From Seohaeicola zhoushanensis (GTDB taxonomy: Bacteria > Pseudomonadota > Alphaproteobacteria > Rhodobacterales > Rhodobacteraceae): a stretch of 64,000 nucleotides of DNA. The notes under the pieces were generated by a model. It had not been told where the DNA came from. It was given only the letters and a program-made list of their open reading frames with translations, and did no database searches. Location: positions 62,001-126,000 of the forward strand of contig NZ_BNCJ01000004.1 of assembly GCF_014656415.1 (NCBI RefSeq). Direction: 5' to 3'. A program made the translations under genes and the position numbers. Below, piece after piece: positions 1 through 64,000 of the stretch (position 1 is its first letter; each line of letters opens with the position of its first letter).

Positions 1-358
1 GCGTGGTCAGCGGTTCGGCCACCACGTCGATGGTCGGCACCCGCGGCACCACGCGCAGGAACTGGCTGACATAGCCCAGCACCTCGCGCCGCAGCTTCAG
101 GATCTCGCGCGGTTCGGCGCGGGCCACGTCGGTCCCTCCGACGCGTATGCTGCCCGAGGCGGCCAGGTAGTTGCCGTGGATCATCCGCATCAGCGTCGAC
201 TTGCCGGCGCCGCTGCTGCCGACCAAGGCCACGCATTCGCCGGGGCGCACCGAAAAGCTTGCCCCCTCGATCACCGGGATTACCGCTCCGCCCTGGTTGT
301 GCAGGACAAAACGCTTGGATACGTCCGAGACGTCGATCATCAGAGCCATCTCCGCCAT
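1..358 (-). CDS. phnL: PhnL, phosphonate C-P lyase system ATP-binding protein (partial, C-terminus outside window)
   Basis: ABC-type ATPase of the C-P lyase machinery. In E. coli PhnL belongs to the PhnG-M set needed to convert phosphonates to ribosyl-triphosphonate. About 119 N-terminal residues are present. A Walker A motif (GSSGAGKST) is visible near residue 45, followed by a Q-loop-like VSQFLRVVPR stretch; the signature and Walker B motifs lie beyond the left edge. Two in-frame ATGs are possible (358 and 349); 358 is used here. The start lies inside the 3' end of corA (19-bp overlap), so it is the last visible gene of a translationally coupled operon. Family assignment is confident from its position after phnK and its sequence; completeness cannot be judged. 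Confidence 0.88.
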   Translation of the reverse strand, partial: MAEMALMIDVSDVSKRFVLHNQGGAVIPVIEGASFSVRPGECVALVGSSGAGKSTLMRMIHGNYLAASGSIRVGGTDVARAEPREILKLRREVLGYVSQFLRVVPRVPTIDVVAEPLTT

Positions 359-1299
359 TTGAAATAAAGCCAGCTCAGCACTGCCGAGAGCACCATGAGC
401 CCGATCGCCATGGGATAGCCCCAGGGCCAGTCCAGTTCCGGCATCAGCCGGAAGTTCATGCCATAGGCCGAGGCGATCAGCGTCGGCGGCAGGAACAGGG
501 CGGCGACCACTGACAGCGCCCGCACGGTGGCGTTCTGCTGCAGGTTGATCATGCCCAGCGTCGCATCGGTCGCCATGGCGATCCGCTGCGACAGGAAGTC
601 GGCATGCACCCCCAGTGCCTGGATGTCGCGCATCTCGCCCTTCACCGCGGCCCTCAGCGCATGGGCGTCACCCCGGTCGTCGATGGTCTGGCCGAAATAG
701 GACAGCATCCGCTCGATGGTCAGCAGCCCAAGGCGGATCCGCGACAGCAGTTCGCTCTCGCGTCCGACGCGATGCAGCGCGCCATGCAGCGCCTCGGCGG
801 TGGCCGGGCCCTCGCTTGGGAAGACCGAGGCCGAGATCTGGTCGACGCTGCGGCCGATCCCCTCCATCAGGTCGGCGAGCCGCCCGACGATCTCCTCGAC
901 CAGGCCGAGGAAGACCCGCTCGGGCGAGGTGCAGCTCAGCGTCGCGCGGTTGGCGCGGTCGGGGAAGGTCTCGAAGGGGCGCGGCGCGTGGTGGCGCACC
1001 GTCACCAGCCGGGCGGGCGAGAGCATGAAGGTCACCGGCCCGGCCATCGCCTCCTTGTGTTCGGAAAGGCCCGGCAGCACCACGGTCATCACCTCGAGGT
1101 CGTCCTCGCGGTAGAGCCGGTTGGAAATCTCGATCTCTTCCATGTCGGCCAGCGTCGGCACGGCGACGCCAAGCGCCGCCATCGCCGCGACCTGTTCGGG
1201 CATCGGCCGGTAGAGATCGATCCAGAGCGCGCGCTCCAGCCCCTCCTCTGGGTCGAGGCGCAGCAGGTGGCCGTTCTGCGGGACATAGGCGTGGAGCAT
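340..1299 (-). CDS. CorA-family divalent cation transporter inside the phn operon
   Basis: A 319-aa protein of the CorA Mg2+/Co2+/Zn2+ channel family. The N-terminal two thirds look like the cytoplasmic funnel. The C-terminus has two hydrophobic segments separated by the hallmark YGMNF loop, and ends in a basic tail (KWRRWL), as expected for CorA. The start ATG is one base after the phnK stop codon and the 3' end overlaps phnL, so it should be co-translated with the C-P lyase genes. CorA is not a standard component of phn operons. A role in metal supply to phosphonate enzymes, or a neutral insertion, is inference only. Confidence 0.9.
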   Translation of the reverse strand: MLHAYVPQNGHLLRLDPEEGLERALWIDLYRPMPEQVAAMAALGVAVPTLADMEEIEISNRLYREDDLEVMTVVLPGLSEHKEAMAGPVTFMLSPARLVTVRHHAPRPFETFPDRANRATLSCTSPERVFLGLVEEIVGRLADLMEGIGRSVDQISASVFPSEGPATAEALHGALHRVGRESELLSRIRLGLLTIERMLSYFGQTIDDRGDAHALRAAVKGEMRDIQALGVHADFLSQRIAMATDATLGMINLQQNATVRALSVVAALFLPPTLIASAYGMNFRLMPELDWPWGYPMAIGLMVLSAVLSWLYFKWRRWL

Positions 1300-1300
1300 G

Positions 1301-2071
1301 TCAGACCTGCAGCACCGAGGAGACCAGCAGCTGGGTATAGCCGTGCTGCGGGTCGTCCAGCACCTGGTCGGTCAGGCCCTGTTCGACGACATGGCCGCTC
1401 TTCATCACCATCAGCCGGTCGGCCAGCAGGCGCACCACGGCAAGGTCGTGGGTCACGATCACCGCCGAGAGGCCCATGCGCCGCACCAAGGTGCGCAGCA
1501 GGTCGAGCAGGCGGGCCTGCACGCTGACGTCCAGCCCGCCGGTCGGCTCGTCCATGAAGACGAGGCGCGGCCCGGTGACCAGGTTGCGGGCGATCTGCAA
1601 CCGCTGCTGCATGCCGCCCGAGAAGGCCCGCGGGCGGTCGTCGATCCGGTCGGCGGCGATCTCGACCCGGCCCAGCCAGTCGATCGCGCTTTCGCGGATC
1701 TGGCCGTAGTTGCGCGCGCCCACGGCCATCAGCCGCTCGCCCACGTTGCCGCCGGCGCTGACGCCCATGCGCAGCCCGTCGCGCGGGTTCTGGTGGACAA
1801 AGGCCCAGTCGGTGCGCGCCAGCATCCGCCGCTCGGGCTCGGACATGGTGGCGGTGTCGATCAGCCCGCGGTCGCGGGTGTCGAACAGCACCTGGCCCGC
1901 GTCGGGGTCAAGGTGGCCGGCCAGGCAGTTCAGCAGCGTCGACTTGCCCGAACCGGATTCACCCACGATCCCCATGATCTCGCCGGGGTAGAGGTCGAAG
2001 GACACATCCGCACAGCCGATCCGCGCGCCATAGCGCTTGGTCAGGTTGCGCACCGAGAAGAGGGGGGTCAT
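1301..2071 (-). CDS. phnK: PhnK, C-P lyase ATP-binding protein
   Basis: 256-aa ABC ATPase of the C-P lyase complex; in E. coli PhnK docks on the PhnGHIJ core through PhnJ. Visible motifs are Walker A GESGSGKST (about residues 37-45), signature FSGGMQQR (about 155-162) and Walker B LVFMDEPTGGLD (about 175-186), plus an H-loop VTHDLAVVR. The start is the ATG at 2071, which overlaps the phnJ stop (ATGA). A longer open frame upstream only reads through phnJ and is rejected. It sits between phnJ and corA in the minus-strand operon. Confidence 0.95.
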   Translation of the reverse strand: MTPLFSVRNLTKRYGARIGCADVSFDLYPGEIMGIVGESGSGKSTLLNCLAGHLDPDAGQVLFDTRDRGLIDTATMSEPERRMLARTDWAFVHQNPRDGLRMGVSAGGNVGERLMAVGARNYGQIRESAIDWLGRVEIAADRIDDRPRAFSGGMQQRLQIARNLVTGPRLVFMDEPTGGLDVSVQARLLDLLRTLVRRMGLSAVIVTHDLAVVRLLADRLMVMKSGHVVEQGLTDQVLDDPQHGYTQLLVSSVLQV

Positions 2072-2937
2072 GCCTGGGTCTCCGCATAGGGGGCGGCCAT
2101 TGCGCCGGCGTGGCCGGCCGCGCGCCGGGCCTCGCAGTAATCGGTATCCGAACAGGCGAAGAGGCGCGACCCCCGGTCGTCGGTGATGACCTCGTCGAGG
2201 TAGGTGTCCCCGGCGCCGCACAATCCGCAGGCGTGGTCGGCCTTGCTCGCCTCGAAGGGATGGTCCTCGAAATCGAGGCTCACCACCCTGGTATGCGGTG
2301 GCAGGGCATAGATCCGCTGCTCGCGCCCGGCCCCGAACAGCTGGATCGCCGCGCTTTCCAGCCGCGGGTTGTCGAACTTCGGGATCGGCGAGGGATCCAT
2401 CACATAGCGCCCCTGAACCAGCACCGGATAGGCATAGGCGGTGGCGATATGGCCGTGCCGCGCGATGTCCTCGTACAGCTTTACGTGCATCAGCCCGTAT
2501 TCCTCCAGCGCGTGCATCTTCCGCGTCTCCGCCTCGCGCGGTTCGAGAAAGCGCAGCGGCTCGGGGATCGGCACCTGGTAGACCAGGATCTGCCCTTCGG
2601 TCAGCGCCGTCTCGGGGATGCGGTGGCGGGTCTGGATCACCGTCGCCTCGGTTGTGTGAGTGGTGGTGGCGACCCCGGCGGTGGCCTCGAAGAACTTGCG
2701 TATCGAGACCGCGTTGGTGGTGTCGTCCGAGCCCTGGTCGATCACCTTGAACCGGTCCTCGGGCACCAGGATCGCCGCCGAGACCTGCACCCCGCCGGTG
2801 CCCCAGCCATAGGGCATCGGCATCTCGCGGCTGGCGAAGGGCACCTGGTAGCCGGGCACCGCCAGCCCCTTGAGGATCGCCCGGCGGATCATCCGCTTGG
2901 TCTGTTCGTCGAGATAGGCGAAGTTGTAGTCAGTCAT
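2068..2937 (-). CDS. phnJ: PhnJ, alpha-D-ribose 1-methylphosphonate 5-phosphate C-P lyase
   Basis: 289-aa radical-SAM-type enzyme that breaks the carbon-phosphorus bond of ribosyl phosphonate 5-phosphate, releasing the alkane and a cyclic phosphate. The C-terminal Cys pattern C-x2-C-x21-C-x5-C (CGLC, then CSDTDYC) is intact and matches the family's iron-sulfur/thiyl radical site. Length is normal for PhnJ. The start has a GGAGG ribosome-binding site just upstream. In this genome phnJ is separated from phnI by a DUF559 gene and a 66-bp repeat array, which is unusual because phnI and phnJ are normally adjacent. Confidence 0.97.
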   Translation of the reverse strand: MTDYNFAYLDEQTKRMIRRAILKGLAVPGYQVPFASREMPMPYGWGTGGVQVSAAILVPEDRFKVIDQGSDDTTNAVSIRKFFEATAGVATTTHTTEATVIQTRHRIPETALTEGQILVYQVPIPEPLRFLEPREAETRKMHALEEYGLMHVKLYEDIARHGHIATAYAYPVLVQGRYVMDPSPIPKFDNPRLESAAIQLFGAGREQRIYALPPHTRVVSLDFEDHPFEASKADHACGLCGAGDTYLDEVITDDRGSRLFACSDTDYCEARRAAGHAGAMAAPYAETQA

Positions 2938-2976
2938 GCCGGCCTCCGGTCCGCGCTTCGGTCCGGGCGGCAGCGG

Positions 2977-3315
2977 TCAGGCGGCGCGTTCGGCGATCCG
3001 CGTCAGAACGCCCGGAAGGTTGTCGAGAATGTCGCTGTTCCAGAGGCGCAGCACGATAAAGCCATGCCGCGCGAGCCATACATCGCGCAGGGCATCCGTC
3101 GCGGAGTCGCCATGACCGCCGCCATCCGCCTCGACGATCAGCCGCCGCTCGGGGCAGAGGAAGTCCGCGATATAGGGGCCGACAGGCACCTGCCGGCGGA
3201 ACTTGAGCCCGCAGAGCCGCCGGTCGCGCAGCTGGTACCAGAGGATGCGCTCGGCGGCGGTCATCTCCCGGCGCAACCGCCGGGCGCGAGAAGTCTGGAG
3301 TGCGGATTGGCGCAT
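2977..3315 (-). CDS. DUF559 domain endonuclease-like protein inserted between phnI and phnJ
   Basis: A 112-aa protein resembling the DUF559 family, a PD-(D/E)xK/Vsr-like nuclease fold. Supporting signs are the N-terminal basic RRLRREMTAAE segment, the W-x-LR-RR-x-x-G-x-K-FRRQ-P-G-Y-x-x-DF core, the VEADGGGH acidic strand and the RLWN motif near the C-terminus. Length is typical of stand-alone members. It lies 39 bp upstream of phnJ in the same orientation and directly next to a palindrome array, so it interrupts the C-P lyase operon. Its biological role is not established; a link to spread or processing of the neighbouring palindromes is speculation. Confidence 0.88.
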   Translation of the reverse strand: MRQSALQTSRARRLRREMTAAERILWYQLRDRRLCGLKFRRQVPVGPYIADFLCPERRLIVEADGGGHGDSATDALRDVWLARHGFIVLRLWNSDILDNLPGVLTRIAERAA

Positions 3316-3365
3316 GGGGCGCAGTCTGCGTGCGCGATGGTGAAGAATGGGTTAAGGGGGGCGTG

Positions 3366-3402
3366 CCCCTCACCCTGACCCTCTCCCCCGAGGGGAGAGG
3401 GG
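3366..3402. repeat. GC-rich palindromic repeat, single copy in inverted orientation
   Basis: One copy of the CTCACCCTGACCCTCTCCCC/GGGGAGAGGG palindromic element. It faces the opposite way to the eight-unit array that begins about 70 bp further on, so the array and this copy are inverted relative to each other. The same core in this orientation is found again at 50803-50918. It can form a stable hairpin (CCCTCTCCCC with GGGGAGAGGG) and lies just upstream of the DUF559 gene. Confidence 0.85.
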
Positions 3403-3472
3403 ACCTGTTGCGATTGTGGTGGGCGTTTCTCCGGCTCCCTGAGCGGGGCGGGGAAATGGTTTCAGCACCGCG

Positions 3473-4000
3473 CCCGACCAAGGCGCCATCCCCTCTCCCC
3501 TCTGGGGAGAGGGCCAGGGTGAGGGGGCCGACACACTGCCGAACCAAAGCGCCATTCCCTCTCCCCTCTGGGGAGAGGGGCAGGGTGAGGGGGCCGCCGC
3601 ACCGCCCGACCAAAGCGCCATTCCCTCTCCCCTCGGAGGAGAGGGCCAGGGTGAGGGGGCCGCCGCACCGCCCGACCAAAGCGCCATCCCCTCTCCCCTC
3701 GGGGGAGAAGGCCAGGGTGAGGGGGCCAGCACACCGCCCGACCAAAGCGCCATCCCCTCTGCCCTCGGGGGAGAGGGGATGGGTGAGGGGACCAGCGCAC
3801 CGCCCGACCAAAGCGCCGTCCCCTCTCCCCTCGGGGGAGAGGGTCAGGGTGAGGGGGCCGCCGCACCGCCCGACCAAAGCGCCGTCCCCTCTCCCCTCGG
3901 GGGAGAGGGTCAGGGTGAGGGGGCCGCCGCACCGCCCGACCAAAGCGCCATTCCCTCTCCCCTCGGGGGAGAGGGTCAGGGTGAGGGGACCAGCGCAACG
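3473..4000. repeat. Array of eight 66-bp palindromic units
   Basis: Eight tandem units, each beginning with CCCGAC/CCGAAC, start at 3473, 3539, 3605, 3671, 3737, 3803, 3869 and 3935; a degenerate ninth starts at 4001. The period is exactly 66 bp in every case. Each unit holds CCCTCTCCCCT-(C/T)(G/T)GGGGAGAGGG followed by (T/C)CAGGGTGAGGGG and a short GCCGCCGCACCG linker. Because 66 is a multiple of three and there are no stops, long open frames run through on both strands; these are artefacts of the repeat. The array lies in the phnI-phnJ gap, beside the DUF559 gene. Confidence 0.95.
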
Positions 4001-4038
4001 CCCGACCGAAGCACCATCGGCGCCAAGGGGAACCGCAC

Positions 4039-5127
4039 TCACTCCGCCGCCTCCCGCATCTGCTCCGCCCCCGCCTCGCGGCGCAGCTTGCGGACCAGCT
4101 CCAGCTCGGACTGGAAGTCGACGTAATGCGGCAGCTTGATGTGTTCGAGGAAGCCGGTCGCCTGGATGTTGTCCGAATGGCTCAACACGAATTCCTCGTC
4201 CTGCGCCGGTGCGCCGACATTGTCCTCGCCCAGTTCCTCCCAGCGCAGCGCCCGGTCGACCAGCGCCATCGAGATCGCCTTGCGCTCGGTCTGGCCGAAG
4301 ACCAGCCCATAGCCGCGGGTGAACTGCGGCGGCTCGGTCTTGGACCCGGCGAACTGGTTCACCGTCTCGCATTCGGTCAGCACCACCTCGCCGATCTCGA
4401 TGGCGAAGCCCAGCTCGGGGATCTCCATCTCGACCGGCACCGCGCCGATGCGCAGCTCGCCGACGAAGGGGTGATTGCGCCCGTAGCCGCGCTGGGTGGA
4501 ATAGGCCATGCCCAGCACGAAGCCCTCGTCGCCCCGCGTCAGCGCCTGCAGCCGCAGGTCGCGGCCCGCCGGGTATTCCATCGGCGCACGGGTCATGTCG
4601 CGCGGCGCGGCGCCGTCGTCATGCTCCTCCTGGATCAGCCCGTCGCGCCCCAGCATCCCGGTCACCCGCGGCATCGGCGCCTCGGCCGCCGGGGCGCAAG
4701 GGGCCGCGCTGGCCAGCCCTTCGGCGGCCAGCCGGAAGTCGAGCAGGCGGTGGGTATAGTCGAAGGTCGGTCCCAGCACCTGCCCGCCGGGCAGGTCCTT
4801 GAAGGTGGCCGAGATGCGCCGGTCGCAGGCCATCGCCCCGGTGTCCACCGGAACCGAATGGCCGATGCGCGGCAGCGTGGTGCGATAGGCGCGGATCAGG
4901 AAGATCGCCTCGATCAGGTCGCCGCGCGCCTGCTTGATCGCCAGCGCCGCCAGGTCAGCGTCGTAGAGCGACCCCTCGGCCATCACCCGGTTCACCGCCA
5001 GGCTCAGCTGTTCGCGGATCTGCGCGACCGAGAGCTCGGCGATGCCGGTGTCGCCGCGCCGTTCCTCGGCCAGCCATTCATGGGCGTTCTCGATGGCGCG
5101 TTCGCCACCCTTGACCGCGACATACAT
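4039..5127 (-). CDS. phnI: PhnI, alpha-D-ribose 1-methylphosphonate 5-triphosphate synthase subunit
   Basis: 362-aa core subunit of the C-P lyase complex. With PhnG, PhnH and PhnL it attaches methylphosphonate to the ribose of ATP, and alone it acts as a purine nucleosidase. The N-terminus MYVAVKGGERAIENAH and the segments GTG-type AYRTTLPRIG, TFKDLPGGQVLGPTFDY and LPHYVDFQSEL are characteristic of PhnI. Length is normal. The start codon overlaps the last base of the phnH stop (TGATG), indicating coupling. Downstream of its stop the operon is interrupted by the 66-bp repeat array. Confidence 0.97.
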   Translation of the reverse strand: MYVAVKGGERAIENAHEWLAEERRGDTGIAELSVAQIREQLSLAVNRVMAEGSLYDADLAALAIKQARGDLIEAIFLIRAYRTTLPRIGHSVPVDTGAMACDRRISATFKDLPGGQVLGPTFDYTHRLLDFRLAAEGLASAAPCAPAAEAPMPRVTGMLGRDGLIQEEHDDGAAPRDMTRAPMEYPAGRDLRLQALTRGDEGFVLGMAYSTQRGYGRNHPFVGELRIGAVPVEMEIPELGFAIEIGEVVLTECETVNQFAGSKTEPPQFTRGYGLVFGQTERKAISMALVDRALRWEELGEDNVGAPAQDEEFVLSHSDNIQATGFLEHIKLPHYVDFQSELELVRKLRREAGAEQMREAAE

Positions 5128-5696
5128 CAGTCCGTCTCCACTCTGGTCGACCGGGGCAGGCCGGCGATCCGGCTGCCGCAGGTCAGGAAGCTGTCGAAGC
5201 CCAGCGGAAAGCGGGCATGGTTGGCGGCGAAGGCCGCGACCTCGGGCAGCGAAAGCCGCGCCTCGCCGGCGATCCCCGGCCCGGTCAGCCGCGCCCCCGC
5301 GCCTTCCAGTTCGTCGACCTCGACGATCAGCGTCGCCGCCCGGTCTGGGTATTCCGGCGCGCCGACCGAGAACTCTCCGATAGGCGCCAGCGCCTCCCAG
5401 CCCCCGAGGGCGAACATCGCCTCGGCGCGCCGCGTCACCACCGGGGTGCCGCAATGGAAGGCCAGCCAGTCCCGCACCGCCGCGCAATCATGCGCCCCGG
5501 CGAGGAAGATCGGCGTCTCGGCGTCGCAGAGCGTCAGCAGCAGCACCGCCGCCGCCGGCGAGACCGGGGCAGGGGCCGCGGCGCCCGCCACCGTTTCGAT
5601 CCGGCCGGGCCGCGCCAGCGCGTTCATCACCGCCCGGAAGGCCAGCGCCGATTGTACCGGCGGGTTGTCGAAACCGCCTGTCAGATGCGTGCTCAT
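5127..5696 (-). CDS. phnH: PhnH, C-P lyase complex subunit
   Basis: 189-aa subunit of the PhnGHIJ complex, structurally related to PLP-dependent transferases but without the cofactor. The opening GGFDNPPVQSALAFRAVMNALARPG is of the type conserved in PhnH (only the segment FRAVMNALARPG is diagnostic here), and the C-terminus has the GFDSFLTCG and GLPRSTRVE motifs. The start overlaps the phnG stop by 4 bp (ATGA) and the stop overlaps the phnI start by one base. Length matches the family. No anomalies seen. Confidence 0.95.
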   Translation of the reverse strand: MSTHLTGGFDNPPVQSALAFRAVMNALARPGRIETVAGAAAPAPVSPAAAVLLLTLCDAETPIFLAGAHDCAAVRDWLAFHCGTPVVTRRAEAMFALGGWEALAPIGEFSVGAPEYPDRAATLIVEVDELEGAGARLTGPGIAGEARLSLPEVAAFAANHARFPLGFDSFLTCGSRIAGLPRSTRVETD

Positions 5697-6142
5697 GCGT
5701 CTTCTCCCCGCACCATCGTGAAGAACTCCACCTTGGTCGCCGCGGCCTTCTCGGCCCGCGCGCTGCGCCGTGCGGCGGCCTCGCGCGCCAGCGGTCCGAT
5801 CACCGCACCCTGCACCTCGGCAGCCCGCCCGGTCTGCAACAGCGCGTCCGTCAGCGCCGCCCGCGTCGCATGGGCGGCATCGCGCCCCTGCACATAGGCA
5901 TGGCCCACCGTGCCATCGGCGAGCTTCAGCGCGCAGCGCGTCACCGTCATCTCGCCCAGGTTGAACGCCCCGCCGGTGCCGCCCATCCGGCCGCGCACCA
6001 TCACGCCGCCGGTCTCGGGGCGGCGCAGCCAGTCGTGTTCGGGCAGCGGCCCCAGCGTCTCGACCAGCGCTGCCAGCCGCGCCGCCGGGGCGCGGGCCAG
6101 CAGGCTCATCCAGCCTTCCCTCGTCGCGGGATCCTTCGTCAT
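5693..6142 (-). CDS. phnG: PhnG, C-P lyase complex subunit
   Basis: 149-aa subunit of the C-P lyase core complex. The sequence WMSLLARAPAARLAAL, RRPETGGVMVRGRMGGTGGAFNLGEMTVTR-type region and GHAYVQGRDAAHA match PhnG. A longer frame extends to 6175, but the ATG at 6142 is preceded by GAAGGTG at a good distance and is preferred. It is the first gene of the phnGHIJK block. A promoter and operator-like repeats lie immediately upstream, suggesting a transcription start separate from the transporter genes. Confidence 0.94.
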   Translation of the reverse strand: MTKDPATREGWMSLLARAPAARLAALVETLGPLPEHDWLRRPETGGVMVRGRMGGTGGAFNLGEMTVTRCALKLADGTVGHAYVQGRDAAHATRAALTDALLQTGRAAEVQGAVIGPLAREAAARRSARAEKAAATKVEFFTMVRGEDA

Positions 6143-6167
6143 CTCGACACCTTCGCGGTTGGTATTA

Positions 6168-6212
6168 CTATACAACTAGACAAATCATACCCGGACAAGC
6201 GAAGCCCCGCAA
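6168..6212 (-). promoter_or_regulatory. Candidate phnG promoter with 8-bp direct repeat operator
   Basis: Reading the minus strand, TTGCGG (6212-6207) and TATGAT (6189-6184) are separated by exactly 17 bp, a good sigma-70-type promoter. Immediately downstream of the -10 are two adjacent octamers, TTGTCTAG (6183-6176) and TTGTATAG (6175-6168), differing by one base. Such TTGTmTAG repeats resemble the GTmTA half-sites bound by HutC/PhnF-type GntR regulators, so a PhnF-like repressor is a reasonable guess; no phnF gene is in the window. Confidence 0.5.
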
Positions 6213-6249
6213 CAACCGCTTCATGAAGTTTTCATGACGTTTGCGGGGC

Positions 6250-6870
6250 TCAGAGGCCCTCGTAGCGGTCGAGGAAGGCCTCGATCGGCAGCGCGCGGAA
6301 GTCCGCGAGCCGCGCGCGCAGGGTGGCATGGTCCCAGTCCCACCAGGCCAGCGCCATCAGGCGCTCGGCGATCTCGGGGGCAAAGCGGTCGCGGATCGGC
6401 CGGGCCGGAATGCCCGCGACGATCTGGTAGGGGGCCACATCCTTGGTCACCACCGCCGCCGAGGCGACAATGGCGCCATGGCCCACCGTGACCTCGGGGC
6501 GGATCACCGCCGCGTGGCCGATCCAGGTGTCATGGCCGATCCGCGCGATGCGCGAGCGGCGGTGCGCGAAGAAATCGGCATCGGGCTCGGTATCGTCCCA
6601 GTAATCCGCCGAACGGTAGAGGAAATGATGCAGCGACGCCTGCTGCATCGGGTGATCGGTCGGCCCGATCCGCACGAAGGCGGCGATATTGGCGAACTTG
6701 CCCACCTCGGCATTGGCGATGTCGGCATAGCGGTCGCAGTAGGAATAATCGCCAATCGTCGACCAGGCCACGCGCGACCCCCGGCCGATCTCGACATAGG
6801 CGCCGAACCGGCTCTCGGTGATTTCCGTGTCGGGATGCAGGAAGGGCGCATCCGCTTGCAGTCGTGCCAT
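6250..6870 (-). CDS. Phosphonate-associated hexapeptide-repeat acetyltransferase
   Basis: 206-aa left-handed beta-helix transferase of the chloramphenicol-acetyltransferase-like family that is recurrent in phn operons. Isoleucine-patch hexapeptides run through residues about 20-150 (for example IGDYSYCD, VGKFANIAAFVRIG, IGHDTWIGHAAVI, VGHGAIVASAAVV), ending in the typical VAGIPARPIRDRF. A conserved THP-type catalytic His occurs in PTDHPMQQ. It starts four bases after phnE2 stops and lies upstream of phnG in the same orientation. The substrate is not known from sequence; aminoalkylphosphonate acetylation is one possibility. Confidence 0.88.
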   Translation of the reverse strand: MARLQADAPFLHPDTEITESRFGAYVEIGRGSRVAWSTIGDYSYCDRYADIANAEVGKFANIAAFVRIGPTDHPMQQASLHHFLYRSADYWDDTEPDADFFAHRRSRIARIGHDTWIGHAAVIRPEVTVGHGAIVASAAVVTKDVAPYQIVAGIPARPIRDRFAPEIAERLMALAWWDWDHATLRARLADFRALPIEAFLDRYEGL

Positions 6871-6873
6871 GGT

Positions 6874-8184
6874 CTACCCCCGGATCAGCCGGCGGCGCAG
6901 CCAGCCGGATACTGCGTCCATGATGAACACCATCAGGATGATGAGCACCACGTAATAGGTGACCTCCTCCCAATCCTTCTGGGTCTGGATCGCCTGGGTC
7001 AGCAGCAACCCGATGCCGCCCCCGGTAATCGCGCCGATGATGGTTGCGCTGCGGGTGTTGGATTCGAGGTAGTAGAAGACCTGGCTCAGCAGCACCGGCA
7101 CGATCTGCGGCAGCACGCCGAAACGATAGCGTTGCACCGCGTTGGCGCCGGTCGACTGCACCCCCTCGATCTGGCGGTCGTCGACGTTCTCCAGCGCCTC
7201 AGAGAACAGCTTGCCGAAGCTGCCGGTATCGGTCAGCAGGATGGCGAGCGAGCCGGTCAGCGGGCCGGGGCCGAAGGCGCGCGACAAGAGGATGGTCCAG
7301 ATCAGCCCATCGACCCCGCGCAGGAAGTCGAAGACGCGGCGCACCAGCACCCGCAGCGCCACCAGCGGCGCAAAGTTGCGGGCGGCGAGATAGGCCAGCG
7401 GCAGCGCCACCAGCGCCGCGCCGAAGGTGCCGAGGAAGGCCATCAGCACCGTCTCGCCCAGCGCCCAGAGCACCTCGGAATGCCGCCAGATCGGGTTGCC
7501 CCAGAAATCCTGCCACATGCCGGCGAGGTTCGAGCGCGCCGGGTCCAGCTGCGGCCCGGCCAGCAGGTCGATCAGCCCATGGCCGTAATAGGGGCTTTCC
7601 AGCGTGAAGAAGAACATCTCCCAGCCGGGGAAGTAGCGGAACACCTCGGTCTTCGCCCGGGTCAGCGAGACGCGGCCGTGCGGCGTCGTCACGTCGAGGC
7701 GGGTCGGCGAATAGCTGATCCAGTCGGGATACTCCTCTGCCGCGCGGTTGATGCGCACCTCGCCGCCCTCGCGCCAGGCTTCGAGCATCGGCTCGCCCGG
7801 ACGTTCGACCAGCAGTCGCTCGCCGGCGAAGGTTGCGAAGATGCTGCCACCCAACGACACGCGGGTCTCGTCGCCGCTCTGCGTCACCCAGTCGGGCAAC
7901 TGGCCCGCCGGGTAGGTGCCCTTGCGCTCGCCCTCGATGGCGACGACCACCTCGCCGCTGCGGTTGTTGCGCGTCACATGGGTCTTGTAGCTGTAGCTGT
8001 CCGACAGGAAGGTGGTCATGTTGTCCCAGCGCATCCGCTGCCACAGCCCGCCCATGTCGAAGGCAACGAAGACATAGGCGAAGTAGACCAGCAGCCCCAG
8101 CGGCACGGCGAAGGCGACAAGGCGGCGGCGCAGGAAGCGGTGATAGGTCGCCGCGCGGATGATGGAGAGATCGTCCGAGATCAT
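6874..8184 (-). CDS. phnE: PhnE2, phosphonate ABC transporter permease (long form)
   Basis: 436-aa inner-membrane permease. The C-terminal ~200 residues hold the ABC permease fold with the EAA-type loop (residues EGVQSTGANAVQRYRFGVLPQ, of which GANAVQRYRFG is diagnostic) and IGAITGGGIG. The N-terminus has a transmembrane segment around residues 22-42, then about 170 hydrophilic residues predicted to be periplasmic, a layout known for the longer of the two alphaproteobacterial PhnE proteins. The ATG at 8184 overlaps the phnE1 stop (ATGA). It pairs with PhnE1 and PhnC/PhnD to import phosphonates. Confidence 0.93.
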   Translation of the reverse strand: MISDDLSIIRAATYHRFLRRRLVAFAVPLGLLVYFAYVFVAFDMGGLWQRMRWDNMTTFLSDSYSYKTHVTRNNRSGEVVVAIEGERKGTYPAGQLPDWVTQSGDETRVSLGGSIFATFAGERLLVERPGEPMLEAWREGGEVRINRAAEEYPDWISYSPTRLDVTTPHGRVSLTRAKTEVFRYFPGWEMFFFTLESPYYGHGLIDLLAGPQLDPARSNLAGMWQDFWGNPIWRHSEVLWALGETVLMAFLGTFGAALVALPLAYLAARNFAPLVALRVLVRRVFDFLRGVDGLIWTILLSRAFGPGPLTGSLAILLTDTGSFGKLFSEALENVDDRQIEGVQSTGANAVQRYRFGVLPQIVPVLLSQVFYYLESNTRSATIIGAITGGGIGLLLTQAIQTQKDWEEVTYYVVLIILMVFIMDAVSGWLRRRLIRG

Positions 8185-9044
8185 GCCCGGCTCCTTTCGC
8201 GGATCAGCCGGTCGCGCCACTGCGACGACAACTGGTCAAACAGAACGATGGTGCCGAACAGCAGGATGAAGATCGCCGCGCTTTCGGCGAATTGCCCCAT
8301 GCCCCAACTGATGGCGTTGCGCAGGTCATAGCCCAGCCCGCCCGCGCCGACGAACCCGAGGATCGCCGAGGCGCGGATGTTGATCTCGAAGCGCAGCAGC
8401 GCATAGCTGAGGTAGTTCGGCGCCACCTGCGGCACCACGCCGAGCCACATCTGCTGGCCCCAGACCGCCCCAGTGGAGGCAAGGCCCTCGACGGGCTTCA
8501 GGTCGGCGTTCTCGTTCACTTCCGAGAACTGCTTGCCCAGCGCACCGGCGGTGTGGATGGCGATGGCGATCATCGCCGGCACCGGCCCGCCGCCCATCAG
8601 GAAGATCAGCACCAGCGCGATGACGATGTCTGGAATGGCGCGCAGCACGTCCATCAGCCGGCGGAACAGCGGCACCAGCCGCGGCCAGCGGGCCAGGCCG
8701 CGCGTCGACAGCAGGGCCAGGAAGAAGGCGATGAAAGCGCCCGTCAGCGTCGAGACGGCGGCGATGTTCAGCGTCTCGATCAACGAGGGCAGGAAATGCC
8801 ACAGCAGGCCGGGCAACTCGCCCGCGCGGCGCCAGGCTTCGGCGATCACATCGGCCGGAAAATCGAGGATCTGCGGCAGCCCCTCCCAGAACCCGCCGGC
8901 GTTGCGATCGTCGGCAACCCGGAAGCCGGCGACCAGCGCCACCACGAAAAGCACCGTCAGGACGCTGCCGTAAAGCCGCCGCTGGCGCACCAGGGCGAGA
9001 TAGGCCTGCGAGCGGTCAAGGCCCGGGGCGGTCTGGTCTGTCAT
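8181..9044 (-). CDS. phnE: PhnE1, phosphonate ABC transporter permease
   Basis: 287-aa integral membrane permease. One N-terminal transmembrane segment (about 30-50) is followed by the BPD_transp_1 domain with IRASAILGFVGAGGLG near the C-terminus. The EAA-like loop reads EGLASTGAVWGQQMWLGVVPQ in part (STGAVWGQQMW). The ATG at 9044 has AAGGAA upstream; a slightly longer frame to 9062 is less likely. The stop overlaps the phnE2 start, so the two permeases are translationally coupled. It acts with PhnD and PhnC. Confidence 0.93.
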   Translation of the reverse strand: MTDQTAPGLDRSQAYLALVRQRRLYGSVLTVLFVVALVAGFRVADDRNAGGFWEGLPQILDFPADVIAEAWRRAGELPGLLWHFLPSLIETLNIAAVSTLTGAFIAFFLALLSTRGLARWPRLVPLFRRLMDVLRAIPDIVIALVLIFLMGGGPVPAMIAIAIHTAGALGKQFSEVNENADLKPVEGLASTGAVWGQQMWLGVVPQVAPNYLSYALLRFEINIRASAILGFVGAGGLGYDLRNAISWGMGQFAESAAIFILLFGTIVLFDQLSSQWRDRLIRERSRA

Positions 9045-9108
9045 GGGATATTCCTTGCGCAAAAGGCCCCGCGCGATGCACGGGGCCCCTGGTATCGCTC
9101 ACGCGGGC

Positions 9109-10017
9109 TCAGTTGGTCTTGGCCCGGCGCACTTCGATGATCGACAGGTAGGCGTCATGGGTGATCGGTGCGAAACCGGCGGTCTCGCCCGCGGCCACAC
9201 CATAGGCGCAGTCCTTGTCGGTGGCATGCAGGTTGGCGACCAGGTCAACCATCTTCGCCTTCACCTCGGCGGGCAGGGCCTTCTTCAGCACCACCGGGCC
9301 TTCCGGGATCGGCTTCGATTTCCAGATCTCGACCATGTCGTTCATGTTGACGAGGCCGGCATCCACCGCCTTGCGCAGCGCGCCCGAGTTGTAGCCGTCT
9401 TCCCAGTTGCCCAGGCCGTCGGCCCAGGTCACGCCAGCGTCGATGTCGCCGTTGGCGACGGCGACGATGGTCTGCTCGTGGCCGCCGGTGAAGACGACGT
9501 CACCGAAATACTTGCCCGGCTCCATCGAGGCGCCGGTGGCTTGCGGGATCTCGATCGAGGGGATCAGGTAGCCCGAGGTCGAGTTCGGGTCGCCGAAGCC
9601 GAATTTCTTGCCCTTGACGTCGGCCAGGCTGGTGATGCCGCTATCCTTGCGGGCAAAACCGATCGAGTGATACGAGAACGAGCCGTCCAGGTTGGTCTTG
9701 ACCAGCACCGGCTCGACCGCCTCGGGGTTCTGCAGGTAGGTCGCGGCATAGCCCGAGGCACCCAGCCAGGCCATGTCGAGCGAGCCGCCCAGCAGGCCCT
9801 GGATCACGCCGTTGTAGTCGGCGGGGGCGAACAGCTTGACCGGAACGCCCAGGGCCTCTTCGGCATAGGCGCGCAGGCACTCGTTGCTGTTCAGCCGGTC
9901 CTGGGCGTTTTCGCCGCCCAGCAGGCCGATGTTGAACTCGGTGATCTTTGCCTCCTGGGCCTGGGCGGCGCAGGCCAGCAGGGTTGCCGCGGCAGCGGCT
10001 ACGACTTTGAGTTTCAT
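9109..10017 (-). CDS. phnD: PhnD, phosphonate ABC transporter substrate-binding protein
   Basis: 302-aa periplasmic binding protein. Residues 1-22 form a signal peptide (MKLKVVAAAAATLLACAAQA). The mature part has family landmarks FNIGLLGGENAQDRL, GSLDMAWLGASGYA, FGFGDPNSTSGYLIP and GHEQTIVAVANGDIDAG (only parts quoted), typical of PhnD. The ATG at 10017 has GGAGAAA upstream and gives a proper signal peptide; the extension to 10083 does not. It sits between the phnC remnant and phnE1. Role: delivers phosphonate to the PhnE1/E2-PhnC transporter. Confidence 0.95.
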   Translation of the reverse strand: MKLKVVAAAAATLLACAAQAQEAKITEFNIGLLGGENAQDRLNSNECLRAYAEEALGVPVKLFAPADYNGVIQGLLGGSLDMAWLGASGYAATYLQNPEAVEPVLVKTNLDGSFSYHSIGFARKDSGITSLADVKGKKFGFGDPNSTSGYLIPSIEIPQATGASMEPGKYFGDVVFTGGHEQTIVAVANGDIDAGVTWADGLGNWEDGYNSGALRKAVDAGLVNMNDMVEIWKSKPIPEGPVVLKKALPAEVKAKMVDLVANLHATDKDCAYGVAAGETAGFAPITHDAYLSIIEVRRAKTN

Positions 10018-10075
10018 GACTTTCTCCAGTGTTGGTAGGTTCGGTTGACTGCTATCGCCCCCGCCGTGCGGGAGG

Positions 10076-10300
10076 CTACACACCGGCGTCGCGCATCGCT
10101 TGGCGCCAGACTGCGTTGAGAACTTCGATATCGTTGCATTCCACCTCGCCTTTCGGCGAAGTCACGACGTCGGGCAGCTTGCAAGCCACCGCGGCGTTCC
10201 GATCGACAAGGGGGTGGTCGAAGATGACCTTGCCCTCGCGAAGGCCGACGATCCGGTCACAGGCACCAAGCGCTTGGTCCAGTGTCAGCATTAGGTCCAT
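10076..10300 (-). pseudogene. C-terminal remnant of a second PhnC-type ABC ATPase
   Basis: A 74-codon frame between phnC and phnD. Its first 30 residues (TLDQALGACDRIVGLREGKV plus IFD) align closely with the C-terminal region of the intact PhnC next door ([20 protein letters not shown] plus VFD), but Walker A, signature and Walker B are all missing. The rest (KLPDVVTSPKGEVECNDIEVL) has no match I recognise. It has an ATG with an AAGGA site upstream and could still be translated. The DNA is clearly diverged from phnC and looks less GC-rich than its neighbours, pointing to a relic of another phnC copy rather than a recent duplication. Confidence 0.65.
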
Positions 10301-10332
10301 CCTGTCGTCCTTCCGTGGTATCTCCGCGGGCC

Positions 10333-11154
10333 TCAGGGGCCCATCATCGAAAGCGCGTAATCCTTGTCGGCACGCTCCAGCGTCTCGATCTCGGTCGAGG
10401 TGGCCGCCTCGCTGAAATCGGCACCCGCACCATAGATCTCGCGCGCGGCCTGGGCCGTCAGCAGCTCGGGCGCGCCGTCGAAGACGATCCGGCCGTTGCG
10501 CATCCCGATCACCCGGTCGCAATAGCGCCGCGCGGTGTCGAGCGTGTGCAGGTTGGCGACAACCGTGCGGCCGTCCTCCTCGTGGATGCGCCGCAACGTC
10601 TCCATCACCACCTGCGCGTTCATCGGGTCGAGCGAGGCGATGGGTTCATCGGCCAGGATGATCGCCGGGTCCTGCATCAGGGCCCGCGCGATGGCGACGC
10701 GCTGCTGCTGGCCACCCGAGAGCGCCTCGGCGCGCTTGGCCGCCTGCTCGGCGATGCCCAGCCGGTCGAGGATGCCGACAGCCTTGTGGATGTCCTCGGC
10801 GGGAAAGAGGTTGAAGACCGTCGCCAGGGTCGAGCGGCGGTTCAGCGTGCCGTGCAGCACGTTCGAGACCACGTCGAGGCGCGGCACCAGGTTGAACTGC
10901 TGGAAGATCATCGCGCAACGCGCCTGCCAGGCGCGGCGGGCGCGGCCGGTCAGGGTCAGGATGTCCTGCCCCTCGAACAGGATCTGCCCGGCGCTGGCGT
11001 CGGTCAGCCGGTTCAGCATCCGCAGAAGCGTCGACTTGCCGGCGCCCGAGCGTCCGATGACACCGACCATCATCGGACGGTCGATCTGGAAACTGACGCG
11101 GTCAACGGCGGTGTTGATCCCGAATTGCCGGGTCAGTTCCTTGACATACAACAT
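10333..11154 (-). CDS. phnC: PhnC, phosphonate ABC transporter ATP-binding protein
   Basis: 273-aa ATPase energising phosphonate import. Walker A is GRSGAGKST (about residues 35-43), the signature is [15 protein letters not shown] (about 142-156), Walker B is [13 protein letters not shown] (about 163-175) and the H-loop His is in VANLHTLD. Length is normal for PhnC. It is the first gene of the phn operon, preceded by a candidate Pho box and by the terminator-like hairpins of the regulator gene upstream. A fragment of a second PhnC-like protein follows it. Confidence 0.95.
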
Positions 11155-11185
11155 GTGGCCCCCAAGGTCGCTTTCGGGGGCGTTC

Positions 11186-11238
11186 CTGTCACGAGTCGGT
11201 CACGGCTGCGTGTCGCGCGGGCAAAAGTTTTGTGACAG
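11186..11238 (-). promoter_or_regulatory. Candidate Pho boxes upstream of phnC
   Basis: On the minus strand CTGTCAC-AAAA-CTTTTGC (11238-11221) has one perfect PhoB half-site, an AT-only 4-bp spacer and a weak second half-site. On the plus strand CTGTCAC-GAGT-CGGTCAC (11186-11203) has two good half-sites with the correct 11-bp repeat but a GC-richer spacer. The known Pho box is CTGTCAT-N4-CTGTCAY. Phosphate-starvation control of phosphonate genes is well established in other bacteria; binding here is inferred. Confidence 0.5.
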
Positions 11239-11254
11239 GGGCCACCCGGCGGCG

Positions 11255-11299
11255 CCGAAATCCGTCACGGATTTCGGACGTTTTCCTTGCAGGAAAACG
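11255..11299 (-). terminator. Two adjacent perfect hairpins after the response regulator gene
   Basis: CCGAAATCCG-TCA-CGGATTTCGG (11255-11277, 10-bp arms) and CGTTTTCCT-TGC-AGGAAAACG (11279-11299, 9-bp arms) lie side by side between the regulator stop (11304) and phnC. There is no long U-tract, so termination efficiency is uncertain; they may instead insulate or stabilise transcript ends. Confidence 0.6.
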
Positions 11300-11303
11300 G
11301 GCC

Positions 11304-12014
11304 TCACTCCGGGTCGTAAAGATAACCGATGCCGCGTATCGTGCGGATCACAGCGGGTTTCTCGGGGTTCTTCTCGATCTTGCGGCGCAGCCGCGAGATG
11401 CGGATGTCGATGCTGCGGTCGAAGGGATCCCACGGCCGGTCGTGGGCCTGTTCCAGCAGCTGGTCTCGGTTCAGCACCCGGCCCTTGTTCAGCGCGAAGG
11501 TCTTCAGCAGGCTGAACTCCATCGCCGTCAGCGGCAGCTCGCTGCCATCCTCCGCCTCCATCCGCGCCGCCTCCAAATCGAGCATATAGGCCCCGAACCG
11601 CGCCCGCCCCGGTGCCTCTTGCCTGACGGCTGGGGCGGCCTCGACCCGGCGGCGCAGCACCGCCTTGATGCGCGCCTCCAGCTCGCGCAGGTCGACCGGC
11701 TTGCCGAGATAGTCGTCCGCGCCCATCTCCAGCCCGATGATGCGGTCGACCACCTCGCCCGCCGCGGTGAGCATCACCACCGGCACCGGGTTGTCGACCC
11801 GCAGCCCCCGCAGCACCGAGAGCCCGTCCTCCTTCGGCATGTTGATGTCGAGCACGATCAGGTCGACCCCGCCCGCCGCCACGATGGCGCGCAGCGCCTC
11901 GCCGCCGCCGGCGGTCGAGACGCGGAAACCGCGCTTTTCCAGGTATTCCTGCACCATCTCGCGCAGGTCCACCTCGTCGTCGCAGACCAGGATATGTTTG
12001 CCCTCGGTCGTCAT
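11304..12014 (-). CDS. OmpR/PhoB-family response regulator
   Basis: 236-aa DNA-binding response regulator. Receiver domain about 7-120 with acidic pair D12/D13, phospho-acceptor D56 (LIVLDINMP), T83 and K105 (LGKPVD) all present. The C-terminal winged-helix domain (about 140-232) has the OmpR-type LTAMEFSLL, RDQLLEQAH and RTIRGIGYLY signatures. The start overlaps nothing and lies three bases after the stop of the upstream hybrid kinase, so the two form an operon and presumably a signalling pair. Likely targets are genes carrying the TGAAAC promoter module found next door (inference). Confidence 0.93.
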   Translation of the reverse strand: MTTEGKHILVCDDEVDLREMVQEYLEKRGFRVSTAGGGEALRAIVAAGGVDLIVLDINMPKEDGLSVLRGLRVDNPVPVVMLTAAGEVVDRIIGLEMGADDYLGKPVDLRELEARIKAVLRRRVEAAPAVRQEAPGRARFGAYMLDLEAARMEAEDGSELPLTAMEFSLLKTFALNKGRVLNRDQLLEQAHDRPWDPFDRSIDIRISRLRRKIEKNPEKPAVIRTIRGIGYLYDPE

Positions 12015-12017
12015 GCC

Positions 12018-14240
12018 CTACAAAGTCCCTTCCTCGAAGATCACCCGCACCAGCCGCCGCAGGTCGCCCGGCGTCACCGGCTTCTCCAGGTGCGGCCGCC
12101 GCGTCTCGCCGAGCAGCGCCTGCGAGGCCCGGCCCATGGTGTCGCCGGTGATGAAGCCGGTGCGCGCCGCCAGCTCGGGGTGGCGCGCGGTCACATGTTC
12201 ATACAGCGCGCGGCCATCCATCCCGGCCATGTTCAGATCCGAGAGCAGCAGGTCATAGCGCCGCTGCGCCAGCAGCTGCACCGCCTCTGCGCCGGAATGG
12301 GCGGTATCGACCGAAAAGCCGTCGCGCGTCAGGATCTCGGCGATCAGTTCCGCCACGTCGGCCTCGTCATCCACCACCAGCGCCCGCCGCCGCCCCTGCG
12401 CCGGGGGCTCGGCCTCCTCGGCCAGCGCCTCGGCCGCGCCCCTGGCCGCCGGCAGGCTGATGCAGAACCGGCTGCCCGGCGCGTGATCGGGGTCGAGCCA
12501 GATGCGCCCGCCATGCGAATGCACGATGCGGTGGCAGAAGGCGAGGCCGATGCCGGTGCCGTCGCCGATGTCCTTGGTGGTGAAGAAGGGCTCGAACACC
12601 CGCGCGCGGATGGTCTCGTCGATGCCGGGGCCGTTGTCGGCGACCGAAAGGGTGACGCTCCGTCCCCGGTCCGAGGGGCGCGCCGCGACGATGATGCGGT
12701 CGCCGGTCCCCGCGCTCTCGATCGCATGGGCGGCATTGATGACCAGGTTGATGACCACCTGCGTGATCTGGTCCGGATCGGCGAGGATATCGGCCAGCCC
12801 CTCGGGCAGGTCGGTGACGATCTCCAGATCCGACAGCTTGTGCCCGTAGCCTGCCACGTCCAGCGCGGTCGCCACCACCGAGCGCACGTCGACATGCTCG
12901 ACCCGCGCGGGCTGCTGGCGCGCCATGGCCAGGAAGGTCTTGACGATCTTGGCGCTGCGCTCGGCAGCATTGCTGATCTTCTCGACCCGGCGCAAGACGT
13001 CGGGGTCGCCAACCTCGTCCATCAGCATCAGCGCATGGCCGACGATCACCGACAGCGGGTTGTTCAGCTCATGGGCCACCCCGGCCAGCAGTTCGCCCAA
13101 CGCCGACATCTTCTCGTTCTGGAACAGCATCTCGCGCTGGTGTGCCAGTTCTTCCTGCAGCGCCAGCTCGTCGGTCAGGTCGCGGGTCGAGGAGACGATG
13201 ACCTCCTCGCCGTCGAACTCGATCAGCACCGACGAGGCCGCGCCCCAGAACTCCTCGCCCTGGGCGTTGATGTATTTCGCCCGGCGGTTGCGCACGAAGC
13301 CCTTCTCGCGCAACTCGGCGAGATAGGCCTCCCGCTCGCCCGGCTCCTTGTAATAGGTCTTGGCATTGCCCGATGACCCCAGCAGCGCCTCGGTCTCGGC
13401 GCTGCGATACAGTGTCTCGCCGGTCTCGGCGCGGGTCATCTGGAGCGGCACCGGGCAGCTTTCCAGCACCTGCCGGATCATCGCCTGCGCCTTCACCTGC
13501 TCGGTCAGGTCGGTGACGCTGGCCACGATCACCTCGTCGCCGTGATACTCGGCGAAACGGGCCGAAATCGTCGCCGGAAAGCTCCGCCCGCGCGCCACCA
13601 TGGTCAGCGGATAGTCGTCGATCTGCCCGTCGGCGAGCATCTGCGTGACGAAATCCGCCCGGTCGTCGGGGTACAGGTAGTGCTCGCGCGACGAGCGGGT
13701 ATTGCCGAACATCTCCAGCGCGGCGGGCGAGCGGTAGAGGATCTGCCCGTCGCCGGTGCGCGACATGATGACCACGGCGGCCGAGGCATCGAGCACCGTG
13801 CGCACCAGCAGGTCGCCCTCGCGCTCCATCGCCTCGGCCTGTTTCTTGCGGGTGATATCGGTGCGGGTGATGACGAAGCCGCCCAGGTTCGTCGGATGGG
13901 TCGAGACGTGGTAATAGGTCCCGTCGGTCTGCTTCAGTTCGTATTCGTGGACATAGTCGTGGCTGGTCTGCAGCCGGTCGCGCACGAATTCCTCCTCGCG
14001 CCCGATCGCCTCGGCATAGATCCCGCGCCGGGCGCTTTCGCGCATCAGGATCTCCCAGTCGAGCCCGGGTTCCAGCAGGTCGGCCACGCCCTTGTTCATC
14101 TCGCGGTACTGGGTGTTGCACATCACCAGCCGCCGGTCCTCGTCGTAGAGCGCGAAGCCCTCGCTCAGCGACTCGATGGCATCCTGCAGCAGGCCGAGCG
14201 CCCGCGCATTGTCCCTGTCCGACTGAGGATCCCTGTTCAT
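12018..14240 (-). CDS. Multi-PAS hybrid sensor histidine kinase
   Basis: 740-aa cytoplasmic kinase with no transmembrane segment. Two or three PAS domains occupy about residues 10-360 (first one with ALYDEDRRLVMCN). A HisKA domain follows with GVAHELNNPLSV (phospho-His), then HATPase_c with NAAHAIE, DNGPGI and GTGIGLAFC boxes, and a C-terminal receiver (VVDDEADVAELI, LLLSDLNMAG, LEKPVTPGD). The ATG at 14240 has a strong GGAGG site; the longer frame upstream reads through the promoter region. Its own promoter carries the TGAAAC module also found before the divergent hydrolase, so autoregulation is plausible. The signal is unknown. Confidence 0.93.
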   Translation of the reverse strand: MNRDPQSDRDNARALGLLQDAIESLSEGFALYDEDRRLVMCNTQYREMNKGVADLLEPGLDWEILMRESARRGIYAEAIGREEEFVRDRLQTSHDYVHEYELKQTDGTYYHVSTHPTNLGGFVITRTDITRKKQAEAMEREGDLLVRTVLDASAAVVIMSRTGDGQILYRSPAALEMFGNTRSSREHYLYPDDRADFVTQMLADGQIDDYPLTMVARGRSFPATISARFAEYHGDEVIVASVTDLTEQVKAQAMIRQVLESCPVPLQMTRAETGETLYRSAETEALLGSSGNAKTYYKEPGEREAYLAELREKGFVRNRRAKYINAQGEEFWGAASSVLIEFDGEEVIVSSTRDLTDELALQEELAHQREMLFQNEKMSALGELLAGVAHELNNPLSVIVGHALMLMDEVGDPDVLRRVEKISNAAERSAKIVKTFLAMARQQPARVEHVDVRSVVATALDVAGYGHKLSDLEIVTDLPEGLADILADPDQITQVVINLVINAAHAIESAGTGDRIIVAARPSDRGRSVTLSVADNGPGIDETIRARVFEPFFTTKDIGDGTGIGLAFCHRIVHSHGGRIWLDPDHAPGSRFCISLPAARGAAEALAEEAEPPAQGRRRALVVDDEADVAELIAEILTRDGFSVDTAHSGAEAVQLLAQRRYDLLLSDLNMAGMDGRALYEHVTARHPELAARTGFITGDTMGRASQALLGETRRPHLEKPVTPGDLRRLVRVIFEEGTL

Positions 14241-14263
14241 GAGCCTCCTTCTAGTCCACCCGT

Positions 14264-14301
14264 GTTTCAGTCGTTTGTCCCGTCCGTGCGGCTTTGTTTC
14301 A
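14264..14301 (-). promoter_or_regulatory. TGAAAC promoter module, kinase gene
   Basis: On the minus strand a distal TGAAAC (14301-14296) and a proximal TGAAAC (14269-14264) are 32 bp apart. The proximal one is preceded by GACA at exactly six bases (14279-14276). The same arrangement occurs before the divergent hydrolase and the methyltransferase with 33-bp spacing. Confidence 0.6.
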
Positions 14302-14394
14302 ATTGTATCAGCGGCGTGCCGGGGCAGGGCGGGCAAACCCCTGCAAATACGCGCTCTCGCCCCAGCATGGGCGCAAGGCACCCCCTGCAACAAG

Positions 14395-14433
14395 TGAAAC
14401 ATGAAAGCGGGGTGCCCGACATCGGCCTGAAAC
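14395..14433 (+). promoter_or_regulatory. TGAAAC promoter module, hydrolase gene
   Basis: Distal TGAAAC (14395-14400), GACA (14418-14421), six bases, then proximal TGAAAC (14428-14433); 33 bp between the two hexamers. A -10-like TATCAA follows 11 bp later. Eleven-base steps suggest binding on one face of the helix by a dimeric activator, with the hybrid kinase/OmpR pair as the obvious candidate. Confidence 0.6.
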
Positions 14434-14477
14434 CTCGCGCGGGCTATCAAGGGGCACCTTCAACCGAGGACAGGACC

Positions 14478-15287
14478 ATGACCGCCCACCGACCCATGCC
14501 CGCCGATCGCGACGCCCCCGTCGTCGCGCTGCACACGTCGATGACGGGCAGCGAGCAATGGGCGCCGCTGGCGGCCCAGCTGGCCAGCTGGTACCCGGTC
14601 CATGCCGTCGACCTCCCCGAGAACGCCGGCACCGTCGCCCAGACCGCCGCCCGCGTTGCCGCCCGGATCGCCAGCTTCGGCCGTCCGGTCCACCTCGTCG
14701 GCCATTCCTTCGGCGGCGCGGTGGCGCTCGGCGTCGCGCTCCAGCGCCCCGGCCTCGTGCGCAGCCTCACCCTGTTCGAACCGGCCGCCTTCCACGTTCT
14801 CGATCACGGCGCCCCCGCCGACCGCCTGCTGCACGCCGCCCTGCGCACCCGCGCGGGCATGTTGCGCGCAGGCATCGCGGCAGGCGAACCGGATGCCGCC
14901 ATCGCCGCCATGGTCGACTTCTGGACTCCCGAGGGCGGATGGGCCGCCGTGCCCGAACGGATGCGCGCCGCGCTCGCCGCCCATGTCACCCGGATCAGCG
15001 CCGACCTCGACCGCGTCCTGGCCGAGACCTGGCGCCCCGAGAGCCTCGCGGGCCTGCGCATCCCGGCGCTGCTGCTGGTCGGCATGGACTCGGCCGAGGT
15101 CGCCATCCGCACCTCCGCCATGGTCGCCGCCGCCCTGCCGCAGGCCGAGATCGCCATGCTGCCGGGCCTCGGCCACATGGCGCCCGTTTCTGCGCCCGAC
15201 TGGGTCAACCCGCGCATCCAGCAGCACATCGCGCGCGTCGAACGCGCCCCCGCGCGCCTCGGCTGGCCCGAACCGAACGCGGCCTGA
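14478..15287 (+). CDS. Alpha/beta hydrolase
   Basis: 269-aa alpha/beta-hydrolase-fold enzyme. The nucleophile elbow is GHSFGG (about residues 74-79), the C-terminal catalytic His lies in LGHMAP, and an acidic residue is available in LLVGMDSAEV. The N-terminal VVALHTSMTGSEQW corresponds to the oxyanion-hole strand (HxS rather than the common HG). No signal peptide, so cytoplasmic. It is divergent from the hybrid kinase and shares its promoter module. The substrate cannot be predicted; esterase, lactonase or peroxidase-like activity are all possible. Confidence 0.88.
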   Translation: MTAHRPMPADRDAPVVALHTSMTGSEQWAPLAAQLASWYPVHAVDLPENAGTVAQTAARVAARIASFGRPVHLVGHSFGGAVALGVALQRPGLVRSLTLFEPAAFHVLDHGAPADRLLHAALRTRAGMLRAGIAAGEPDAAIAAMVDFWTPEGGWAAVPERMRAALAAHVTRISADLDRVLAETWRPESLAGLRIPALLLVGMDSAEVAIRTSAMVAAALPQAEIAMLPGLGHMAPVSAPDWVNPRIQQHIARVERAPARLGWPEPNAA

Positions 15288-15355
15288 TGCCGCCCGGAAA
15301 ACAGGAGAACGCCCCTTGCCCGACCTCAAGGAACGCCCGATCGGCGACAGCAGGG

Positions 15356-15383
15356 TTCAAAAATCGTCCGGATGCGGCATACT
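15356..15383 (+). promoter_or_regulatory. Candidate sigma-70 promoter for the globin-cyclase pair
   Basis: TTCAAA (15356-15361) and CATACT (15378-15383) are separated by 16 bp, about 60 bp upstream of the globin start. No TGAAAC module is present here, suggesting that the globin-cyclase pair is controlled separately from the hydrolase. Confidence 0.4.
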
Positions 15384-15441
15384 TCAGGCCAGGGCCTGTC
15401 CGCGACACCTGCGGAAGGCAAGGGGACAGGGAAACGGTGCC

Positions 15442-15813
15442 ATGAGCAAGCAAAGCCTTTTCGACAAATACGGTGGCTTCTCGCAGGTCAGCCGGGTGGT
15501 GCTGTCCTTCTACGACACCCTGCTCGACAGCGACGAGATCGGCCCCTTCTTCGACAATGTCGACATGACGAAGATGGTCGATCACCAGACCAAGTTCATC
15601 GCTTCGCTGCTGGGCGGGCCGGCCTCCTATACGCCGCGCCAGCTCGAACAGCTGCATTCCCATCTCGCCATCACCGACGCCCATTTCGACGAGCTGAAGG
15701 TGGTGCTGCGCGATACGCTCGGCGAGTTCGGCTTCGAGCCCGGAGATATCGACGCCGTGCTGCAGGAGTTCGAGAACCGCCGCAACCTGATCGTGGGGGC
15801 ACCCAATGATTGA
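15442..15813 (+). CDS. Group 1-type truncated hemoglobin
   Basis: 123-aa 2/2 globin. The opening LFDKYGGFSQVSRVVLSFYD, the ADGP-like segment DEIGPFFDNVDM, the MVDHQTKFIASLLGG helix E and the HSHLAITDAHFDE region carrying the proximal His are typical of group I truncated hemoglobins. It would bind heme and thus O2 or NO. The stop overlaps the start of the cyclase gene (15806), so the two are translationally coupled, suggesting that the globin delivers a gas signal or protects the cyclase. Coupling to a cyclase is inference from gene order. Confidence 0.92.
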   Translation: MSKQSLFDKYGGFSQVSRVVLSFYDTLLDSDEIGPFFDNVDMTKMVDHQTKFIASLLGGPASYTPRQLEQLHSHLAITDAHFDELKVVLRDTLGEFGFEPGDIDAVLQEFENRRNLIVGAPND

Positions 15814-16861
15814 AGCCATCAACGAACAGCTCCTGCGCGCCATCGGCGTCGGGGTCGCCCTGCTCGACCGCAACACGCTGGGCTTCCGCTTCCAGAACGA
15901 CACCTTCCGCGACTGGTTCGCCGACAAGGCCGAGGCCGCCAGCCTCGACGAGGTCTTCGAGGAACTCGACACCGCCGCGCTGGGTGCCGCCCTCTCCGAG
16001 ACCGGCCGCTACACCGCCGAGATCCAGCACCGCAAGAAGCGTCGCCGCATGGTGATCGCCGCCGATTTCACCGCCGCCACCGACGCCGGCCAGGAACTGG
16101 TTGTACTGGTCTGCCAGAACATCACCCGCATCCGCGAACTCGAGTCGATGATCGACAGCTACTCGATGATGGTCGAACGCAACACCCGCGAGCTGAAGCG
16201 CGAAAAGGAGCAGGTCGAACGCCTCCTGCTCAACATCATGCCGCGCTCGGCCTACGAGGAGTTCAAGTCCTTCGGCGTGGTGACGCCGCAGCTCTACGAC
16301 CCGGTCTCGGTGCTGATGCTCGATTTCGTCGGCTTCACCGAGATGGTCGCCTCGGCCGACCCCAGCGTCACCGTGACCGAGTTGAACGACATCTACAGCG
16401 CCTTCGACCGCATCGGCGAACAGTTCGGCTGCGAACGCATCAAGACCATCGGCGACGCCTATATCACCGTCGCGGGCCTGCCCGACCCGATGCCCGATCA
16501 TGCCAATGCCATCGCCAATGCCGCGATCCGCTTCGTGCGCTACCTTGAACGCCGGAACCAGAGCCACCCGCACCAGTGGCGCTGCCGCATCGGGCTGGCC
16601 AGCGGCGCGGTCGTGGGCTCGGTCGTCGGAATCCAGAAATACGTCTACGACATCTTCGGCCCCGCCGTGAACCTCGCCACAAGGCTGCAGGAATTCTCCG
16701 AGCCGATGCAGATCTCGGTGCAGGACGAGGTCGCCAAGATCCTGCGCGACCGTTTCGAGATCGAGAGCCTCGGCGAAAAGCAGATCCGCGGCTTTGCCGA
16801 CCAGCCGGTCTGGCGCCTCTACGACAGCAAGAAGGACATCGCGCCGGTCCGCGCGGGGTAG
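15806..16861 (+). CDS. PAS-linked class III adenylate cyclase
   Basis: 351-aa protein with an N-terminal PAS-like region (about 5-115), a short coiled coil (ELESMIDSYS through EKEQVERLL) of the signalling-helix type, and a class III cyclase domain (about 160-335). Metal-binding Asp residues are in VLMLDFVGFT and IGDAYITVAG. Substrate residues K (in RIKTIGDAY) and D (in YDIFGPAVN) favour ATP over GTP. The transition-state Asn/Arg pair is in NLATRLQ. It is coupled to the truncated globin upstream, so it may produce cAMP in response to heme-bound gas or redox state. Confidence 0.9.
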   Translation: MIEAINEQLLRAIGVGVALLDRNTLGFRFQNDTFRDWFADKAEAASLDEVFEELDTAALGAALSETGRYTAEIQHRKKRRRMVIAADFTAATDAGQELVVLVCQNITRIRELESMIDSYSMMVERNTRELKREKEQVERLLLNIMPRSAYEEFKSFGVVTPQLYDPVSVLMLDFVGFTEMVASADPSVTVTELNDIYSAFDRIGEQFGCERIKTIGDAYITVAGLPDPMPDHANAIANAAIRFVRYLERRNQSHPHQWRCRIGLASGAVVGSVVGIQKYVYDIFGPAVNLATRLQEFSEPMQISVQDEVAKILRDRFEIESLGEKQIRGFADQPVWRLYDSKKDIAPVRAG

Positions 16862-16969
16862 GGGGCTTTCCCGCCCGCCGGTCTACCGGTGCCGCGGTTC
16901 CGCCGCAGCCCCGTTCCGGCCCGAATGCAACCGGACCATGCAGGCGCGGAGGCATCGCTCCGGGCCGCC

Positions 16970-17015
16970 CCCGCGTTAATCCCGTCACCGCCCCCGCGTT
17001 GATCCCGTCACCGCC
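16970..17015. repeat. 23-bp tandem duplication
   Basis: Two adjacent 23-bp copies of CCCGCGTTRATCCCGTCACC plus GCC (16970-16992 and 16993-17015), differing at a single base. Too short and isolated for a satellite; it looks like a local slippage event. Confidence 0.8.
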
Positions 17016-17139
17016 TCCGATCGACCCACGCGCACCCGCGCCTGTCACCGGGCAGCTTCCCCACCGGGAAAGCGCCGCTCCGCGCCCCGCCGCCCGAAAA
17101 GCGCGGCGCCTCCCTCACCCGGCGCCGCGCGCCCCCAGG

Positions 17140-17206
17140 CTTCTCTTCTTCAAAAATATCTCCAGGGGAGTCGCGCCGCAGGCGCGGCGGGGGCAGCGCC
17201 CCCATC
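17140..17206 (-). repeat. Conserved AAATACTC-type 3' element, copy 1
   Basis: CTTCTCTTCTTCAAAAATAT followed by CTCC and GC-rich hairpins (17171-17206). It is the most diverged of three related copies in the window, the others being 58410-58431 and 62920-62941. In all three, read on the minus strand, a GC-rich hairpin precedes GnTATTTnnnAAGA-type purine-rich sequence. Confidence 0.6.
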
Positions 17207-17392
17207 CGCAACCTCTGCCCGGACGCGTCGACGCCGGGACGATGCCCTTCCGTTTCAGAACCCGAACACCGCCCCCCGCGCATGTTTCAACTGTTTCCGC
17301 GCCGACCGGCACCGATGCGACCAGAAACCCCTAACCCGCTGACGAACAGAGATTAATCGCCGCGCCCACCGCGCTGCTCCTCCCTCAACAAC

Positions 17393-17431
17393 TGAAACAC
17401 CAAACCCCCATCCCCGACATCCGTCTGAAAC
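17393..17431 (+). promoter_or_regulatory. TGAAAC promoter module, methyltransferase gene
   Basis: Distal TGAAAC (17393-17398), GACA (17416-17419), six bases, proximal TGAAAC (17426-17431); 33 bp between hexamers, exactly as before the hydrolase. The central CCCGACATC is also shared. A -10-like GATAAA follows 11 bp later, 39 bp before the methyltransferase start. Confidence 0.6.
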
Positions 17432-17481
17432 GCGCGCTGGCCGATAAAGGCTCAAGCAAACGCCAAACGACGGAGACAGAG

Positions 17482-18372
17482 ATGACCCTGCAGACCCCCG
17501 ACCCGATGGTCCCCGAACAATCCGCCATCGTCGATTTCTGGAACGAGGTGCTCGCCCCCAAGTTCATCGCCTACAAGCACGTGCTGGTCGGCGGCCTCTC
17601 GCGCCATTCCGAGCTGGTGTTGCCCGCGCTCGAACTGGAGCCCGGCGCCCGCGTCCTCGATGTCGGCTGCGGCTTCGGCGACACCGCCATCGCCATGGCC
17701 GACATGGTCGGCCCCACCGGCCAGGTGGTCGGCGTCGACTGCTGCCAGGCCTTCCTCGACCTCGCCTGGGAGGCCGCCGAGAAGAGCTTCACCACCAACG
17801 TCCGCTTCGTGAAGGGCGATGCGGAACGCGGCCTCGAAGAGCGCATGTATGACTTCGTCTTCGCCCGCTTCGGCACGATGTTCTTCACCAACCCGGTGGC
17901 CGGCCTGCGCGCGATGCGGAAGGCGCTGAAGCCCGGCGGGCGGATGGCCCATATCGTCTGGCGCGACCGCGCCGACAACCCATGGCTGGCCGCCGCCGGC
18001 GAGACCGTGCGCCGCTTCCTGCCGGCGCCGGGCGAGGATGCCCGCACCTGCGGCCCCGGTCCCTTCTCTATGGCCGACGAGGAAACCACCCGCGCCAAGA
18101 TGATGGCCGCCGGTTTCACCGACATCGAATTCCGCCGCTTCGACACCAAGGTCCTGGTGGGCCGTACCGTCGAGGATGCCATCGCCTTCCAGCTCGCCCT
18201 CGGGCCGGCCGGCGAGACTTTCCGCGAGGCCGGAGCGCTGGCCGAGCAGAAGCGCGGCCAGATCGAGACGGCGCTCGCCCGGATCTTCGCCGGCGTCGAG
18301 ACCGACGCGCAGGGGCTGTGGATGGACAGTTCGTCCTGGCTCATCACCGCCAGCGCCCCCGAAACCCCGTAA
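17482..18372 (+). CDS. SAM-dependent methyltransferase (UbiE/COQ5-like class I)
   Basis: 296-aa class I methyltransferase. Motif I is VLDVGCGFGDTA (about residues 59-70), motif II acidic residue is in VVGVDCCQAF, and post-motif sequence FARFGTMFFTNP with ALKPGGRMAHIVWRD is typical of Methyltransf_11/25 members. No membrane segments. It has its own promoter with the TGAAAC module. The substrate is unknown. Its company of OsmC proteins and a flavoprotein suggests a role in stress response or detoxification, which is inference. Confidence 0.88.
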   Translation: MTLQTPDPMVPEQSAIVDFWNEVLAPKFIAYKHVLVGGLSRHSELVLPALELEPGARVLDVGCGFGDTAIAMADMVGPTGQVVGVDCCQAFLDLAWEAAEKSFTTNVRFVKGDAERGLEERMYDFVFARFGTMFFTNPVAGLRAMRKALKPGGRMAHIVWRDRADNPWLAAAGETVRRFLPAPGEDARTCGPGPFSMADEETTRAKMMAAGFTDIEFRRFDTKVLVGRTVEDAIAFQLALGPAGETFREAGALAEQKRGQIETALARIFAGVETDAQGLWMDSSSWLITASAPETP

Positions 18373-18464
18373 CCTCCCGACCCGCGTAACGAGTAGTCCC
18401 GTTCTCTCCCCCGAATTCCCCAACCCAACCCCAAGAACCCCAAACCCCCTGAAAGGACAAGACA

Positions 18465-19034
18465 ATGACCCATGCAGCCACCGCCACCGCCCCCGTCCGC
18501 AACGGCGTCAACACCGAGGCCCTGATCGGCGCCCGCGGCGCCTTCGAACAGGCCCCCGAAGCCGCCCGCTTCACCTTCCGCAGCACCTGCGACTGGGTGG
18601 ACGGCTCGTTCAGCCGCAACAGCATCAACGGCTACTTCGGCCTCGGCCAGGAGCATCAGCGCAAGCAGACCTTCACAGTCGAATCCGACCACCCCGAGGT
18701 CTTCGCCGCCGAGGACCGCGCCGCGACCCCGACCGAACTGGTGCTCTCCGCCCTGGCGAGCTGCCTGATGGGAGGTCTCGCCGCCGTCGCCCAGCACCGC
18801 GGCATCCAGCTGCACTCGGCCCGCGCCGTTGTCGAAGGCGACGTCGACGTGCAGGGCATCCTCGGGATGGACCCGGACATCCGCAACGGCTTCTCGGCCA
18901 TCCGCGTCCGCTTCGACATCGACGCCGACGCCAGCAAGGAAGACATCGCCGCGCTGGTGGCCCAGAGCCAGAAACGCTCGGCCGTGTTCGACATCCTGAC
19001 CAACCCGACCAACGTCGCCGTCACCGTCGGCTGA
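18465..19034 (+). CDS. OsmC family protein
   Basis: 189-aa OsmC/Ohr-family protein. The peroxidatic Cys lies in LSALASCLMGGLA (about residue 101), and the resolving position appears to be absent or in a different place, so it belongs to the broader OsmC-like group rather than classical Ohr. Conserved PTELVLSALASC is diagnostic. OsmC proteins reduce organic hydroperoxides using a reactive Cys. It is 92 bp after the methyltransferase and in the same orientation; a second OsmC-type gene lies at 20374. Confidence 0.88.
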   Translation: MTHAATATAPVRNGVNTEALIGARGAFEQAPEAARFTFRSTCDWVDGSFSRNSINGYFGLGQEHQRKQTFTVESDHPEVFAAEDRAATPTELVLSALASCLMGGLAAVAQHRGIQLHSARAVVEGDVDVQGILGMDPDIRNGFSAIRVRFDIDADASKEDIAALVAQSQKRSAVFDILTNPTNVAVTVG

Positions 19035-19139
19035 CACCATCGGCGCAGGGCCCCCGTCCCTGTCCTGCGCCTCACCCGGGCCAGAGCGCGTTTCCTCCCC
19101 AGGCGCTCTGGCCCGCACCTCTCCCGAAGGAGCCCAGCC

Positions 19140-20363
19140 ATGCGACATATCCCCACCCTCGTCATCGGCGCCGGCCAGGCCGGTCTCGCGATGAGCCGCT
19201 GCCTTCGGGACCGTTCCGTCCACCATGTCGTGCTCGAGCGGGGGAGTTCTCCCGCCCCCGCCTGGGTGAATGAGCGCTGGGACAGCCTGCGCCTGCTCAC
19301 CCCCAACTGGCAAAGCCGGCTGCCCGGCTTTGCCTACGGCGGCCCCGATCCCGACGGCTTCATGACCATGCCCGAGATCGCCGCCTTCCTCTCCGATTAC
19401 GCGCAAGGCGCCCCGCTCGAGACCGGCACCACCGTGCGCTCGGTCCGGGCCGAAGGCCGCGGCTACCGGGTCGAGACCAACCGCGGTGACTGGCTGGCCC
19501 AGGCCGTGGTAATGGCCACCGGCGCCTGCCGCCGCGCGCAGGTTCCCGCCTGCGCTAGCGCCGCGCCGCTCGCCCAGATCACGCCGCTCGATTACAAGTC
19601 GCCCGCCCAGCTCGGCCGCGGCGGCGTGCTCGTGGTCGGTGCCTCGGCCACCGGCATCCAGCTCGCCGCCGAGATCGCCGCCGCCGGTCACGAGGTGATG
19701 CTCGCCGCCGGCCACCACATTAGGATGCCGCGCCACTACCGGGGCCGCGACATCCAGTGGTGGATGGACCGTACCGGCACCAACCACGTCACCACGGATC
19801 AGATCGACGACGTCGACCGCGCCCGCAGGGTGCCCTCGCTCCAGCTTACCGGCTCGCGCGCGGCGCAGTTCACCGACCTGAACGCGCTCCAGGCCCAGGG
19901 CATCGAGATCACCGGCCGCCTCGCCGATATCCGCGAGGGCCGCGCCGTCTTCTCCGGTTCGCTGGCCAATGCCTGCGCCCTGTCCGACCTCAAGATGAAC
20001 CGCCTCCTGCGCGAGATCGACGCCTGGGCCGAGATCCACGCCCCCGACGCCGGCCCGCCCGAGAGCTTCGCGCCCACCCTGACCCCGTCCAGCCCGCGCC
20101 TTTCGGCGAGCTTGACCGACGGCCGCTTCAGGACGATCCTCTGGGCCACCGGTTACGCGCCCGATTTCGGCTGGCTCGACCTGCCGGTCTTCGACCGCAA
20201 GGGCCGCCTCGTCCATGACGACGGCCATGTCGCGCCCGGCCTCTACGTGCTCGGCCTGCCGTTCCAGCGCCGCCGGATGTCCGCCCTGATCGACGGCGTC
20301 GGCGCCGACGCGGCCGAAATCGCCGACCACCTGACCGAAACCCGCCTTTTTCGCGCAGCCTAG
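19140..20363 (+). CDS. FAD/NAD(P)-binding monooxygenase-like oxidoreductase
   Basis: 407-aa flavoprotein of the YczJ/CzcO-like flavin monooxygenase group. An N-terminal FAD Rossmann motif VIGAGQAGLAMS (about 8-19) and a second dinucleotide-binding motif VVGASATGIQLA (about 165-176) are present, along with the WDSLRLLTPNW segment typical of this group and ILWATGYAPDF near the end. It would use NAD(P)H to reduce FAD and oxygenate or reduce a small substrate. It lies between two OsmC genes with a 10-bp gap to the second, so the last two are likely co-translated. Confidence 0.88.
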   Translation: MRHIPTLVIGAGQAGLAMSRCLRDRSVHHVVLERGSSPAPAWVNERWDSLRLLTPNWQSRLPGFAYGGPDPDGFMTMPEIAAFLSDYAQGAPLETGTTVRSVRAEGRGYRVETNRGDWLAQAVVMATGACRRAQVPACASAAPLAQITPLDYKSPAQLGRGGVLVVGASATGIQLAAEIAAAGHEVMLAAGHHIRMPRHYRGRDIQWWMDRTGTNHVTTDQIDDVDRARRVPSLQLTGSRAAQFTDLNALQAQGIEITGRLADIREGRAVFSGSLANACALSDLKMNRLLREIDAWAEIHAPDAGPPESFAPTLTPSSPRLSASLTDGRFRTILWATGYAPDFGWLDLPVFDRKGRLVHDDGHVAPGLYVLGLPFQRRRMSALIDGVGADAAEIADHLTETRLFRAA

Positions 20364-20373
20364 GAGAGAGAAG

Positions 20374-20913
20374 ATGATCATGCCCGGCCCCGAGACGATC
20401 CGTCCCGCACTCTGCGAGCGCGACGCGCGGATCCGTGACAACCAGAACCGCGTCATCGCCAATATGGTGGCGGTGCCCGAACCCGCCCGCAGCACCATCG
20501 TCACCACCGGACGGGTGGGCGAGGGGCTGGCCTGCACCGTGACACAGGGCCGGTTCGAAACCCGGATGGACCTCGGCCCCGGCATGGGCGGCGACGCCTC
20601 GGCGCCCAGCCCCGGCTTCTACGCCCGCGCCGCCATCGCCGGCTGTGTCGCCATCGCGGTCAAGATGACCGCCGCCCGTTCGGGGCTCAGCTTCCGCGAG
20701 GTGAATGTCGAGGTGGCGACCGATTTCGACGACAGCGCGCTCTTCGGCCTCGGCAATGCCTCTGCCGCTCCGACCGAGACGCGGCTCACCATCCGCATCG
20801 ACAGCGACGAACCCCGCGCCGAGATCGACCGCCTGGTCGCCCGCACGCTGGAGATGGACCCCTGGTTCCTCGCCCTGCGCGATCCGCAGGTGGTGGTGGT
20901 GACGGTGGCCTGA
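20374..20913 (+). CDS. OsmC-like protein
   Basis: 179-aa OsmC-fold protein, diverged from the one at 18465. The Cys-containing helix reads ARAAIAGCVAIAVKMTAARSG with the Cys about residue 89 in GC (SPGFYARAAIAGC), and the C-terminal RDPQVVVVTV strand fits the family. A second OsmC reactive Cys is not evident. It follows the flavoprotein by 10 bp and its stop codon touches the stop of the convergent rng gene with no intergenic base (TGA|TCA). Confidence 0.82.
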   Translation: MIMPGPETIRPALCERDARIRDNQNRVIANMVAVPEPARSTIVTTGRVGEGLACTVTQGRFETRMDLGPGMGGDASAPSPGFYARAAIAGCVAIAVKMTAARSGLSFREVNVEVATDFDDSALFGLGNASAAPTETRLTIRIDSDEPRAEIDRLVARTLEMDPWFLALRDPQVVVVTVA

Positions 20914-21939
20914 TCAGCGCCCCAGCAGCTGGGCCAGCGGCAGCCGGCCGCGCTTGCGCTGCAGCTCGAAGTGGCCCAGCGGAGTCCAGCCCGCCATGGC
21001 GGTCTCCTCGTTGTCACCCCGCAGCGCGCCCTTCAGAACGTTCTCGAAGGTGGTGCGATCCTTGCGCGGCATCGGCGCGAGATCCATGGCGATCTGGCCG
21101 CCAAGGCCGCGCAGCCGCAGGGCGCGGGGCAGGGCGCGCGCAGCGGCGATATTGGCCTTCAGCCCCGCCGCCGGCGAGGTATCGCCGCCGGTGTTCACGT
21201 CCACCGCCACCAGCGCCCTCGTCGGCTCGACATACATGGTGCCGCCACCGGGGAGCTTCTCCACCGGCTGCATCAGCGCCTCGATCGCCTCGGTGACGCC
21301 ATGGGCGTCGAAGGATCCCGGCCCCTCGGCCACCTCGGCCGGGGCGGTCCACTCCCGCCAGGCCATCATGTGCGGCTGGTCGCCGTCAAGCAGCACCTCG
21401 GGCTCGGTCCCGGTATCGCCCAGCACCGCCGCCGCCGCCGCCAGCATCGCCGCGATATCCTCGGCAATCGCCTCGTCGTCGGCCCCGGCGCAGGACGACC
21501 GCAGGATCAGCCCGTGCCCGGCCCCCTCCATCGCCTCATGGGCGATTTCCAGGATGCGCTCGCGCTCCTCGTCATCCTTGATCGCGCGCGAGACGTTGAT
21601 GCCCGGCGCATCCGGGGTGACGATGGCATAGCGGCTCTTGAACAGCAGCTTGAGGCTGACCGGAACCGCCTTGCCCGGCTCGGCATAGCCCATCACCTGC
21701 ACCAGCAGGCGCTGGCCCGGCGCGATGTAATCGGACTGGCGCAGGAAGGCCGACCCCTCGGGAGTCGCCAGGAAGATGCCGCCCTGGCCCTTCACGGGGC
21801 GGTCCGCGATGGCCCGCCAGATGGTGCCCGGCGCGGGCGCGTCCGAGGCGATGAACAGATCCTCCAGCACCCCGTCGACCATCAGCGCCGCCGCCTCGCG
21901 GCCCGCGATATGATCCAGCGCGACGACTCGCCCCTTCAT
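20914..21939 (-). CDS. rng: Ribonuclease E/G family protein (short, RNase G-like)
   Basis: 341-aa endoribonuclease. It shows GQRLLVQV S1-like sequence at about 85-100, followed by the RNase E/G catalytic domain with the metal site [10 protein letters not shown] (Asp residues) and [13 protein letters not shown]. It lacks the N- and C-terminal extensions of RNase E and the zinc-link Cys pair seems absent, matching the short alphaproteobacterial form. The ATG at 21939 overlaps the maf stop (ATGA), giving an infA-maf-rng order. yacG, which often follows in alphaproteobacteria, is missing; an OsmC gene abuts the 3' end instead. Confidence 0.88.
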
Positions 21940-22532
21940 GACCCACTCCTGTAAACGGGATAACCGGCGGTCTGCAGCAGCGCCGCCGTCTCGGCCAGCG
22001 GCAGCCCGACGATACCGGTGAAACTGCCCGAGATCCACGGGATCAGCGCCCCCGCCGGCCCCTGGATGCCATAGGCCCCGGCCTTGCCCATCCAGTCGTT
22101 GGTCGCCAGATAGGCGTTCAGTTCGATGTCCGAAAGCCGCTTCATCTTGACCGCGCTCTCGACGTCCTTCTGCCAGATCCGCCCGCCGCGCCGAACCGCG
22201 ACCGAGGTGACAACCCGGTGCCGCCGCCCCGACAGCGCCAGCAGGAACTCCGCCGCCTCGCCGGCATCCGCCGCCTTGCCCAGGATCCGCCGCCCCAGCG
22301 CGACCGTGGTATCGGCGCAAAGCACGACATCGTCGTCGCAGGCCTCCACGACCTCGGCCTTGGCCCGCGCGATGCGGGCGCAATAGGGGCGGGGCAGTTC
22401 GCCCCTCAGCGGGTCTTCATCGATGTCGGGAGGGCGCACCGCATCGGGAACGATGCCAAGCTGCGCCAGAAGCTCCAGCCGCCGGGGGCTGCCGGACCCA
22501 AGGATCAGGCGGGGGAAAGCGTCAGAGTTCAT
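21936..22532 (-). CDS. maf: Maf-like nucleoside triphosphate pyrophosphatase
   Basis: 198-aa Maf/HAM1-superfamily house-cleaning pyrophosphatase that hydrolyses non-canonical or surplus NTPs. The N-terminal [14 protein letters not shown] with the S-x-R-R motif, the [16 protein letters not shown] acidic/metal region and the [18 protein letters not shown] motif are intact. The ATG at 22532 is preferred; an upstream ATG at 22559 would add nine residues. It lies downstream of infA and overlaps rng. Confidence 0.92.
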
Positions 22533-22609
22533 GCGAATCCCACACCTGCGCGGCCGCAAGTTGCCACCGGCAACCCGCTGTCCCGCGCTGCGCGAAGCAC
22601 AGCTTCGCG

Positions 22610-22828
22610 CTACTTGAAGCGATAGTTGATCCGACCCTTGGTCAGATCGTAGGGGGTCATCTCGACCTGTACCTTGTCGCCAGCCAGAACCCGGATGCGG
22701 TTCTTTCGCATCTTGCCTGCCGTATGTGCGATGATCTCATGGCCGTTCTCGAGTTCGACCCGGAATGTCGCATTGGGCAGGAGTTCCTTCACGACGCCGG
22801 GGAATTCGAGAATGTCTTCCTTGGCCAT
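22610..22828 (-). CDS. infA: Translation initiation factor IF-1
   Basis: 72-aa OB-fold (S1 domain) protein, the full length of bacterial IF-1. The sequence [33 protein letters not shown] and [13 protein letters not shown] is unmistakable. IF-1 binds the ribosomal A site during initiation. It is the first gene of an infA-maf-rng string on the minus strand; a promoter is visible about 50 bp upstream. Confidence 0.98.
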
Positions 22829-22874
22829 GTGGTCTCCATATCAATCCGGCCCGCCAGAGTGCGAGCCGCGCGCC

Positions 22875-22903
22875 TAATAAGGCCCAATCTTACCGCTTTT
22901 CAA
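22875..22903 (-). promoter_or_regulatory. Candidate infA promoter
   Basis: On the minus strand TTGAAA (22903-22898), a 17-bp spacer and TTATTA (22880-22875) form a sigma-70-type promoter about 47 bp upstream of the infA start. Confidence 0.5.
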
Positions 22904-22989
22904 GGGTACATTCACCGCTGACGCGAAATTGTGACCCGGGCGGGGCCGCGCCGGGGCGAAACCCCCGGTCCGGACCCCTCCCGGCCCGC

Positions 22990-23003
22990 TTGATCGAGGT
23001 CAA
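22990..23003 (+). promoter_or_regulatory. FNR/Crp-type palindrome upstream of the lipoprotein gene
   Basis: TTGAT-CGAG-GTCAA matches the FNR-family site TTGAY-N4-RTCAA. It is centred about 70 bp upstream of the lipoprotein start at 23067. A perfect TTGAT-N4-ATCAA is present before the DUF6455 gene at 46010. Regulation by an FnrL/DNR-type protein is inferred. Confidence 0.5.
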
Positions 23004-23066
23004 GGCGCGCCCCGCCAGCCGCCCGCAGGCTGGATCCATCCCGATGCCAGCAATGGGGAGGTTGCC

Positions 23067-23804
23067 ATGCAAGGGAAGACCATCACCCGCCAGCCCGTCC
23101 TGTCCGCGCTCGCCGCCGTGCTCCTGCTCGCCGGCTGCCTCGAAACCGGCACCGGCGCCACCGCGGTCAAGGGCCGCGCCGCCTACCAGAAGGTCGCCGT
23201 GGTGCCGCTGATGACGCAGAACCTGCTCTCGGTGCATTACACCCGGGCGCTCGCCGACCCGGCCCAGACCCAGGGCCGCATCGACTGGAACCTCGCCGCC
23301 GCCACCGGCCGCGCCGCGCAGCAGGTCCTGGCCGAGGCCGGCGCCAGCGCCCAGGTCACCGCATCCGGCAGCGCCGCCGCCCGCAACGCCGATGTGGTCG
23401 TCACCCTGGCCCAGGCCCCGCTCGACTGGCTCTCGCTGGTCTATGACCCCGGCCGCGACTTCCTGCTTCAGGGCATCATCGGCGCGGCGGTCGGCGCGCA
23501 GAACCGGGACCAGCGCTATCAGCCCCGCGTCGTCGTCACCCTGATGCTGCCCGAGAAGAGCGGTATGCTCGGCAAGAGCGCCTGCGCCGTCGGGGTCAAG
23601 GCCGTGGTCAGCGACCCCAGGACCGGCACCGTCCTGCGCGAGGGCCGCGCCATCGCAGGCGTCCGCCAGATCGAGCAACCGATCCACGGCGCCAGCTGGG
23701 CCTCGATCCCGCCCGACGAGAAACGCGTCGTCCTCGCCCATTGCGAAAGCGCCCTGCGCAGCGCCATCGTCCAGGCGCTGGGGGATGCAGAGGTGATCCG
23801 GTAG
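23067..23804 (+). CDS. Putative lipoprotein of unknown function
   Basis: 245-aa protein. The N-terminal 24 residues form a lipoprotein signal with lipobox LLAGC (Cys at about 24). The mature part contains no domain I can name. It has a VAVVPLMTQ strand near residue 45, an Ala-rich helix, and two Cys residues (in SACAVGV and AHCESAL) that could form a disulfide. Predicted to be anchored in the outer or inner membrane on the periplasmic side. An FNR-type site lies upstream, so anaerobic or redox control is plausible. Function unknown. Confidence 0.75.
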   Translation: MQGKTITRQPVLSALAAVLLLAGCLETGTGATAVKGRAAYQKVAVVPLMTQNLLSVHYTRALADPAQTQGRIDWNLAAATGRAAQQVLAEAGASAQVTASGSAAARNADVVVTLAQAPLDWLSLVYDPGRDFLLQGIIGAAVGAQNRDQRYQPRVVVTLMLPEKSGMLGKSACAVGVKAVVSDPRTGTVLREGRAIAGVRQIEQPIHGASWASIPPDEKRVVLAHCESALRSAIVQALGDAEVIR

Positions 23805-24365
23805 GGGGGGAGGTCCCTGGGTGTCTTTTAAGGCGGTTGGGTGCCTGGGTTGAGGGACGGGATGTGGTCTCGAACCTTCAGCGAAGTGGGCGGTGTGTTT
23901 GGCGGATTCGACGTGTGTTGACGGCAGAGGTCTTGCGGGGCGCGCGGCGCGGTAGGGGATGGCAGGCCTTTTTGTGGAGGTGCCGAAAGGCGACGTCTAT
24001 GGAAAGTTCAAATTTTATTCGATGAGCGGTGGCTGCGAACATCAACCGTCCCGCAGCGGGCTGTGGGCGGCCGCTCTGTGTGGGACCTATAGGTCATTGA
24101 AATTAATGGCATTCCTCACTGACGCGATCCTTTTGTGATTGTGCAAGATTTGGCGCGCATAGCGCTATGGGTAACTCGGCGGGGCTCTTCGGGACCCTAA
24201 TCCTCTCCTGATCTGTCATGCTTTTCTCTTTCTCTTCTGGTAATTTAGCAGATGATGTACTATGCGGAATTACAAGAAAGTGCATAGTTATCTTCCCAGT
24301 GCAACGCCCTGCGGCCTGCGGGGCTATCTACTGGCGAACTTGCTTTGAATATCATGCGTGGGCAG
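23805..24365. other. Gene-poor, AT-richer region before the SIR2 gene
   Basis: About 560 bp with no gene that I can recognise. Base composition becomes visibly richer in A and T from about 23,850 onwards, unlike the flanking chromosome. A 60-codon frame on the minus strand (24103-24285) has a plausible GGAAGAT site and an internal ATG after a Lys/Glu-rich stretch, but no recognisable family, so it is not called as a gene. Confidence 0.6.
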
Positions 24366-24393
24366 TTGCTGAGTGTCAGCAAGTGCTAATTAT
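24366..24393 (+). promoter_or_regulatory. Operator-like inverted repeat overlapping the SIR2 gene promoter
   Basis: TTGCTGA-GTG-TCAGCAA (24366-24382) is a perfect 7-bp-arm inverted repeat. Its left arm provides a -35-like TTGCTG, and TAATTAT (24387-24393) can serve as the -10. The SIR2 gene begins 20 bp later. A repressor binding here would occlude RNA polymerase; no regulator gene lies nearby. Confidence 0.45.
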
Positions 24394-24412
24394 CTGATGA
24401 GGGGAGAAAAAG

Positions 24413-25774
24413 TTGATCGAGCCGAAGTCAGCTCCAGAGCTGTCCTACAACCAACGCATGGATGCGAAAATCCGGGATTTGCTTCTCGAGTTTGAATGTC
24501 AGCCGATATTGTTTGTTGGTAGCGGGCTTTCTCGTCGCTACTTTGATGCGCCGAATTGGATGGAGCTCTTGGAGAGAATAACATCGATGATTCCGGGGCA
24601 GGAAGGAAAATTTGAATACTACAATCAGAAGCATGAGGCTGATCCTGTTGCTATTGGCAGCGAGTTGTCTGGTTTGGTGTTCGAGTGGGCTTGGGGTAGT
24701 GGAAGACAGAATTTTCCAAAAGAGCTTTTTGCTCAAGGTAAGAGTAAAGACTGTTTCTTGAAGTACTTGGTGTGTGATTACCTGAAGGGCCTTACTCCTG
24801 CTACAGTGAACGCGTTCCCTCACGCGCAAAAGGAGATAATGGCGCTTTCAGCAATAAGGCCGCATGCAATCATAACTACCAATTACGATATGTCACTTGA
24901 GGCCATATTTGATGGCTATGTTCCGGTGACGGGTCAAACCATTATTAGATACAATACAAATAGTTTTGGCGAGATTTTCCATATTCATGGCGACGTTAGT
25001 GATCCTGCCTCGATAGTCTTGACGCAAGCTGACTACCAGAACTGGCAACAGAAGAAGAAGTATATATCGGCAAAGCTTCTCACTTATTTTGCGGAGCACC
25101 CTGTTTTTATTTTTGGATATAAGCTGGGAGACCCAAACGTGAAGGGGATACTTCGAGACATTGGTGAGTTGGTTGCGGATGAAAGCGGTTTAATCGAGAA
25201 TGTCTATCAAGTTTTTTGGTCAAGTGAGCTTCCAAGGAATCCGTCTGAGCAGTCAGTTTTCTCCGTGGATGGTAAGGAATTTCGCGTGAATGCAATACAC
25301 GCAAATAGCTTCCAGTGGATTTTTGAGGCACTAAAGAGTCAATCTGCTCTTACTTCTATTAATCCAAAGCTTGTGCGCGCGTTGGCGGCGCGGACAATGA
25401 AATTGGTTCGACATGATATTCCTTCGGGAAAGGTTGAGGCCGACTATGACGTTCTGGAGAGGGTGGCGGACCAAGACGCGGAGCTTCCAAAGCTGCTCGG
25501 GATCGCATTGGCAACCAACCCAAATCAGACTCATCCATTGACGATATCTCAGGTTGCGACTCGGCTTGGATACAAACATTGGTCCGGCGCGAATAAGCTC
25601 GTCAATAGGATAAAGGATGAAAAGGGCGTCGATCTGAGATCATCTGATAATGTTTATCATTGTCAGATTAAGACGGGTCCAGGGAAGAATAGCAAAGTTA
25701 GGAAATGGTCGCTTGCCAGCATCGACCTGTTTAAGAAGGTAATGGACGGCGAAGATTATTCCGTCGAGTTGTAA
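24413..25774 (+). CDS. SIR2-domain protein, probable NAD-consuming defence effector
   Basis: 453-aa protein with an N-terminal SIR2-like domain (about 25-250) of the SIR2_2 type seen in bacterial antiphage systems. Motifs: LFVGSGLSRRY (34-43) for NAD binding, TTNYD (155-159), HIHGD (190-194) with predicted catalytic His, and FGYKLGDPN (234-242). N157 and H192 match the Asn/His pair needed in the family. The C-terminal ~90 residues (VATRLGYKHWSGANKLVNRI) look like a winged-helix domain. The TTG at 24413 is chosen because AGGGGAG lies six bases upstream; the first ATG (24459) would lose 15 residues. It stands alone in an AT-rich island, with no HerA, Argonaute or ThsB-like partner nearby. Confidence 0.85.
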   Translation: MIEPKSAPELSYNQRMDAKIRDLLLEFECQPILFVGSGLSRRYFDAPNWMELLERITSMIPGQEGKFEYYNQKHEADPVAIGSELSGLVFEWAWGSGRQNFPKELFAQGKSKDCFLKYLVCDYLKGLTPATVNAFPHAQKEIMALSAIRPHAIITTNYDMSLEAIFDGYVPVTGQTIIRYNTNSFGEIFHIHGDVSDPASIVLTQADYQNWQQKKKYISAKLLTYFAEHPVFIFGYKLGDPNVKGILRDIGELVADESGLIENVYQVFWSSELPRNPSEQSVFSVDGKEFRVNAIHANSFQWIFEALKSQSALTSINPKLVRALAARTMKLVRHDIPSGKVEADYDVLERVADQDAELPKLLGIALATNPNQTHPLTISQVATRLGYKHWSGANKLVNRIKDEKGVDLRSSDNVYHCQIKTGPGKNSKVRKWSLASIDLFKKVMDGEDYSVEL

Positions 25775-25860
25775 ATTTAGGCTGACGGGTATGGGTGCGG
25801 GGAGTCATTAGAGCCGGAGCTGATCTCTCTTCCGCCCTTCCACCACCCCCCCAAAAAACC

Positions 25861-25933
25861 AGCGTCCCAGATTCACTCCCAAAGATTATCCTTGAGAGTC
25901 AATCACTTGACCCCCCGTCCTAGCTGGGACGCT
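25861..25933 (-). repeat. 73-nt structured repeat, copy 1 (terminator-like)
   Basis: Bounded by GCGTCCCAG and CTGGGACGC, with internal GTCAA-N4-TTGAC. On the minus strand it begins next to the GntR stop codon and, after the closing arm, runs into TTTTTT. A closely similar sequence begins 19 bp after the argF stop at 63943 and runs off the window. In both places it follows a gene in the same relative orientation, so it behaves like a dispersed 3' element with terminator features. Confidence 0.75.
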
Positions 25934-25934
25934 C

Positions 25935-26588
25935 TCAGCCCCGCCGTTCCCGCTTGTCGGCGTCGAGCTTGAGGCGGGTCTTGAAGGCCACCGAGATATG
26001 GTCCTGCAGCGCCTTCTCCGCCGCTCCCGCGTCCCGCGCCGCGATGGCGTCGACGATCGCCTTGTGTTCGGTCTGCGCCATCGCCCCGCGCCCCTCGGCC
26101 GCCAGCGAGGTGGTCGCCATCAGCGCCATCGACCGGTGCACCAGGTCCAGCTGCTGCACCAGGTAGCGATTGTGCGAGGCCAAGTGGATCTGCTTGTGGA
26201 ACCGCCGGTTCGCCCGCGACAGCGCCCGCGGGTCGTCCACCAGCGCATCATCCGCCGCCACCATCCCCCGCAGCACCTCGATCTCCTCGGCGTTGGCATG
26301 CTGCGCCGCCAGCCGCGCCGCCAGCCCCTCCAGCTCGCGCCGCACCACGTAGAGCTCACCCATCTGGTTGTGATCCAGCGAGGCCACGATCAGCGACCGC
26401 CCGTCCCGCGTCAGCAGCGACTGGGTTTCCAGCCGCTGCAGGGCCTCGCGGACCGGGGTGCGCGACATGCCGAAGCGGTCGGCCAGCTCGCTCTCCACCA
26501 GCCGGTCGCCGGGTCGGTAGGTGCCGGAATCGATCGCCTCGAGGATCAGGCTGTAGGCATCGGTCGGCGAGGGTTTGCTCTGGGTCAT
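25935..26588 (-). CDS. GntR-family (FadR/FCD) transcriptional regulator
   Basis: 217-aa regulator. N-terminal winged helix (about 10-75) with GDRLVESELADRFGMSRTPVREALQRLE, of which MSRTPVREALQRLE is diagnostic, and a C-terminal all-helical FCD ligand-binding domain with metal-type residues (SRANRRFHKQIHLASHN and TEHKAIVDAI). It lies 51 bp downstream of an SDR gene and is probably in one operon with that gene and the KstD-like flavoprotein, which it likely regulates in response to an acid substrate. The 73-nt repeat lies right after its stop. Confidence 0.9.
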   Translation of the reverse strand: MTQSKPSPTDAYSLILEAIDSGTYRPGDRLVESELADRFGMSRTPVREALQRLETQSLLTRDGRSLIVASLDHNQMGELYVVRRELEGLAARLAAQHANAEEIEVLRGMVAADDALVDDPRALSRANRRFHKQIHLASHNRYLVQQLDLVHRSMALMATTSLAAEGRGAMAQTEHKAIVDAIAARDAGAAEKALQDHISVAFKTRLKLDADKRERRG

Positions 26589-26639
26589 GCCGGTCTCTTG
26601 GGTCGCTGTTTTCCCTGTCTACAGCCCCCGGCCCGGCAA

Positions 26640-27455
26640 TCAACCCTGGCGTTGCTCACGGCTGGGTTCGTAACCCGGCCGCGGCACCAGTCCCATCAGG
26701 CTCTGCGACAGCCCGCCATCCACCACGATCTCCTGCCCGGTGATATAGCGCGCCCGGTCGCTGGCCAGGAAGAGCGCCGCATCGGCCATGTCCTCGGGCG
26801 TGCCGATCCGCCCGGCCGGCACCATAGCCTCTCGCGCGCGCTTCACCTCGGGGTCGGCGTAGAAGGCGTCCGACATCGGTGTCAGCACCAGGCCGGGGCT
26901 GACCGTGTTGGCCCGGATCCCGCGTGGCCCCCATTCGTAGGCCATCTGCCGCACCATCATTGCCACCGCCGCCTTGCTGACGCTGTAGGCGCCCGACATC
27001 GGCTGCGGCTGGCTCGCCGAGATGGAGGCGATCTGCACCACCGCGCCGCCGCCCCTGGAAGCCATCTGCTGGGCAAAGGCCTGCGCGACCCAAAGGCTGC
27101 CGGTAAGGTTGACCCGCAGCATGGCTCCCCAGTCGGCCTCGCTCACCCGTTCGAGCGGGGCGGGCCGCAGGATGCCGGCATTGTTCACCACCACATCCGC
27201 GCCGCCGAAACGCGCCGCCACGGTCGCGGCCACCTCGGCGACAGCTTCGCGGTCGCTGATATCGCAGTCGAGGCCGAGCGCGGTTTCTCCGCCCGGATCG
27301 AGCGCCGAGGCCACCGCCTGCGCCACCCCGACGCCGCGATCGAGCGCCACGACCCGCGCGCCCTCGCGATGAAAGGCGGCAAGGCAGGCGCGCCCGATCC
27401 CGCCCGAACCACCGGTCACCACGACGCATTTGCCCGCAAGACCCAGCCAGCTCAT
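26640..27455 (-). CDS. SDR family oxidoreductase
   Basis: 271-aa classical short-chain dehydrogenase. It has cofactor motif TGGSGGIG (about 14-21), NNAG (about 90), catalytic Ser in IASISA, and YSVSK (Tyr-x-x-x-Lys). The acidic residue after beta2 (ALDRGVG) favours NAD+. The start overlaps the flavoprotein stop (ATGA), so the two are co-translated. A hydroxy-acid or cyclic alcohol dehydrogenase acting in the same pathway as the flavoprotein is a reasonable inference. Confidence 0.9.
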   Translation of the reverse strand: MSWLGLAGKCVVVTGGSGGIGRACLAAFHREGARVVALDRGVGVAQAVASALDPGGETALGLDCDISDREAVAEVAATVAARFGGADVVVNNAGILRPAPLERVSEADWGAMLRVNLTGSLWVAQAFAQQMASRGGGAVVQIASISASQPQPMSGAYSVSKAAVAMMVRQMAYEWGPRGIRANTVSPGLVLTPMSDAFYADPEVKRAREAMVPAGRIGTPEDMADAALFLASDRARYITGQEIVVDGGLSQSLMGLVPRPGYEPSREQRQG

Positions 27456-29164
27456 CGCGCGGCGCTCCGTGGCAGCCCGGCGAGATGGCGGCCGGTGATA
27501 TATCCGAAGGTCATCGCCGGGCCCAGCGTGATGCCCGCGCCGGGATAGTTCCCGCCCATGATCGAGGCGCGGTCGTTGCCCACGGCATAGAGGCCGGGGA
27601 TTGGCCGGGCACCGGTGTCGAGCACCTGGCCCTCGACCGTCGTCTGCAGCCCGTCGAAGGTGCCGAGATCGCCCATCACCAGTTTCAGGGCATAGAACGG
27701 TCCGGTTTCGATCGGCCCCACCGCCGGGTTGGGCCGATGGTCCGGGTCGGCGAGATAGCGGTTGAACGCGCTGCGCCCTCGGTGAAAGGCCGGGTCCTCG
27801 CCCTTTCGTGCGCCGATGTTGTAGGTGCTGACGGTCTCTTCCAGCCCCGCCGGGTCGATGCCGCAGGCACGGGCGAGTTCGCCGAGGGTGCGCCCGGTCT
27901 GCAGATATCCATTGGCGAGGTAGCGGCGCAGCGGCACCGGCGCGGGCTTGGCGAAACCGAGGCCGTATCTGCGGATCGTCGGGCGGTCGGCGATCAGCCA
28001 GCAGGCGGTTTCCTCGGACTCCTCGCAGGCGGCGATCAGCGCGGCGCCGACGTCGTGATAACTCTCGCTCTCGTTGGTGAAGCGCCGGCCCGAGCGCAGC
28101 ACGGCGATGATGCCCGGCTTGTAGCGGTCCAGAAGGTGGGGGAAGGGCGTGTATCTGCCGCCGCCGACGGGCACTTTCGAGACCGGCATCCAGGCCGAGG
28201 GGCTGGCAAGCCGCGTCTCGAATTTGCCGCCAACCGCGGTGGCGAGGTCGATGCCGTCGCCCGTATTGCCCTTGGGCACGGGCGAGACATGCTCGCCCCC
28301 CCGCCGCAGGTGCGGATAGGCGTGGCGGATGCGGTCGAGATCCTGCGCGAAGCCGCCGGCGGCCAGCACGACCCCCTTGCGCGCGGCGATACGCAGGCGG
28401 CGGCCGCCGGTCTCCACGATGGCTCCCTGCACGGCGCCGTCCTCGAAGATCAGCTCTCGTGCCGGGCAATCGGTGTGAATCGGAATGCCGAGGTCGAAAC
28501 AACTCTTCGCGAGCCGGGCCGCCAGGGCGTTGCCCGAGGTCACCTTGGTGCCCCGGCCGTGGCGCAGGACCTCGAGGCCGTGGGCGATCAGCCGGCGGGC
28601 GACATAGGTGAAGGAGGTCAGGGATTTGGTGGCATTGAAGAAATGCTTGATGTCGGCATTCGAGGAATTGAACATCATGCCCATGAAGGTGATCGTCGAA
28701 AGCGGCGGGCGCAGTCGGCGGATGTCAGCGCCCAGCGCCGAGGTGTCGAACGGCGCGGCAAGGACCGAGCGGCCGACGTCGACACCGCCCGGCACGTCGG
28801 GGTGGTAGTCGGGGTAGAGCGTCGGCACGAAGGACACCGCGGTTTCAGTCTCGAAGAAGTCGAGCATCTCGGGCCCGGCATCGAGAAAGGCGTCGACCGC
28901 CTCGGCCTCGTAGAAATTGCCGGTCTCGTTCTTGAGATATTCAAGCGCCGCCGCGCGGCTGTCTTGTCCGGCGCAGATCCGGTTGCCGGGAATCCAGAGC
29001 ACGCCGCCGGAAAAGGCGGTGGTGCCGCCGAAGACCGGCTCCTTCTCGACGATGATCGCCTTCAGCCCGTTCTTCGCCGCCGTGATCGCCGTCGACATGC
29101 CTCCTGCGCCCGATCCGATCACCAGGACGTCGCAGGTCTGGTCTTCCTTCAGTCTCACGGACAT
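27452..29164 (-). CDS. FAD-dependent dehydrogenase (3-ketosteroid-dehydrogenase/fumarate reductase flavoprotein family)
   Basis: 570-aa flavoprotein. FAD motif VIGSGAGGMSTAITAA (about 16-31), E-containing EKEPVFGGTTAFSGG, GVVLAAGGFA, and the C-terminal GLYAVGNDRASIMGGNYPGAGITLGPAMTFG (quoted in part: NYPGAGITLGPAMTFG) are those of KstD-type delta1-dehydrogenases. These enzymes introduce a double bond next to a ring ketone. In this alicyclic-acid locus a role in desaturating a 4-oxocyclohexane-carboxylate-like compound is conceivable, but not proven. ATG at 29164 has AGGGAG upstream. It is divergent from the AraC gene and operonic with the SDR and GntR. Confidence 0.88.
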   Translation of the reverse strand: MSVRLKEDQTCDVLVIGSGAGGMSTAITAAKNGLKAIIVEKEPVFGGTTAFSGGVLWIPGNRICAGQDSRAAALEYLKNETGNFYEAEAVDAFLDAGPEMLDFFETETAVSFVPTLYPDYHPDVPGGVDVGRSVLAAPFDTSALGADIRRLRPPLSTITFMGMMFNSSNADIKHFFNATKSLTSFTYVARRLIAHGLEVLRHGRGTKVTSGNALAARLAKSCFDLGIPIHTDCPARELIFEDGAVQGAIVETGGRRLRIAARKGVVLAAGGFAQDLDRIRHAYPHLRRGGEHVSPVPKGNTGDGIDLATAVGGKFETRLASPSAWMPVSKVPVGGGRYTPFPHLLDRYKPGIIAVLRSGRRFTNESESYHDVGAALIAACEESEETACWLIADRPTIRRYGLGFAKPAPVPLRRYLANGYLQTGRTLGELARACGIDPAGLEETVSTYNIGARKGEDPAFHRGRSAFNRYLADPDHRPNPAVGPIETGPFYALKLVMGDLGTFDGLQTTVEGQVLDTGARPIPGLYAVGNDRASIMGGNYPGAGITLGPAMTFGYITGRHLAGLPRSAAR

Positions 29165-29256
29165 GGCGGTACTCCCTCTGCGCGATCCGGTGGCTCTCCT
29201 CGCGAGGGACAGTTGCATTTCGCCGTGCGGGATCGAATGGACCAAGGCCGGGATTT

Positions 29257-29266
29257 ATTGCACAAT
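29257..29266. promoter_or_regulatory. ATTGCACAAT palindrome in the flavoprotein-AraC intergenic region
   Basis: ATTG-CA-CAAT lies between the divergent flavoprotein and AraC genes. The identical decamer is found at 34981-34990, between the BadK-like gene and the TRAP transporter genes. Two identical copies in two promoter regions of the same catabolic locus suggest one regulator, most simply the AraC protein encoded next to the first copy. Confidence 0.4.
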
Positions 29267-29317
29267 TCGTGAAAGCGCGCAGGGAGGAGTGAGTCCGCGC
29301 GCGGGGAGGGGAGAGTG

Positions 29318-30223
29318 ATGGCGCAGTCCAGGATGGCGGCGATTCCGCGATATTATCTCTACGGCGACCAGGTGAGCGACGTTGAGCTGAACTTCATCCA
29401 CGTCGAACCGATCCGCGAAAGAAGCGGCGCGCATGATTGGACAATTCGCGCCCACGCCCATCCGGATCATCATCAGATCCTGCTGGTCGACCGTGGCGGT
29501 GGCGAAATCGTGATCGAGGGGCAGACCTATGCCATCCCGACCGGCAGCCTGGTGATCGTTCCGGCCGCGATGGTGCACGAGATCCGCTTCGGCCCCGATA
29601 CCGACGGGATCGTGGTTACGGTGGCGACGGCTTATGCGACCTCGGTTTCGCAGGGCGACAAGCGGCTGCTCGAGGCGGTCGACCACCCCGGCGTCTATCC
29701 GATCGCCGGCACGGGCGTCAGCGCCGAGGCCCTGGGCGATGCCTTCGAATGGCTGAACCGCGAATACATCTGGTCGGCCCCGGCCCGGCGGCTGGCGGTA
29801 ATGTCGCATTTCCTGCGCATCCTCGTGGCGGCGGTGCGCCTGCGGGGCGAACATCTGCGCACCGTCACCTCGGCCCGCGACCGTGACTACGATATCCTCA
29901 TGCGGTACCGCGAGCTGGTGGAGCGCAACTTCCGCCGCGAGAAGGCGATGGATTTCTACGCCGGCGAGATCGGTGTCAGCGCGCAGCGGCTGAACCAGGC
30001 CTGCAAGGCACGGTCGGGCAAGACGGCGTCTGAGATCCTGCATGAACGCGCGATCATCGAGGCCAAGCGCTGCCTGCTCTACATGGAGATGACGGTGGCC
30101 GAGATCGGCTATGACTTGGGTTTCGACGACCCGGCCTATTTCTCGCGCTTCTTTTCGCAGCGGGTCGGTCAACCTCCGGGCGCCTATCGCGCGCAGCACA
30201 CGGGCGAGGGGGCAAGCGGATAG
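29318..30223 (+). CDS. AraC-family transcriptional regulator (PobR/HpaA-like)
   Basis: 301-aa activator. An N-terminal cupin (about 40-110, RAHAHPDHHQILLVDRGGG and PTGSLVIVPAAMVH in part) for ligand sensing, and a C-terminal double helix-turn-helix (about 195-295) with VSAQRLNQACK and IGYDLGFDDPAYFSRFFSQRVGQPPGAYR (quoted in part). The layout and the cupin resemble aromatic-acid regulators such as PobR and HpaA. The ATG at 29318 has GGGGAGGGGAG upstream. It probably controls the divergent flavoprotein operon, and perhaps the TRAP operon. Confidence 0.9.
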   Translation: MAQSRMAAIPRYYLYGDQVSDVELNFIHVEPIRERSGAHDWTIRAHAHPDHHQILLVDRGGGEIVIEGQTYAIPTGSLVIVPAAMVHEIRFGPDTDGIVVTVATAYATSVSQGDKRLLEAVDHPGVYPIAGTGVSAEALGDAFEWLNREYIWSAPARRLAVMSHFLRILVAAVRLRGEHLRTVTSARDRDYDILMRYRELVERNFRREKAMDFYAGEIGVSAQRLNQACKARSGKTASEILHERAIIEAKRCLLYMEMTVAEIGYDLGFDDPAYFSRFFSQRVGQPPGAYRAQHTGEGASG

Positions 30224-30301
30224 TGCAAGGGATCGGCGGTTCTCTCCATTCCGCCTTGGCGCCTCTGCGGGCAGGGTGCCGGGGCGAAGGAGTGCGTGCG
30301 G

Positions 30302-30880
30302 ATGATCTATGAACTGAGGGCCTATGACCTGCTTCCGGGCAAGGGGCCGCAATACCTCGATCACTTCCGGCAGGACGGGGTGCAATATGTGACGCGGCAT
30401 CTGCCGATGGCGGGCTACTGGCTGACCGACAGCGGCAGCCTAAACCGGCTCTATCACCTCTGGATCTACACCAGCCTCGACGAGCGGCTGGCCTGCCGGG
30501 CCGGGCTGGCCGGGGATGCCGACTGGAACGACGGTTTCGTTCCGAAGGGCTTTCCGCTGATCGTTGCGCAGCGCAACATGCTGATGGAGCTGAACGAGGA
30601 CTCCGCCGCGCTGGCGGCGGTTCGTGACGCACGCAAGCAGGTTCATCCAGGGCAGGCGGCATCAAGCGCGATGTTCGAGCCGGGCTATCTGTCGCTGACC
30701 TTCGGCGAAGGGCGGGTCGCGGGGGCGGAATGTCTCGGGCGCTGGCGCGTCGTCTCGGGCGAGGCACCGGGCACTTCGGTCACGCTCTGCCGTCACGCGA
30801 TGGATGCGCCCTTGGCGGCGGTGGGGGAGGTGCAGCGCCACGAACTCCTCCGCGCGCTCTCCTGTTCGCCCCTGCGCTAG
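30302..30880 (+). CDS. NIPSNAP family protein
   Basis: 192-aa protein made of two ferredoxin-like domains of the NIPSNAP type. The opening MIYELRAYDLLPGKGPQYL and the HLWIYTSLDERLA segment are typical. Such small proteins recur in steroid and cyclic-acid degradation loci, but their biochemical role is poorly known. Start: ATG at 30302 with GAAGGAG nine bases upstream; a GTG at 30296 is an alternative. Its end overlaps the convergent SDR gene by 4 bp. Confidence 0.85.
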   Translation: MIYELRAYDLLPGKGPQYLDHFRQDGVQYVTRHLPMAGYWLTDSGSLNRLYHLWIYTSLDERLACRAGLAGDADWNDGFVPKGFPLIVAQRNMLMELNEDSAALAAVRDARKQVHPGQAASSAMFEPGYLSLTFGEGRVAGAECLGRWRVVSGEAPGTSVTLCRHAMDAPLAAVGEVQRHELLRALSCSPLR

Positions 30881-31653
30881 CCCGAAGGCGAGCCAGCCGC
30901 GCCGAAGGCCACCCAGCCGGCATCGACGCTCAGAACCGAGCCGGTGATGCCCGAGGCGGCGGGGGAGGCGAGGAAATAGATCGCCTCGGCGATCTCGGTA
31001 GGCTCCAGCATCCGTCCCAGCGGCGTGCGCGCGACGATGCCGGCAGGGTCGAGTAGCCCGTCGGCGATCAGCTTTTCGACAAGCTCGGTGCGCACATAGC
31101 CCGGCGCCACCGCGTTGACGCGCACGCCGACAGCCCCCCATTCAGCCCCCATCGAGCGGGTCATCGAGACGATGCCCGCCTTCGCCGCGCCATAGGCGTT
31201 GCGCCGGGGCAGGCCGGTCAGCGCCGCGATCGAGGCCAGGTTCACGATGGCCCCGCCGCCCTGCGCGATCATCGCGGCAGCAGCCGTGCGCGACATCAGG
31301 AAGGTGCCGGTCAGGTGAACGTCGAGTACGTTGCGGAAATGCGCCGCGCCCTGTTCCAAAGTGGGCGCGGCGGTGTCGCCGATCCCGACGTTGTTCACCA
31401 GCGCATCCAGCCGACAGAAGCGCTCGGTCACGGCGGCCACCGCCTCGGCAACGGCGGCTTCATCGGTCACGTCGCAGGCGAGACCGAGGTGGCCTTCGCC
31501 AAGCTCGGCCGCACGCCGCAGTGCGGCTTCGCCGTCACGGTCGGCGATGGCGACGCGGTGGCCGCGCTCGGCGAACAGGCGGGCGGTGCTCCAGCCGATA
31601 CCGGCGGCGGCGCCGGTGGTCAGCACGGTCCTGCGGTGGTCTGCCTGCGGCAT
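30877..31653 (-). CDS. SDR family oxidoreductase
   Basis: 258-aa classical SDR. Cofactor motif TTGAAAGIG (about 11-19), an acidic residue after beta2 (AIADRDGE) favouring NAD+, NNVG, catalytic Ser in LASIAA and YGAAK. It starts 16 bp after the TRAP large-permease gene and is thus the last gene of a dctP-dctQ-dctM-SDR operon. It may oxidise the imported compound in its first step. The exact substrate cannot be derived from sequence. Confidence 0.9.
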   Translation of the reverse strand: MPQADHRRTVLTTGAAAGIGWSTARLFAERGHRVAIADRDGEAALRRAAELGEGHLGLACDVTDEAAVAEAVAAVTERFCRLDALVNNVGIGDTAAPTLEQGAAHFRNVLDVHLTGTFLMSRTAAAAMIAQGGGAIVNLASIAALTGLPRRNAYGAAKAGIVSMTRSMGAEWGAVGVRVNAVAPGYVRTELVEKLIADGLLDPAGIVARTPLGRMLEPTEIAEAIYFLASPAASGITGSVLSVDAGWVAFGAAGSPSG

Positions 31654-31669
31654 CTGCGCCTCCCTCCGG

Positions 31670-32968
31670 TCAGTTCATCAGGTTGGGCAGCAACAGGACG
31701 AGGTCTGGGAACAGCACGATGATCGCGATGATGAAGATCTCTCCGACCAGGAAGGGCGCGACGCCGCGAAAAACGCTTTCCAGCGGAATGTCGGGTCGGA
31801 TGCCGTTCACGACATAGCAGTTGAGGCCGACCGGGGGCGTCACGACCCCCACCTCGATGAGCTTGACCAGCAGGATGCCGAACCAGATCGGGTCATAGCC
31901 TAGTCCGACGATGGCCGGGAAGACCACGGGCAGCGTCAGCATCATCATCCCCAGCCCGTCGAGGATCATGCCCATCAGCAGATACATTACGATGATCCCG
32001 ATCAGGATCATCCAGCGCGGCACGTCGAGGCTGACGATCAGGTCGGTCACGCTGGCGGGCAGGCCGGTGAAGGCAAGGAAGCGCACGAAGATGAGAACGC
32101 CCCAGATCACCATGAAGATCATGACTGTGGTGCGCACGGTATCGAGCAGGCCGTTGTGGAAGTCCTTCAGACCGATCCGCTTGAACAGCGCCATCCCCAG
32201 GATGATCGCGGTCGCCACGCCGGCCGATTCCGTCGGGGTCATCCAGCCGAGGTAGATGCCGCCCAGGATAACCCCGACCACGGCGAAGACGCCTCCGACC
32301 TGCGGCAGGGCCCGGATCTTCTCCATGAAGGTGGTGCTGGGCTCCAGCGGCGCGAGGCCGGGGTTGAGCTTGACGACGACGGTGATGACGAAGAGGTAGA
32401 CGATCATCGACAGCAGGCCCGGCAGCAGCCCTGCCATCAGCAGCTTGGCCACCGACTGCTCCACGATGATGCCGTAAATGACCAGGATGGCCGAAGGCGG
32501 GATCAGCGCGGCCAGGGTGCCGCCCACGGCCACCACGCCGGCCGCGAGCCGGCTGTCATAGCCGTGCGCCTCCATCTCGGGCAGGGCCAGCCGGGTGAAC
32601 ACCGCGGTCGAGGCGGTGCTGGCGCCCGACACCGCCGCGAAGCCGGCCGAGGCGAAGATGGTCGCCGTCGCCAGCCCTCCCGGTGCTCGCCCGACCCACT
32701 TGCGCGCGGCGTCATAGGCCGAGGTGGTGATCCCCGCGTGCATGGCGAGGAATCCTATGGTGATGAAGAGCGGCAGCACGCTCAGCGCGTAATGGCCCGA
32801 ATTGGCATAGGGAATGATGCCCGAGAGTCCCGTCGCGACGGTCGGATTGCGCAGGATCATCATCCCGACGATACCGGTGAAGGCCGAGGCATAGGCCACC
32901 GGCACCCCGATGACGACCAGAATGACCAGCACAGCGATGCCGAGATAGCCCAGGGTGATCGGATCCAT
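31670..32968 (-). CDS. dctM: TRAP transporter large permease (DctM)
   Basis: 432-aa integral membrane protein with about 12 hydrophobic segments. Family landmarks are GVPVAYASAFTGIVG near the N-terminus, ASAGFAAVSGASTASTAVF and the LIPPSAILVIYG loop, and TPPVGLNCYVV in the C-terminal half. It couples Na+ influx to uptake of organic acids together with DctP and DctQ. The ATG at 32968 is chosen; a longer frame would overlap dctQ. It lies between dctQ and the SDR gene. Confidence 0.95.
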   Translation of the reverse strand: MDPITLGYLGIAVLVILVVIGVPVAYASAFTGIVGMMILRNPTVATGLSGIIPYANSGHYALSVLPLFITIGFLAMHAGITTSAYDAARKWVGRAPGGLATATIFASAGFAAVSGASTASTAVFTRLALPEMEAHGYDSRLAAGVVAVGGTLAALIPPSAILVIYGIIVEQSVAKLLMAGLLPGLLSMIVYLFVITVVVKLNPGLAPLEPSTTFMEKIRALPQVGGVFAVVGVILGGIYLGWMTPTESAGVATAIILGMALFKRIGLKDFHNGLLDTVRTTVMIFMVIWGVLIFVRFLAFTGLPASVTDLIVSLDVPRWMILIGIIVMYLLMGMILDGLGMMMLTLPVVFPAIVGLGYDPIWFGILLVKLIEVGVVTPPVGLNCYVVNGIRPDIPLESVFRGVAPFLVGEIFIIAIIVLFPDLVLLLPNLMN

Positions 32969-32978
32969 GATGTCGGCC

Positions 32979-33539
32979 TTATTCGTAGGGGGCGGTTTCG
33001 AGGGCATCCACCGATTGCCCGAAGATCGCGGAGCTGTCGTCGGGGCGCAGCGCCAGGCGCAGCGCCTCGACCAGCTGGAGCAGCAGGCGAAGGCCGAGCA
33101 GGGCCAGCGATCCGGTGACGATGGCGATGCCCGGCCAGAGCGGGATGCCGATCTCGGGCGTGTCGCCGCCGTTGTTCCAGGACCGCATGAGGTTGAGCCA
33201 ACTGCCCTTGGTCAGCACCACCACCACGAAGAGGGCGATGCCAAGCGCGAAGACCTCGCTCAGCCATTTCCCGCGCCCGCGCGTGCGGTCGCTCAGCAGG
33301 GTCATGCGGACATTGCCGAAATGGCTTTGGCCATAGGCCACGCCCAGGGTAACCAGAGCGACCATCAACTGTTCGATGATGTCGATCGAGCCGCGGACAG
33401 GGTGGTTGAACAGGCCCCGGCCCAGCACTTCGGCGCAGACCAGGGTCATCAGGACAAGGATCAGCAGCCCCGCCACCAGTGCGGCGGAAACTTCGATTCG
33501 GCCCAGCAGTCGGTTGGCGACGGCAACAAGGTTCTTCAC
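32979..33539 (-). CDS. dctQ: TRAP transporter small permease (DctQ)
   Basis: 186-aa membrane protein with four predicted transmembrane helices at about 17-40, 58-75, 95-115 and 140-160. The sequence LVCAEVLGRGLFNHPVRGSIDIIEQLM is typical in its E-x-x-GR-x-x-F-N-x-P-x-x-W/S-(S/D)-E layout. It bridges the binding protein and DctM. Starts 54 bp after dctP and stops 10 bp before dctM. Confidence 0.93.
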   Translation of the reverse strand: MKNLVAVANRLLGRIEVSAALVAGLLILVLMTLVCAEVLGRGLFNHPVRGSIDIIEQLMVALVTLGVAYGQSHFGNVRMTLLSDRTRGRGKWLSEVFALGIALFVVVVLTKGSWLNLMRSWNNGGDTPEIGIPLWPGIAIVTGSLALLGLRLLLQLVEALRLALRPDDSSAIFGQSVDALETAPYE

Positions 33540-33593
33540 GGGCGCCTCCCTGGCGGTGTGGTTCGGCGGGGCGGACCCCGCCGAACCGGTTCC

Positions 33594-34664
33594 TTACTGC
33601 CCGGCACGGGCCTTTTCGGCCTCGGAGAGGATCATGTCGAACAGCTCCTGGCCGGGAATGCCCTTGGCGGTGACGTCGTCGATCCAGCTCTGCCAGCTCG
33701 GCTTGACGGCGGCTTCGAGGGCGGCCTTGACGTCATCCGTCAGCGGCACCCGCTTGAGACCGCGCGCGTCGAATTCGGCCTCGTTCGCCTTGTCGATCTC
33801 GGCATAGGCGGCGATTTGGTGCGCGTAGGCCAGAACCACGGCTTCGGCCAGCAGCGCCTTGTACTGCTCGGGCAGGGCGTTGTAGGCGTCGGTGTTCGCC
33901 GCGACGGTGCACTGGATGGTGCCGAGGTTCCAGGCGTCGGTCACCCAGGTCGACAGCTCGTGAAAGCGATAGGCGACAAAGGCATAGGTGTAGGGATAGA
34001 CGATCCCGTCGATCACGCCGCGCTCGAGCGAGTTGTAGAGATCGGGGGCGGGCATGGTCGAGGGCACGGCGCCCAGCGACTCCATCAGCGCGGCATGGCC
34101 GCCCGAGGCGTTGACCCGCACGCCGCTCCAATCGGCGAGCTTGGCCGGAATCTCGCCCTTGCCCATGATCTCGTAGTTCGGCATCAGCGCCGACATGATG
34201 GGCGTGGCGTTCCACTTGTCCCATTCCGCTTTGACGGCCGGGTGCTTGAGGTATTCGCCATAGACCTTGTACTGCACCTCGAAGCTCGGCAGCGGCAGGA
34301 AGGCCTGGCTGAGGCCCATCGAGGCCGGGGTCTTGTCAGGGTGGTAGAAGGGGCAGACCGTCGCCGCTTCGAAGGCGCCGAGCTGCAGGCCGTCGATGTT
34401 CTCCTTCGGATCGGACAGGACGCCGCCATACTGCAGGTCGAGTTCGAAATTGCCGTCGGTCTTGCGGGCGAGTTCCTCTTTCAGGCCCTCGACGCCCTCG
34501 GTGAAGCCGCGCCGCGCGCCCCAGAGCGAGACCAGCCATTTGACCTTGGGTCCTTCGACCTCGGCCGCCTGGGCCGCGCCGGGCGCAAAGGCCGCCGTGG
34601 TGGTCAGCGCCGTGGCAAAGGCCGCGGTCAGGCCAAGCGTGCGGATCGTAATGTCACTCTTCAT
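33594..34664 (-). CDS. dctP: TRAP transporter substrate-binding protein (DctP family)
   Basis: 356-aa periplasmic binding protein. A signal peptide covers about residues 1-33 (hydrophobic LGLTAAFATALTTTAAFA, cleaved after AQA). The conserved region SGVRVNASGGHAALMESLGA and the ERGVIDGIVYPYTYAF motif identify the DctP family. Given its place next to the BadK-like gene and the ali/bad cluster, cyclohexanecarboxylate or a related alicyclic/aromatic acid is a likely ligand. First gene of the transporter operon. Confidence 0.93.
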   Translation of the reverse strand: MKSDITIRTLGLTAAFATALTTTAAFAPGAAQAAEVEGPKVKWLVSLWGARRGFTEGVEGLKEELARKTDGNFELDLQYGGVLSDPKENIDGLQLGAFEAATVCPFYHPDKTPASMGLSQAFLPLPSFEVQYKVYGEYLKHPAVKAEWDKWNATPIMSALMPNYEIMGKGEIPAKLADWSGVRVNASGGHAALMESLGAVPSTMPAPDLYNSLERGVIDGIVYPYTYAFVAYRFHELSTWVTDAWNLGTIQCTVAANTDAYNALPEQYKALLAEAVVLAYAHQIAAYAEIDKANEAEFDARGLKRVPLTDDVKAALEAAVKPSWQSWIDDVTAKGIPGQELFDMILSEAEKARAGQ

Positions 34665-35025
34665 GGTATCCTCCCTATCGATGACATGAATTTCCGTGTT
34701 GCGGGTCGGCGGCTGCCTTGGGGCTGGCCGCCGGTTCCTCCTTCATTCCCGCCCGATCGCCCTTTCCGCAGGGCGCTGCCGCCTCCTGGCCCTGACGGGT
34801 GCATTGCTGCGCAGGGTTTCAAGAAACGGGTCCGGCCTGAATGGAGAAAGGCGGGAATTAATTGGATTATTCGATTGCCCTGCGTGGCTGGCTGAATGTC
34901 GTGAATGGCCGGAACGAAGTGCTATTTCTGTTCTTTTATTGAAAGGCGGGGCGTCCCCATGGTTGGGGTGGTTTTCTATAATTGCACAATCTGCATGTTT
35001 CACTGCGCGTGCCTCCGCCTAGCCG
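34665..35025. other. Intergenic region upstream of the TRAP operon
   Basis: 361 bp between the BadK-like stop and the dctP start. It is AT-richer than its neighbours around 34,850-35,000. It contains the ATTGCACAAT decamer (34981-34990) shared with the AraC-flavoprotein region and an AT-rich ATTGGATTATTCGATTG stretch (34861-34877). No gene is seen; it should hold the promoter of the dctPQM-SDR operon. Confidence 0.55.
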
Positions 35026-35811
35026 TCAGCGGTGCCGGAACTGGGGCGGGCGCTTCTCGACGAAGGCGCTCATGCCTTCGAGGCGGTCCTCGGTGGCGAA
35101 AGTCGCATAGAGCAGGCGGCGTTCCAGGTGGATGCCGGCCGAGAGTTGGGTCTCGTAAGCCTGGTTCACCGCCTCCTTGGCCAGCCGCAAGATTGGGCGC
35201 GACGAGCGGGCGATCTGACGGGCCAACGCCATCGCGTCCTCCAGGTGGGTCGCAACGGGCGAGACCCGGCTGACGAGGCCGCGGGCCAGCGCCTCTTCGG
35301 CGTCGATGGTACGGCCCGAAAGGATCATGTCCATCGCCACCGCCTTGCCGACGATCCGGGTCAGGCGCTGGGTGCCACCGGCGCCGGGAATGACGCCGAT
35401 GCGGGTTTCCGGCAGGGCGAAGCGGGCGGTGTCGGCGGCGATGATGATATCGCACATCAGCGCCAGTTCGCAGCCGCCGCCCACCGCATGGCCGGCCACG
35501 GCGGCGATCAGCGGCTTGCGGCAGCGCGAGGCACGTTCCCAGGTCGCGGTTATGAGCTGCTGCTCATAAGCCTCGGCCGAGGTCATGTGCTGGATTTCCT
35601 TGATATCCGCGCCGGCCGCGAAGGCCCGTTCGTTCCCGGTGAGGACGATGACGTGGATCGCCAGGTCGGCCTCGAAGGCGTCGAGGGCCGCGCTCAGTTC
35701 GGAGGTGATCTGGTGGTTCAGCGCGTTAAGTGCGTCCGGACGATTCAGCCGGATCAGCGCGACCGGACCGTCGATTTCGGTCAGCACCGTGGAGAAGGAT
35801 GGGGCCGTCAT
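35026..35811 (-). CDS. badK: Enoyl-CoA hydratase, BadK-like (cyclohex-1-ene-1-carboxyl-CoA hydratase candidate)
   Basis: 261-aa crotonase-fold enzyme. Oxyanion-hole segments FAAGADIKEI (about 62-71) and AGHAVGGGCELALMCD (about 104-119), and the catalytic Glu pair in LPETRIGVIPGAGGTQRL (E in the hydratase positions), are intact, so it should be an active hydratase. In the cyclohexanecarboxylate pathway the step from cyclohex-1-enecarboxyl-CoA to 2-hydroxycyclohexanecarboxyl-CoA needs such an enzyme (BadK), and all other steps are encoded just downstream on the other strand. A general beta-oxidation hydratase is the alternative. Confidence 0.8.
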   Translation of the reverse strand: MTAPSFSTVLTEIDGPVALIRLNRPDALNALNHQITSELSAALDAFEADLAIHVIVLTGNERAFAAGADIKEIQHMTSAEAYEQQLITATWERASRCRKPLIAAVAGHAVGGGCELALMCDIIIAADTARFALPETRIGVIPGAGGTQRLTRIVGKAVAMDMILSGRTIDAEEALARGLVSRVSPVATHLEDAMALARQIARSSRPILRLAKEAVNQAYETQLSAGIHLERRLLYATFATEDRLEGMSAFVEKRPPQFRHR

Positions 35812-35973
35812 GCCGCTGCCTCAATCCGGGCTGCGGCGGTTCCGGCGCGAACTGAGGTCGCGCGGCGACGGGTTGCAAAAGTTGCGGTCATTCGAAGGTC
35901 CTCCCTCGAAAGAATGTAAATAGATTGTCATAAAAATGCAAGACGCATGAAGGTGGACCGCTTGGTGGGTGCT

Positions 35974-36024
35974 GCCGTGGTGTCCATTTGTCCAGAAATA
36001 TTGGACAAATGGCGGTTCCACGGC
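35974..36024. promoter_or_regulatory. Long inverted repeat upstream of the BadK-like gene
   Basis: CCATTTGTCCA (35984-35994) and TGGACAAATGG (36002-36012) are perfect 11-bp arms around a 7-bp AT-rich centre. An outer pair GCCGTGG/CCACGGC (35974-35980, 36018-36024) extends the dyad. It lies about 165 bp upstream of the BadK-like start, with MarR further upstream on the same strand. It could be an operator for the neighbouring regulators or a cruciform. Confidence 0.6.
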
Positions 36025-36081
36025 GGCATCCGGAAGGGTCGCGCTTCGTTCATCAAAAGATGTGTGTGGCAATATGTTGTT

Positions 36082-36132
36082 GGGTGAGTCGCTCTTCTGT
36101 TCGCACGACTCACCCGCGCCTCGACAGGCGCG
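36082..36132 (-). terminator. Paired hairpins after the MarR gene
   Basis: GGGTGAGTCG/CGACTCACCC (36082-36091 with 36106-36115, 14-nt loop) and CGCGCCT-CGAC-AGGCGCG (36115-36132) are both perfect. They lie directly downstream of the MarR stop at 36157 and would end its transcript before the BadK-like gene. No T-tract follows. Confidence 0.55.
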
Positions 36133-36156
36133 CGGGGATGCCAGCCGCAGTGAGGG

Positions 36157-36654
36157 TCAGATGTCGCCGCTGTCCTGGTCGAGCTGCTTCATGTTGTTCA
36201 GCAGCTTGTCGAGGTAGTGGATCAGGTGGATCTTGTCGGTGGTCGAGAACCCGGCCAGCGCTTCGTCGTAATAGTCCGAGATGCGCGCGCTCATGTCCGT
36301 GCTCCACAGGTGGCGGCCGTGTGAAGTGAGGCGAATCAGCCGGCTGCGGCTGTCGTGCGGCGAGACCGTCCGCTCGATCATGCCGTCGCGTTCGAGCCGG
36401 GCCAGGATGCCGGTCAGGTTCTGGCGGCTCACCATCAGGAAGCGGGTCAGCTCACCCACGGCGATGCCGTTCTCGGCGCCCTTGCGCGCCAGGGCCCCGA
36501 TCACCGCCCATTGTTGGGTGGTAATATGCAGCTCGTCCAGCGCCTTGGTTCCGCTTTTGTGCATCAGGTTCGCGGATTGGTACAGCCGGAAGAAGACCCG
36601 GTTTGCCAGGTCATCGACTTTCGACTGGGGGGGGAACTGAGGCGCTTCAGTCAT
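36157..36654 (-). CDS. badR: MarR-family regulator, BadR-like
   Basis: 165-aa winged-helix regulator. The MarR core includes ITTQQWAVIGALAR, VGELTRFLMVSRQNLTGILARLERDGMIER (quoted in part: VSRQNLTGILARLERDG) and the wing HDSRSRLIRLT. In Rhodopseudomonas palustris a MarR protein, BadR, represses the badHI-ali genes and responds to a ketocyclohexane-carboxyl-CoA; this gene has the same place, divergent from badH. The ATG at 36654 is used; a TTG at 36687 would add 11 residues. The name is by context. Confidence 0.82.
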   Translation of the reverse strand: MTEAPQFPPQSKVDDLANRVFFRLYQSANLMHKSGTKALDELHITTQQWAVIGALARKGAENGIAVGELTRFLMVSRQNLTGILARLERDGMIERTVSPHDSRSRLIRLTSHGRHLWSTDMSARISDYYDEALAGFSTTDKIHLIHYLDKLLNNMKQLDQDSGDI

Positions 36655-36727
36655 GATTGCCAATACTTCCGGGGATTTCACCGGCAAGTCAATGGCCGCC
36701 CCGTCGCAGGCGGATTAATGACAACTA

Positions 36728-36770
36728 CTTGACATAACTCATGGCGAGTCGTAGTCAGGATCATGTCAAG
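36728..36770. promoter_or_regulatory. badR-badH intergenic operator/promoter
   Basis: CTTGACAT (36728-36735) and ATGTCAAG (36763-36770) are perfect inverted repeats 27 bp apart. Each contains TTGACA, a consensus -35 hexamer, one for each direction. For badH, TAGTCA (36752-36757) lies 17 bp from TTGACA. The layout suggests that BadR binding here shuts down both divergent promoters. Confidence 0.55.
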
Positions 36771-36867
36771 CTGAGGAGGCGCGACACGAGGGGAGGCAAG
36801 GGAATGCGCGTCATCGCGTGCTGTTCCGGGCTTGAATCGCTTCGCGCAATATCCAGAGGAGGATCCC

Positions 36868-37635
36868 GTGAGAGGATTGAAAGGTAAAACTGTTGTCGTA
36901 ACCGGCGGTGGCGGCGGCATTGGTGCGGCAACCTGCCTGCGTTTTGCGGAAGAGGGGGCAGCGGTTGCCGTCGTCGATCTGAACGAAGCTGCGGCCAAGG
37001 CCGTCGCCGATCAGATCGCGGCGACAGGCGGCAAGGCCCTCGCGGTGGCGGTCGACCTGACCGATGCCGAGGCCACCGCGCGGGCGGTCGAGCGCATCGA
37101 GGCCGACCTCGGCGCGATTGACGTGCTGGTCAACGGAGTTGGCTGGGATGTCTTCACGCCCTTCCTCAAGAGCGGCCCCGACTTCTGGTCCAAGATCATC
37201 GACATCAACCTGCGCGGCGTGCTGAACATCACCCATCCGGTGCTGTCGCGCATGGCCGAGCGGCGCTCGGGCCGCATCGTCTCGCTGGCCTCGGATGCTG
37301 CGCGCGGCGGGTCGTCGGGCGAAAGCGTCTATGCCGCCTGCAAGGCCGGCGTCGTCGCCTTCTCCAAGACCATCGCCCGCGAACATGCCCGCCAGGGGAT
37401 CTCGGCCAATGTGGTCTGCCCCGGTGTCACCGAGACCGGCATGCTCGAGGCCTTCATGGAATCCGCCGGCGACAAGGAAAAGCTGCGCGCGGCCTTTACC
37501 AAGGCGGTGCCGATGGGGCGGCTGGGCAAGCCCGGCGACCTGCCCGGCGCAATAGCCTTTTTCGCAAGCGATGATGCCGGGTTCATCACCGGCCAGGTGC
37601 TGTCGGTCTCCGGCGGCCTGACCATGCACGGCTGA
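36868..37635 (+). CDS. badH: BadH-like 2-hydroxycyclohexanecarboxyl-CoA dehydrogenase
   Basis: 255-aa SDR. Cofactor motif TGGGGGIG (about 12-19), aspartate after beta2 (AVVDLNEA) for NAD+, NGVG, catalytic Ser in LASDAA, and YAACK. It has a GTG start at 36868 directly after a strong AGAGGAGG site. It is followed 11 bp later by badI. By homology and gene order it oxidises 2-hydroxycyclohexanecarboxyl-CoA to the 2-keto form in the pathway to pimeloyl-CoA. Confidence 0.88.
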   Translation: MRGLKGKTVVVTGGGGGIGAATCLRFAEEGAAVAVVDLNEAAAKAVADQIAATGGKALAVAVDLTDAEATARAVERIEADLGAIDVLVNGVGWDVFTPFLKSGPDFWSKIIDINLRGVLNITHPVLSRMAERRSGRIVSLASDAARGGSSGESVYAACKAGVVAFSKTIAREHARQGISANVVCPGVTETGMLEAFMESAGDKEKLRAAFTKAVPMGRLGKPGDLPGAIAFFASDDAGFITGQVLSVSGGLTMHG

Positions 37636-37646
37636 GGGAGGCCACC

Positions 37647-38429
37647 ATGACCTATGAAGACATCCTCTACCAAGTGAAGGACGGTGCGGCCTGGATCACC
37701 ATCAACCGCCCCGAGAAATACAACGCCTTCCGCGGCCAGACCTGCGAAGAGCTGATCCACGCCTTCAACAAGGCGGGCTGGGACAAGTCGGTGGGCGTCA
37801 TCGTGCTGACCGGCGCGGGCGACAAGGCCTTCTGCACGGGCGGCGACCAGTCGGCGCATGAAGGCCAATACGACGGGCGCGGCACCATCGGCCTGCCGAT
37901 GGAGGACCTGCATTCGATCATGCGCGACGTGCCCAAGCCGGTGATTGCACGGGTCCAGGGCTTTGCCATCGGCGGCGGCAACGTGCTGGCGACGATCTGT
38001 GACATGACCATCGCCAGCGAAAAGGCGGTGTTCGGCCAGGTCGGCCCGAAGGTCGGCTCGGTCGATCCGGGCTATGGCACCGCCTTCCTCGCCCGCGTCG
38101 TGGGCGAGAAGAAAGCCCGCGAGATCTGGTACATGTGCCGCCGCTACTCGGCGCAGGAAGCCCTCGAGATGGGACTGGCGAACAAGGTGGTCCCCCATGA
38201 CCAGCTCGATGCCGAGGTCGACGCCTGGTGCGCCGAGATCATGGAGAAGTCGCCCACCGCGCTGGCCCTGGCCAAGCGCAGCTTCAACATGGACACCGAG
38301 CATCAGCGCGGCATCGCCGGGCTCGGGATGCTGGGCCTGTCGCTCTACTACGACACCGACGAGAGCAAGGAAGGCGGCGTCGCCTTCCGGGAAAAACGCA
38401 AGCCGGATTTCCGCAAGTTTGCCAAGTAA
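37647..38429 (+). CDS. badI: BadI, 2-ketocyclohexanecarboxyl-CoA hydrolase
   Basis: 260-aa crotonase-superfamily ring-cleaving hydrolase, related to MenB. Landmarks are INRPEKYNAFRGQT, FCTGGDQSAHEGQYDGRG, GFAIGGGNVLATICDMTIA and VGSVDPGYGTAFLARVVGEKKAREIWYMCRRY (quoted in part: GSVDPGYGTAFLARVVG), close to R. palustris BadI as I know it. It hydrolytically opens the ring to give pimeloyl-CoA. RBS GAGGGAGG precedes the ATG. It lies between badH and aliB. Confidence 0.9.
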   Translation: MTYEDILYQVKDGAAWITINRPEKYNAFRGQTCEELIHAFNKAGWDKSVGVIVLTGAGDKAFCTGGDQSAHEGQYDGRGTIGLPMEDLHSIMRDVPKPVIARVQGFAIGGGNVLATICDMTIASEKAVFGQVGPKVGSVDPGYGTAFLARVVGEKKAREIWYMCRRYSAQEALEMGLANKVVPHDQLDAEVDAWCAEIMEKSPTALALAKRSFNMDTEHQRGIAGLGMLGLSLYYDTDESKEGGVAFREKRKPDFRKFAK

Positions 38430-38489
38430 GAGACCGGCCGCCGCGCCCGCTGGGCCCGGCGGCCGATCCGACGCGCAGGTGAGGACGCC

Positions 38490-39647
38490 ATGAGAACGAT
38501 TTTCGACACCGAGGAACTGGACCAGATCCGCGAACTGGCGCGCAAGTTCGCGCAGGAGCGGGTGGCGCCCGGCTACCTGGCCCGCGAAAAGGCGGGCCGC
38601 TTCGACATGGAGCTGCTGCGCGAGATGGGCGGGCTGGGGCTGATCGCCCCCGAACTCCCCGAGGAATTCGGCGGCATGGGGGCCGAGTTCCTCTATTCCG
38701 GCGTCATCATCGAAGAGATCGCGCGCGCCGATTTCAACTTCGGCTATGCCTCGCTGCTGGCCTCGCTGAACGGGCAGATCCTGCGCCAGTTCGCGGCGCC
38801 CGAGGTTGCGCGCGACTGGCTGCCGGGGCTGACCGCGGGCGAACACATGCTGGCCATCGCCCTGACCGAACCCAAGGGCGGATCGGACGCCGCCAATCTT
38901 GGCCTGCGGATGGAGCGTGATGGCAGCCATTACATCATCAACGGCGAAAAGACCTCGATCTCGGCCAACCAGATCGCCAAGGGCGTGGTCACCTTCGCCC
39001 GCACCGGCCGTCCCGAGGACCGGGCGAAGGGCGTTTCGGCGGTGCTGATCCCGCTCGACCTGCCGGGGATCACCACCTCGAAGTTCGACAACTGCGGGCA
39101 GAACTCGGTCGGCCACGGCTCGATCTGGTTCGACAACGTCCGGGTGCCGGCGGAATACCTGCTGGGCGACGAGGGCAAGGGCTTTGCCCAGGTCATGCAG
39201 GGCTTCGACTTCTCGCGCTCGCTGATCGGGATGCAATGCGTCGGCACGGCGCGGCAAAGCCTGGACGAGACCTGGGCCTATATTACCGAGCGGCAGGCCT
39301 TCGGCAAACCGCTGGCCGCCTTCCAGGGCGTGACCCACCAGCTGGCCGATTTCGACACCCGGATCGAGGCGGCGCGGCTGATGTCGATGAACGCGCTCTG
39401 GCTCAAGGACCGCGGGCTGCCCCACACCACCGAGGCGGCGATGACCAAGTGGTGGCCGCCGCTGCTGGCCTACGAGGCGATCCACGCCTGCCTGCTGATC
39501 CACGGCCACGCCGGCTATTCCGGCGACCTGCCGTTCCAGCAGCGCCTGCGCGACGTGCTGGGCCTGCAGATCGGCGACGGCACCGCGCACATCATGAAGA
39601 ACATCATCGCCCGCGAGCGCGCGGGCCGGGCTGTGACGGCCGCCTGA
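38490..39647 (+). CDS. aliB: AliB-like cyclohexanecarboxyl-CoA dehydrogenase
   Basis: 385-aa acyl-CoA dehydrogenase. FAD- and substrate-binding segments LAIALTEPKGGSDAANL (about 125-141) and QAFGKPLAAFQGVTHQLAD (about 268-286) are intact, and the C-terminal LLIHGHAGYSGDLPFQQRLRD is typical. In this setting it should convert cyclohexanecarboxyl-CoA to cyclohex-1-ene-1-carboxyl-CoA, with electrons passed to ETF. It is the third gene of the badH-badI-aliB-aliA operon, 60 bp after badI. Confidence 0.88.
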   Translation: MRTIFDTEELDQIRELARKFAQERVAPGYLAREKAGRFDMELLREMGGLGLIAPELPEEFGGMGAEFLYSGVIIEEIARADFNFGYASLLASLNGQILRQFAAPEVARDWLPGLTAGEHMLAIALTEPKGGSDAANLGLRMERDGSHYIINGEKTSISANQIAKGVVTFARTGRPEDRAKGVSAVLIPLDLPGITTSKFDNCGQNSVGHGSIWFDNVRVPAEYLLGDEGKGFAQVMQGFDFSRSLIGMQCVGTARQSLDETWAYITERQAFGKPLAAFQGVTHQLADFDTRIEAARLMSMNALWLKDRGLPHTTEAAMTKWWPPLLAYEAIHACLLIHGHAGYSGDLPFQQRLRDVLGLQIGDGTAHIMKNIIARERAGRAVTAA

Positions 39648-39699
39648 GCGCGGCCGCGGGGGCGCGCTGGGAGGCGCGGCAAACGGAGGAGGAAAAACA

Positions 39700-41349
39700 A
39701 TGGAATTCGATGCTGTCCTGATCGAACCGCGGATCAGGGAGATGACCGAGAAGGGCTTCTGGCACGGCAAGACCGTCAACGACTATTTCGACGCCTGCCT
39801 CGCAGCCTGCCCGGACAAGCCGGCGCTGACCTCGATTGTCGTCTCTACGGGCGAGCGCCGTGACCTCACCTGGGCCGAACTCGACGTGCTGGCCAACCGC
39901 GCGGCGGTCGGCCTGTCGCGGCTCGGGGTGGGGCGCAACGACGTCGTGTCCTGCCAGCTGCCTAACGGCTGGCGCTTTGTTGCGACCTACCTGGGTTGCG
40001 CGCGGCTGGGTGCTGTGTTCAACCCGGTGATGCCCATATTCCGCGCCCGTGAGTTGACCTTCATGCTGCGCCATGGCGAGGCGAAGGTCTTCGTCATCCC
40101 CAAGCTGTTCCGCGGTTTCGATCACGAAGCGATGGCCGAGGGAATGCGCTCCGAACTGCCTGATCTGAAGCATGTCCTTGTTGAGGGCGGCGAGGGCGCG
40201 CGCGATCTTGACGCGGCGCTCTTCGATCCGGCGCTGGACGCCGAGCCGGAGATGGCCCGCATCACGACCGAGAACCGCCCCGATGCCAACGCGGTCTGCC
40301 AACTGATCTACACCTCGGGCACCACGGGCGAGCCCAAGGGCGTGATGCATACCGCCAACACCATGTATGCCAACCTCGTCCCCTATGCAGAGCGGCTGAA
40401 GCTCGGGGCCGATGACGTGGTGCTGATGGCCTCGCCGATGGCGCATCAGACCGGCTTCATGTACGGCCTGCTGATGCCGGTGCAGCTGCAGGCGCGGGCG
40501 GTGCTGCTGGACAGCTGGGACAAGGCGCTGGCCGCGCGCGTCGTGGCCGAGGACGGCTGTACTTTCACCATGGCCTCGACCCCCTTCCTGCTCGACCTGG
40601 CGAATGCGGTCGAGGAGGGCGGCACCGACAGCTCGTCGCTGCGCACCTTCCTTTGCGCCGGCACCGCCATTCCCGGCCCGGCGGTGGAGCGCGCGCGTGC
40701 GGTCATGGGCACCAAGATCGTCTCGGCCTGGGGCATGACCGAGAATGGCGCGGTGACGCTGACCAACCTCGACGATCCTGACGAACGGTCGATCCACTCT
40801 GACGGCTACCCGCTGGCGGGGATGGAAACACAAATACGCACCGCCGACGGTCGGATCGCCGAACCGCACGAGGAAGGCGAACTGTTCGTGCGCGGCTGTT
40901 CGAACTTCGGCGGCTATCTCAAGCGTCCGCAGTGGAACAACGTCGACGCCGATGGCTGGTTCGACACCGGCGACATCGCGCGGGCGGACGAGCGGGGCTA
41001 TATCCGCATCTGCGGCCGGTCCAAGGACATCATCATCCGCGGCGCCGAGAACATCCCCGTGGTCGAGGTCGAAAGCGCGCTGTTCAAGCACCCCGCCGTC
41101 GCCTCGGTCGCCATCGTCGGCTATCCGGACGACCGGCTTGGCGAACGGGCCTGCGCCTTTGTCGTGCCGAAACCGGGGCACAGCCTGACCTTCGAAGAGA
41201 TGCAGGCCGTGCTGGCCGCAAACAACTTCTCCAAGACCTACTGGCCCGAACGGCTGGAGCTGCGCGAGGCGCTGCCCGCGACCGCCTCGGGCAAGATCCA
41301 GAAGTTCGCGCTGCGCAAGATGCTGCGCGACGAGATGGGGCTGGCATGA
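39700..41349 (+). CDS. aliA: AliA-like cyclohexanecarboxylate-CoA ligase
   Basis: 549-aa AMP-forming acyl-CoA synthetase. The A3 motif YTSGTTGEPKGVM (about 204-216), SAWGMTENG (about 345), WFDTGDIA and the C-terminal lysine in ATASGKIQKFALR are all present. It activates a carboxylic acid in two steps through an acyl-adenylate. With AliB, BadH and BadI beside it, cyclohexanecarboxylate is the expected substrate. RBS GGAGGAAAA precedes the ATG. Its stop overlaps the start of the following SDR. Confidence 0.88.
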   Translation: MEFDAVLIEPRIREMTEKGFWHGKTVNDYFDACLAACPDKPALTSIVVSTGERRDLTWAELDVLANRAAVGLSRLGVGRNDVVSCQLPNGWRFVATYLGCARLGAVFNPVMPIFRARELTFMLRHGEAKVFVIPKLFRGFDHEAMAEGMRSELPDLKHVLVEGGEGARDLDAALFDPALDAEPEMARITTENRPDANAVCQLIYTSGTTGEPKGVMHTANTMYANLVPYAERLKLGADDVVLMASPMAHQTGFMYGLLMPVQLQARAVLLDSWDKALAARVVAEDGCTFTMASTPFLLDLANAVEEGGTDSSSLRTFLCAGTAIPGPAVERARAVMGTKIVSAWGMTENGAVTLTNLDDPDERSIHSDGYPLAGMETQIRTADGRIAEPHEEGELFVRGCSNFGGYLKRPQWNNVDADGWFDTGDIARADERGYIRICGRSKDIIIRGAENIPVVEVESALFKHPAVASVAIVGYPDDRLGERACAFVVPKPGHSLTFEEMQAVLAANNFSKTYWPERLELREALPATASGKIQKFALRKMLRDEMGLA

Positions 41350-42098
41350 GCTTTGCCGGCCGCATCGCGGTGGTCACCGGCGCGGGCGGCCCTATGGGCC
41401 GCGCCGTTGTCGACCGGCTGGTGGCCGGCGGAATCGCGGGGGTGGCGCTGACCGACATTTCCTCCCGCCGCCTCGAGGCGGCGTCGGCGGCGCTCCCCCC
41501 CGATCTGTCAGAAGTGGCGCTGCGCGCCGACGTGACGGTCGAGCAGGAGGCGGCGGCGTTTGCCGCCGCCGTTCACGACCGGCTGGGGCGGGTCGATCTG
41601 CTGGTGAACCTCGTCGGCGGCCTGCGCTCGAAGCAGCTCTACACGCCGCTTCTTGAAATTGCGCCGGAACAGTGGCGCGCCACCATGGACCTCAACGTCA
41701 TGGGCACGCTGCATCTCGCCCGCGCTTTCGTGCCCGGCATGCTGGACCGGGGCTGGGGGCGCATCGTCAACCTGGCCTCCATCGTCTTCGGCGGCGAGGC
41801 GGGGCAGGCCGACTACGCCGCGGCCAAGGCGGCGGTGGCCTCGCTGACCCGCTCCATGGCGATCGAATTCGCGCCGCATGTCACCGTGAACTGCGTCGCC
41901 CCCGGCCTGACCCGCACCTCGGTGACCGAGAACATGCCGCCAGACCAGCTGGCCCGGCTGACCGGGATGGCGATGAACCCCCGCATGGCCGAACCCTCCG
42001 AGGTGGCCGACGCCATCGCCTATTTCCTGACCGACGAGGCCCGCTTCCTCACCGGCGAGATGCTGTCGGTCTCGGGCGGGATCCGGCCGCACCTGTGA
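41346..42098 (+). CDS. SDR family oxidoreductase
   Basis: 250-aa classical SDR. TGAGGPMG is a variant cofactor motif (about 11-18), LTDIS after beta2 favours NAD+, NLVGG replaces NNAG, catalytic Ser in LASIVFG and YAAAK. The start overlaps the aliA stop (ATGA), so it belongs to the bad/ali operon. A role for a second dehydrogenase in this pathway is unknown: it may act on a hydroxylated or stereoisomeric substrate. Confidence 0.88.
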   Translation: MSFAGRIAVVTGAGGPMGRAVVDRLVAGGIAGVALTDISSRRLEAASAALPPDLSEVALRADVTVEQEAAAFAAAVHDRLGRVDLLVNLVGGLRSKQLYTPLLEIAPEQWRATMDLNVMGTLHLARAFVPGMLDRGWGRIVNLASIVFGGEAGQADYAAAKAAVASLTRSMAIEFAPHVTVNCVAPGLTRTSVTENMPPDQLARLTGMAMNPRMAEPSEVADAIAYFLTDEARFLTGEMLSVSGGIRPHL

Positions 42099-42139
42099 GC
42101 GGCCGCGCCGTGGAACGAACGCAGAAGGACAAGCCCGAC

Positions 42140-42559
42140 ATGACGACCACCGCCCCTCTGCGGGTCCTCGAGCTGACGCGCACGATTCCCTTCGGATATT
42201 GCGACCCGGCGGGGATCATCTACACGCCCCGCGCGCTGGACCTCTGCCTCGAGGCGATCGACGATTTCTGGAAGGCGCTGCTCGACGGCAAGGGCTGGTA
42301 CGAGATGAACCTCGACCTCGACCGGGGCACGCCCTTCGTCAACGTCAACATCGACTTCAAAAGCCCGATCACCGCCCGCGCCCCGCTGGCGCTGGTGGTG
42401 CGCGTCACCCATGTCGGCACCACCAGCGTGGTCTTCGAGGTCTCGGCCCGGCAGGAAGAGCGCCTCTGCTTCGTCGCCTCGCTCGCCAGCGTGATCGTGG
42501 TGAAAAGCCGGATGGCCAAGGTCGAACCCGACGACTGGCTGCGCCGCGCGCTGGACTGA
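42140..42559 (+). CDS. Acyl-CoA thioesterase (4-HBT hot-dog fold)
   Basis: 139-aa hot-dog-fold thioesterase. The FGYCDPAGIIYTPRALDLC segment carries the catalytic Asp of the 4-hydroxybenzoyl-CoA thioesterase group (D-P-A-G-I-x-Y). It closes the ali/bad operon, 41 bp after the SDR, and may release free acid from stalled CoA intermediates or overloaded CoA. The ATG at 42140 is preceded by AAGGA. Substrate unproven. Confidence 0.88.
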   Translation: MTTTAPLRVLELTRTIPFGYCDPAGIIYTPRALDLCLEAIDDFWKALLDGKGWYEMNLDLDRGTPFVNVNIDFKSPITARAPLALVVRVTHVGTTSVVFEVSARQEERLCFVASLASVIVVKSRMAKVEPDDWLRRALD

Positions 42560-42665
42560 TCCCAACCGCGTGCCGCACAGAGGCGGGCAGGGGGCGATTG
42601 CCGATTGCAGTGGCCCCCCGTTCTGGGCGACAAGCCTGCAGGACCGCAGCCGCGAGGGGAATGCC

Positions 42666-43310
42666 ATGGTCAAGGACGTCTTCAGCCATGTGCGCACCTG
42701 GGTGTTCGATCTCGACAACACCCTCTATCCTCCGAAAGCCCGCCTCTTCGACCAGATCGAGGTGCGGATGACGCGCTACGTGATGGACTCGCTCGGCGTC
42801 GACCGCCCCGAGGCCGACCGGCTGCGGCGGCATTACTGGGCGACCTATGGCACCACGCTTGCCGGGCTGATGCGCGAGCATGCGGTCGACCCGACGCCCT
42901 ATCTGACCCATGTGCATGACATCGACTTCACCGTGCTGGAGCCCGACCCGGAGCTGGCGGCGCGGATCGGGGCGCTGCCGGGGCGGCGGATCGTCTATAC
43001 CAACGGCTCTGCGCCCTATGCCGAGCAGGTGCTCTCCCATCGCGGCCTTGGCGGGCTGTTCGACGCGGTCTATGGCGTCGAGCATGCGGGCTTCCTGCCC
43101 AAGCCCGAGCAGGCCGCCTTCGAGGCGGTCTTCGCCACCGACGGCACCGATCCGACGCGGGCGGCGATGTTCGAGGACGATATCCGCAACCTCGCCGCGC
43201 CGCATGCCATGGGCATGCGCACCGTGCTGGTCACGCCCGAGCCGCAGCAGGCCGACCACGTCCACCACCACACCGACGACCTGGCCGCCTTCCTGTCGCA
43301 GTTGATCTGA
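42666..43310 (+). CDS. HAD-family pyrimidine 5'-nucleotidase
   Basis: 214-aa haloacid-dehalogenase-like hydrolase of the SDT1/pyrimidine-5'-nucleotidase group. Motif I FDLDNTLYPP (about 14-23), motif II TNGSA, motif III Lys in PKPEQAAFE and motif IV FEDDIRNL are complete. It would dephosphorylate pyrimidine or similar nucleoside monophosphates. Its start ATG (42666) follows GAGGGGAATGCC. It is separated from the thioesterase by about 100 bp and does not seem to be part of the catabolic operon. It converges on the EI24 gene with abutting stops. Confidence 0.9.
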   Translation: MVKDVFSHVRTWVFDLDNTLYPPKARLFDQIEVRMTRYVMDSLGVDRPEADRLRRHYWATYGTTLAGLMREHAVDPTPYLTHVHDIDFTVLEPDPELAARIGALPGRRIVYTNGSAPYAEQVLSHRGLGGLFDAVYGVEHAGFLPKPEQAAFEAVFATDGTDPTRAAMFEDDIRNLAAPHAMGMRTVLVTPEPQQADHVHHHTDDLAAFLSQLI

Positions 43311-44009
43311 TCAGGCGCTGCGGCGGTCGTTCAGCGCGTGGAAGATGTGGGTGAAGGTCGCCGCGCCCAGGATCGGGATCAGCAGGTTCACCAGCGGGAT
43401 CGACAGCGGCAGCGCCATCAGGACACCGGCCAGCCAGATGGTGCCGCGATGGCGGCGGCGCAGCTCCTTGGCGCGCTCGCGGCCAAGCCGACGCATCGCG
43501 GCGAGGGTGAAATACTCGCGCCCCAGCAGGAAGCCGTTCAGCGCATAGAAGATCAGCGGCCAGAGCGGGAAGACAAAGGCCGCGACGATCAGCGCGGCCA
43601 CGTTCGCCGCGATCAGCACGCCCAGATAGTTGATGGTGTCGCGCAGCGCGTCGCCGAAAGGCACTTTCGGCGCGGGCGGCAGTTGCGGGTAATGCCGGTC
43701 TTCCACCGCCTGCGCGACCTCGTCGAGGAACATCGAGGTGATCGCCGAGGCGACCGGCACCATCAGGAAGAAACTCAGCACCATCATGAAGATGAACGAG
43801 GCAAAGCCGAGCAGGTCGTCCAGCCAGCGCACCTCGCCGATGATCGGGATGGTCACCGCGTCGCCGGTCAGGGCCTGCACGCCCCAGAGCAGCAGCGCAT
43901 AGGCCGCGACCAGCAGCGCGAAGGTCAGCACCACGCCAAGGCCCAGCACCTTGCGGAAACGCGGGTCGCCGATCTGGCCGACGGCCAGCAGGAACGACCG
44001 AAGGATCAC
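43311..44009 (-). CDS. EI24/CysZ-like integral membrane protein
   Basis: 232-aa membrane protein of the EI24/CysZ family, with about four hydrophobic segments (about 24-48, 72-95, 130-160 and 198-222). CysZ members import sulfate in gammaproteobacteria; the function of the alphaproteobacterial group is less certain. The central hydrophilic part (LDEVAQAVEDRHYPQLPPA) and YALNGFLLGREYFTLAA are typical. It follows the nitroreductase gene with a 4-bp overlap. Confidence 0.82.
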   Translation of the reverse strand: MILRSFLLAVGQIGDPRFRKVLGLGVVLTFALLVAAYALLLWGVQALTGDAVTIPIIGEVRWLDDLLGFASFIFMMVLSFFLMVPVASAITSMFLDEVAQAVEDRHYPQLPPAPKVPFGDALRDTINYLGVLIAANVAALIVAAFVFPLWPLIFYALNGFLLGREYFTLAAMRRLGRERAKELRRRHRGTIWLAGVLMALPLSIPLVNLLIPILGAATFTHIFHALNDRRSA

Positions 44010-44584
44010 TCGGACACCCAGGTCGTCAGCGCCGCGATATCGGGGCGGGGCCGTTCCGGCGGGGCCGACCCCTCGGTGCCGATGTGCACGATGCCGGCAA
44101 TGCGCTCGTCGGCGGCCAGGCCAAAGGCGCGTTCGCGGAAGGCGGCGTCATGCGACGGCCAGCCGGTCAGCCAGCAGGCGCCCCAGCCCGAGGCCAGCGC
44201 CGCATTGACCAGCGAGAGGCAGACGGCCCCGGCGGAATAGGTCTGTTCCAGCGGCGGGATCTTCTCCGAGGCGACCGGCTTTTCCACCACCACCACGGCC
44301 AGGTGGCCCTGGTCGTACTGCCCGCGCCCCTTGGCGATGTCCTCGTCAGACTTGCCCAGCTCGGCCCCGCGCGCGGCGGCGATATCGGCGATGCGCGCCA
44401 TCGCCGCGCCCTCGATCACGATGAACCGCCAGGGCTCCAGCTTGCCGTGGTCGGGCACCCGCCCGGCGGCGGTCAGCAGCACCATCAGTTCGTCATGGCT
44501 CGGCACCGGCGCAATCAGCGTCTTGGCCGGGCGCGAGCGGCGGGTCAGCAGGAAATCGAGCGCGGCGGGATTGGGCTGCAGCAT
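44006..44584 (-). CDS. Nitroreductase family protein
   Basis: 192-aa FMN-dependent oxidoreductase, of the YdjA-type short subgroup. The N-terminal LLTRRSRPAKTLIAP carries the FMN-phosphate-binding Arg residues, the KLEPWRFIVIEG segment and the C-terminal SGWGACWLTGWPSH with GIVHIG are characteristic. Uses NAD(P)H to reduce nitro compounds or quinones. It overlaps the EI24 gene by 4 bp. Confidence 0.9.
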   Translation of the reverse strand: MLQPNPAALDFLLTRRSRPAKTLIAPVPSHDELMVLLTAAGRVPDHGKLEPWRFIVIEGAAMARIADIAAARGAELGKSDEDIAKGRGQYDQGHLAVVVVEKPVASEKIPPLEQTYSAGAVCLSLVNAALASGWGACWLTGWPSHDAAFRERAFGLAADERIAGIVHIGTEGSAPPERPRPDIAALTTWVSE

Positions 44585-44701
44585 CCGGGAGGGTCCTTGT
44601 CTTGTCCGGGCTCCATGTCGGCACGTCGGGCGGCGGTGTCAAGGCGCGCGGCCGGCGCAATCGCCATGGCGTCCGGCGCGCCGAGCGGGCAGAGTGGCGC
44701 C

Positions 44702-44989
44702 ATGGCCAAGCTGCGCGACCTTCCCGACCTCTCCGACCTTGCCGTTGCCGGCGGCGAGATTGCCGTGCGGGTGACGCCGCGCGCCGCGCGGGCCCGGCTG
44801 GTGGCCGAGGCGGGAACGCTGCGGGCCTATGTCACCGTGCCCCCCGAGGACGGCAAGGCCAACGCGGCGGTGCAGGAGCTGCTTGCGGCGGCAATGGGAA
44901 TCGCGCCCTCGCACCTGCGCCTGCTGCGCGGGCAGACGGCGCGCGACAAGGTCTTTGCCTACTTGGGCGGCGCCGGCTTGAGCCGGTAG
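44702..44989 (+). CDS. DUF167 family protein (YggU-like)
   Basis: 95-aa small protein of the DUF167/YggU family. The VRVTPRAARARLV and VPPEDGKANAAVQELLA motifs identify it, as does LLRGQTARDKVF. Structural members have a small alpha/beta fold; function is unknown. Its 3' end overlaps the convergent 80-aa gene by 31 bp. Confidence 0.9.
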   Translation: MAKLRDLPDLSDLAVAGGEIAVRVTPRAARARLVAEAGTLRAYVTVPPEDGKANAAVQELLAAAMGIAPSHLRLLRGQTARDKVFAYLGGAGLSR

Positions 44990-45201
44990 ATGCCCTCGGG
45001 CAGGTTCAGCGCCGCACCAAGGTCACGCGCCTGCTCGGGCGAGAGCGTGATCTTCATCACCTGGTTGGTGCGGGGGTCGAACTGCTCGACCGTGATGCAT
45101 TCGGCAAAGCTTTGAATCACCACATCTTCCTGCAAGGGCGCAGCGCCCTCGTCGATGAGGGTGATCACGGTGGCGTCGAAGTCGTGCTCGATGGAGAACA
45201 T
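44959..45201 (-). CDS. Hypothetical protein, 80 aa
   Basis: 80-aa acidic protein. I do not recognise a named domain. It reads as a compact alpha/beta protein: MFSIEHDFDATVITLIDEG, then a strand-rich middle with ECITVEQFDP and ITLSPEQARDLGAAL, ending in LPEGIYRLKPAPPK. Small proteins of this kind are common next to DUF167 in Rhodobacteraceae, as far as I recall. The start at 45201 is preferred because the much longer upstream frame lies antisense to the M48 gene. Confidence 0.6.
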   Translation of the reverse strand: MFSIEHDFDATVITLIDEGAAPLQEDVVIQSFAECITVEQFDPRTNQVMKITLSPEQARDLGAALNLPEGIYRLKPAPPK

Positions 45202-45285
45202 GTCACCAAAGTGTGCGCCCACAAGCCGCTTGGCAAGTGGCAAGCGACACTGGCGGTGATGGAAAGCTGTGCTAGACAGTCTGTC

Positions 45286-46005
45286 ATGACACCGATCCGA
45301 CGCCCCTTTGCCCTCCTGGCGCTCTGCGCCGCGCTGTTCACCTCGGCCTGCTCCGACGTCGTGACCGTCGGGCCGATGCCGGTAAGCCTGTCCGGCGGAA
45401 TGCCGCCCCAGACCGCGGCGGCGGCCTTCTCGCAAGTGGTCGCCAGCGTCGAGCCGGTGGCCGAGGCGGAGTGCCAGCGGCGGCAGTTCGGGCGCAGCTG
45501 CGACTTCCGGATCGTTGTCGATGGCGATCCGACCGCACCGGCCAACGCCTTCCAGAGTGTCGATGAACGCGGCCGGCCGGTCATCACCTTTACGCTGGCG
45601 CTGATCGCGCAGGCCGAGAACGCCGACGAACTGGCCTTCGTCATGGGCCACGAGGCGGCGCATCACATCCTCGACCACCTGCGCCGGCAGTCGCGCAGCG
45701 CCACGGCGGCGGCGGTCGTCCTGGGCGGGCTGGCGACGCTGACCGGAGGCTCGGCGACGGACGTCGAGACCGCGCAGCGCCTCGGCGCGGCGGTGGGCGC
45801 GCGCCAATACTCCAAGGAATACGAACTGGAGGCAGACGAACTGGGCACGCTCATCGCCTACCGCGCCGGCTTCGACCCGCGGATCGGCGTACAGTTCTTC
45901 GCCCGGATCCCGGACCCCGGCGACCGCTTCCTCGGCACCCATCCGCCCAATGCCGCGCGGGTCCAGACGGTTCAGCGCACCATCGCCGCACTGGGGCTGT
46001 CCTGA
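45286..46005 (+). CDS. M48-family metalloprotease, lipoprotein
   Basis: 239-aa zinc protease. The N-terminus has a signal with a possible lipobox ending in TSAC (Cys at about 22). The active site GHEAAHH (HExxH) lies about residue 126, and the third ligand Glu is in YELEADELG. The HPPNAARV segment near the end is typical of M48 enzymes such as BepA/Oma1-like proteins. Predicted periplasmic quality-control protease. Confidence 0.92.
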   Translation: MTPIRRPFALLALCAALFTSACSDVVTVGPMPVSLSGGMPPQTAAAAFSQVVASVEPVAEAECQRRQFGRSCDFRIVVDGDPTAPANAFQSVDERGRPVITFTLALIAQAENADELAFVMGHEAAHHILDHLRRQSRSATAAAVVLGGLATLTGGSATDVETAQRLGAAVGARQYSKEYELEADELGTLIAYRAGFDPRIGVQFFARIPDPGDRFLGTHPPNAARVQTVQRTIAALGLS

Positions 46006-46009
46006 GGTC

Positions 46010-46023
46010 TTGATCTGCATCAA
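46010..46023 (+). promoter_or_regulatory. Perfect FNR box upstream of the DUF6455 gene
   Basis: TTGAT-CTGC-ATCAA is a full match to the FNR/FnrL consensus. It is centred at 46016.5. A site at -41.5 would put transcription start near 46058, and an AGGATA sequence at 46046-46051 sits at the -10 position, so class II activation under low oxygen is plausible. Confidence 0.7.
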
Positions 46024-46067
46024 GGCCAGGCGCGCGGATTCGGGCAGGATAGAGGAAAGATCCTGCG

Positions 46068-46334
46068 ATGGAGCGCGCCATGACCGATATGCCGAATTTC
46101 CGACGCCACGCCGCGTTGGTCGATGAGATGGCCGGCGCATTGGGCGTCGACCTCGAAGAGGCGGCGCTGCGCGGCAAGCTCGACCTCGACGAGATTTCCG
46201 ACGCGGTGCTGCGCTGCACCGGCTGCACCAACCCCGACCACTGCCAGGGCGTGCTCGCCACCAAGCCGCAGCTGGAGCAGGCGCCGGGCTATTGCCGCAA
46301 TCGCGACCTGATGCACCGCCTCGCGGCGGACTGA
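46068..46334 (+). CDS. DUF6455 family small cysteine-containing protein
   Basis: 88-aa protein of the kind often annotated DUF6455 in Rhodobacteraceae. Four Cys residues (CTGC, then HCQG, then YC) suggest metal or redox binding. The LRCTGCTNPDHCQG segment is the most recognisable. ATGs at 46068 and 46080 are both possible; 46068 is used. A perfect FNR box lies 45 bp upstream, so expression is probably tied to low oxygen. Function is unknown. Ends four bases before the convergent CDGSH gene's stop. Confidence 0.75.
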   Translation: MERAMTDMPNFRRHAALVDEMAGALGVDLEEAALRGKLDLDEISDAVLRCTGCTNPDHCQGVLATKPQLEQAPGYCRNRDLMHRLAAD

Positions 46335-46338
46335 GGCC

Positions 46339-46581
46339 TCAGAGCGTCTTGTGAGTGCCGTCGCAGAGCGGTTTCTTCGAGGACTGCTTGCAGCCGCAGA
46401 AGAACACCTTCCTGTCGGCCTCTGCCGTATATTTGATCGGCGTGATGTCGGTCACCTTGTGCGACCCGTCGCAGAAGGGCTGCTTCGCGGACCGGCCGCA
46501 GGCACACCAGAAATAGGTCTTTCCGGCGCTGACCTCGACCGGGTAGGGGGCGTTCTGGGCAATAAGGGGCGTGTCGGACAT
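46339..46581 (-). CDS. CDGSH iron-sulfur domain protein
   Basis: 80-aa protein with two CDGSH-type motifs. The first is CACGRSAKQPFCDGSH (C-x-C-x9-C-x3-H) and the second CGCKQSSKKPLCDGTH. Each binds a [2Fe-2S] cluster through three Cys and one His. Such bacterial proteins belong to the mitoNEET-related class 3. Convergent with the DUF6455 gene; both may be related to redox status. Confidence 0.93.
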   Translation of the reverse strand: MSDTPLIAQNAPYPVEVSAGKTYFWCACGRSAKQPFCDGSHKVTDITPIKYTAEADRKVFFCGCKQSSKKPLCDGTHKTL

Positions 46582-46715
46582 GGCTTCGCTCGCTTTGGAC
46601 TGGCTGGACCCAGCCTATCGGGGCGGATGCGAAATGGAAGCGCGGGGTCGGTGGACTTGACAGATTCGTGAGCGCGCTTCTAGCTGGTCGGCAGCCAACA
46701 ACCGAGGATGTCGCG

Positions 46716-47279
46716 ATGTCCCGCCTAGCCGCCGCTGTCTGCATCATCGCCATGATCGCCGCACCCGCGCTCGCCGCGCCGTTGAAGCTGAAGCCGGCAG
46801 ATCCGCAGCCTTCGCCCAAGCCGGGGCTGTCGGTCACCTATGCCTACCCCGAGGAAGTGAAATCGCTTTCCGAGGCGGCCAATGCGCTCAAGGCTGCGCC
46901 CGAGGGTGGAACACCGCTGAGCGGGCTGGACTACGCCGACACCTCCGAGGGCGCGAAGACGCTCACCTCCAAGCGGGCGATGCATGTCGCGGCACGCATC
47001 CGCGGTTTCGTGCGGTTCGATGCGGCCGGGATCTACGATATCGAGTTCCTGACCAACGATGGCATCGACGCGCGCGTCGGCGGTCAGCAGGTGGGGCTGT
47101 TCGACGGGCGGCAGTCCTGTGATGGAACAACCGTGGTGCAGGTCGAGGTGCCTTCGGCCGGGTGGTATCCGCTTAATATCCTCTATTTCCAGCGGCTCGG
47201 CACCGCCTGCCTCCACATGAAGATGGGCCCGACCGGAGGCAAGCGGAATTGGATGCCGAATAGCGCCTTCGGGCGCTGA
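46716..47279 (+). CDS. Secreted protein with PA14-like domain
   Basis: 187-aa protein. Residues 1-20 are a signal peptide (MSRLAAAVCIIAMIAAPALA). After a Pro-rich linker (LKLKPADPQPSPKPG), the sequence AARIRGFVRFDAAGIYDIEFLTNDG followed by ARVGGQQVGLFDGR and GWYPLNILYFQRLG resembles a PA14 carbohydrate-binding domain (only fragments are matched). Two Cys residues could form a disulfide. Predicted to be periplasmic or extracellular. It ends six bases before the convergent rimO gene. Confidence 0.7.
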   Translation: MSRLAAAVCIIAMIAAPALAAPLKLKPADPQPSPKPGLSVTYAYPEEVKSLSEAANALKAAPEGGTPLSGLDYADTSEGAKTLTSKRAMHVAARIRGFVRFDAAGIYDIEFLTNDGIDARVGGQQVGLFDGRQSCDGTTVVQVEVPSAGWYPLNILYFQRLGTACLHMKMGPTGGKRNWMPNSAFGR

Positions 47280-47285
47280 GCGCCC

Positions 47286-48674
47286 TCAGACCAGCCGGCC
47301 CCAGAGATCGTATTCGCCCGCCTCGTCCACCTCGACGGTGGCGATGTCGCCGGGGTTGAGGCCCTCGAACCCCTCGTCGATGAAGAGGTTGCCGTCGATC
47401 TCGGGCGCGTCGGCCCAGGTGCGGCAGGTGGCGGCCTCGTCATCGACCTCGTCGACAATGACCTGCAACCGCTGGCCCACCTTGGCGGCAAGCTTGGCCT
47501 CGGAAATCGCCTGCGAGACCTCCATGAACCGCTCCCAGCGGTCCTGCTTGACCTCTTCCGGCACGTGATCGGGCAGGTCGTTCGACCGCGCGCCCTTGAC
47601 GTTCTCGTATTTGAAACAGCCAACCCGGTCGAGCCGCGCCTCCTGCAGCCAGTCGAGCAGCGTCTGGAACTCGGCCTCGGTCTCACCGGGATAGCCGACG
47701 ATGAAGGTCGAGCGCAGGGTAATGTCGGGGCAGGCGGCGCGCCAGGCGGCGATCTCGTCGAGCGTCTTCGCCGCAGCGGCGGGGCGGGCCATGCGTTTCA
47801 GCACGTCGGGGTGGGCGTGCTGGAAGGGAATGTCGAGATAGGGCAGCACCCCATTCGACGGGTCCGCCATCAGCGGGATCAGGTCGCGCACATGCGGATA
47901 GGGGTAAACATAGTGCAGCCGCACCCAGGCGCCCAGCTGCCCGAGTTCGCGCGTGAGGTCGGCGATATGGGCGCGCACCTCGCGGTCTTTCCACAGGCTC
48001 GCGCCATGCTTGAGGTCCAGCCCGTAAGCACTCGTATCCTGCGAGATGATCAGCAACTCGCGCACACCGCTTTCCACAAGCTTTTCCGCCTCGCGCAGCA
48101 CCGCCTTGGCGGGCCGCGACGCCAGGCGGCCGCGCATGTCGGGGATGATGCAGAACTTGCACTTGTGGTTGCAGCCCTCGGATATCTTCAGATAGCTGAA
48201 GTGCCGGGGTGTCAGCCGGATGCCCGAGGCGGGCAGCAGGTCGATGAACGGGTCGGGGTCGGGCGGCACCGCGCCATGCACCGCGTCGAGCACCTGTTCG
48301 TATTGATGCGGGCCGGTCACCGCCAGCACCTTGGGGTGCACGCCGGTGATATACTCGGGCTCGGCGCCGAGGCAGCCGGTCACGATCACCCGGCCGTTCT
48401 CCTTCAGTGCCTCGCCGATGGCCTCGAGGCTCTCGGCCTTGGCTGAATCGAGGAACCCGCAGGTGTTGACGATCACCGCGTCGGCGCCGGCGTAATCGGG
48501 CGAGATCCCATAGCCCTCAGCGCGCAGCCGGGTCAGGATGCGTTCGCTGTCGACCAGCGCCTTGGGGCAACCAAGCGAGACCATGCCGATGGTCGGCTGG
48601 CCGGGGCGGGGCACATCGCCGAGTCGGGCCTTGGGGGCCAGGTCGGGGCGCAGGTTTGGCGGGTTGGTGCTCAT
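47286..48674 (-). CDS. rimO: RimO, ribosomal protein S12 methylthiotransferase
   Basis: 462-aa radical-SAM enzyme that adds a methylthio group to Asp89 of ribosomal protein S12. Layout: N-terminal UPF0004 domain with its three Cys ([15 protein letters not shown] and TGCLGAE), then the radical-SAM cluster CNHKCKFC (about 158-165) and a C-terminal TRAM domain. The start at 48674 gives the expected length. Divergent from the AsmA gene (about 130 bp). Confidence 0.96.
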
Positions 48675-48804
48675 GCGCGCGCTCTACACCGCCGCGCGCC
48701 GCCGCGCAAAGGGAATGCGCGGGCGCGCCGCCGCGTACAATACAGGCGTTGCACCGAAAATCAGACGCGGTATCATTCCGCCACGATCAAGACGAGGCGG
48801 GCGA

Positions 48805-50724
48805 ATGCGTTGGGTTTTCAGGATCATCGGCGCGCTCGCGCTTTGCGCTGTGCTGCTGGTCGGCGGGATTTTCCTGTTGCCTGGCGAGAAGATCGCCAGC
48901 CTTGCCGCAGAGCAGATCCGCGCCCAGACCGGGCGTGTGGTCACGATTTCAGGCGATGTCCGCTTCTCGATCTGGCCGGTGCTGGGCGTGCGTACCGGGC
49001 CTGTGACGGTGGCCAATGCCGACTGGGCCGGCCCCGAGCCGATCTTCGCCGCGCAGAGCATGTCGGTGGGGGTCGCCGCGGCCGACCTGCTGGCCGGATC
49101 GATTCGCATCACCGAGATCGTCGCCGAGGGCGCGCATCTGCGGCTGGCCCGCTGGCGCGACGGGCGCGGCAACTGGGAGATGGTGCAGCCGGTTCCCACG
49201 CCGCGCGAGACCGGCACCGGGGGAACCACGCGGCCAGTAACATTGGAGCGGCTGGTGCTCACCGGCGCGCGGCTCGACTGGAGCGATGCCGGCGCGGCGC
49301 CGCTCACGCTGGCGGGGATCGACCTGACGCTCGACTGGCCCGATCCGACGCGGGCGGCGGACATCTCGGTATCGATGAGCCCCGCCGGGGAGCCGGTCCG
49401 GGCGAACCTTTCGATCGGTGCCTTCCGCGCCTTCCTCGCCGGCGAGGTCACGCCGATCTCGGCCCAGCTCGAGGCGCCCGGCGGCACGGCGAGCTTTGAA
49501 GGCCGCGCCAATACAGCCGGCGCGCTGGCCGGCGATGTCAGCCTGAAGACCACCGACACGGCGCGGATGCTGGCCGCGGCCGGCCTCGGGCGGGTCGACA
49601 TCCCGTCCGGTGCCGGGCAAATGGCGCATGTTGCGACCGAGGCGACCTATACCGCCGATGGCCGCCTGTCGTTGCGCAAGCTTTCCCTGACGCTCGACCA
49701 GAACCGGCTGACCGGCGCGGCGGACATCGATCTCTCGGGCAAGCCAAAGATCGTGGCCCAGCTCTCGGCCGGAACGCTGGACCTGACCGGACTGGGCGGG
49801 ACGGCGGCAAGCGGCGGTGGCGCGGCGGCGGCCAGCGAGGGCTGGTCGACCGCACCGATCGACGCCAGCGCGCTGGGCCTGCTCGACGGCACCATCGACC
49901 TGACCGCCGATACGATCCGCACCTTGATGACCGAGTTCGGTCGGGCCGAGCTGCGCCTGACCATCGACAACGCACGCGCGGTGGCCGATATCGCCCGGCT
50001 CGACGCCTTCTCCGGCACCCTGACGGGGCAGTTCGTGGCCAACAACCGCAGGGGCCTGTCGGTGGGCGGCAAGCTGAATGCCGATGGTATCGAGATGTCC
50101 CGCGCGCTGAAGGACCTGGCCGATATCGAACGCTTCTCGGGCAAGGCCAATGCCGTGGTGGAGTTCCTCGGCGGGGGGACGAGCGAGGCGGAGATCATGC
50201 GCTCGCTCTCGGGCAGCGGCGGGCTGGCGATGGGGCAGGGGGTGATCGCGGGCGTTGACCTCAACGCGCTGATGACGCTGGGCAAGGGCAGCGGCGGCAC
50301 CACGGTCTTCGACAGCCTGGCTGCCACCTTCACCATGGCGGGCGGTAACCTGCAGAACGACGACCTGGTGCTGAGCCTCCCGAACTACCGCGCCGAGGGC
50401 AAGGGCCGCATCGGCCTGGGCGCGCGGGATATCGATTACCTGTTCACCCCGATCGCACTCAGGGCGCGGGGCGGCGAGGGGCTGGCGGTGCCCATCCTGA
50501 TCCGTGGGCCCTGGTCCGGTCCGCAGATCAAGCCCGACCTGGAGGGTGTGCTGAAGGCAAAGGCCGACACCCGCACCGACGAGTTGAAGGAGAAGGCAAA
50601 GGCGAAGCTGTCGGAACGGCTCGGCGTGCCGGTTGAGTCAAGCCAGGACGCCAAGGACGCGCTGAAGGACAAGCTGGAGGAAGAGGCGAAGAAGGGGCTG
50701 CTGAAGCTGTTCAACAAGAACTGA
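48805..50724 (+). CDS. AsmA family protein
   Basis: 639-aa protein with one N-terminal transmembrane helix (about residues 5-24) and a large periplasmic portion. The AsmA signature is clear at both ends: GRVVTISGDVRFSIWPVLGVRTGPVTVAN near residue 50 (shortened: SGDVRFSIWPVLGV) and SGSGGLAMGQGVIAGVDL and LPNYRAEGKGRIGLGARDIDY in the C-terminal half. AsmA-like proteins belong to the chorein/bridge-like lipid transfer group and affect outer-membrane assembly. RBS GAGGCGG before the ATG. The C-terminus is rich in Lys/Glu. Confidence 0.9.
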   Translation: MRWVFRIIGALALCAVLLVGGIFLLPGEKIASLAAEQIRAQTGRVVTISGDVRFSIWPVLGVRTGPVTVANADWAGPEPIFAAQSMSVGVAAADLLAGSIRITEIVAEGAHLRLARWRDGRGNWEMVQPVPTPRETGTGGTTRPVTLERLVLTGARLDWSDAGAAPLTLAGIDLTLDWPDPTRAADISVSMSPAGEPVRANLSIGAFRAFLAGEVTPISAQLEAPGGTASFEGRANTAGALAGDVSLKTTDTARMLAAAGLGRVDIPSGAGQMAHVATEATYTADGRLSLRKLSLTLDQNRLTGAADIDLSGKPKIVAQLSAGTLDLTGLGGTAASGGGAAAASEGWSTAPIDASALGLLDGTIDLTADTIRTLMTEFGRAELRLTIDNARAVADIARLDAFSGTLTGQFVANNRRGLSVGGKLNADGIEMSRALKDLADIERFSGKANAVVEFLGGGTSEAEIMRSLSGSGGLAMGQGVIAGVDLNALMTLGKGSGGTTVFDSLAATFTMAGGNLQNDDLVLSLPNYRAEGKGRIGLGARDIDYLFTPIALRARGGEGLAVPILIRGPWSGPQIKPDLEGVLKAKADTRTDELKEKAKAKLSERLGVPVESSQDAKDALKDKLEEEAKKGLLKLFNKN

Positions 50725-50949
50725 GGGGGGTGCTCTCCTCCGGCCCGGGGAAGGGGGGCGCCTTTGGCATGGGAATGTCTTGGCGGGGGGGGGCGGGGCC
50801 CTCCTCACCCTAACCCTCTCCCCCTCGGGGAGAGGGGATTGCTTCTGCCATGGGGAAGTCTCGGCGAGGGGCGGGGGTGCGTCCCCTCACCCTGACCCTC
50901 TCCCCCGAGGGGAGAGGGGAGGTGCCGCACCCGAAGGCGCCGCTCAGGG
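50725..50949. repeat. Two copies of the GC-rich palindromic repeat
   Basis: Cores at about 50803-50837 and 50884-50918 contain CTCACCCT(A/G)ACCCTCTCCCC and GGGGAGAGGGG, the same element as at 3366-3402. The surrounding GGGAAGTCTCGGCGAGGGG-type sequence is also duplicated, giving a unit of about 80 bp. They fill the gap between the convergent AsmA and phosphohexomutase genes and could act as bidirectional terminators. Confidence 0.85.
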
Positions 50950-52443
50950 TCAGATGGTCTGGTCGTAGTCGCCGACCGCCGGTTCGGTGCGGATCACCGC
51001 GTCGATATCGGCGAAGATGGCGCGCATCTCGGCGTCGCTCTCGCTGCTTTCGCAGACCACCACCAGGTTCGGCGTGTTCGACGAGGCGCGCACCAGCCCC
51101 CACGAGCCGTTGTCGAGGATGACCCGGGCGCCGTTCACCGTCACGACTTCCTTGATCGCGCGGCCGGCAAAGGTCTCGGAGGCCTCGGCCTTGGCGACAA
51201 GGCGGGCGACCAGCCGGTCGAGGATGTCGTATTTCTCGGTATCGGCGGCATAGGGCGACATGGTGGGGGTCGACCAGGTCTTGGGCAGGGCCTTGCGCAG
51301 GTCGCTCATCTTCATGTCCGGGTTTCGGTCCATCAGCTTGCAGATCTCGACCGCGACGCGCATCCCGTCATCATAGCCGCGCCCGATCGGCTCGGCCAGG
51401 AAGTAGTGGCCGGACTTCTCGAAGCCGGCCAGCGCGCCCAGCTCGTGCACGCGGCGCTTCATGTGGCTGTGCCCGGTCTTCCAGTAGTCGGCCTTCACGC
51501 CATGCGCACGCAGCTCCGGATCGGCGGCAAACAGTCCGGTCGACTTGACGTCGGCCACGAAGGTCGCGCCGGGGTGCAGCTTGGCCAGATCGCGGGCCAT
51601 GATCACCCCGACCTTGTCGGCAAAGATCTCTTCGCCCTCGTCATCCACCACGCCGCAGCGGTCGCCGTCGCCGTCGAAGCCCAGCGCGAAGTCGGCGCCC
51701 GAGGCCTTCACGGAATGCGCCATGTCGTGCAGCATCTCCATCGCCTCGGGGTTGGGGTTGTAATGCGGGAAGGTGTAGTCGAGCGTGTTGTGGCTCTCGA
51801 CCACCTCGACGCCGATCCGGCGGAACAGCTCGGGCGCAAAGGCCGAGGCGGTGCCGTTGCCGGTGGCGCAGACCACCTTCAGCTTGCGCGTCATGCGGAA
51901 GTCGCCGACGAGATCGTCCATGTAGGCCTCGAACACGCCATCGACGGATTCATAGGCGCCGCCGGGGCGTTCCTCGCCCTCGCCGTTCAGTACGATGTCG
52001 CGCAGTTCGGCCATTTCCTCGGGGCCATGGGTGAGGGGCATGTCAAAGCCCATCTTCACCCCTGTCCAGCCGTTCGGGTTGTGGCTGGCGGTCACCATCG
52101 CCACGGCGCAGCCGCCAAGGTGGAAGGACGAGAAATAGGCCATCGGCGTGATGCAGGGGCCGATGTCCTTCACCGTGATCCCGGCGCGCATCAGCCCGAG
52201 GATCAGCGCGTTCTTGATCGCCAGCGAATAGTCGCGGTAATCGTTGCCGACCGCGATCACCGGCTTGAGCCCGCGCCGCATCATCTGGGTGCCCAGGCCC
52301 AGGCCCAGCGCCGTCATGCCTGGCAGGTTGATCGCGTCGGGATATTTCCAGCGCGCGTCATATTCGCGGAACCCGGTCGGCGCGATCATCGGGTCGCGCA
52401 GGAATTCCCAGGTGTTCGGGGTCACCGTCGCCAAAGGCTTCAT
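50950..52443 (-). CDS. Phosphomannomutase/phosphoglucomutase
   Basis: 497-aa alpha-D-phosphohexomutase of the ManB/AlgC type. The phosphoserine loop is TASHNPNGW (about 105-113), the metal loop DGDGDRC (about 247-253), the sugar-specificity loop with EKSGHYF and the C-terminal phosphate-binding RASSNTPNL are intact. It interconverts hexose 1- and 6-phosphates for sugar-nucleotide supply. The ATG at 52443 is used. It is the last gene of the kpsT-kpsE-kdsA set and presumably supplies precursors for capsule or LPS. Confidence 0.93.
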   Translation of the reverse strand: MKPLATVTPNTWEFLRDPMIAPTGFREYDARWKYPDAINLPGMTALGLGLGTQMMRRGLKPVIAVGNDYRDYSLAIKNALILGLMRAGITVKDIGPCITPMAYFSSFHLGGCAVAMVTASHNPNGWTGVKMGFDMPLTHGPEEMAELRDIVLNGEGEERPGGAYESVDGVFEAYMDDLVGDFRMTRKLKVVCATGNGTASAFAPELFRRIGVEVVESHNTLDYTFPHYNPNPEAMEMLHDMAHSVKASGADFALGFDGDGDRCGVVDDEGEEIFADKVGVIMARDLAKLHPGATFVADVKSTGLFAADPELRAHGVKADYWKTGHSHMKRRVHELGALAGFEKSGHYFLAEPIGRGYDDGMRVAVEICKLMDRNPDMKMSDLRKALPKTWSTPTMSPYAADTEKYDILDRLVARLVAKAEASETFAGRAIKEVVTVNGARVILDNGSWGLVRASSNTPNLVVVCESSESDAEMRAIFADIDAVIRTEPAVGDYDQTI

Positions 52444-52467
52444 CGTCAATAATCTCTCGTCAAAGGG

Positions 52468-53301
52468 TCACAGGCGGATCGGATCTGCCTTGGCGATCCG
52501 GTCCAGGGTCATCAGGGTCTCGATCAGGCGGGGCATCTGGTCGAGGTAGATCATGTTGGGGCCGTCCGAGGGGGCGTTGTCCGGGTCCTCGTGGGTCTCC
52601 ATGAACACGCCGGCGACGCCGATCGCCACCGCCGCACGCGCCATCACCGGGGCGAATTCGCGCTGCCCGCCGCTCGATCCGCCCTTGCCGCCGGGCTGCT
52701 GGACCGAATGGGTCGCATCCATCACCACCGGGTAGCCGGTCTTGGCCATCTCGGGGAGCGAGCGCATGTCGGCCACCAGCGTGTTATAGCCGAAGGAGAC
52801 GCCCCGCTCGGTCAGCAGGATGCGCTCGTTGCCGGTGCTGGCGACCTTCTCGGCCACGTTGGCCATGTCCCAGGGCGCAAGGAACTGGCCCTTCTTGATG
52901 TTCACCACCGCGCCGGTGCGGCCGGCTGCCAGCAGCATGTCGGTCTGGCGGCACAGGAAGGCCGGGATCTGGATGATGTCCACCGCCTCGGCCGCCTCGG
53001 CGCATTGCGCCTCGGTGTGCACGTCGGTCAGCACCGGCACGCCAAGCGCCTTGCGCAGATCCGCCAGCACCTGCAGCCCGGCTTCCATGCCGATGCCGCG
53101 CTTGCCGGCAAGTGAGGTGCGGTTGGCCTTGTCATAGCTCGCCTTGAAGACGAACTGCGCGCCATGGGCGGCGCAGATCTCCTGCATCCGGCCGGCGATC
53201 ATCTGCGCGTGGTCGGCGCTTTCAAGCTGGCAAGGGCCGGCGATAAGGGTCAGGGGGCGGTCATTGCCGATCGTCAGACCGGCTACGTCAACTTGTTTCA
53301 T
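52468..53301 (-). CDS. kdsA: KdsA, 3-deoxy-8-phosphooctulonate synthase
   Basis: 277-aa enzyme condensing phosphoenolpyruvate with arabinose 5-phosphate to Kdo 8-phosphate. The sequences IAGPCQLES, FKASYDKANRTS, TDVHTEAQ, IPAFLCRQTD and NIKKGQFLAPWDM are those of KdsA. Length is normal. Kdo is needed for LPS and for the lipid linker of group 2-type capsules, which fits its position between the capsule export genes and a phosphohexomutase. Confidence 0.96.
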   Translation of the reverse strand: MKQVDVAGLTIGNDRPLTLIAGPCQLESADHAQMIAGRMQEICAAHGAQFVFKASYDKANRTSLAGKRGIGMEAGLQVLADLRKALGVPVLTDVHTEAQCAEAAEAVDIIQIPAFLCRQTDMLLAAGRTGAVVNIKKGQFLAPWDMANVAEKVASTGNERILLTERGVSFGYNTLVADMRSLPEMAKTGYPVVMDATHSVQQPGGKGGSSGGQREFAPVMARAAVAIGVAGVFMETHEDPDNAPSDGPNMIYLDQMPRLIETLMTLDRIAKADPIRL

Positions 53302-53303
53302 GT

Positions 53304-55025
53304 CTAAGAGGTCACCTGTTCGCGAAGGATCGAAGCCGTCAGCGACAACATAAGGTAGATGCCCGAAAAGATAAGGAAGGCCAAGATCGTATTCTCGAAC
53401 TTGCGCGGATAGCTGGCCTCCTGGCTGGCCACCGGCTGCACCGAGGTGGTCAGGTAGCGCACCTGACGGTTGGCCTCCATCCGGGTCTGTTCGACCTGCT
53501 GCAGCGCGGATTCCAGCATCAGGTTGCGGGTGGTAAGGTCGGCGCGGGCCATCTCGATCCGCGCGCTGAGCTCGGCCAGCGAATTCTCGCCCTTCGAGGC
53601 GTCGATCATCTTTGCATTCAGCCCGTCGAGCAGTTTGCGCAACCGGTCGACATCGGCCTGTGCGCCATCGACGCGGGCCTGGTTCGGCCGGGCGTTGTCG
53701 AGCAGCGCGGCCAGTTGCAGTTCCTTGTCCTGGAGCTGGAGTTCGACATTGTTGATCTGCCCGCGCAACGTGCTGATCAGCGCCTCGGGGTCGAGCAGGG
53801 CGCCCTGCTGCTGCAGGTTTACCAGCGCCGCCTGGGCCTGGCGGCGGGCCTCTTCGGCCTCGGCAAAGCCGGTCTTGGCGTCGCGCATCTGGTCGGCGCG
53901 CTTCTGCTCGGAGAGGTGGTTGATGCGCTGTTCGGCGTAGGAAATCAGCTTGTCCGAGAACTCGCGCGCAACCTCGGGGTCGGCGGCAGCGACCTCCATG
54001 CGGATCACGCCTTCGGTTGGGTCATAGCCGATCTTCACGTTGCGCGAATAGGTGCGGTATGCCTCTTCGTTGCTGGCGTCGGGGGCAAGGCGCTGGATCG
54101 GGTCGATCCAGTCCTGGCTGAAATGCGACTTGAAGCCGACGTCGGAATCGAGCCGAAGCATCGCGTCCTTGGATTGCAGGTAGGATTGCGTCGCGATCGA
54201 GTCCTGGCTGGTGGCGAACTGGGTGCCCGAGAGCAGGCCGCCCAGGCCGCTGCCGCCGACGTTGTCGGCTTGCAGGATCAGGAACTCGGACTTCGACGAA
54301 TACATCGGCGTCGCGACCTTGTAGAAGAACCAGCCGCAGATCACCGTCGGTAGCAGCACGAAGAAGGCCAGCCGCGTCAGCAGCAGCATCAGCCGCTTGC
54401 GCCGCCGCAGCATGATGTCGCGCTGGATTGCGCCGATGTCCCGCTCGCGCCGCTGCGCCGGGGTCAGCTCGGGGGCCGGCGAATAGGTGGTATGCGGGAT
54501 CGGCTGCCGCGCCGCGCCCTGTTGCGCCGCCTGCATCTGCCCGGCAGCGGCCGCCGCCGAAACCGCAGCAAAGGCGTCGGGCGCGCCATCGGCGAGCTCG
54601 GTCCCGGATTGCGGCACCACCAGTTCCAGCATGTTGGCCCGCGCGAAAGGGTCGATCCCCTGTTCGCGCAGCAGGCGCACGGCGTCGAAATCCGAGGTGG
54701 CAGGCAGGTTGTGCTTCTGCGCCACCCGGCGGGCCATCCGCAGCTGCCGCCCGGTCAGCCCCTCGCGGCGGATCGCCTCGATATCGGTATCGGCAGCGGC
54801 CTCGGCGGCAGATCCGACCTGGCCGTCGTGCGCGGCTTCCGGCGGCGCGGCCTCCTCGTCCACCGGCGCGCCGGCATCCGGCCCGGGCACCGCCCGCGCA
54901 ACGGCCGGCTCCTCCTGCCGGTCGAGCTCTTCCTCCTCCGTGGCATGGTCATCCGCCACGGCTGCCGACCCCAGAAGCGAGGTGCGCCGGATGCGGAATT
55001 TCCTAGCCTTGGGTTTCGTAGTCAT
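53304..55025 (-). CDS. kpsE: KpsE/RkpR-like capsule polysaccharide export protein
   Basis: 573-aa inner-membrane polysaccharide co-polymerase-like protein. Transmembrane helices at about residues 210-232 and near the C-terminus (about 548-568), with a large periplasmic coiled coil between (about 340-520; QAQAALVNLQQQGALL and ELSARIEMARADL). The first ~200 residues are an unusual cytoplasmic Ala/Glu/Pro-rich extension (EEEELDRQEEP, AAPPEAAHDG) followed by a GLTGRQLRMARRVAQKHNLP segment, longer than in classical KpsE. The start at 55025 overlaps the kpsT end by 23 bp. It ends 2 bp before kdsA. Confidence 0.88.
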   Translation of the reverse strand: MTTKPKARKFRIRRTSLLGSAAVADDHATEEEELDRQEEPAVARAVPGPDAGAPVDEEAAPPEAAHDGQVGSAAEAAADTDIEAIRREGLTGRQLRMARRVAQKHNLPATSDFDAVRLLREQGIDPFARANMLELVVPQSGTELADGAPDAFAAVSAAAAAGQMQAAQQGAARQPIPHTTYSPAPELTPAQRRERDIGAIQRDIMLRRRKRLMLLLTRLAFFVLLPTVICGWFFYKVATPMYSSKSEFLILQADNVGGSGLGGLLSGTQFATSQDSIATQSYLQSKDAMLRLDSDVGFKSHFSQDWIDPIQRLAPDASNEEAYRTYSRNVKIGYDPTEGVIRMEVAAADPEVAREFSDKLISYAEQRINHLSEQKRADQMRDAKTGFAEAEEARRQAQAALVNLQQQGALLDPEALISTLRGQINNVELQLQDKELQLAALLDNARPNQARVDGAQADVDRLRKLLDGLNAKMIDASKGENSLAELSARIEMARADLTTRNLMLESALQQVEQTRMEANRQVRYLTTSVQPVASQEASYPRKFENTILAFLIFSGIYLMLSLTASILREQVTS

Positions 55026-55707
55026 AGAGCTGCTTCGCTTCTTCCAAGGTGTCGAACATGTATAGCTGACCTTGCAGCAATACGGCCGCCGAGCGCACAA
55101 ATTTTTCCAGGGTGCGGGCCTGGTGCGACACCATGATGATGGTCGTGGTTTCCAACCGTTCCCGCAGGATCGCGCCGGCCTTCTTGTTGAATTCCACGTC
55201 GGTGGTTCCCGGCATCCCCTCGTCGATCAGGTAGATGTCGAATTCGAGCGCAAGCATCAACGAGAAGGCGAACCTTGCGCGCATCCCCGCCGAATAGGTG
55301 CCGACCGGCTGATCGAAATATTCGCCGAGGCCGCAGAGCCAGCGGCAATAGCTTTCGATGTAATCGGGGTCGAGGCCGTAGATCTTGGCGATATAGCGGC
55401 AGTTCTCCATCGCCGAGACCTTGGAGATCACGCCGCCCATGAACCCGAGCGGGAAGGAGATGTTGCACATGCGCCGGATCTCGCCCTCGTCGGGCTTCTC
55501 CAGTCCGGCCATCATGTTGATGAGCGTGGTCTTGCCGGTGCCATTGGGCGCCAGGATGCCGAAGCTGTGACCGAGGTCGACGCGGAAGCTGACCTGGTCC
55601 AGGATCACCTTGCGCTGGGTGCCGGTCCAGAACGACTTGCTGACGTTCGAGAATTCGAGGCCCGGCACGACGCTGGGCATATGACGTGACGCGGGCAATC
55701 CAAGCAT
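55003..55707 (-). CDS. kpsT: KpsT-like capsular polysaccharide ABC transporter ATP-binding protein
   Basis: 234-aa ATPase of the ABC-2 polysaccharide exporter. Walker A APNGTGKTT (about 53-61), a YSAGMRARFAFSLMLAL signature and Walker B IYLIDEGMPG are present in the form typical of KpsT. The ATG at 55707 is preferred; a TTG 33 bases upstream and an ATG at 55680 are alternatives. The permease KpsM, its obligate partner, is not next to it; the gene upstream is an unrelated divergent UDG-family gene. Confidence 0.9.
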   Translation of the reverse strand: MLGLPASRHMPSVVPGLEFSNVSKSFWTGTQRKVILDQVSFRVDLGHSFGILAPNGTGKTTLINMMAGLEKPDEGEIRRMCNISFPLGFMGGVISKVSAMENCRYIAKIYGLDPDYIESYCRWLCGLGEYFDQPVGTYSAGMRARFAFSLMLALEFDIYLIDEGMPGTTDVEFNKKAGAILRERLETTTIIMVSHQARTLEKFVRSAAVLLQGQLYMFDTLEEAKQLYDYETQG

Positions 55708-55899
55708 GGCTGTCGTTCCTGCACTCACCCTGCCTAGCAAGAGAAGGTTAATAGGTCGTTTACTCTACCTAGAAACCAAGTTGGGCGAGATTATGTCCGA
55801 TGGCGAAACAATTGTCCAAGCCCTTGCCGTGGCACCGGTTTGACGCAGGCCGCGTCACCGCCCAGTATCGCCGCTGCCCGAAAACCCGATGGAGCTTCC

Positions 55900-56484
55900 T
55901 TGACCGACCTCGCCGACCGCATCCGCGCCTGCCGCCTCTGCGCGCCGCGCTTCGCCGCGACGGCAACGGCGCACACGCCCCGGCCAGTGGCCTGGTTCCG
56001 CCCCGGCGCGCGGCTGCTGATCGCCGGGCAGGCACCGGGGGCGAGGGTGCACGAGTCCGGGCGGCCCTTCACCGACCCCTCGGGCGATCGGCTGCGCGAC
56101 TGGCTCGGGGTAGGCGAGGAGGTCTTCTACGACCGCGACCGCGTCGCCATCGTGCCGATGGCCTTCTGCTTTCCGGGCTACGATGCCAAGGGGTCCGACC
56201 TGCCGCCGCCGCCGCTCTGCGCGCAGACCTGGCACGGCGAGGTGATGGCGGCGCTGGGCGCGATGCCGCTGACGGTGCTGGTGGGCGGCCATGCGCACCG
56301 CTGGCATCTCGGCCGGCAGGGCTCGGTCACCGGGACGGTGGCGGGCTGGCGCGACCATGCGCCGGCGATCTTTCCCTTGCCCCATCCGTCCTGGCGCAAT
56401 ACCGCATGGATCCGCAAGAATCCCTGGTTCGAAACCGATCTGCTGCCGGTGCTGCGGGCGCGGGTCCGCGAGGTGCTGGAATGA
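55900..56484 (+). CDS. Uracil-DNA glycosylase family protein
   Basis: 194-aa UDG-superfamily protein. IRACRLC (about 7-13), LIAGQAPGARVHESGRPF (about 46-63), a DRDRVAIVPMAFCFPG central strand and the C-terminal PLPHPSWRN motif define the family, which includes DNA repair enzymes and orphan members. The N-terminal Cys pair (CRLC) is kept but the other Fe-S Cys residues of family 4 are not evident, so an iron-sulfur cluster is doubtful. TTG start at 55900 with GGAG six bases upstream. Its stop overlaps the SseB start. Confidence 0.85.
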   Translation: MTDLADRIRACRLCAPRFAATATAHTPRPVAWFRPGARLLIAGQAPGARVHESGRPFTDPSGDRLRDWLGVGEEVFYDRDRVAIVPMAFCFPGYDAKGSDLPPPPLCAQTWHGEVMAALGAMPLTVLVGGHAHRWHLGRQGSVTGTVAGWRDHAPAIFPLPHPSWRNTAWIRKNPWFETDLLPVLRARVREVLE

Positions 56485-57272
56485 CCGAAGAAACCCTGCT
56501 CGACGCCGCCCATGCGGCGATGGAGGCCGCCCCCGAGGACGGTGCCGCGCGGCTGCGCTTCTACGAGCGCCTGGCCGATGGCGAGCTGTTCCTGATGCTG
56601 GCCGAGGAATCGGACGGCGATGCGCTGATCCCCGAGATCTTCGACCTCTCCGACGGCCGCTTCGTGCTGGCCTTCGACCGGGAAGAGCGGCTCTCGGCTT
56701 TTTCCGGCGGTCAGGTGGTGCCTTATGCCAGCCTCTCGGGGCGGGCGCTGGCGCGGTTGCTGGCGGCGCAGGGGCTGGGGCTGGGGCTGAACCTCGAGGT
56801 GGCGCCCTCGTCGATCCTGCTGCCCGCCGAGGCGGTGGCCTGGCTGGTCGAGACGCTGGCCGATACGCCGACCGAGACCGAGGCGCAGATCGAGGAGGTG
56901 GCTCCGCCCGCGGGCCTGCCCGAGGCGCTGCTCGGCGCGCTCGACACCAAGCTCGCCGCCGCCGCCGGACTGGCCCGCGCGGCCCATCTGGTGGCGGTAA
57001 CCTATGCCGGCGGCGGGCGCGGCCACCTGCTGGCCTTCACCGCGGCGGCGCCGGGGGCCGAGCCGGCCCTGGCTCAGGCGGTGGCCGAGGCGTTGACCTT
57101 CTCCGGCATCGAGGCCGGGGCGCTCGACGTCGCCTTCTTCGCCGACAGCGACCCGATGGCCGCCCGGCTCGAGCGGGCGGGCCTGCGCTTCGACCTGCCC
57201 GAACCGGCGCGGGCCGAGGTGTTGCGCGCCGCGCCCGGCAGCGATCCTGCGCGCCCGCCGATCCTGCGCTGA
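56481..57272 (+). CDS. SseB family protein
   Basis: 263-aa protein resembling the SseB/PF07179 family. The N-terminal half has RLRFYERLADGELFLMLAEE and VLAFDREERLSAFSG, and the tail is a second alpha/beta domain (GRGHLLAFTAAAPGAEP). No signal peptide or membrane span. It overlaps the UDG-family gene by 4 bp (ATGA), so both are in one transcript. Function unknown; SseB-like proteins are best known as secretion-related chaperones or rhodanese-linked proteins. Confidence 0.8.
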   Translation: MTEETLLDAAHAAMEAAPEDGAARLRFYERLADGELFLMLAEESDGDALIPEIFDLSDGRFVLAFDREERLSAFSGGQVVPYASLSGRALARLLAAQGLGLGLNLEVAPSSILLPAEAVAWLVETLADTPTETEAQIEEVAPPAGLPEALLGALDTKLAAAAGLARAAHLVAVTYAGGGRGHLLAFTAAAPGAEPALAQAVAEALTFSGIEAGALDVAFFADSDPMAARLERAGLRFDLPEPARAEVLRAAPGSDPARPPILR

Positions 57273-57401
57273 AACAAAGCTCACGCCGGCTGTCCGGCCG
57301 TCACAGCTCTGCGAGGCCCCCTTCGCGGCGCGCCGCCGGTCGCTATCCTGATGCGGGCGCATGGCCTTCCGCCGTGACCGCATCAGGAGGAGTATCCCGC
57401 C

Positions 57402-57917
57402 ATGAAACCGCTCGCGCTGGCGCTTGCCGCAGCCCTCGCCCTCGCGTCACCGGCACTCGCCGGCGAGCAATATGTTGACAGGACCGGCTTCGCCGTCTCG
57501 GGTTATGATGTCGTGGCCTACCGCACGCTGGTACAGGCCCCGGTCGGCAGCGACCAGCCTGCGCCGGTGCCAGGGCGCGCCGATATCACCGCCGAATGGA
57601 ACGGCGCGACCTTCGCCTTCGCGACACCCGAGAACCGGGCGGCCTTCCTCGCCGACCCGGCGCGCTTTGCCCCGCAATACGACGGGCACTGTGCCTATGG
57701 CGTGTCCAAGGGCGGCAAGGTGCCGGGCAACCCGGCGCTTTGGCGGATCGTCGACGACAAGCTCTATCTCAACATCACCCGGAACGTGGTCGGCTTCTGG
57801 GAAGAGGACATCCCCGGCAATATCTCCCTGGCCGAGGGCAACTGGCCGGGCATCGAAGCCGGCAAGGCCTCGGCCAACCCGATCCCCGAGTTCACCTCGG
57901 CGGCGCCGGTGAAATAG
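57402..57917 (+). CDS. YHS-domain secreted protein
   Basis: 171-aa protein. Signal peptide about 1-20 (MKPLALALAAALALASPALA). The mature part opens with FAVSGYDVVAYRTL and has the YHS-type FAFATPENRAAFLADPARFAPQYDGHCAYGVSKG (fragment PARFAPQYDGHCAYGV diagnostic), with one Cys and neighbouring His that may bind metal. Such proteins are common in alphaproteobacteria and usually unannotated. RBS AGGAGG before the ATG at 57402. Stand-alone transcription unit. Confidence 0.88.
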   Translation: MKPLALALAAALALASPALAGEQYVDRTGFAVSGYDVVAYRTLVQAPVGSDQPAPVPGRADITAEWNGATFAFATPENRAAFLADPARFAPQYDGHCAYGVSKGGKVPGNPALWRIVDDKLYLNITRNVVGFWEEDIPGNISLAEGNWPGIEAGKASANPIPEFTSAAPVK

Positions 57918-57999
57918 GAGGCAGCCGCCAACAGGGTGGATCGAAGGGGGCGGGGCGGCTAGGGTGCCCCGACCCAACGTTCGCGAGAAGACCAGCCAG

Positions 58000-58368
58000 A
58001 TGGCGATCCCGGTCGACGAGGTGATCGCGGCCTATGGCGCCGCCTGGCTCGAAGCAGACGCCGACAGGCGCCTTGCCCTGCTCGAAACCTGCTGGAGCGA
58101 TGCCGGCCACTATCTGGACCCCGGCGCCGACGTGCAGGGGCGGCAGGGCCTGGCCGATCACATCGGCCAGTTCCACGCCCGGATGCCCGGCGCGCGGATC
58201 GAACTGACCAGCGGCGCCAGCACGCATCACGGACGGGCGCATTTCTGCTGCCGCATGGTGACGCCGGAAGGCGCGGTGGCGGCCGAGGGGGTCGACTTCG
58301 GCAGGCTCGCCCAAGACGGCCGTCTGGATGAGATCGTGGGCTTTTTCGGCGCGCCGCCCTCGCGCTGA
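58000..58368 (+). CDS. SnoaL/NTF2-like protein
   Basis: 122-aa protein with the cone-shaped NTF2/SnoaL fold signature: VIAAYGAAWLEADADRRLALLETCWSDAGHYLDPG (fragment AAWLEADADRRLALL), followed by the HGRAHFCCRMV strand and a terminal EIVGFFG strand. Fold members include isomerases and hydrolases, but a catalytic set is not obvious. ATG at 58000 has GAGAAG upstream. The cytoplasmic location is likely. No functional partner in the neighbourhood. Confidence 0.78.
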   Translation: MAIPVDEVIAAYGAAWLEADADRRLALLETCWSDAGHYLDPGADVQGRQGLADHIGQFHARMPGARIELTSGASTHHGRAHFCCRMVTPEGAVAAEGVDFGRLAQDGRLDEIVGFFGAPPSR

Positions 58369-58409
58369 TCCGGCTTGCGCCCCTTCCGGGGCTGCGCCGC
58401 ACGCCCCTG

Positions 58410-58431
58410 CTTCTCTTCTTTCCAAATACTC
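58410..58431 (-). repeat. Conserved AAATACTC-type 3' element, copy 2
   Basis: CTTCTCTTCTTTCCAAATAC plus TC, best seen in the minus strand as GAGTATTTGGAAAGAAGAGAAG directly after the T-tract of the gcrA terminator. Related copies lie at 17140 and 62920. Confidence 0.7.
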
Positions 58432-58466
58432 AAAAAAAAGACGCGGTGGGCGCAGCCCACCGCGTC
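58432..58466 (-). terminator. Rho-independent terminator of gcrA
   Basis: GACGCGGTGGGC (58440-58451), a 3-nt loop and GCCCACCGCGTC (58455-58466) form a perfect 12-bp stem. On the minus strand it is followed by eight T residues (58439-58432), giving a canonical intrinsic terminator 40 bp after the gcrA stop. Confidence 0.9.
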
Positions 58467-58505
58467 TGGCGACGCGCGGAACGCGCGGCGCAATCCCTCT
58501 GGCGT

Positions 58506-59117
58506 TCAGCGCTTGCGGTCGCGGCGCGCGCTCATCGGCTGGAAGGCAACGCCGACATGGGCGTCGCAATAGGGCTTGCCGGCCTGGACCGGCAGGCCGC
58601 AGAACCAGAAATCGGGCGTTGCCGGGTCGCCGACCGGCCACTTGCAGGTGCGCTCGGTCAGTTCCATCAGGCTGAGCCGCTTGGCCCGCTTCTCGATCTC
58701 GTTCACCTTGGCCAGCGCCTCCGGGCTGATCTCGTTCGCCGAGGGCTGCGGCGGCAGCGGCTGTCCGGCCGGGATGATCTGACGCCGGGCGGGCACCGCC
58801 GACTTGGTCTCGGGTGCGGCCTGCGGTGCCGGCTGGGCGGGCGCGGGGCGCGGGGTTTCCGCCTTTGGCGGGGTCGCGGGACGGGGCTTGGCCTCGGCCT
58901 TGGGTGCGGCGGCCGCCGCGGGCTTTTCCTTGACCTCTTCGGTCTTCGCCGGCGGCACGGGCGCGCCGTTGGTGCGGTTCGACAGGCCCAGGCGGTGCAC
59001 CTTGCCGATGACGGCGTTGCGCGTGACGCCGCCCAGTTCCTTGGCGATCTGGCTGGCGGACTGGCCGTCACTCCACATTTTCTTCAAGAGTTCCACGCGC
59101 TCGTCAGTCCAGGACAT
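58506..59117 (-). CDS. gcrA: GcrA-family cell cycle regulator
   Basis: 203-aa alphaproteobacterial transcription factor. The N-terminal DNA-binding domain has WTDERVELLKKMWSDGQ and SASQIAKELGGVTRNAVIGKVHRLGLS (fragments), the linker is a long Ala/Pro/Lys-rich stretch (about 55-130) and the C-terminal sigma-binding part is CKWPVGDPATPDFWFCG with CDAHVGVAFQ. GcrA in Caulobacter binds sigma-70 at methylated GAnTC promoters. The start at 59117 has GGAAAGG upstream. It ends before a strong terminator. Confidence 0.95.
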   Translation of the reverse strand: MSWTDERVELLKKMWSDGQSASQIAKELGGVTRNAVIGKVHRLGLSNRTNGAPVPPAKTEEVKEKPAAAAAPKAEAKPRPATPPKAETPRPAPAQPAPQAAPETKSAVPARRQIIPAGQPLPPQPSANEISPEALAKVNEIEKRAKRLSLMELTERTCKWPVGDPATPDFWFCGLPVQAGKPYCDAHVGVAFQPMSARRDRKR

Positions 59118-59210
59118 GCCTTGCCTTTCCAACCCGAAGGCGGCCCCATGACCGCCCCCTTCTGCTCCGAATTAGGTATCAGCGCCCTATTCTAGCCACT
59201 GGCGGGCGAC

Positions 59211-60443
59211 TTACAAGGCATCTTGCGCCGCCCGCATGGCGGGAATGCGTTCCTGGCCAAGCCGGGGATGCAGCCGGGTGGCGATGGCGAAGGCGATGAA
59301 CATGGCCACGCCGCCGGCGGCGAAGACGCCCGAAACGGGCGCCGCCAGCAGAACCACCCAGGCGATGCCCGGCGTCAGGATGCCCGAGACGTCACGGAAG
59401 CTCGAATAGATCGCCGACATCTCGGTGCGCTCCGAGGGCTTCACCGCCATCAGGAAGGGCAGGCCGCCGCAGATGTCGAGCAGGATCAGGAAGACCGAAG
59501 CGGTCATCAGCAGCCCCACCGTGACCGGCGGATAGCCGGCCATCAGCGTCGCTGCCAGGAACAGGCCGCCGGTCACGCCGAAGCCGGTCAGCACCGCCTG
59601 CCGCAGCGGCCGGCGGCGCACCCAGATCAGCATCAGCGGCGCGGCGAAGAGCGCGGCATTGGTGAAGGAGGCCGCCCAGCCGCCGAGCTTGGGGCTTAGC
59701 CCGGACTCGATGGCATAGATCGGCAGGTAGACGATGTAGATCCACCACCCGCAGGAGCGGATCACCGCGAAGAGCCAGCCTGCCACCAGCCGCGGCTGGC
59801 GGAAGAAACGGCCGAGGAAGGCCAGCGGGTTGGGCGGCGGCGCGCTGGCGCGGGTGATGAGCTTGCCGTTGCCCAGGCGCAGATACCAGAAGACCGCCAG
59901 CATCACCATCGCCGCGCTGGCCGACAGCAGGAAGGGCGCCGGCGCCCACCAGGCGTGCAGCGTGACCCCCGAGATCGGTCCGAAGGTCCAGCCGATGGCG
60001 CTGTAGAACATCCGGCTGGTCTCCATCTTGCCCAGCCGCACCCGCGAGATGTGGTCGAGCACATAGGCGTTGAAGCAGACGAAGGTCGAGACGGTGCCGA
60101 CCGTATTCGCCGCCAGCGCGCCGACCGCCCCGTATTGGCCGCCCTCGATGGCCAGGGTCGCGCCCAGCACGTAGAACAGCGCCCCCGTGGTATAGACCCA
60201 GCGGCGCGGCACGAAGCGGATCAGCCAGGGCACCATCAGCCCTGCCGTCAGCGAGACGAACCCGACGATGAAATAGACCGCCGAAACCAGGCTGGCCTGG
60301 CCGAGCGCCTGGTACATCACCAGCGGAAAGACCGAGAGCAGGATGCCCCGCGTTACCGCCTCCAGGCCTGCGAGGATGGCGAAACCCTTGATGTCAGGGG
60401 TCGGAGGATGGCGCAGCCATTCGGGGAGTCGGCGTTCGTGCAT
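59211..60443 (-). CDS. Major facilitator superfamily transporter
   Basis: 410-aa membrane protein with about 12 hydrophobic segments and a cytoplasmic loop near residues 195-215, as in MFS carriers. No family-specific motif for a substrate was recognised; positions such as FVPRRWVYTTGALFYVLG fit the conserved loop after TM2-3. Its stop is at 59211 and it starts 9 bp after the EamA gene ends, so the two transporters could be co-transcribed. Function (sugar, drug or metabolite) not predictable. Confidence 0.85.
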   Translation of the reverse strand: MHERRLPEWLRHPPTPDIKGFAILAGLEAVTRGILLSVFPLVMYQALGQASLVSAVYFIVGFVSLTAGLMVPWLIRFVPRRWVYTTGALFYVLGATLAIEGGQYGAVGALAANTVGTVSTFVCFNAYVLDHISRVRLGKMETSRMFYSAIGWTFGPISGVTLHAWWAPAPFLLSASAAMVMLAVFWYLRLGNGKLITRASAPPPNPLAFLGRFFRQPRLVAGWLFAVIRSCGWWIYIVYLPIYAIESGLSPKLGGWAASFTNAALFAAPLMLIWVRRRPLRQAVLTGFGVTGGLFLAATLMAGYPPVTVGLLMTASVFLILLDICGGLPFLMAVKPSERTEMSAIYSSFRDVSGILTPGIAWVVLLAAPVSGVFAAGGVAMFIAFAIATRLHPRLGQERIPAMRAAQDAL

Positions 60444-60452
60444 GTCGGGCCT

Positions 60453-61424
60453 TCAGTGCTGGCCTGACCCTGGGCCATCCCCCGCGGCCTTGTCCGCGCC
60501 GTTTGCGACAGCTTCCGGGCGCGTTTGTGCCGGAACCGGCGGGGAAGACTGGGCGCGTCCCTCGCGCAGGGCAAGCAGCAGCGCACCCGCAAGGATCACT
60601 ACCGCGCCAAGGATCGACACGGCATCCGGCACCACGTCGAAAACGGCGAAGTCATAGAGCGCCGCGAAGAGCAGCGTGGCATAGCTGAAGGGCGCGACAA
60701 AGCTCGCATCCGCCCGCGCCATGCCGTTGACGAAGGCGATCTGTGCGCAGGCCATCAGGATCCCGATAGCCGCCAGTGCCGGCCATTGCCCTGGCTCGGG
60801 CATCTGCCAGACCGGCAGGACGGCGGCGCTGGCGATGCAGACCCCGAGAAGGTTGTTCACCAGCAGGATCTGGAACAACCCCTCGCGCCGGGTCAGCTTC
60901 TTGATGAAGATCAGCTCCATTCCCATCGACGCCGCCGCCGCCAGCGCCAGCAGTGCCGCGGGCTGGAAGCTCTCGGGCGTCGGGCGCAGCAGGATCACCA
61001 TGCCGGTGATCGCGATGGCGGCGGCGCTCCAGCGCACCCGGCCGACCTTCTCGCCCAGCAGCGGGATCGCCAGCATCATGGCGAAGACCGGGTTCAGGAA
61101 GCTGATGGCTGTGGCGTCGCCCATGGCGATATGTGCCACGGCGGCGAACATGAGCGAGACACCGCCCCAGCCGCAGAGCGTCCGGCCCAGGTGCAGCCCC
61201 CAATGCGGCCGTGTGATCCGGGGCCGCAGGACCATCGCGCCCCCCGCGAAAAGCGCGAAGGCGAAGACGAAGCGCGCGTGGCTGATCTGCAGCGGATGCA
61301 GCGGTGCCCCCAGGGCGCCGGTGCTCAGCGCCTTGGCCAGCAGCGTCGTCGCCGCGATGAAAGCCGAGGCCAGCAGGATCAGCGCCGCCGCCAGCGCGGG
61401 GTTGTGGGTCTTCGGAGTAAACAT
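60453..61424 (-). CDS. EamA-family (DMT superfamily) transporter
   Basis: 323-aa protein with ten predicted transmembrane helices made of two EamA repeats, one starting at residue ~10 and the second at ~155. Sequences GDATAISFLNPVFAMMLAIPLLGEKVG and the second-repeat counterpart (ADASFVAPFSYATLLFAALYDF) are typical. Drug/metabolite exporters of this type often export amino acids or vitamins. The ATG at 61424 has a perfect 14-bp palindrome immediately upstream. Confidence 0.88.
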   Translation of the reverse strand: MFTPKTHNPALAAALILLASAFIAATTLLAKALSTGALGAPLHPLQISHARFVFAFALFAGGAMVLRPRITRPHWGLHLGRTLCGWGGVSLMFAAVAHIAMGDATAISFLNPVFAMMLAIPLLGEKVGRVRWSAAAIAITGMVILLRPTPESFQPAALLALAAAASMGMELIFIKKLTRREGLFQILLVNNLLGVCIASAAVLPVWQMPEPGQWPALAAIGILMACAQIAFVNGMARADASFVAPFSYATLLFAALYDFAVFDVVPDAVSILGAVVILAGALLLALREGRAQSSPPVPAQTRPEAVANGADKAAGDGPGSGQH

Positions 61425-61428
61425 GCGC

Positions 61429-61442
61429 AAGCGATATCGCTT
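61429..61442. promoter_or_regulatory. AAGCGATATCGCTT palindrome at the EamA start
   Basis: Perfect 14-bp palindrome ending five bases before the EamA ATG, in the ribosome-binding region. It can hide the Shine-Dalgarno site in a hairpin or serve as an operator. No other copy was seen in the window. Confidence 0.45.
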
Positions 61443-61555
61443 TGCCGGGCGGGCGCAAGCGTATTGCGCCCAGGGCCGGGCGCGGGTCCTGTGTCGCGGC
61501 AGCATCGTCGCCGCGCAGCGCGCAAATCCCCCTATGCAAGCCCGGCGCGAGGGCG

Positions 61556-61561
61556 TATAGC
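61556..61561 (+). promoter_or_regulatory. -10 element for the arg leader
   Basis: TATAGC lies six bases before the leader-peptide ATG. If +1 is seven bases after it, as is usual, the transcript begins with the A of the ATG, making the leader mRNA leaderless. A -35 hexamer is not obvious. Confidence 0.4.
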
Positions 61562-61567
61562 CACGCC

Positions 61568-61612
61568 ATGACCACGCTCTCCGCCTCCCGCGTCCTCCGA
61601 CGCCGACGCTGA
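61568..61612 (+). CDS. Arginine-rich leader peptide upstream of argD-argF
   Basis: A 14-codon open frame, [14 protein letters not shown], followed by TGA. Five of fourteen codons are Arg, including four in succession at the end (CGA CGC CGA CGC). It lies 127 bp upstream of argD, the first gene of the arginine biosynthesis pair. Attenuator peptides of amino-acid operons are rich in the codon of the end product, so stalling at Arg codons would report arginyl-tRNA supply. Three hairpins follow. The predicted start at or next to +1 would make it leaderless, as reported for the trpL leader of Sinorhizobium. Confidence 0.65.
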
Positions 61613-61623
61613 TCCAGCCTCGC

Positions 61624-61714
61624 GCCGCTATTGCGGCCGGTCATGCCTTGCCAAAGGCGCAAACCTCTTCCAGATCGTTGACGCAATGGCCGTTCATGGG
61701 GCAACCATGAAGGC
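61624..61714 (+). promoter_or_regulatory. Hairpins in the argD leader, candidate attenuator
   Basis: Three stems lie between the leader peptide and argD: GCCGC-TATT-GCGGC (61624-61637), GCCTT-GCCA-AAGGC (61645-61658) and GCC-(G)-TTCATGG-GGCAA-CCATGAA-GGC (61689-61714). The last is a 10-bp stem with one bulged base. None is followed by a U-tract, so control may act on translation of argD or on mRNA decay rather than classical termination. Confidence 0.5.
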
Positions 61715-61739
61715 TCAACATTCCAAGAAGGATGATCCC

Positions 61740-62918
61740 ATGATCGCTTCCGTCCTGCCGACCTACAACCGTGCGCCGCTCGCCTTCGTGAAGGGCGAAG
61801 GCTCCTGGCTGATCGAGGCGGATGGCCGACGCTTCCTCGACCTCGGCGCGGGCATCGCGGTCAATGCGCTGGGTCATGCCAACCCGGCGCTGGTCAAGGC
61901 GCTGACCGAGCAGGCGAACGCGGTGTGGCACACGTCGAACCTCTACCACATCCCGCAGCAGGAGGCGCTGGCCGACCGGCTGGTCGAACATACCTTCGCC
62001 GACACGGTGTTCTTCACCAACTCGGGCACCGAAGCCTGCGAGCTCGCCGTCAAGATGGCGCGGAAATACTGGTACGAGAAGGGTGCGCCTGAACGCACCG
62101 ACATCCTCACCTTCGACGGTGCCTTCCACGGCCGCTCCTCGGCAGGCATCGCCGCGGCCGGCAGCGAAAAGATGACCAAGGGCTTCGGCCCGCTGCTTCC
62201 GGGCTTCGTGCACCTGCCCTGGGGCGATCACGACGCCCTCAAGCAGGCCGCCGCCTCGCCCACCGCGGGCGCGATCCTGGTCGAGCCGGTGCAGGGCGAG
62301 GGCGGCATCCGCCCGCTGCCCGACCAATGCCTGAAGGGCCTGCGCGACCTCTGCGACCAGCACGGGCTCTTGCTGATCCTCGACGAGGTGCAGTGCGGCA
62401 TGGGCCGCACCGGTAGGCTCTTCGCCCATGAATGGGCGGGGATCGAGCCCGACATCATGATGGTCGCCAAGGGTATCGGCGGCGGCTTCCCGCTGGGCGC
62501 CGTGCTGGCCACCGAAAAGGCCGCCGGGGGCATGACCGCCGGCACCCATGGCTCCACCTACGGCGGCAACCCGCTCGGCTGCGCGGTGGGCTGCGCGGTG
62601 ATGGACGCGATCACCGCGCCGGGCTTCCTCGACGAGGTCAACCGCAAGGCCGGCAAGATGCGCCAGAGCCTGGAGTCGCTGGTTGCCTCGCATGCGGCGG
62701 TCTTCGAGGAGGTGCGCGGCGCGGGCCTGATTCTGGGCCTCAAGTGCAAGGCGGTGAACGCCGACGTGGTGAAGGCCGGCTATGACAACCTCGTCATCAC
62801 CGTGCCGGCGGCCGACAACGTGATCCGCCTGCTGCCGCCGCTGACCATCACCGACGCCGAGATCGACGAGGCCATCAACCGTCTGGACGCCGCCGCACGC
62901 CAGGTCGAGGCCGCCTGA
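61740..62918 (+). CDS. argD: ArgD, acetylornithine transaminase
   Basis: 392-aa PLP-dependent class III aminotransferase. Motifs [17 protein letters not shown] (about 97-113), [10 protein letters not shown], the [13 protein letters not shown] segment and the PLP lysine in [15 protein letters not shown] are intact. It transfers an amino group to N-acetylglutamate semialdehyde in arginine synthesis. The ATG at 61740 follows AAGAAGGA; earlier ATGs at 61707 or 61686 are less well placed. Preceded by the Arg-rich leader peptide and followed by argF 79 bp later. Confidence 0.95.
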
Positions 62919-62919
62919 T

Positions 62920-62971
62920 CTTCTTCTCTTTCCAAATACTCCCATGGGGTCCGGGGACAGGATGTCCCCGG
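62920..62971. repeat. Conserved AAATACTC-type element, copy 3, with hairpin
   Basis: CTTCTTCTCTTTCCAAATAC plus TC (62920-62941) sits two bases after the argD stop, followed by CCGGGGACA-GGA-TGTCCCCGG (62951-62971, 9-bp arms). It lies between argD and argF, so it may affect the ratio of the two messages. Confidence 0.7.
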
Positions 62972-62997
62972 CGTCCCGCAAGAAAAAGCCGAACGCC

Positions 62998-63924
62998 ATG
63001 AACCACTTTCTCGACATCCACAAGACCGACGCCGCCGACCTGCGGCGGATCATCGACGAGGCCGGCGCGATGAAGCGCGCGCGGGCCGGGCGGCCCAAGG
63101 GCGCGCGCGACGACGACCAACCGCTGAAAGACCACATGGTCGCGCTGATCTTCGAGAAACCCTCGACCCGGACCCGCGTCTCCTTCGAGGTCGGCGTCCA
63201 CCAGATGGGTGGACAGAGCCTCGTGCTGAAGGGCGACGAGATGCAACTCGGCCATGGCGAGACCATCGCCGATACCGCGCGCGTGCTCAGCCGCTATGTC
63301 GACCTCATCATGATCCGCACCTTCGAAGAGGCGACCCTGCTGGAGATGGCGGAACATGCCACTGTGCCGGTCATCAACGGGCTGACCAACCGCACCCACC
63401 CCTGCCAGATCATGGCCGACGTGATGACCTTCGAGGAGCACCGCGGGCCGATCGCCGGAAAGAAGGTGGTCTGGTCGGGCGACGGCAACAACGTCTTTGC
63501 CAGCTTCGCCCATGCCGCCGGGCAGTTCGGCTTCGACCTCACCTTCACCGGGCCCGAGACGCTCGACCCCGAGTCCGCCTGGCTCGACTTCGCCGCCCGG
63601 AAGGGCCACCCGATCACCATCGAGCGGGACCCGGCCAAGGCGGTCGAGGGCGCCGACCTGGTGGTGACCGATACCTGGGTCTCGATGCATGACCCGCAAT
63701 CGGCGCGCGAGCGGCGGCACAACCAGCTGCGCGGCTACCAGGTCAACGACGCGTTGATGGGCCATGCCAAGCCCGACTCGCTGTTCATGCACTGCCTGCC
63801 GGCGCATCGCGATGACGAGGCGACCAGCGCGGTGATGGACGGGCCGCATTCGGTGATCTTCGACGAGGCCGAGAACCGGCTGCACGCCCAGAAGGCGATC
63901 ATGCGCTACTGTCTCGGGGTCTGA
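62998..63924 (+). CDS. argF: ArgF, ornithine carbamoyltransferase
   Basis: 308-aa anabolic ornithine carbamoyltransferase. Carbamoyl-phosphate site STRTR (about 57-61), HPCQ (about 138-141) and the ornithine/catalytic HCLPAHR (about 269-275) are all present. It makes citrulline from ornithine and carbamoyl phosphate. Length is normal. Located 79 bp after argD in the same orientation, with the hairpin element between them. Confidence 0.96.
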
Positions 63925-63942
63925 TTTCGGCCCCCTGAACAG

Positions 63943-64000
63943 GTGTCCCAGCTAGGACGGGGGTCAAGTTATTGACTCCATTGATAAAACGCTGGGAGTG
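63943..64000 (+). repeat. 73-nt structured repeat, copy 2 (truncated by window end)
   Basis: GTGTCCCAGCTAGGACGG, then GGGTCAAGTTATTGACTC, then a diverged middle and TGGGAGTG match the minus strand of 25861-25933. The internal dyad GTCAA-N4-TTGAC is kept. It begins 18 bp after the argF stop and runs to the end of the window, so its right boundary cannot be seen. Confidence 0.75.

Follow-up and report, generated by a model that had tools for sequence, protein, structure and literature searches.

The trp, his and leu leaders are ribosome-mediated attenuators, in which codons for the end product in a short upstream open reading frame (uORF) are combined with a terminator and antiterminator. In Rhodobacterales the uORFC-8-2 motif lies 5′ of cysS and has a Cys-codon uORF and a terminator with a U-run, according to the accessible text of its description (PMC8632094). 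For the orf34-speF leader of Salmonella, the accessible text reports that Rho is counteracted when the uORF is translated, and that pausing at two Arg codons alters decay by RNase G (PMC6386406). The trpL of Sinorhizobium meliloti is leaderless, and in the available portions of the two papers a trans-acting role is reported for both its RNA and its peptide (PMC7298713, PMC10117765). The regulator ArgR is stated, in the part of the source available, to be conserved in the gammaproteobacteria and missing from other classes of Proteobacteria (PMC5343134). On the control of arginine synthesis in alphaproteobacteria, the leader described here offers a directly testable answer for one family.

We have studied a leader that precedes argD and argF in the alphaproteobacterium Seohaeicola zhoushanensis. 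It lies in a stretch of 64,000 nucleotides of contig NZ_BNCJ01000004.1 (the window, to which all coordinates refer; features are on the + strand unless stated). The gene names follow the preliminary description of this DNA; argD (61740–62918) we take from its sequence to encode acetylornithine aminotransferase, and argF (62998–63924) presumably encodes ornithine carbamoyltransferase. A leader peptide of 14 amino acids ending in four Arg codons had been proposed, and the sequence confirms such an ORF at 61568–61612, with its TGA stop at 61610–61612 and the run CGA CGC CGA CGC as codons 11–14 (61598–61609). A −10-like hexamer TATAGC (61556–61561), the TA of which is conserved in the leaders of the family, is separated from the ATG at 61568 by six bases. 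At the other end of the leader, AAGGA (61728–61732) resembles a Shine-Dalgarno (SD) sequence of argD, and a second in-frame ATG for argD is found at 61686, upstream of the start at 61740. The latter start reads ATGATC within GGATGATCCCATGATCG (61733–61746), and the same ATGATC opens 56 of 79 uORFs of the family. On the − strand a divergent gene (60453–61505), presumably a transporter of DMT/EamA type, reaches in its longest frame to about 50 bases from the −10 box of the leader.

Using the ArgD of the window as query, we took the best 80 of 572 confirmed loci, all from Rhodobacteraceae or close kin as judged by record title or similarity. The leader was scored for an ATG ORF of 8–20 codons with at least three Arg in four consecutive codons, starting 135–220 bases before argD. 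Such a uORF is present in 67 of these best 80 of 572 loci, compared with a mean of 0.72 and a maximum of 3 in 50 dinucleotide shuffles, and with 1 of 80 on the antisense strand. Four Arg in four codons were found in 47 of the best 80 (shuffle mean 0.1, maximum 1; antisense 0). A looser rule of two Arg in four, applied with no shuffle control, places a uORF in 77 of the same 80 loci, all except L014, L063 and L065, and argF follows argD in every one of the 80. On direct inspection of 61 genomes of the family, that of S. zhoushanensis included, at least three of four Arg were seen in 47, four of four in 35, and no Arg run in 14; among the 47 positive genomes a few (e.g., L196 and L201) look different from the others. 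In other families the Arg-run uORF was found at none of the 22 loci with a placeable argD start, out of 28 looked at.

The preliminary description had made conservation of the small ORF in relatives a test of its proposal, and had suggested aligning argD upstream regions for the Arg run. The ORF, its position, the Arg run, the −10 box and the surrounding fold prove to be conserved across the family. Evidently the Rhodobacteraceae possess a family-wide arginine-codon leader, at a frequency above chance, and, as in attenuators, a gene of the pathway is preceded by a conserved short uORF carrying several codons for its end product. The loci L149, L159, L165, L176, L180, L182 and L183 belong to family members that have no Arg uORF. 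In several members lacking the uORF a coding-looking stretch seems to end just 5′ of argD, and loss of the uORF in such members may be associated with a different upstream neighbor gene.

Where would the leader mRNA begin? Of 79 leaders, 77 have a −10-like TA 12–14 bases 5′ of the uORF ATG; T-rich −35-like positions occur about 34–36 bases before the ATG, and position −1 is C in 68 of the 79. In the accessible part of published data on transcription start sites, the commonest distance from −10 element to start is 6 bp, the commonest spacer is 17 bp, and in most alphaproteobacterial promoters the −10 element is missing its final T (PMC8407463). From this published spacing and the fixed spacing of the TA, the 5′ end of the mRNA is probably at the ATG of the uORF or within one or two bases of it, i.e., the transcript would be leaderless.

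Three hairpins had been listed between the ORF and argD. The predicted fold of 61568–61769 has five instead, the first overlapping the ORF, together with an enclosing helix around the first three hairpins that the earlier list had missed. In this helix (P1) a 5′ arm ATGACC that includes the start codon (61568–61573) is paired with a 3′ arm GGTCAT located 26 bases past the stop codon (61639–61644), with predicted pair probabilities of 0.72–0.91. Inside P1 lie a predicted hairpin GCGTC:GACGC (61590–61603) that contains Arg codons 11 and 12 and is also predicted in locus L003, a hairpin (61604–61622) that contains Arg codons 13 and 14 and the stop, and a hairpin GCCGC:GCGGC (61624–61637). The second of these is the counterpart of a stem common to the family (P2). 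Outside P1 are the predicted hairpins GCCTT:AAGGC (61645–61658), the counterpart of the family stem P3, and P4 (61689–61714), which ends 14 bases before AAGGA.

P1 was examined independently of any fitted alignment, by pairing the first 12 bases of each uORF with the region from its stop to +70, and comparing own with swapped partners in 2000 permutations; in L003, L011 and L074 the uORF start was assigned manually. The mean duplex energy is −8.46 kcal/mol for own partners and −6.53 for swapped partners, and 0 of 2000 permutations were as good. This was also true for the 56 leaders starting ATGATC (−8.13 versus −7.08; 0 of 2000) and for the 23 with other starts (−9.27 versus −6.86; 0 of 2000). 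Thus ATGACC:GGTCAT in the window corresponds to GACACC:GGTGTC in L009, GAACAG:CTGTTC in L050 and ATGGCAA:TTGCCAT in L020; in L007 and L061 the pairing is poor or located elsewhere. The conclusion that emerges is that the start region of the uORF pairs with RNA 3′ of its own stop codon, with strong covariation, and this is a new feature.

Swap tests also support the other stems. P2, formed between the Arg core and the stop region, gave z = −5.8; in most leaders the last Arg codons are inside this stem, paired around and past the stop. P3 gave z = −11.3, using segments taken from an alignment fitted to the structure. For P4 a first segment test gave z = −2.4, and three fixed windows gave −4.3, −3.2 and −5.9 (0, 2 and 0 of 1000 permutations as good). 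From the uORF to a conserved TTGAC before argD the RNA is more stable than its shuffled counterparts (mean z = −2.09 ± 0.15, n = 78), and the 60 bases upstream of the leader fold gave z = −0.19 ± 0.13 (n = 74). In an alignment of 45 leaders 18 of 21 pairs, and 7 of the 8 pairs of P1, have changes on both sides, with a covariation of 0.261 against 0.103 for shuffled and 0.029–0.076 for slid alignments, values biased toward the structure to which the alignment was fitted.

A covariance model (R1) built from 14 leaders and run against 82 sources at E up to 5 gave 57 matches, 55 of them at the leader and 2 antisense (L029 and L043); the window and L003 were not recovered among the 82. A second model (R2), applied with stricter filters, gave a single match in each of 68 family genomes out of 295, and among these 295 the S. 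zhoushanensis genome and that of its congener were unmatched. All 30 R2 matches that were fetched as loci are 46–91 bases before argD, and of the other 38, G047 and G171 could be placed before argD. Both models were built on other members of the family, and in the window and the congener, which they miss, P2 is arranged differently.

CGA and CGC are normally decoded by a single tRNA-Arg containing inosine. The Arg codons of 79 uORFs comprise 170 CGA, 165 CGC, 16 CGT, 5 CGG and 2 AGA, so that CGA makes up 170 of 358 (47%), compared with 97 of 1237 (8%) in the argD genes of the best 80 of 572 loci. Pairing in P2 can explain part of this bias; in the commonest class of leader the first CGA of the run falls outside P2. 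Between the start and the Arg run, CATA[TC], the best-conserved motif of this inner part, is found in 51 of 79 uORFs where 5.5 are expected on shuffling this middle part, and it is absent from the window. It falls in frame 0 in 36 uORFs, frame 1 in 14 and frame 2 in 1 (L064 and L018 are examples), and since it is found in two reading frames it is conserved as nucleotides and not as peptide. It is possibly a site for a nuclease or a protein.

We also searched for the leader elsewhere. In the S. zhoushanensis genome the bare motif CGACGNCGACGC shows no excess, with 46 occurrences against 46 in the control. Short ORFs with Arg runs are scattered before other arginine genes, in 2 of 14 argG, 4 of 16 argB and 3 of 15 argJ loci, counting the same-family loci alone (14 of 19, 16 of 22 and 15 of 20, respectively).

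One further element lies between the sensor and argD. TTGAC lies at 61678–61682 in the window, and 81 of the 82 leaders, L071 being the exception, carry it 50–90 bases 5′ of argD; GGCAC or TGCAC is partly conserved at a fixed spacing (+21 to +25) from it. Both TTGAC and P4 are also present at loci that have no uORF, which places them outside the sensor and may mark a separate promoter. In other families TTGAC precedes argD in 15 of 22 genomes, and 14 of these 15 have TA at the −10 position, resembling a standard promoter. The corresponding TA is seen at 7 of 81 named loci of the Rhodobacteraceae and at 0 of 11 loci lacking the uORF. In our reading TTGAC belongs to a promoter that is no longer in use or has been altered, and it may be the −35 box of a second one. 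We rejected a shared role for TTGAC as a promoter or regulator motif, because TTGAC-N14–16-KGCAC is not enriched in the S. zhoushanensis genome (29 occurrences, compared with 42 in the control). Other intergenic TTGAC sites (36 cases) were noisy.

How might the leader act on argDF? In classical transcription attenuation P4 (or P3) would be an intrinsic terminator, and a stalled ribosome would free an antiterminator strand. The order of Arg codons, stop, hairpins and gene is that of the trp and his leaders, swap tests (z = −3.2 to −5.9) show P4 to be a genuine hairpin, and some leaders do have U-rich tails, but the preliminary description had noted that its hairpins lacked U-tracts and for that reason suspected another mode, and the family bears this out. 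Of the 8 bases that follow the last hairpin in the window only 2 are U, and among 135 sequences, in which some species are possibly counted twice, at least 5 U in 8 bases follow P4 in only 21 and at least 4 in 50. To look for an antiterminator we took eleven segments from 78 leaders and ran the swap test on every pair of segments, followed by finer tests; rows with empty segments (S2, S6, and P2b × postP3, which gave artifact energies) were excluded. The alternate pairing of leader and hairpins that had been suggested did not emerge from these tests, in which only P1–P4 covary; the 3′ arms of P1 and P2 have no covarying partner in P3, P4, the argD ribosome site or the argD start. Strand 2 is weakly complementary to the 3′ arm of P4 (z = −0.5 ± 0.16, n = 44) but does not covary with it (swap z = +1.07), and could be a poor antiterminator. 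P4 is found also where the uORF is not, and for the cysS leader, which is likewise from Rhodobacterales, the accessible text of PMC8632094 gives a U-run. We consider classical attenuation unlikely; of the features of an attenuator, a terminator/antiterminator pair and a hairpin followed by a U-tract were not found, and the sensor looks like that of classical attenuation while the output does not. Masking of the argD ribosome site by the leader unless a ribosome stalls would be a translational alternative, and the SD region is indeed partly structured, averaging 36% unpaired in all states. Yet its predicted openness is 0.356 with and 0.363 without a stalled ribosome (n = 78; up in 10, down in 10), and in swap tests it has no covariation with P1, P2, P3 or P4, which makes such a mechanism very improbable.

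The main doubt over control of argDF by the leader comes from TTGAC, perhaps a second promoter; if it is active, part of the argDF mRNA bypasses the leader. In the extreme case argD would be transcribed mainly from there, and the uORF RNA would be a separate gene for a small RNA or peptide, possibly trans-acting like rnTrpL and peTrpL of Sinorhizobium. The near-invariance of TTGAC, its presence at loci without the uORF and the promoter-like form in other families all speak for this, as does the self-contained module formed by P1–P3. Set against them are the rarity of the −10 TA within the family, the absence of genomic enrichment, the covariation of P4 as RNA and the continued linkage of the Arg run to argDF, and we regard this as quite unlikely. 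A different sensor is also conceivable. TnaC and SpeFL act through sequence-specific stalling by the nascent peptide, and the leader peptide could sense free arginine or ornithine in the same manner; it has a basic C terminus, and A-H-I at codons 5–7 is common in one subgroup. However, the peptide is unconserved outside the Arg run, CATA[TC] spans two reading frames, and sensing by peptide has no need of the CGA bias, and we think this reading highly unlikely.

On balance we favor a leaderless leader peptide that gauges charged Arg-tRNA and controls the argDF mRNA in cis, joining a sensor to an output at the level of RNA. The sensing half, delay of the ribosome at the Arg codons, is very likely; that argD is thereby under arginine control we infer from the anatomy of the leader. 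The output, termination by Rho or decay of the RNA, is a guess that may well be wrong. RNA rich in C and poor in G is expected of Rho loading sites. The C/G ratio is 1.01 upstream of the promoter, 1.59 in the uORF, 1.78 from the stop to TTGAC and 2.83 over the 26 bases immediately 5′ of TTGAC, where across the family C is 0.38 and G is 0.13; in the window a C-rich, G-poor stretch before TTGAC is at 61659–61677.

In the proposed mechanism, when arginine is plentiful the ribosome would clear the uORF, and P2 and P1 would close and hide the start codon. No new ribosome could then enter, the C-rich, G-poor leader would be bare to Rho or nucleases, and little argDF mRNA would result. When Arg-tRNA is scarce the ribosome would pause at the Arg codons and prevent closure of P2, and probably of P1; the start would stay open, and the occupied leader would escape termination or decay. 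The output would be the abundance of the mRNA, reached by neither masking of the argD ribosome site nor an intrinsic terminator/antiterminator switch. The new element, we infer, is that delay of the ribosome prevents formation of the helix that locks the start of its own uORF. Taken to its end this gives a self-closing leader, in which the start codon is locked by RNA beyond the stop once the Arg codons are read without delay, and in which arginine supply would set the occupancy of the mRNA 5′ end by ribosomes and hence whether the argDF transcript survives, a terminator, antiterminator or masked ribosome site playing no part; we offer it tentatively, as a rather doubtful extension. Against the proposed mechanism, a ribosome on the Arg codons would leave more than 100 bases of the leader bare, so that the model leaves protection from Rho unexplained, neither R1 nor R2 recognizes the window or its congener, and the Arg run is missing in 14 of the 61 family genomes.

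Rfam gave 0 matches for the window, for 61500–61800 at E up to 1, and for 8 named loci. A literature search (search listings, subscription papers excluded) brought up no account of an arginine leader preceding argD in this group. As far as the literature was searched, the arginine-codon leader is new, having a sensor of attenuator type and an unusual structure, with no switch found. It would be a natural, probably leaderless mRNA in which a long-range helix with covariation holds the start region. As an Arg leader it apparently functions without the usual terminator switch.

The argDF leader shares with the trp, his and leu attenuators a short uORF with a run of end-product codons directly before a gene of the pathway, these codons lying within a stem and the stop near its loop. 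It differs from them in that no terminator/antiterminator pair was found, in the additional helix P1 that binds the start, and in being probably leaderless. It belongs to the same taxonomic order as uORFC-8-2, and in both the first stem contains uORF codons for the amino acid that is sensed, but the codons are for Arg and not Cys, the gene is argD and not cysS, and only uORFC-8-2 has the U-run; the accessible text of that paper names no argD leader and has 0 occurrences of "argD" (PMC8632094). Like trpL of S. meliloti it is a 14-codon ORF at the extreme 5′ end of the RNA, in our case a predicted position, in an alphaproteobacterium; in the available text trpL has Trp codons and a terminator/antiterminator (PMC7298713, PMC10117765). 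The nearest precedent is orf34-speF. According to the accessible text its uORF has two Arg codons and a Shine-Dalgarno sequence, and it controls ornithine decarboxylase (PMC6386406). The likeness lies in the consecutive Arg codons of the uORF, and in the pausing that alters the fold of the mRNA, with Rho and RNase G as outputs (PMC6386406); an output by Rho or decay may also operate for argDF.
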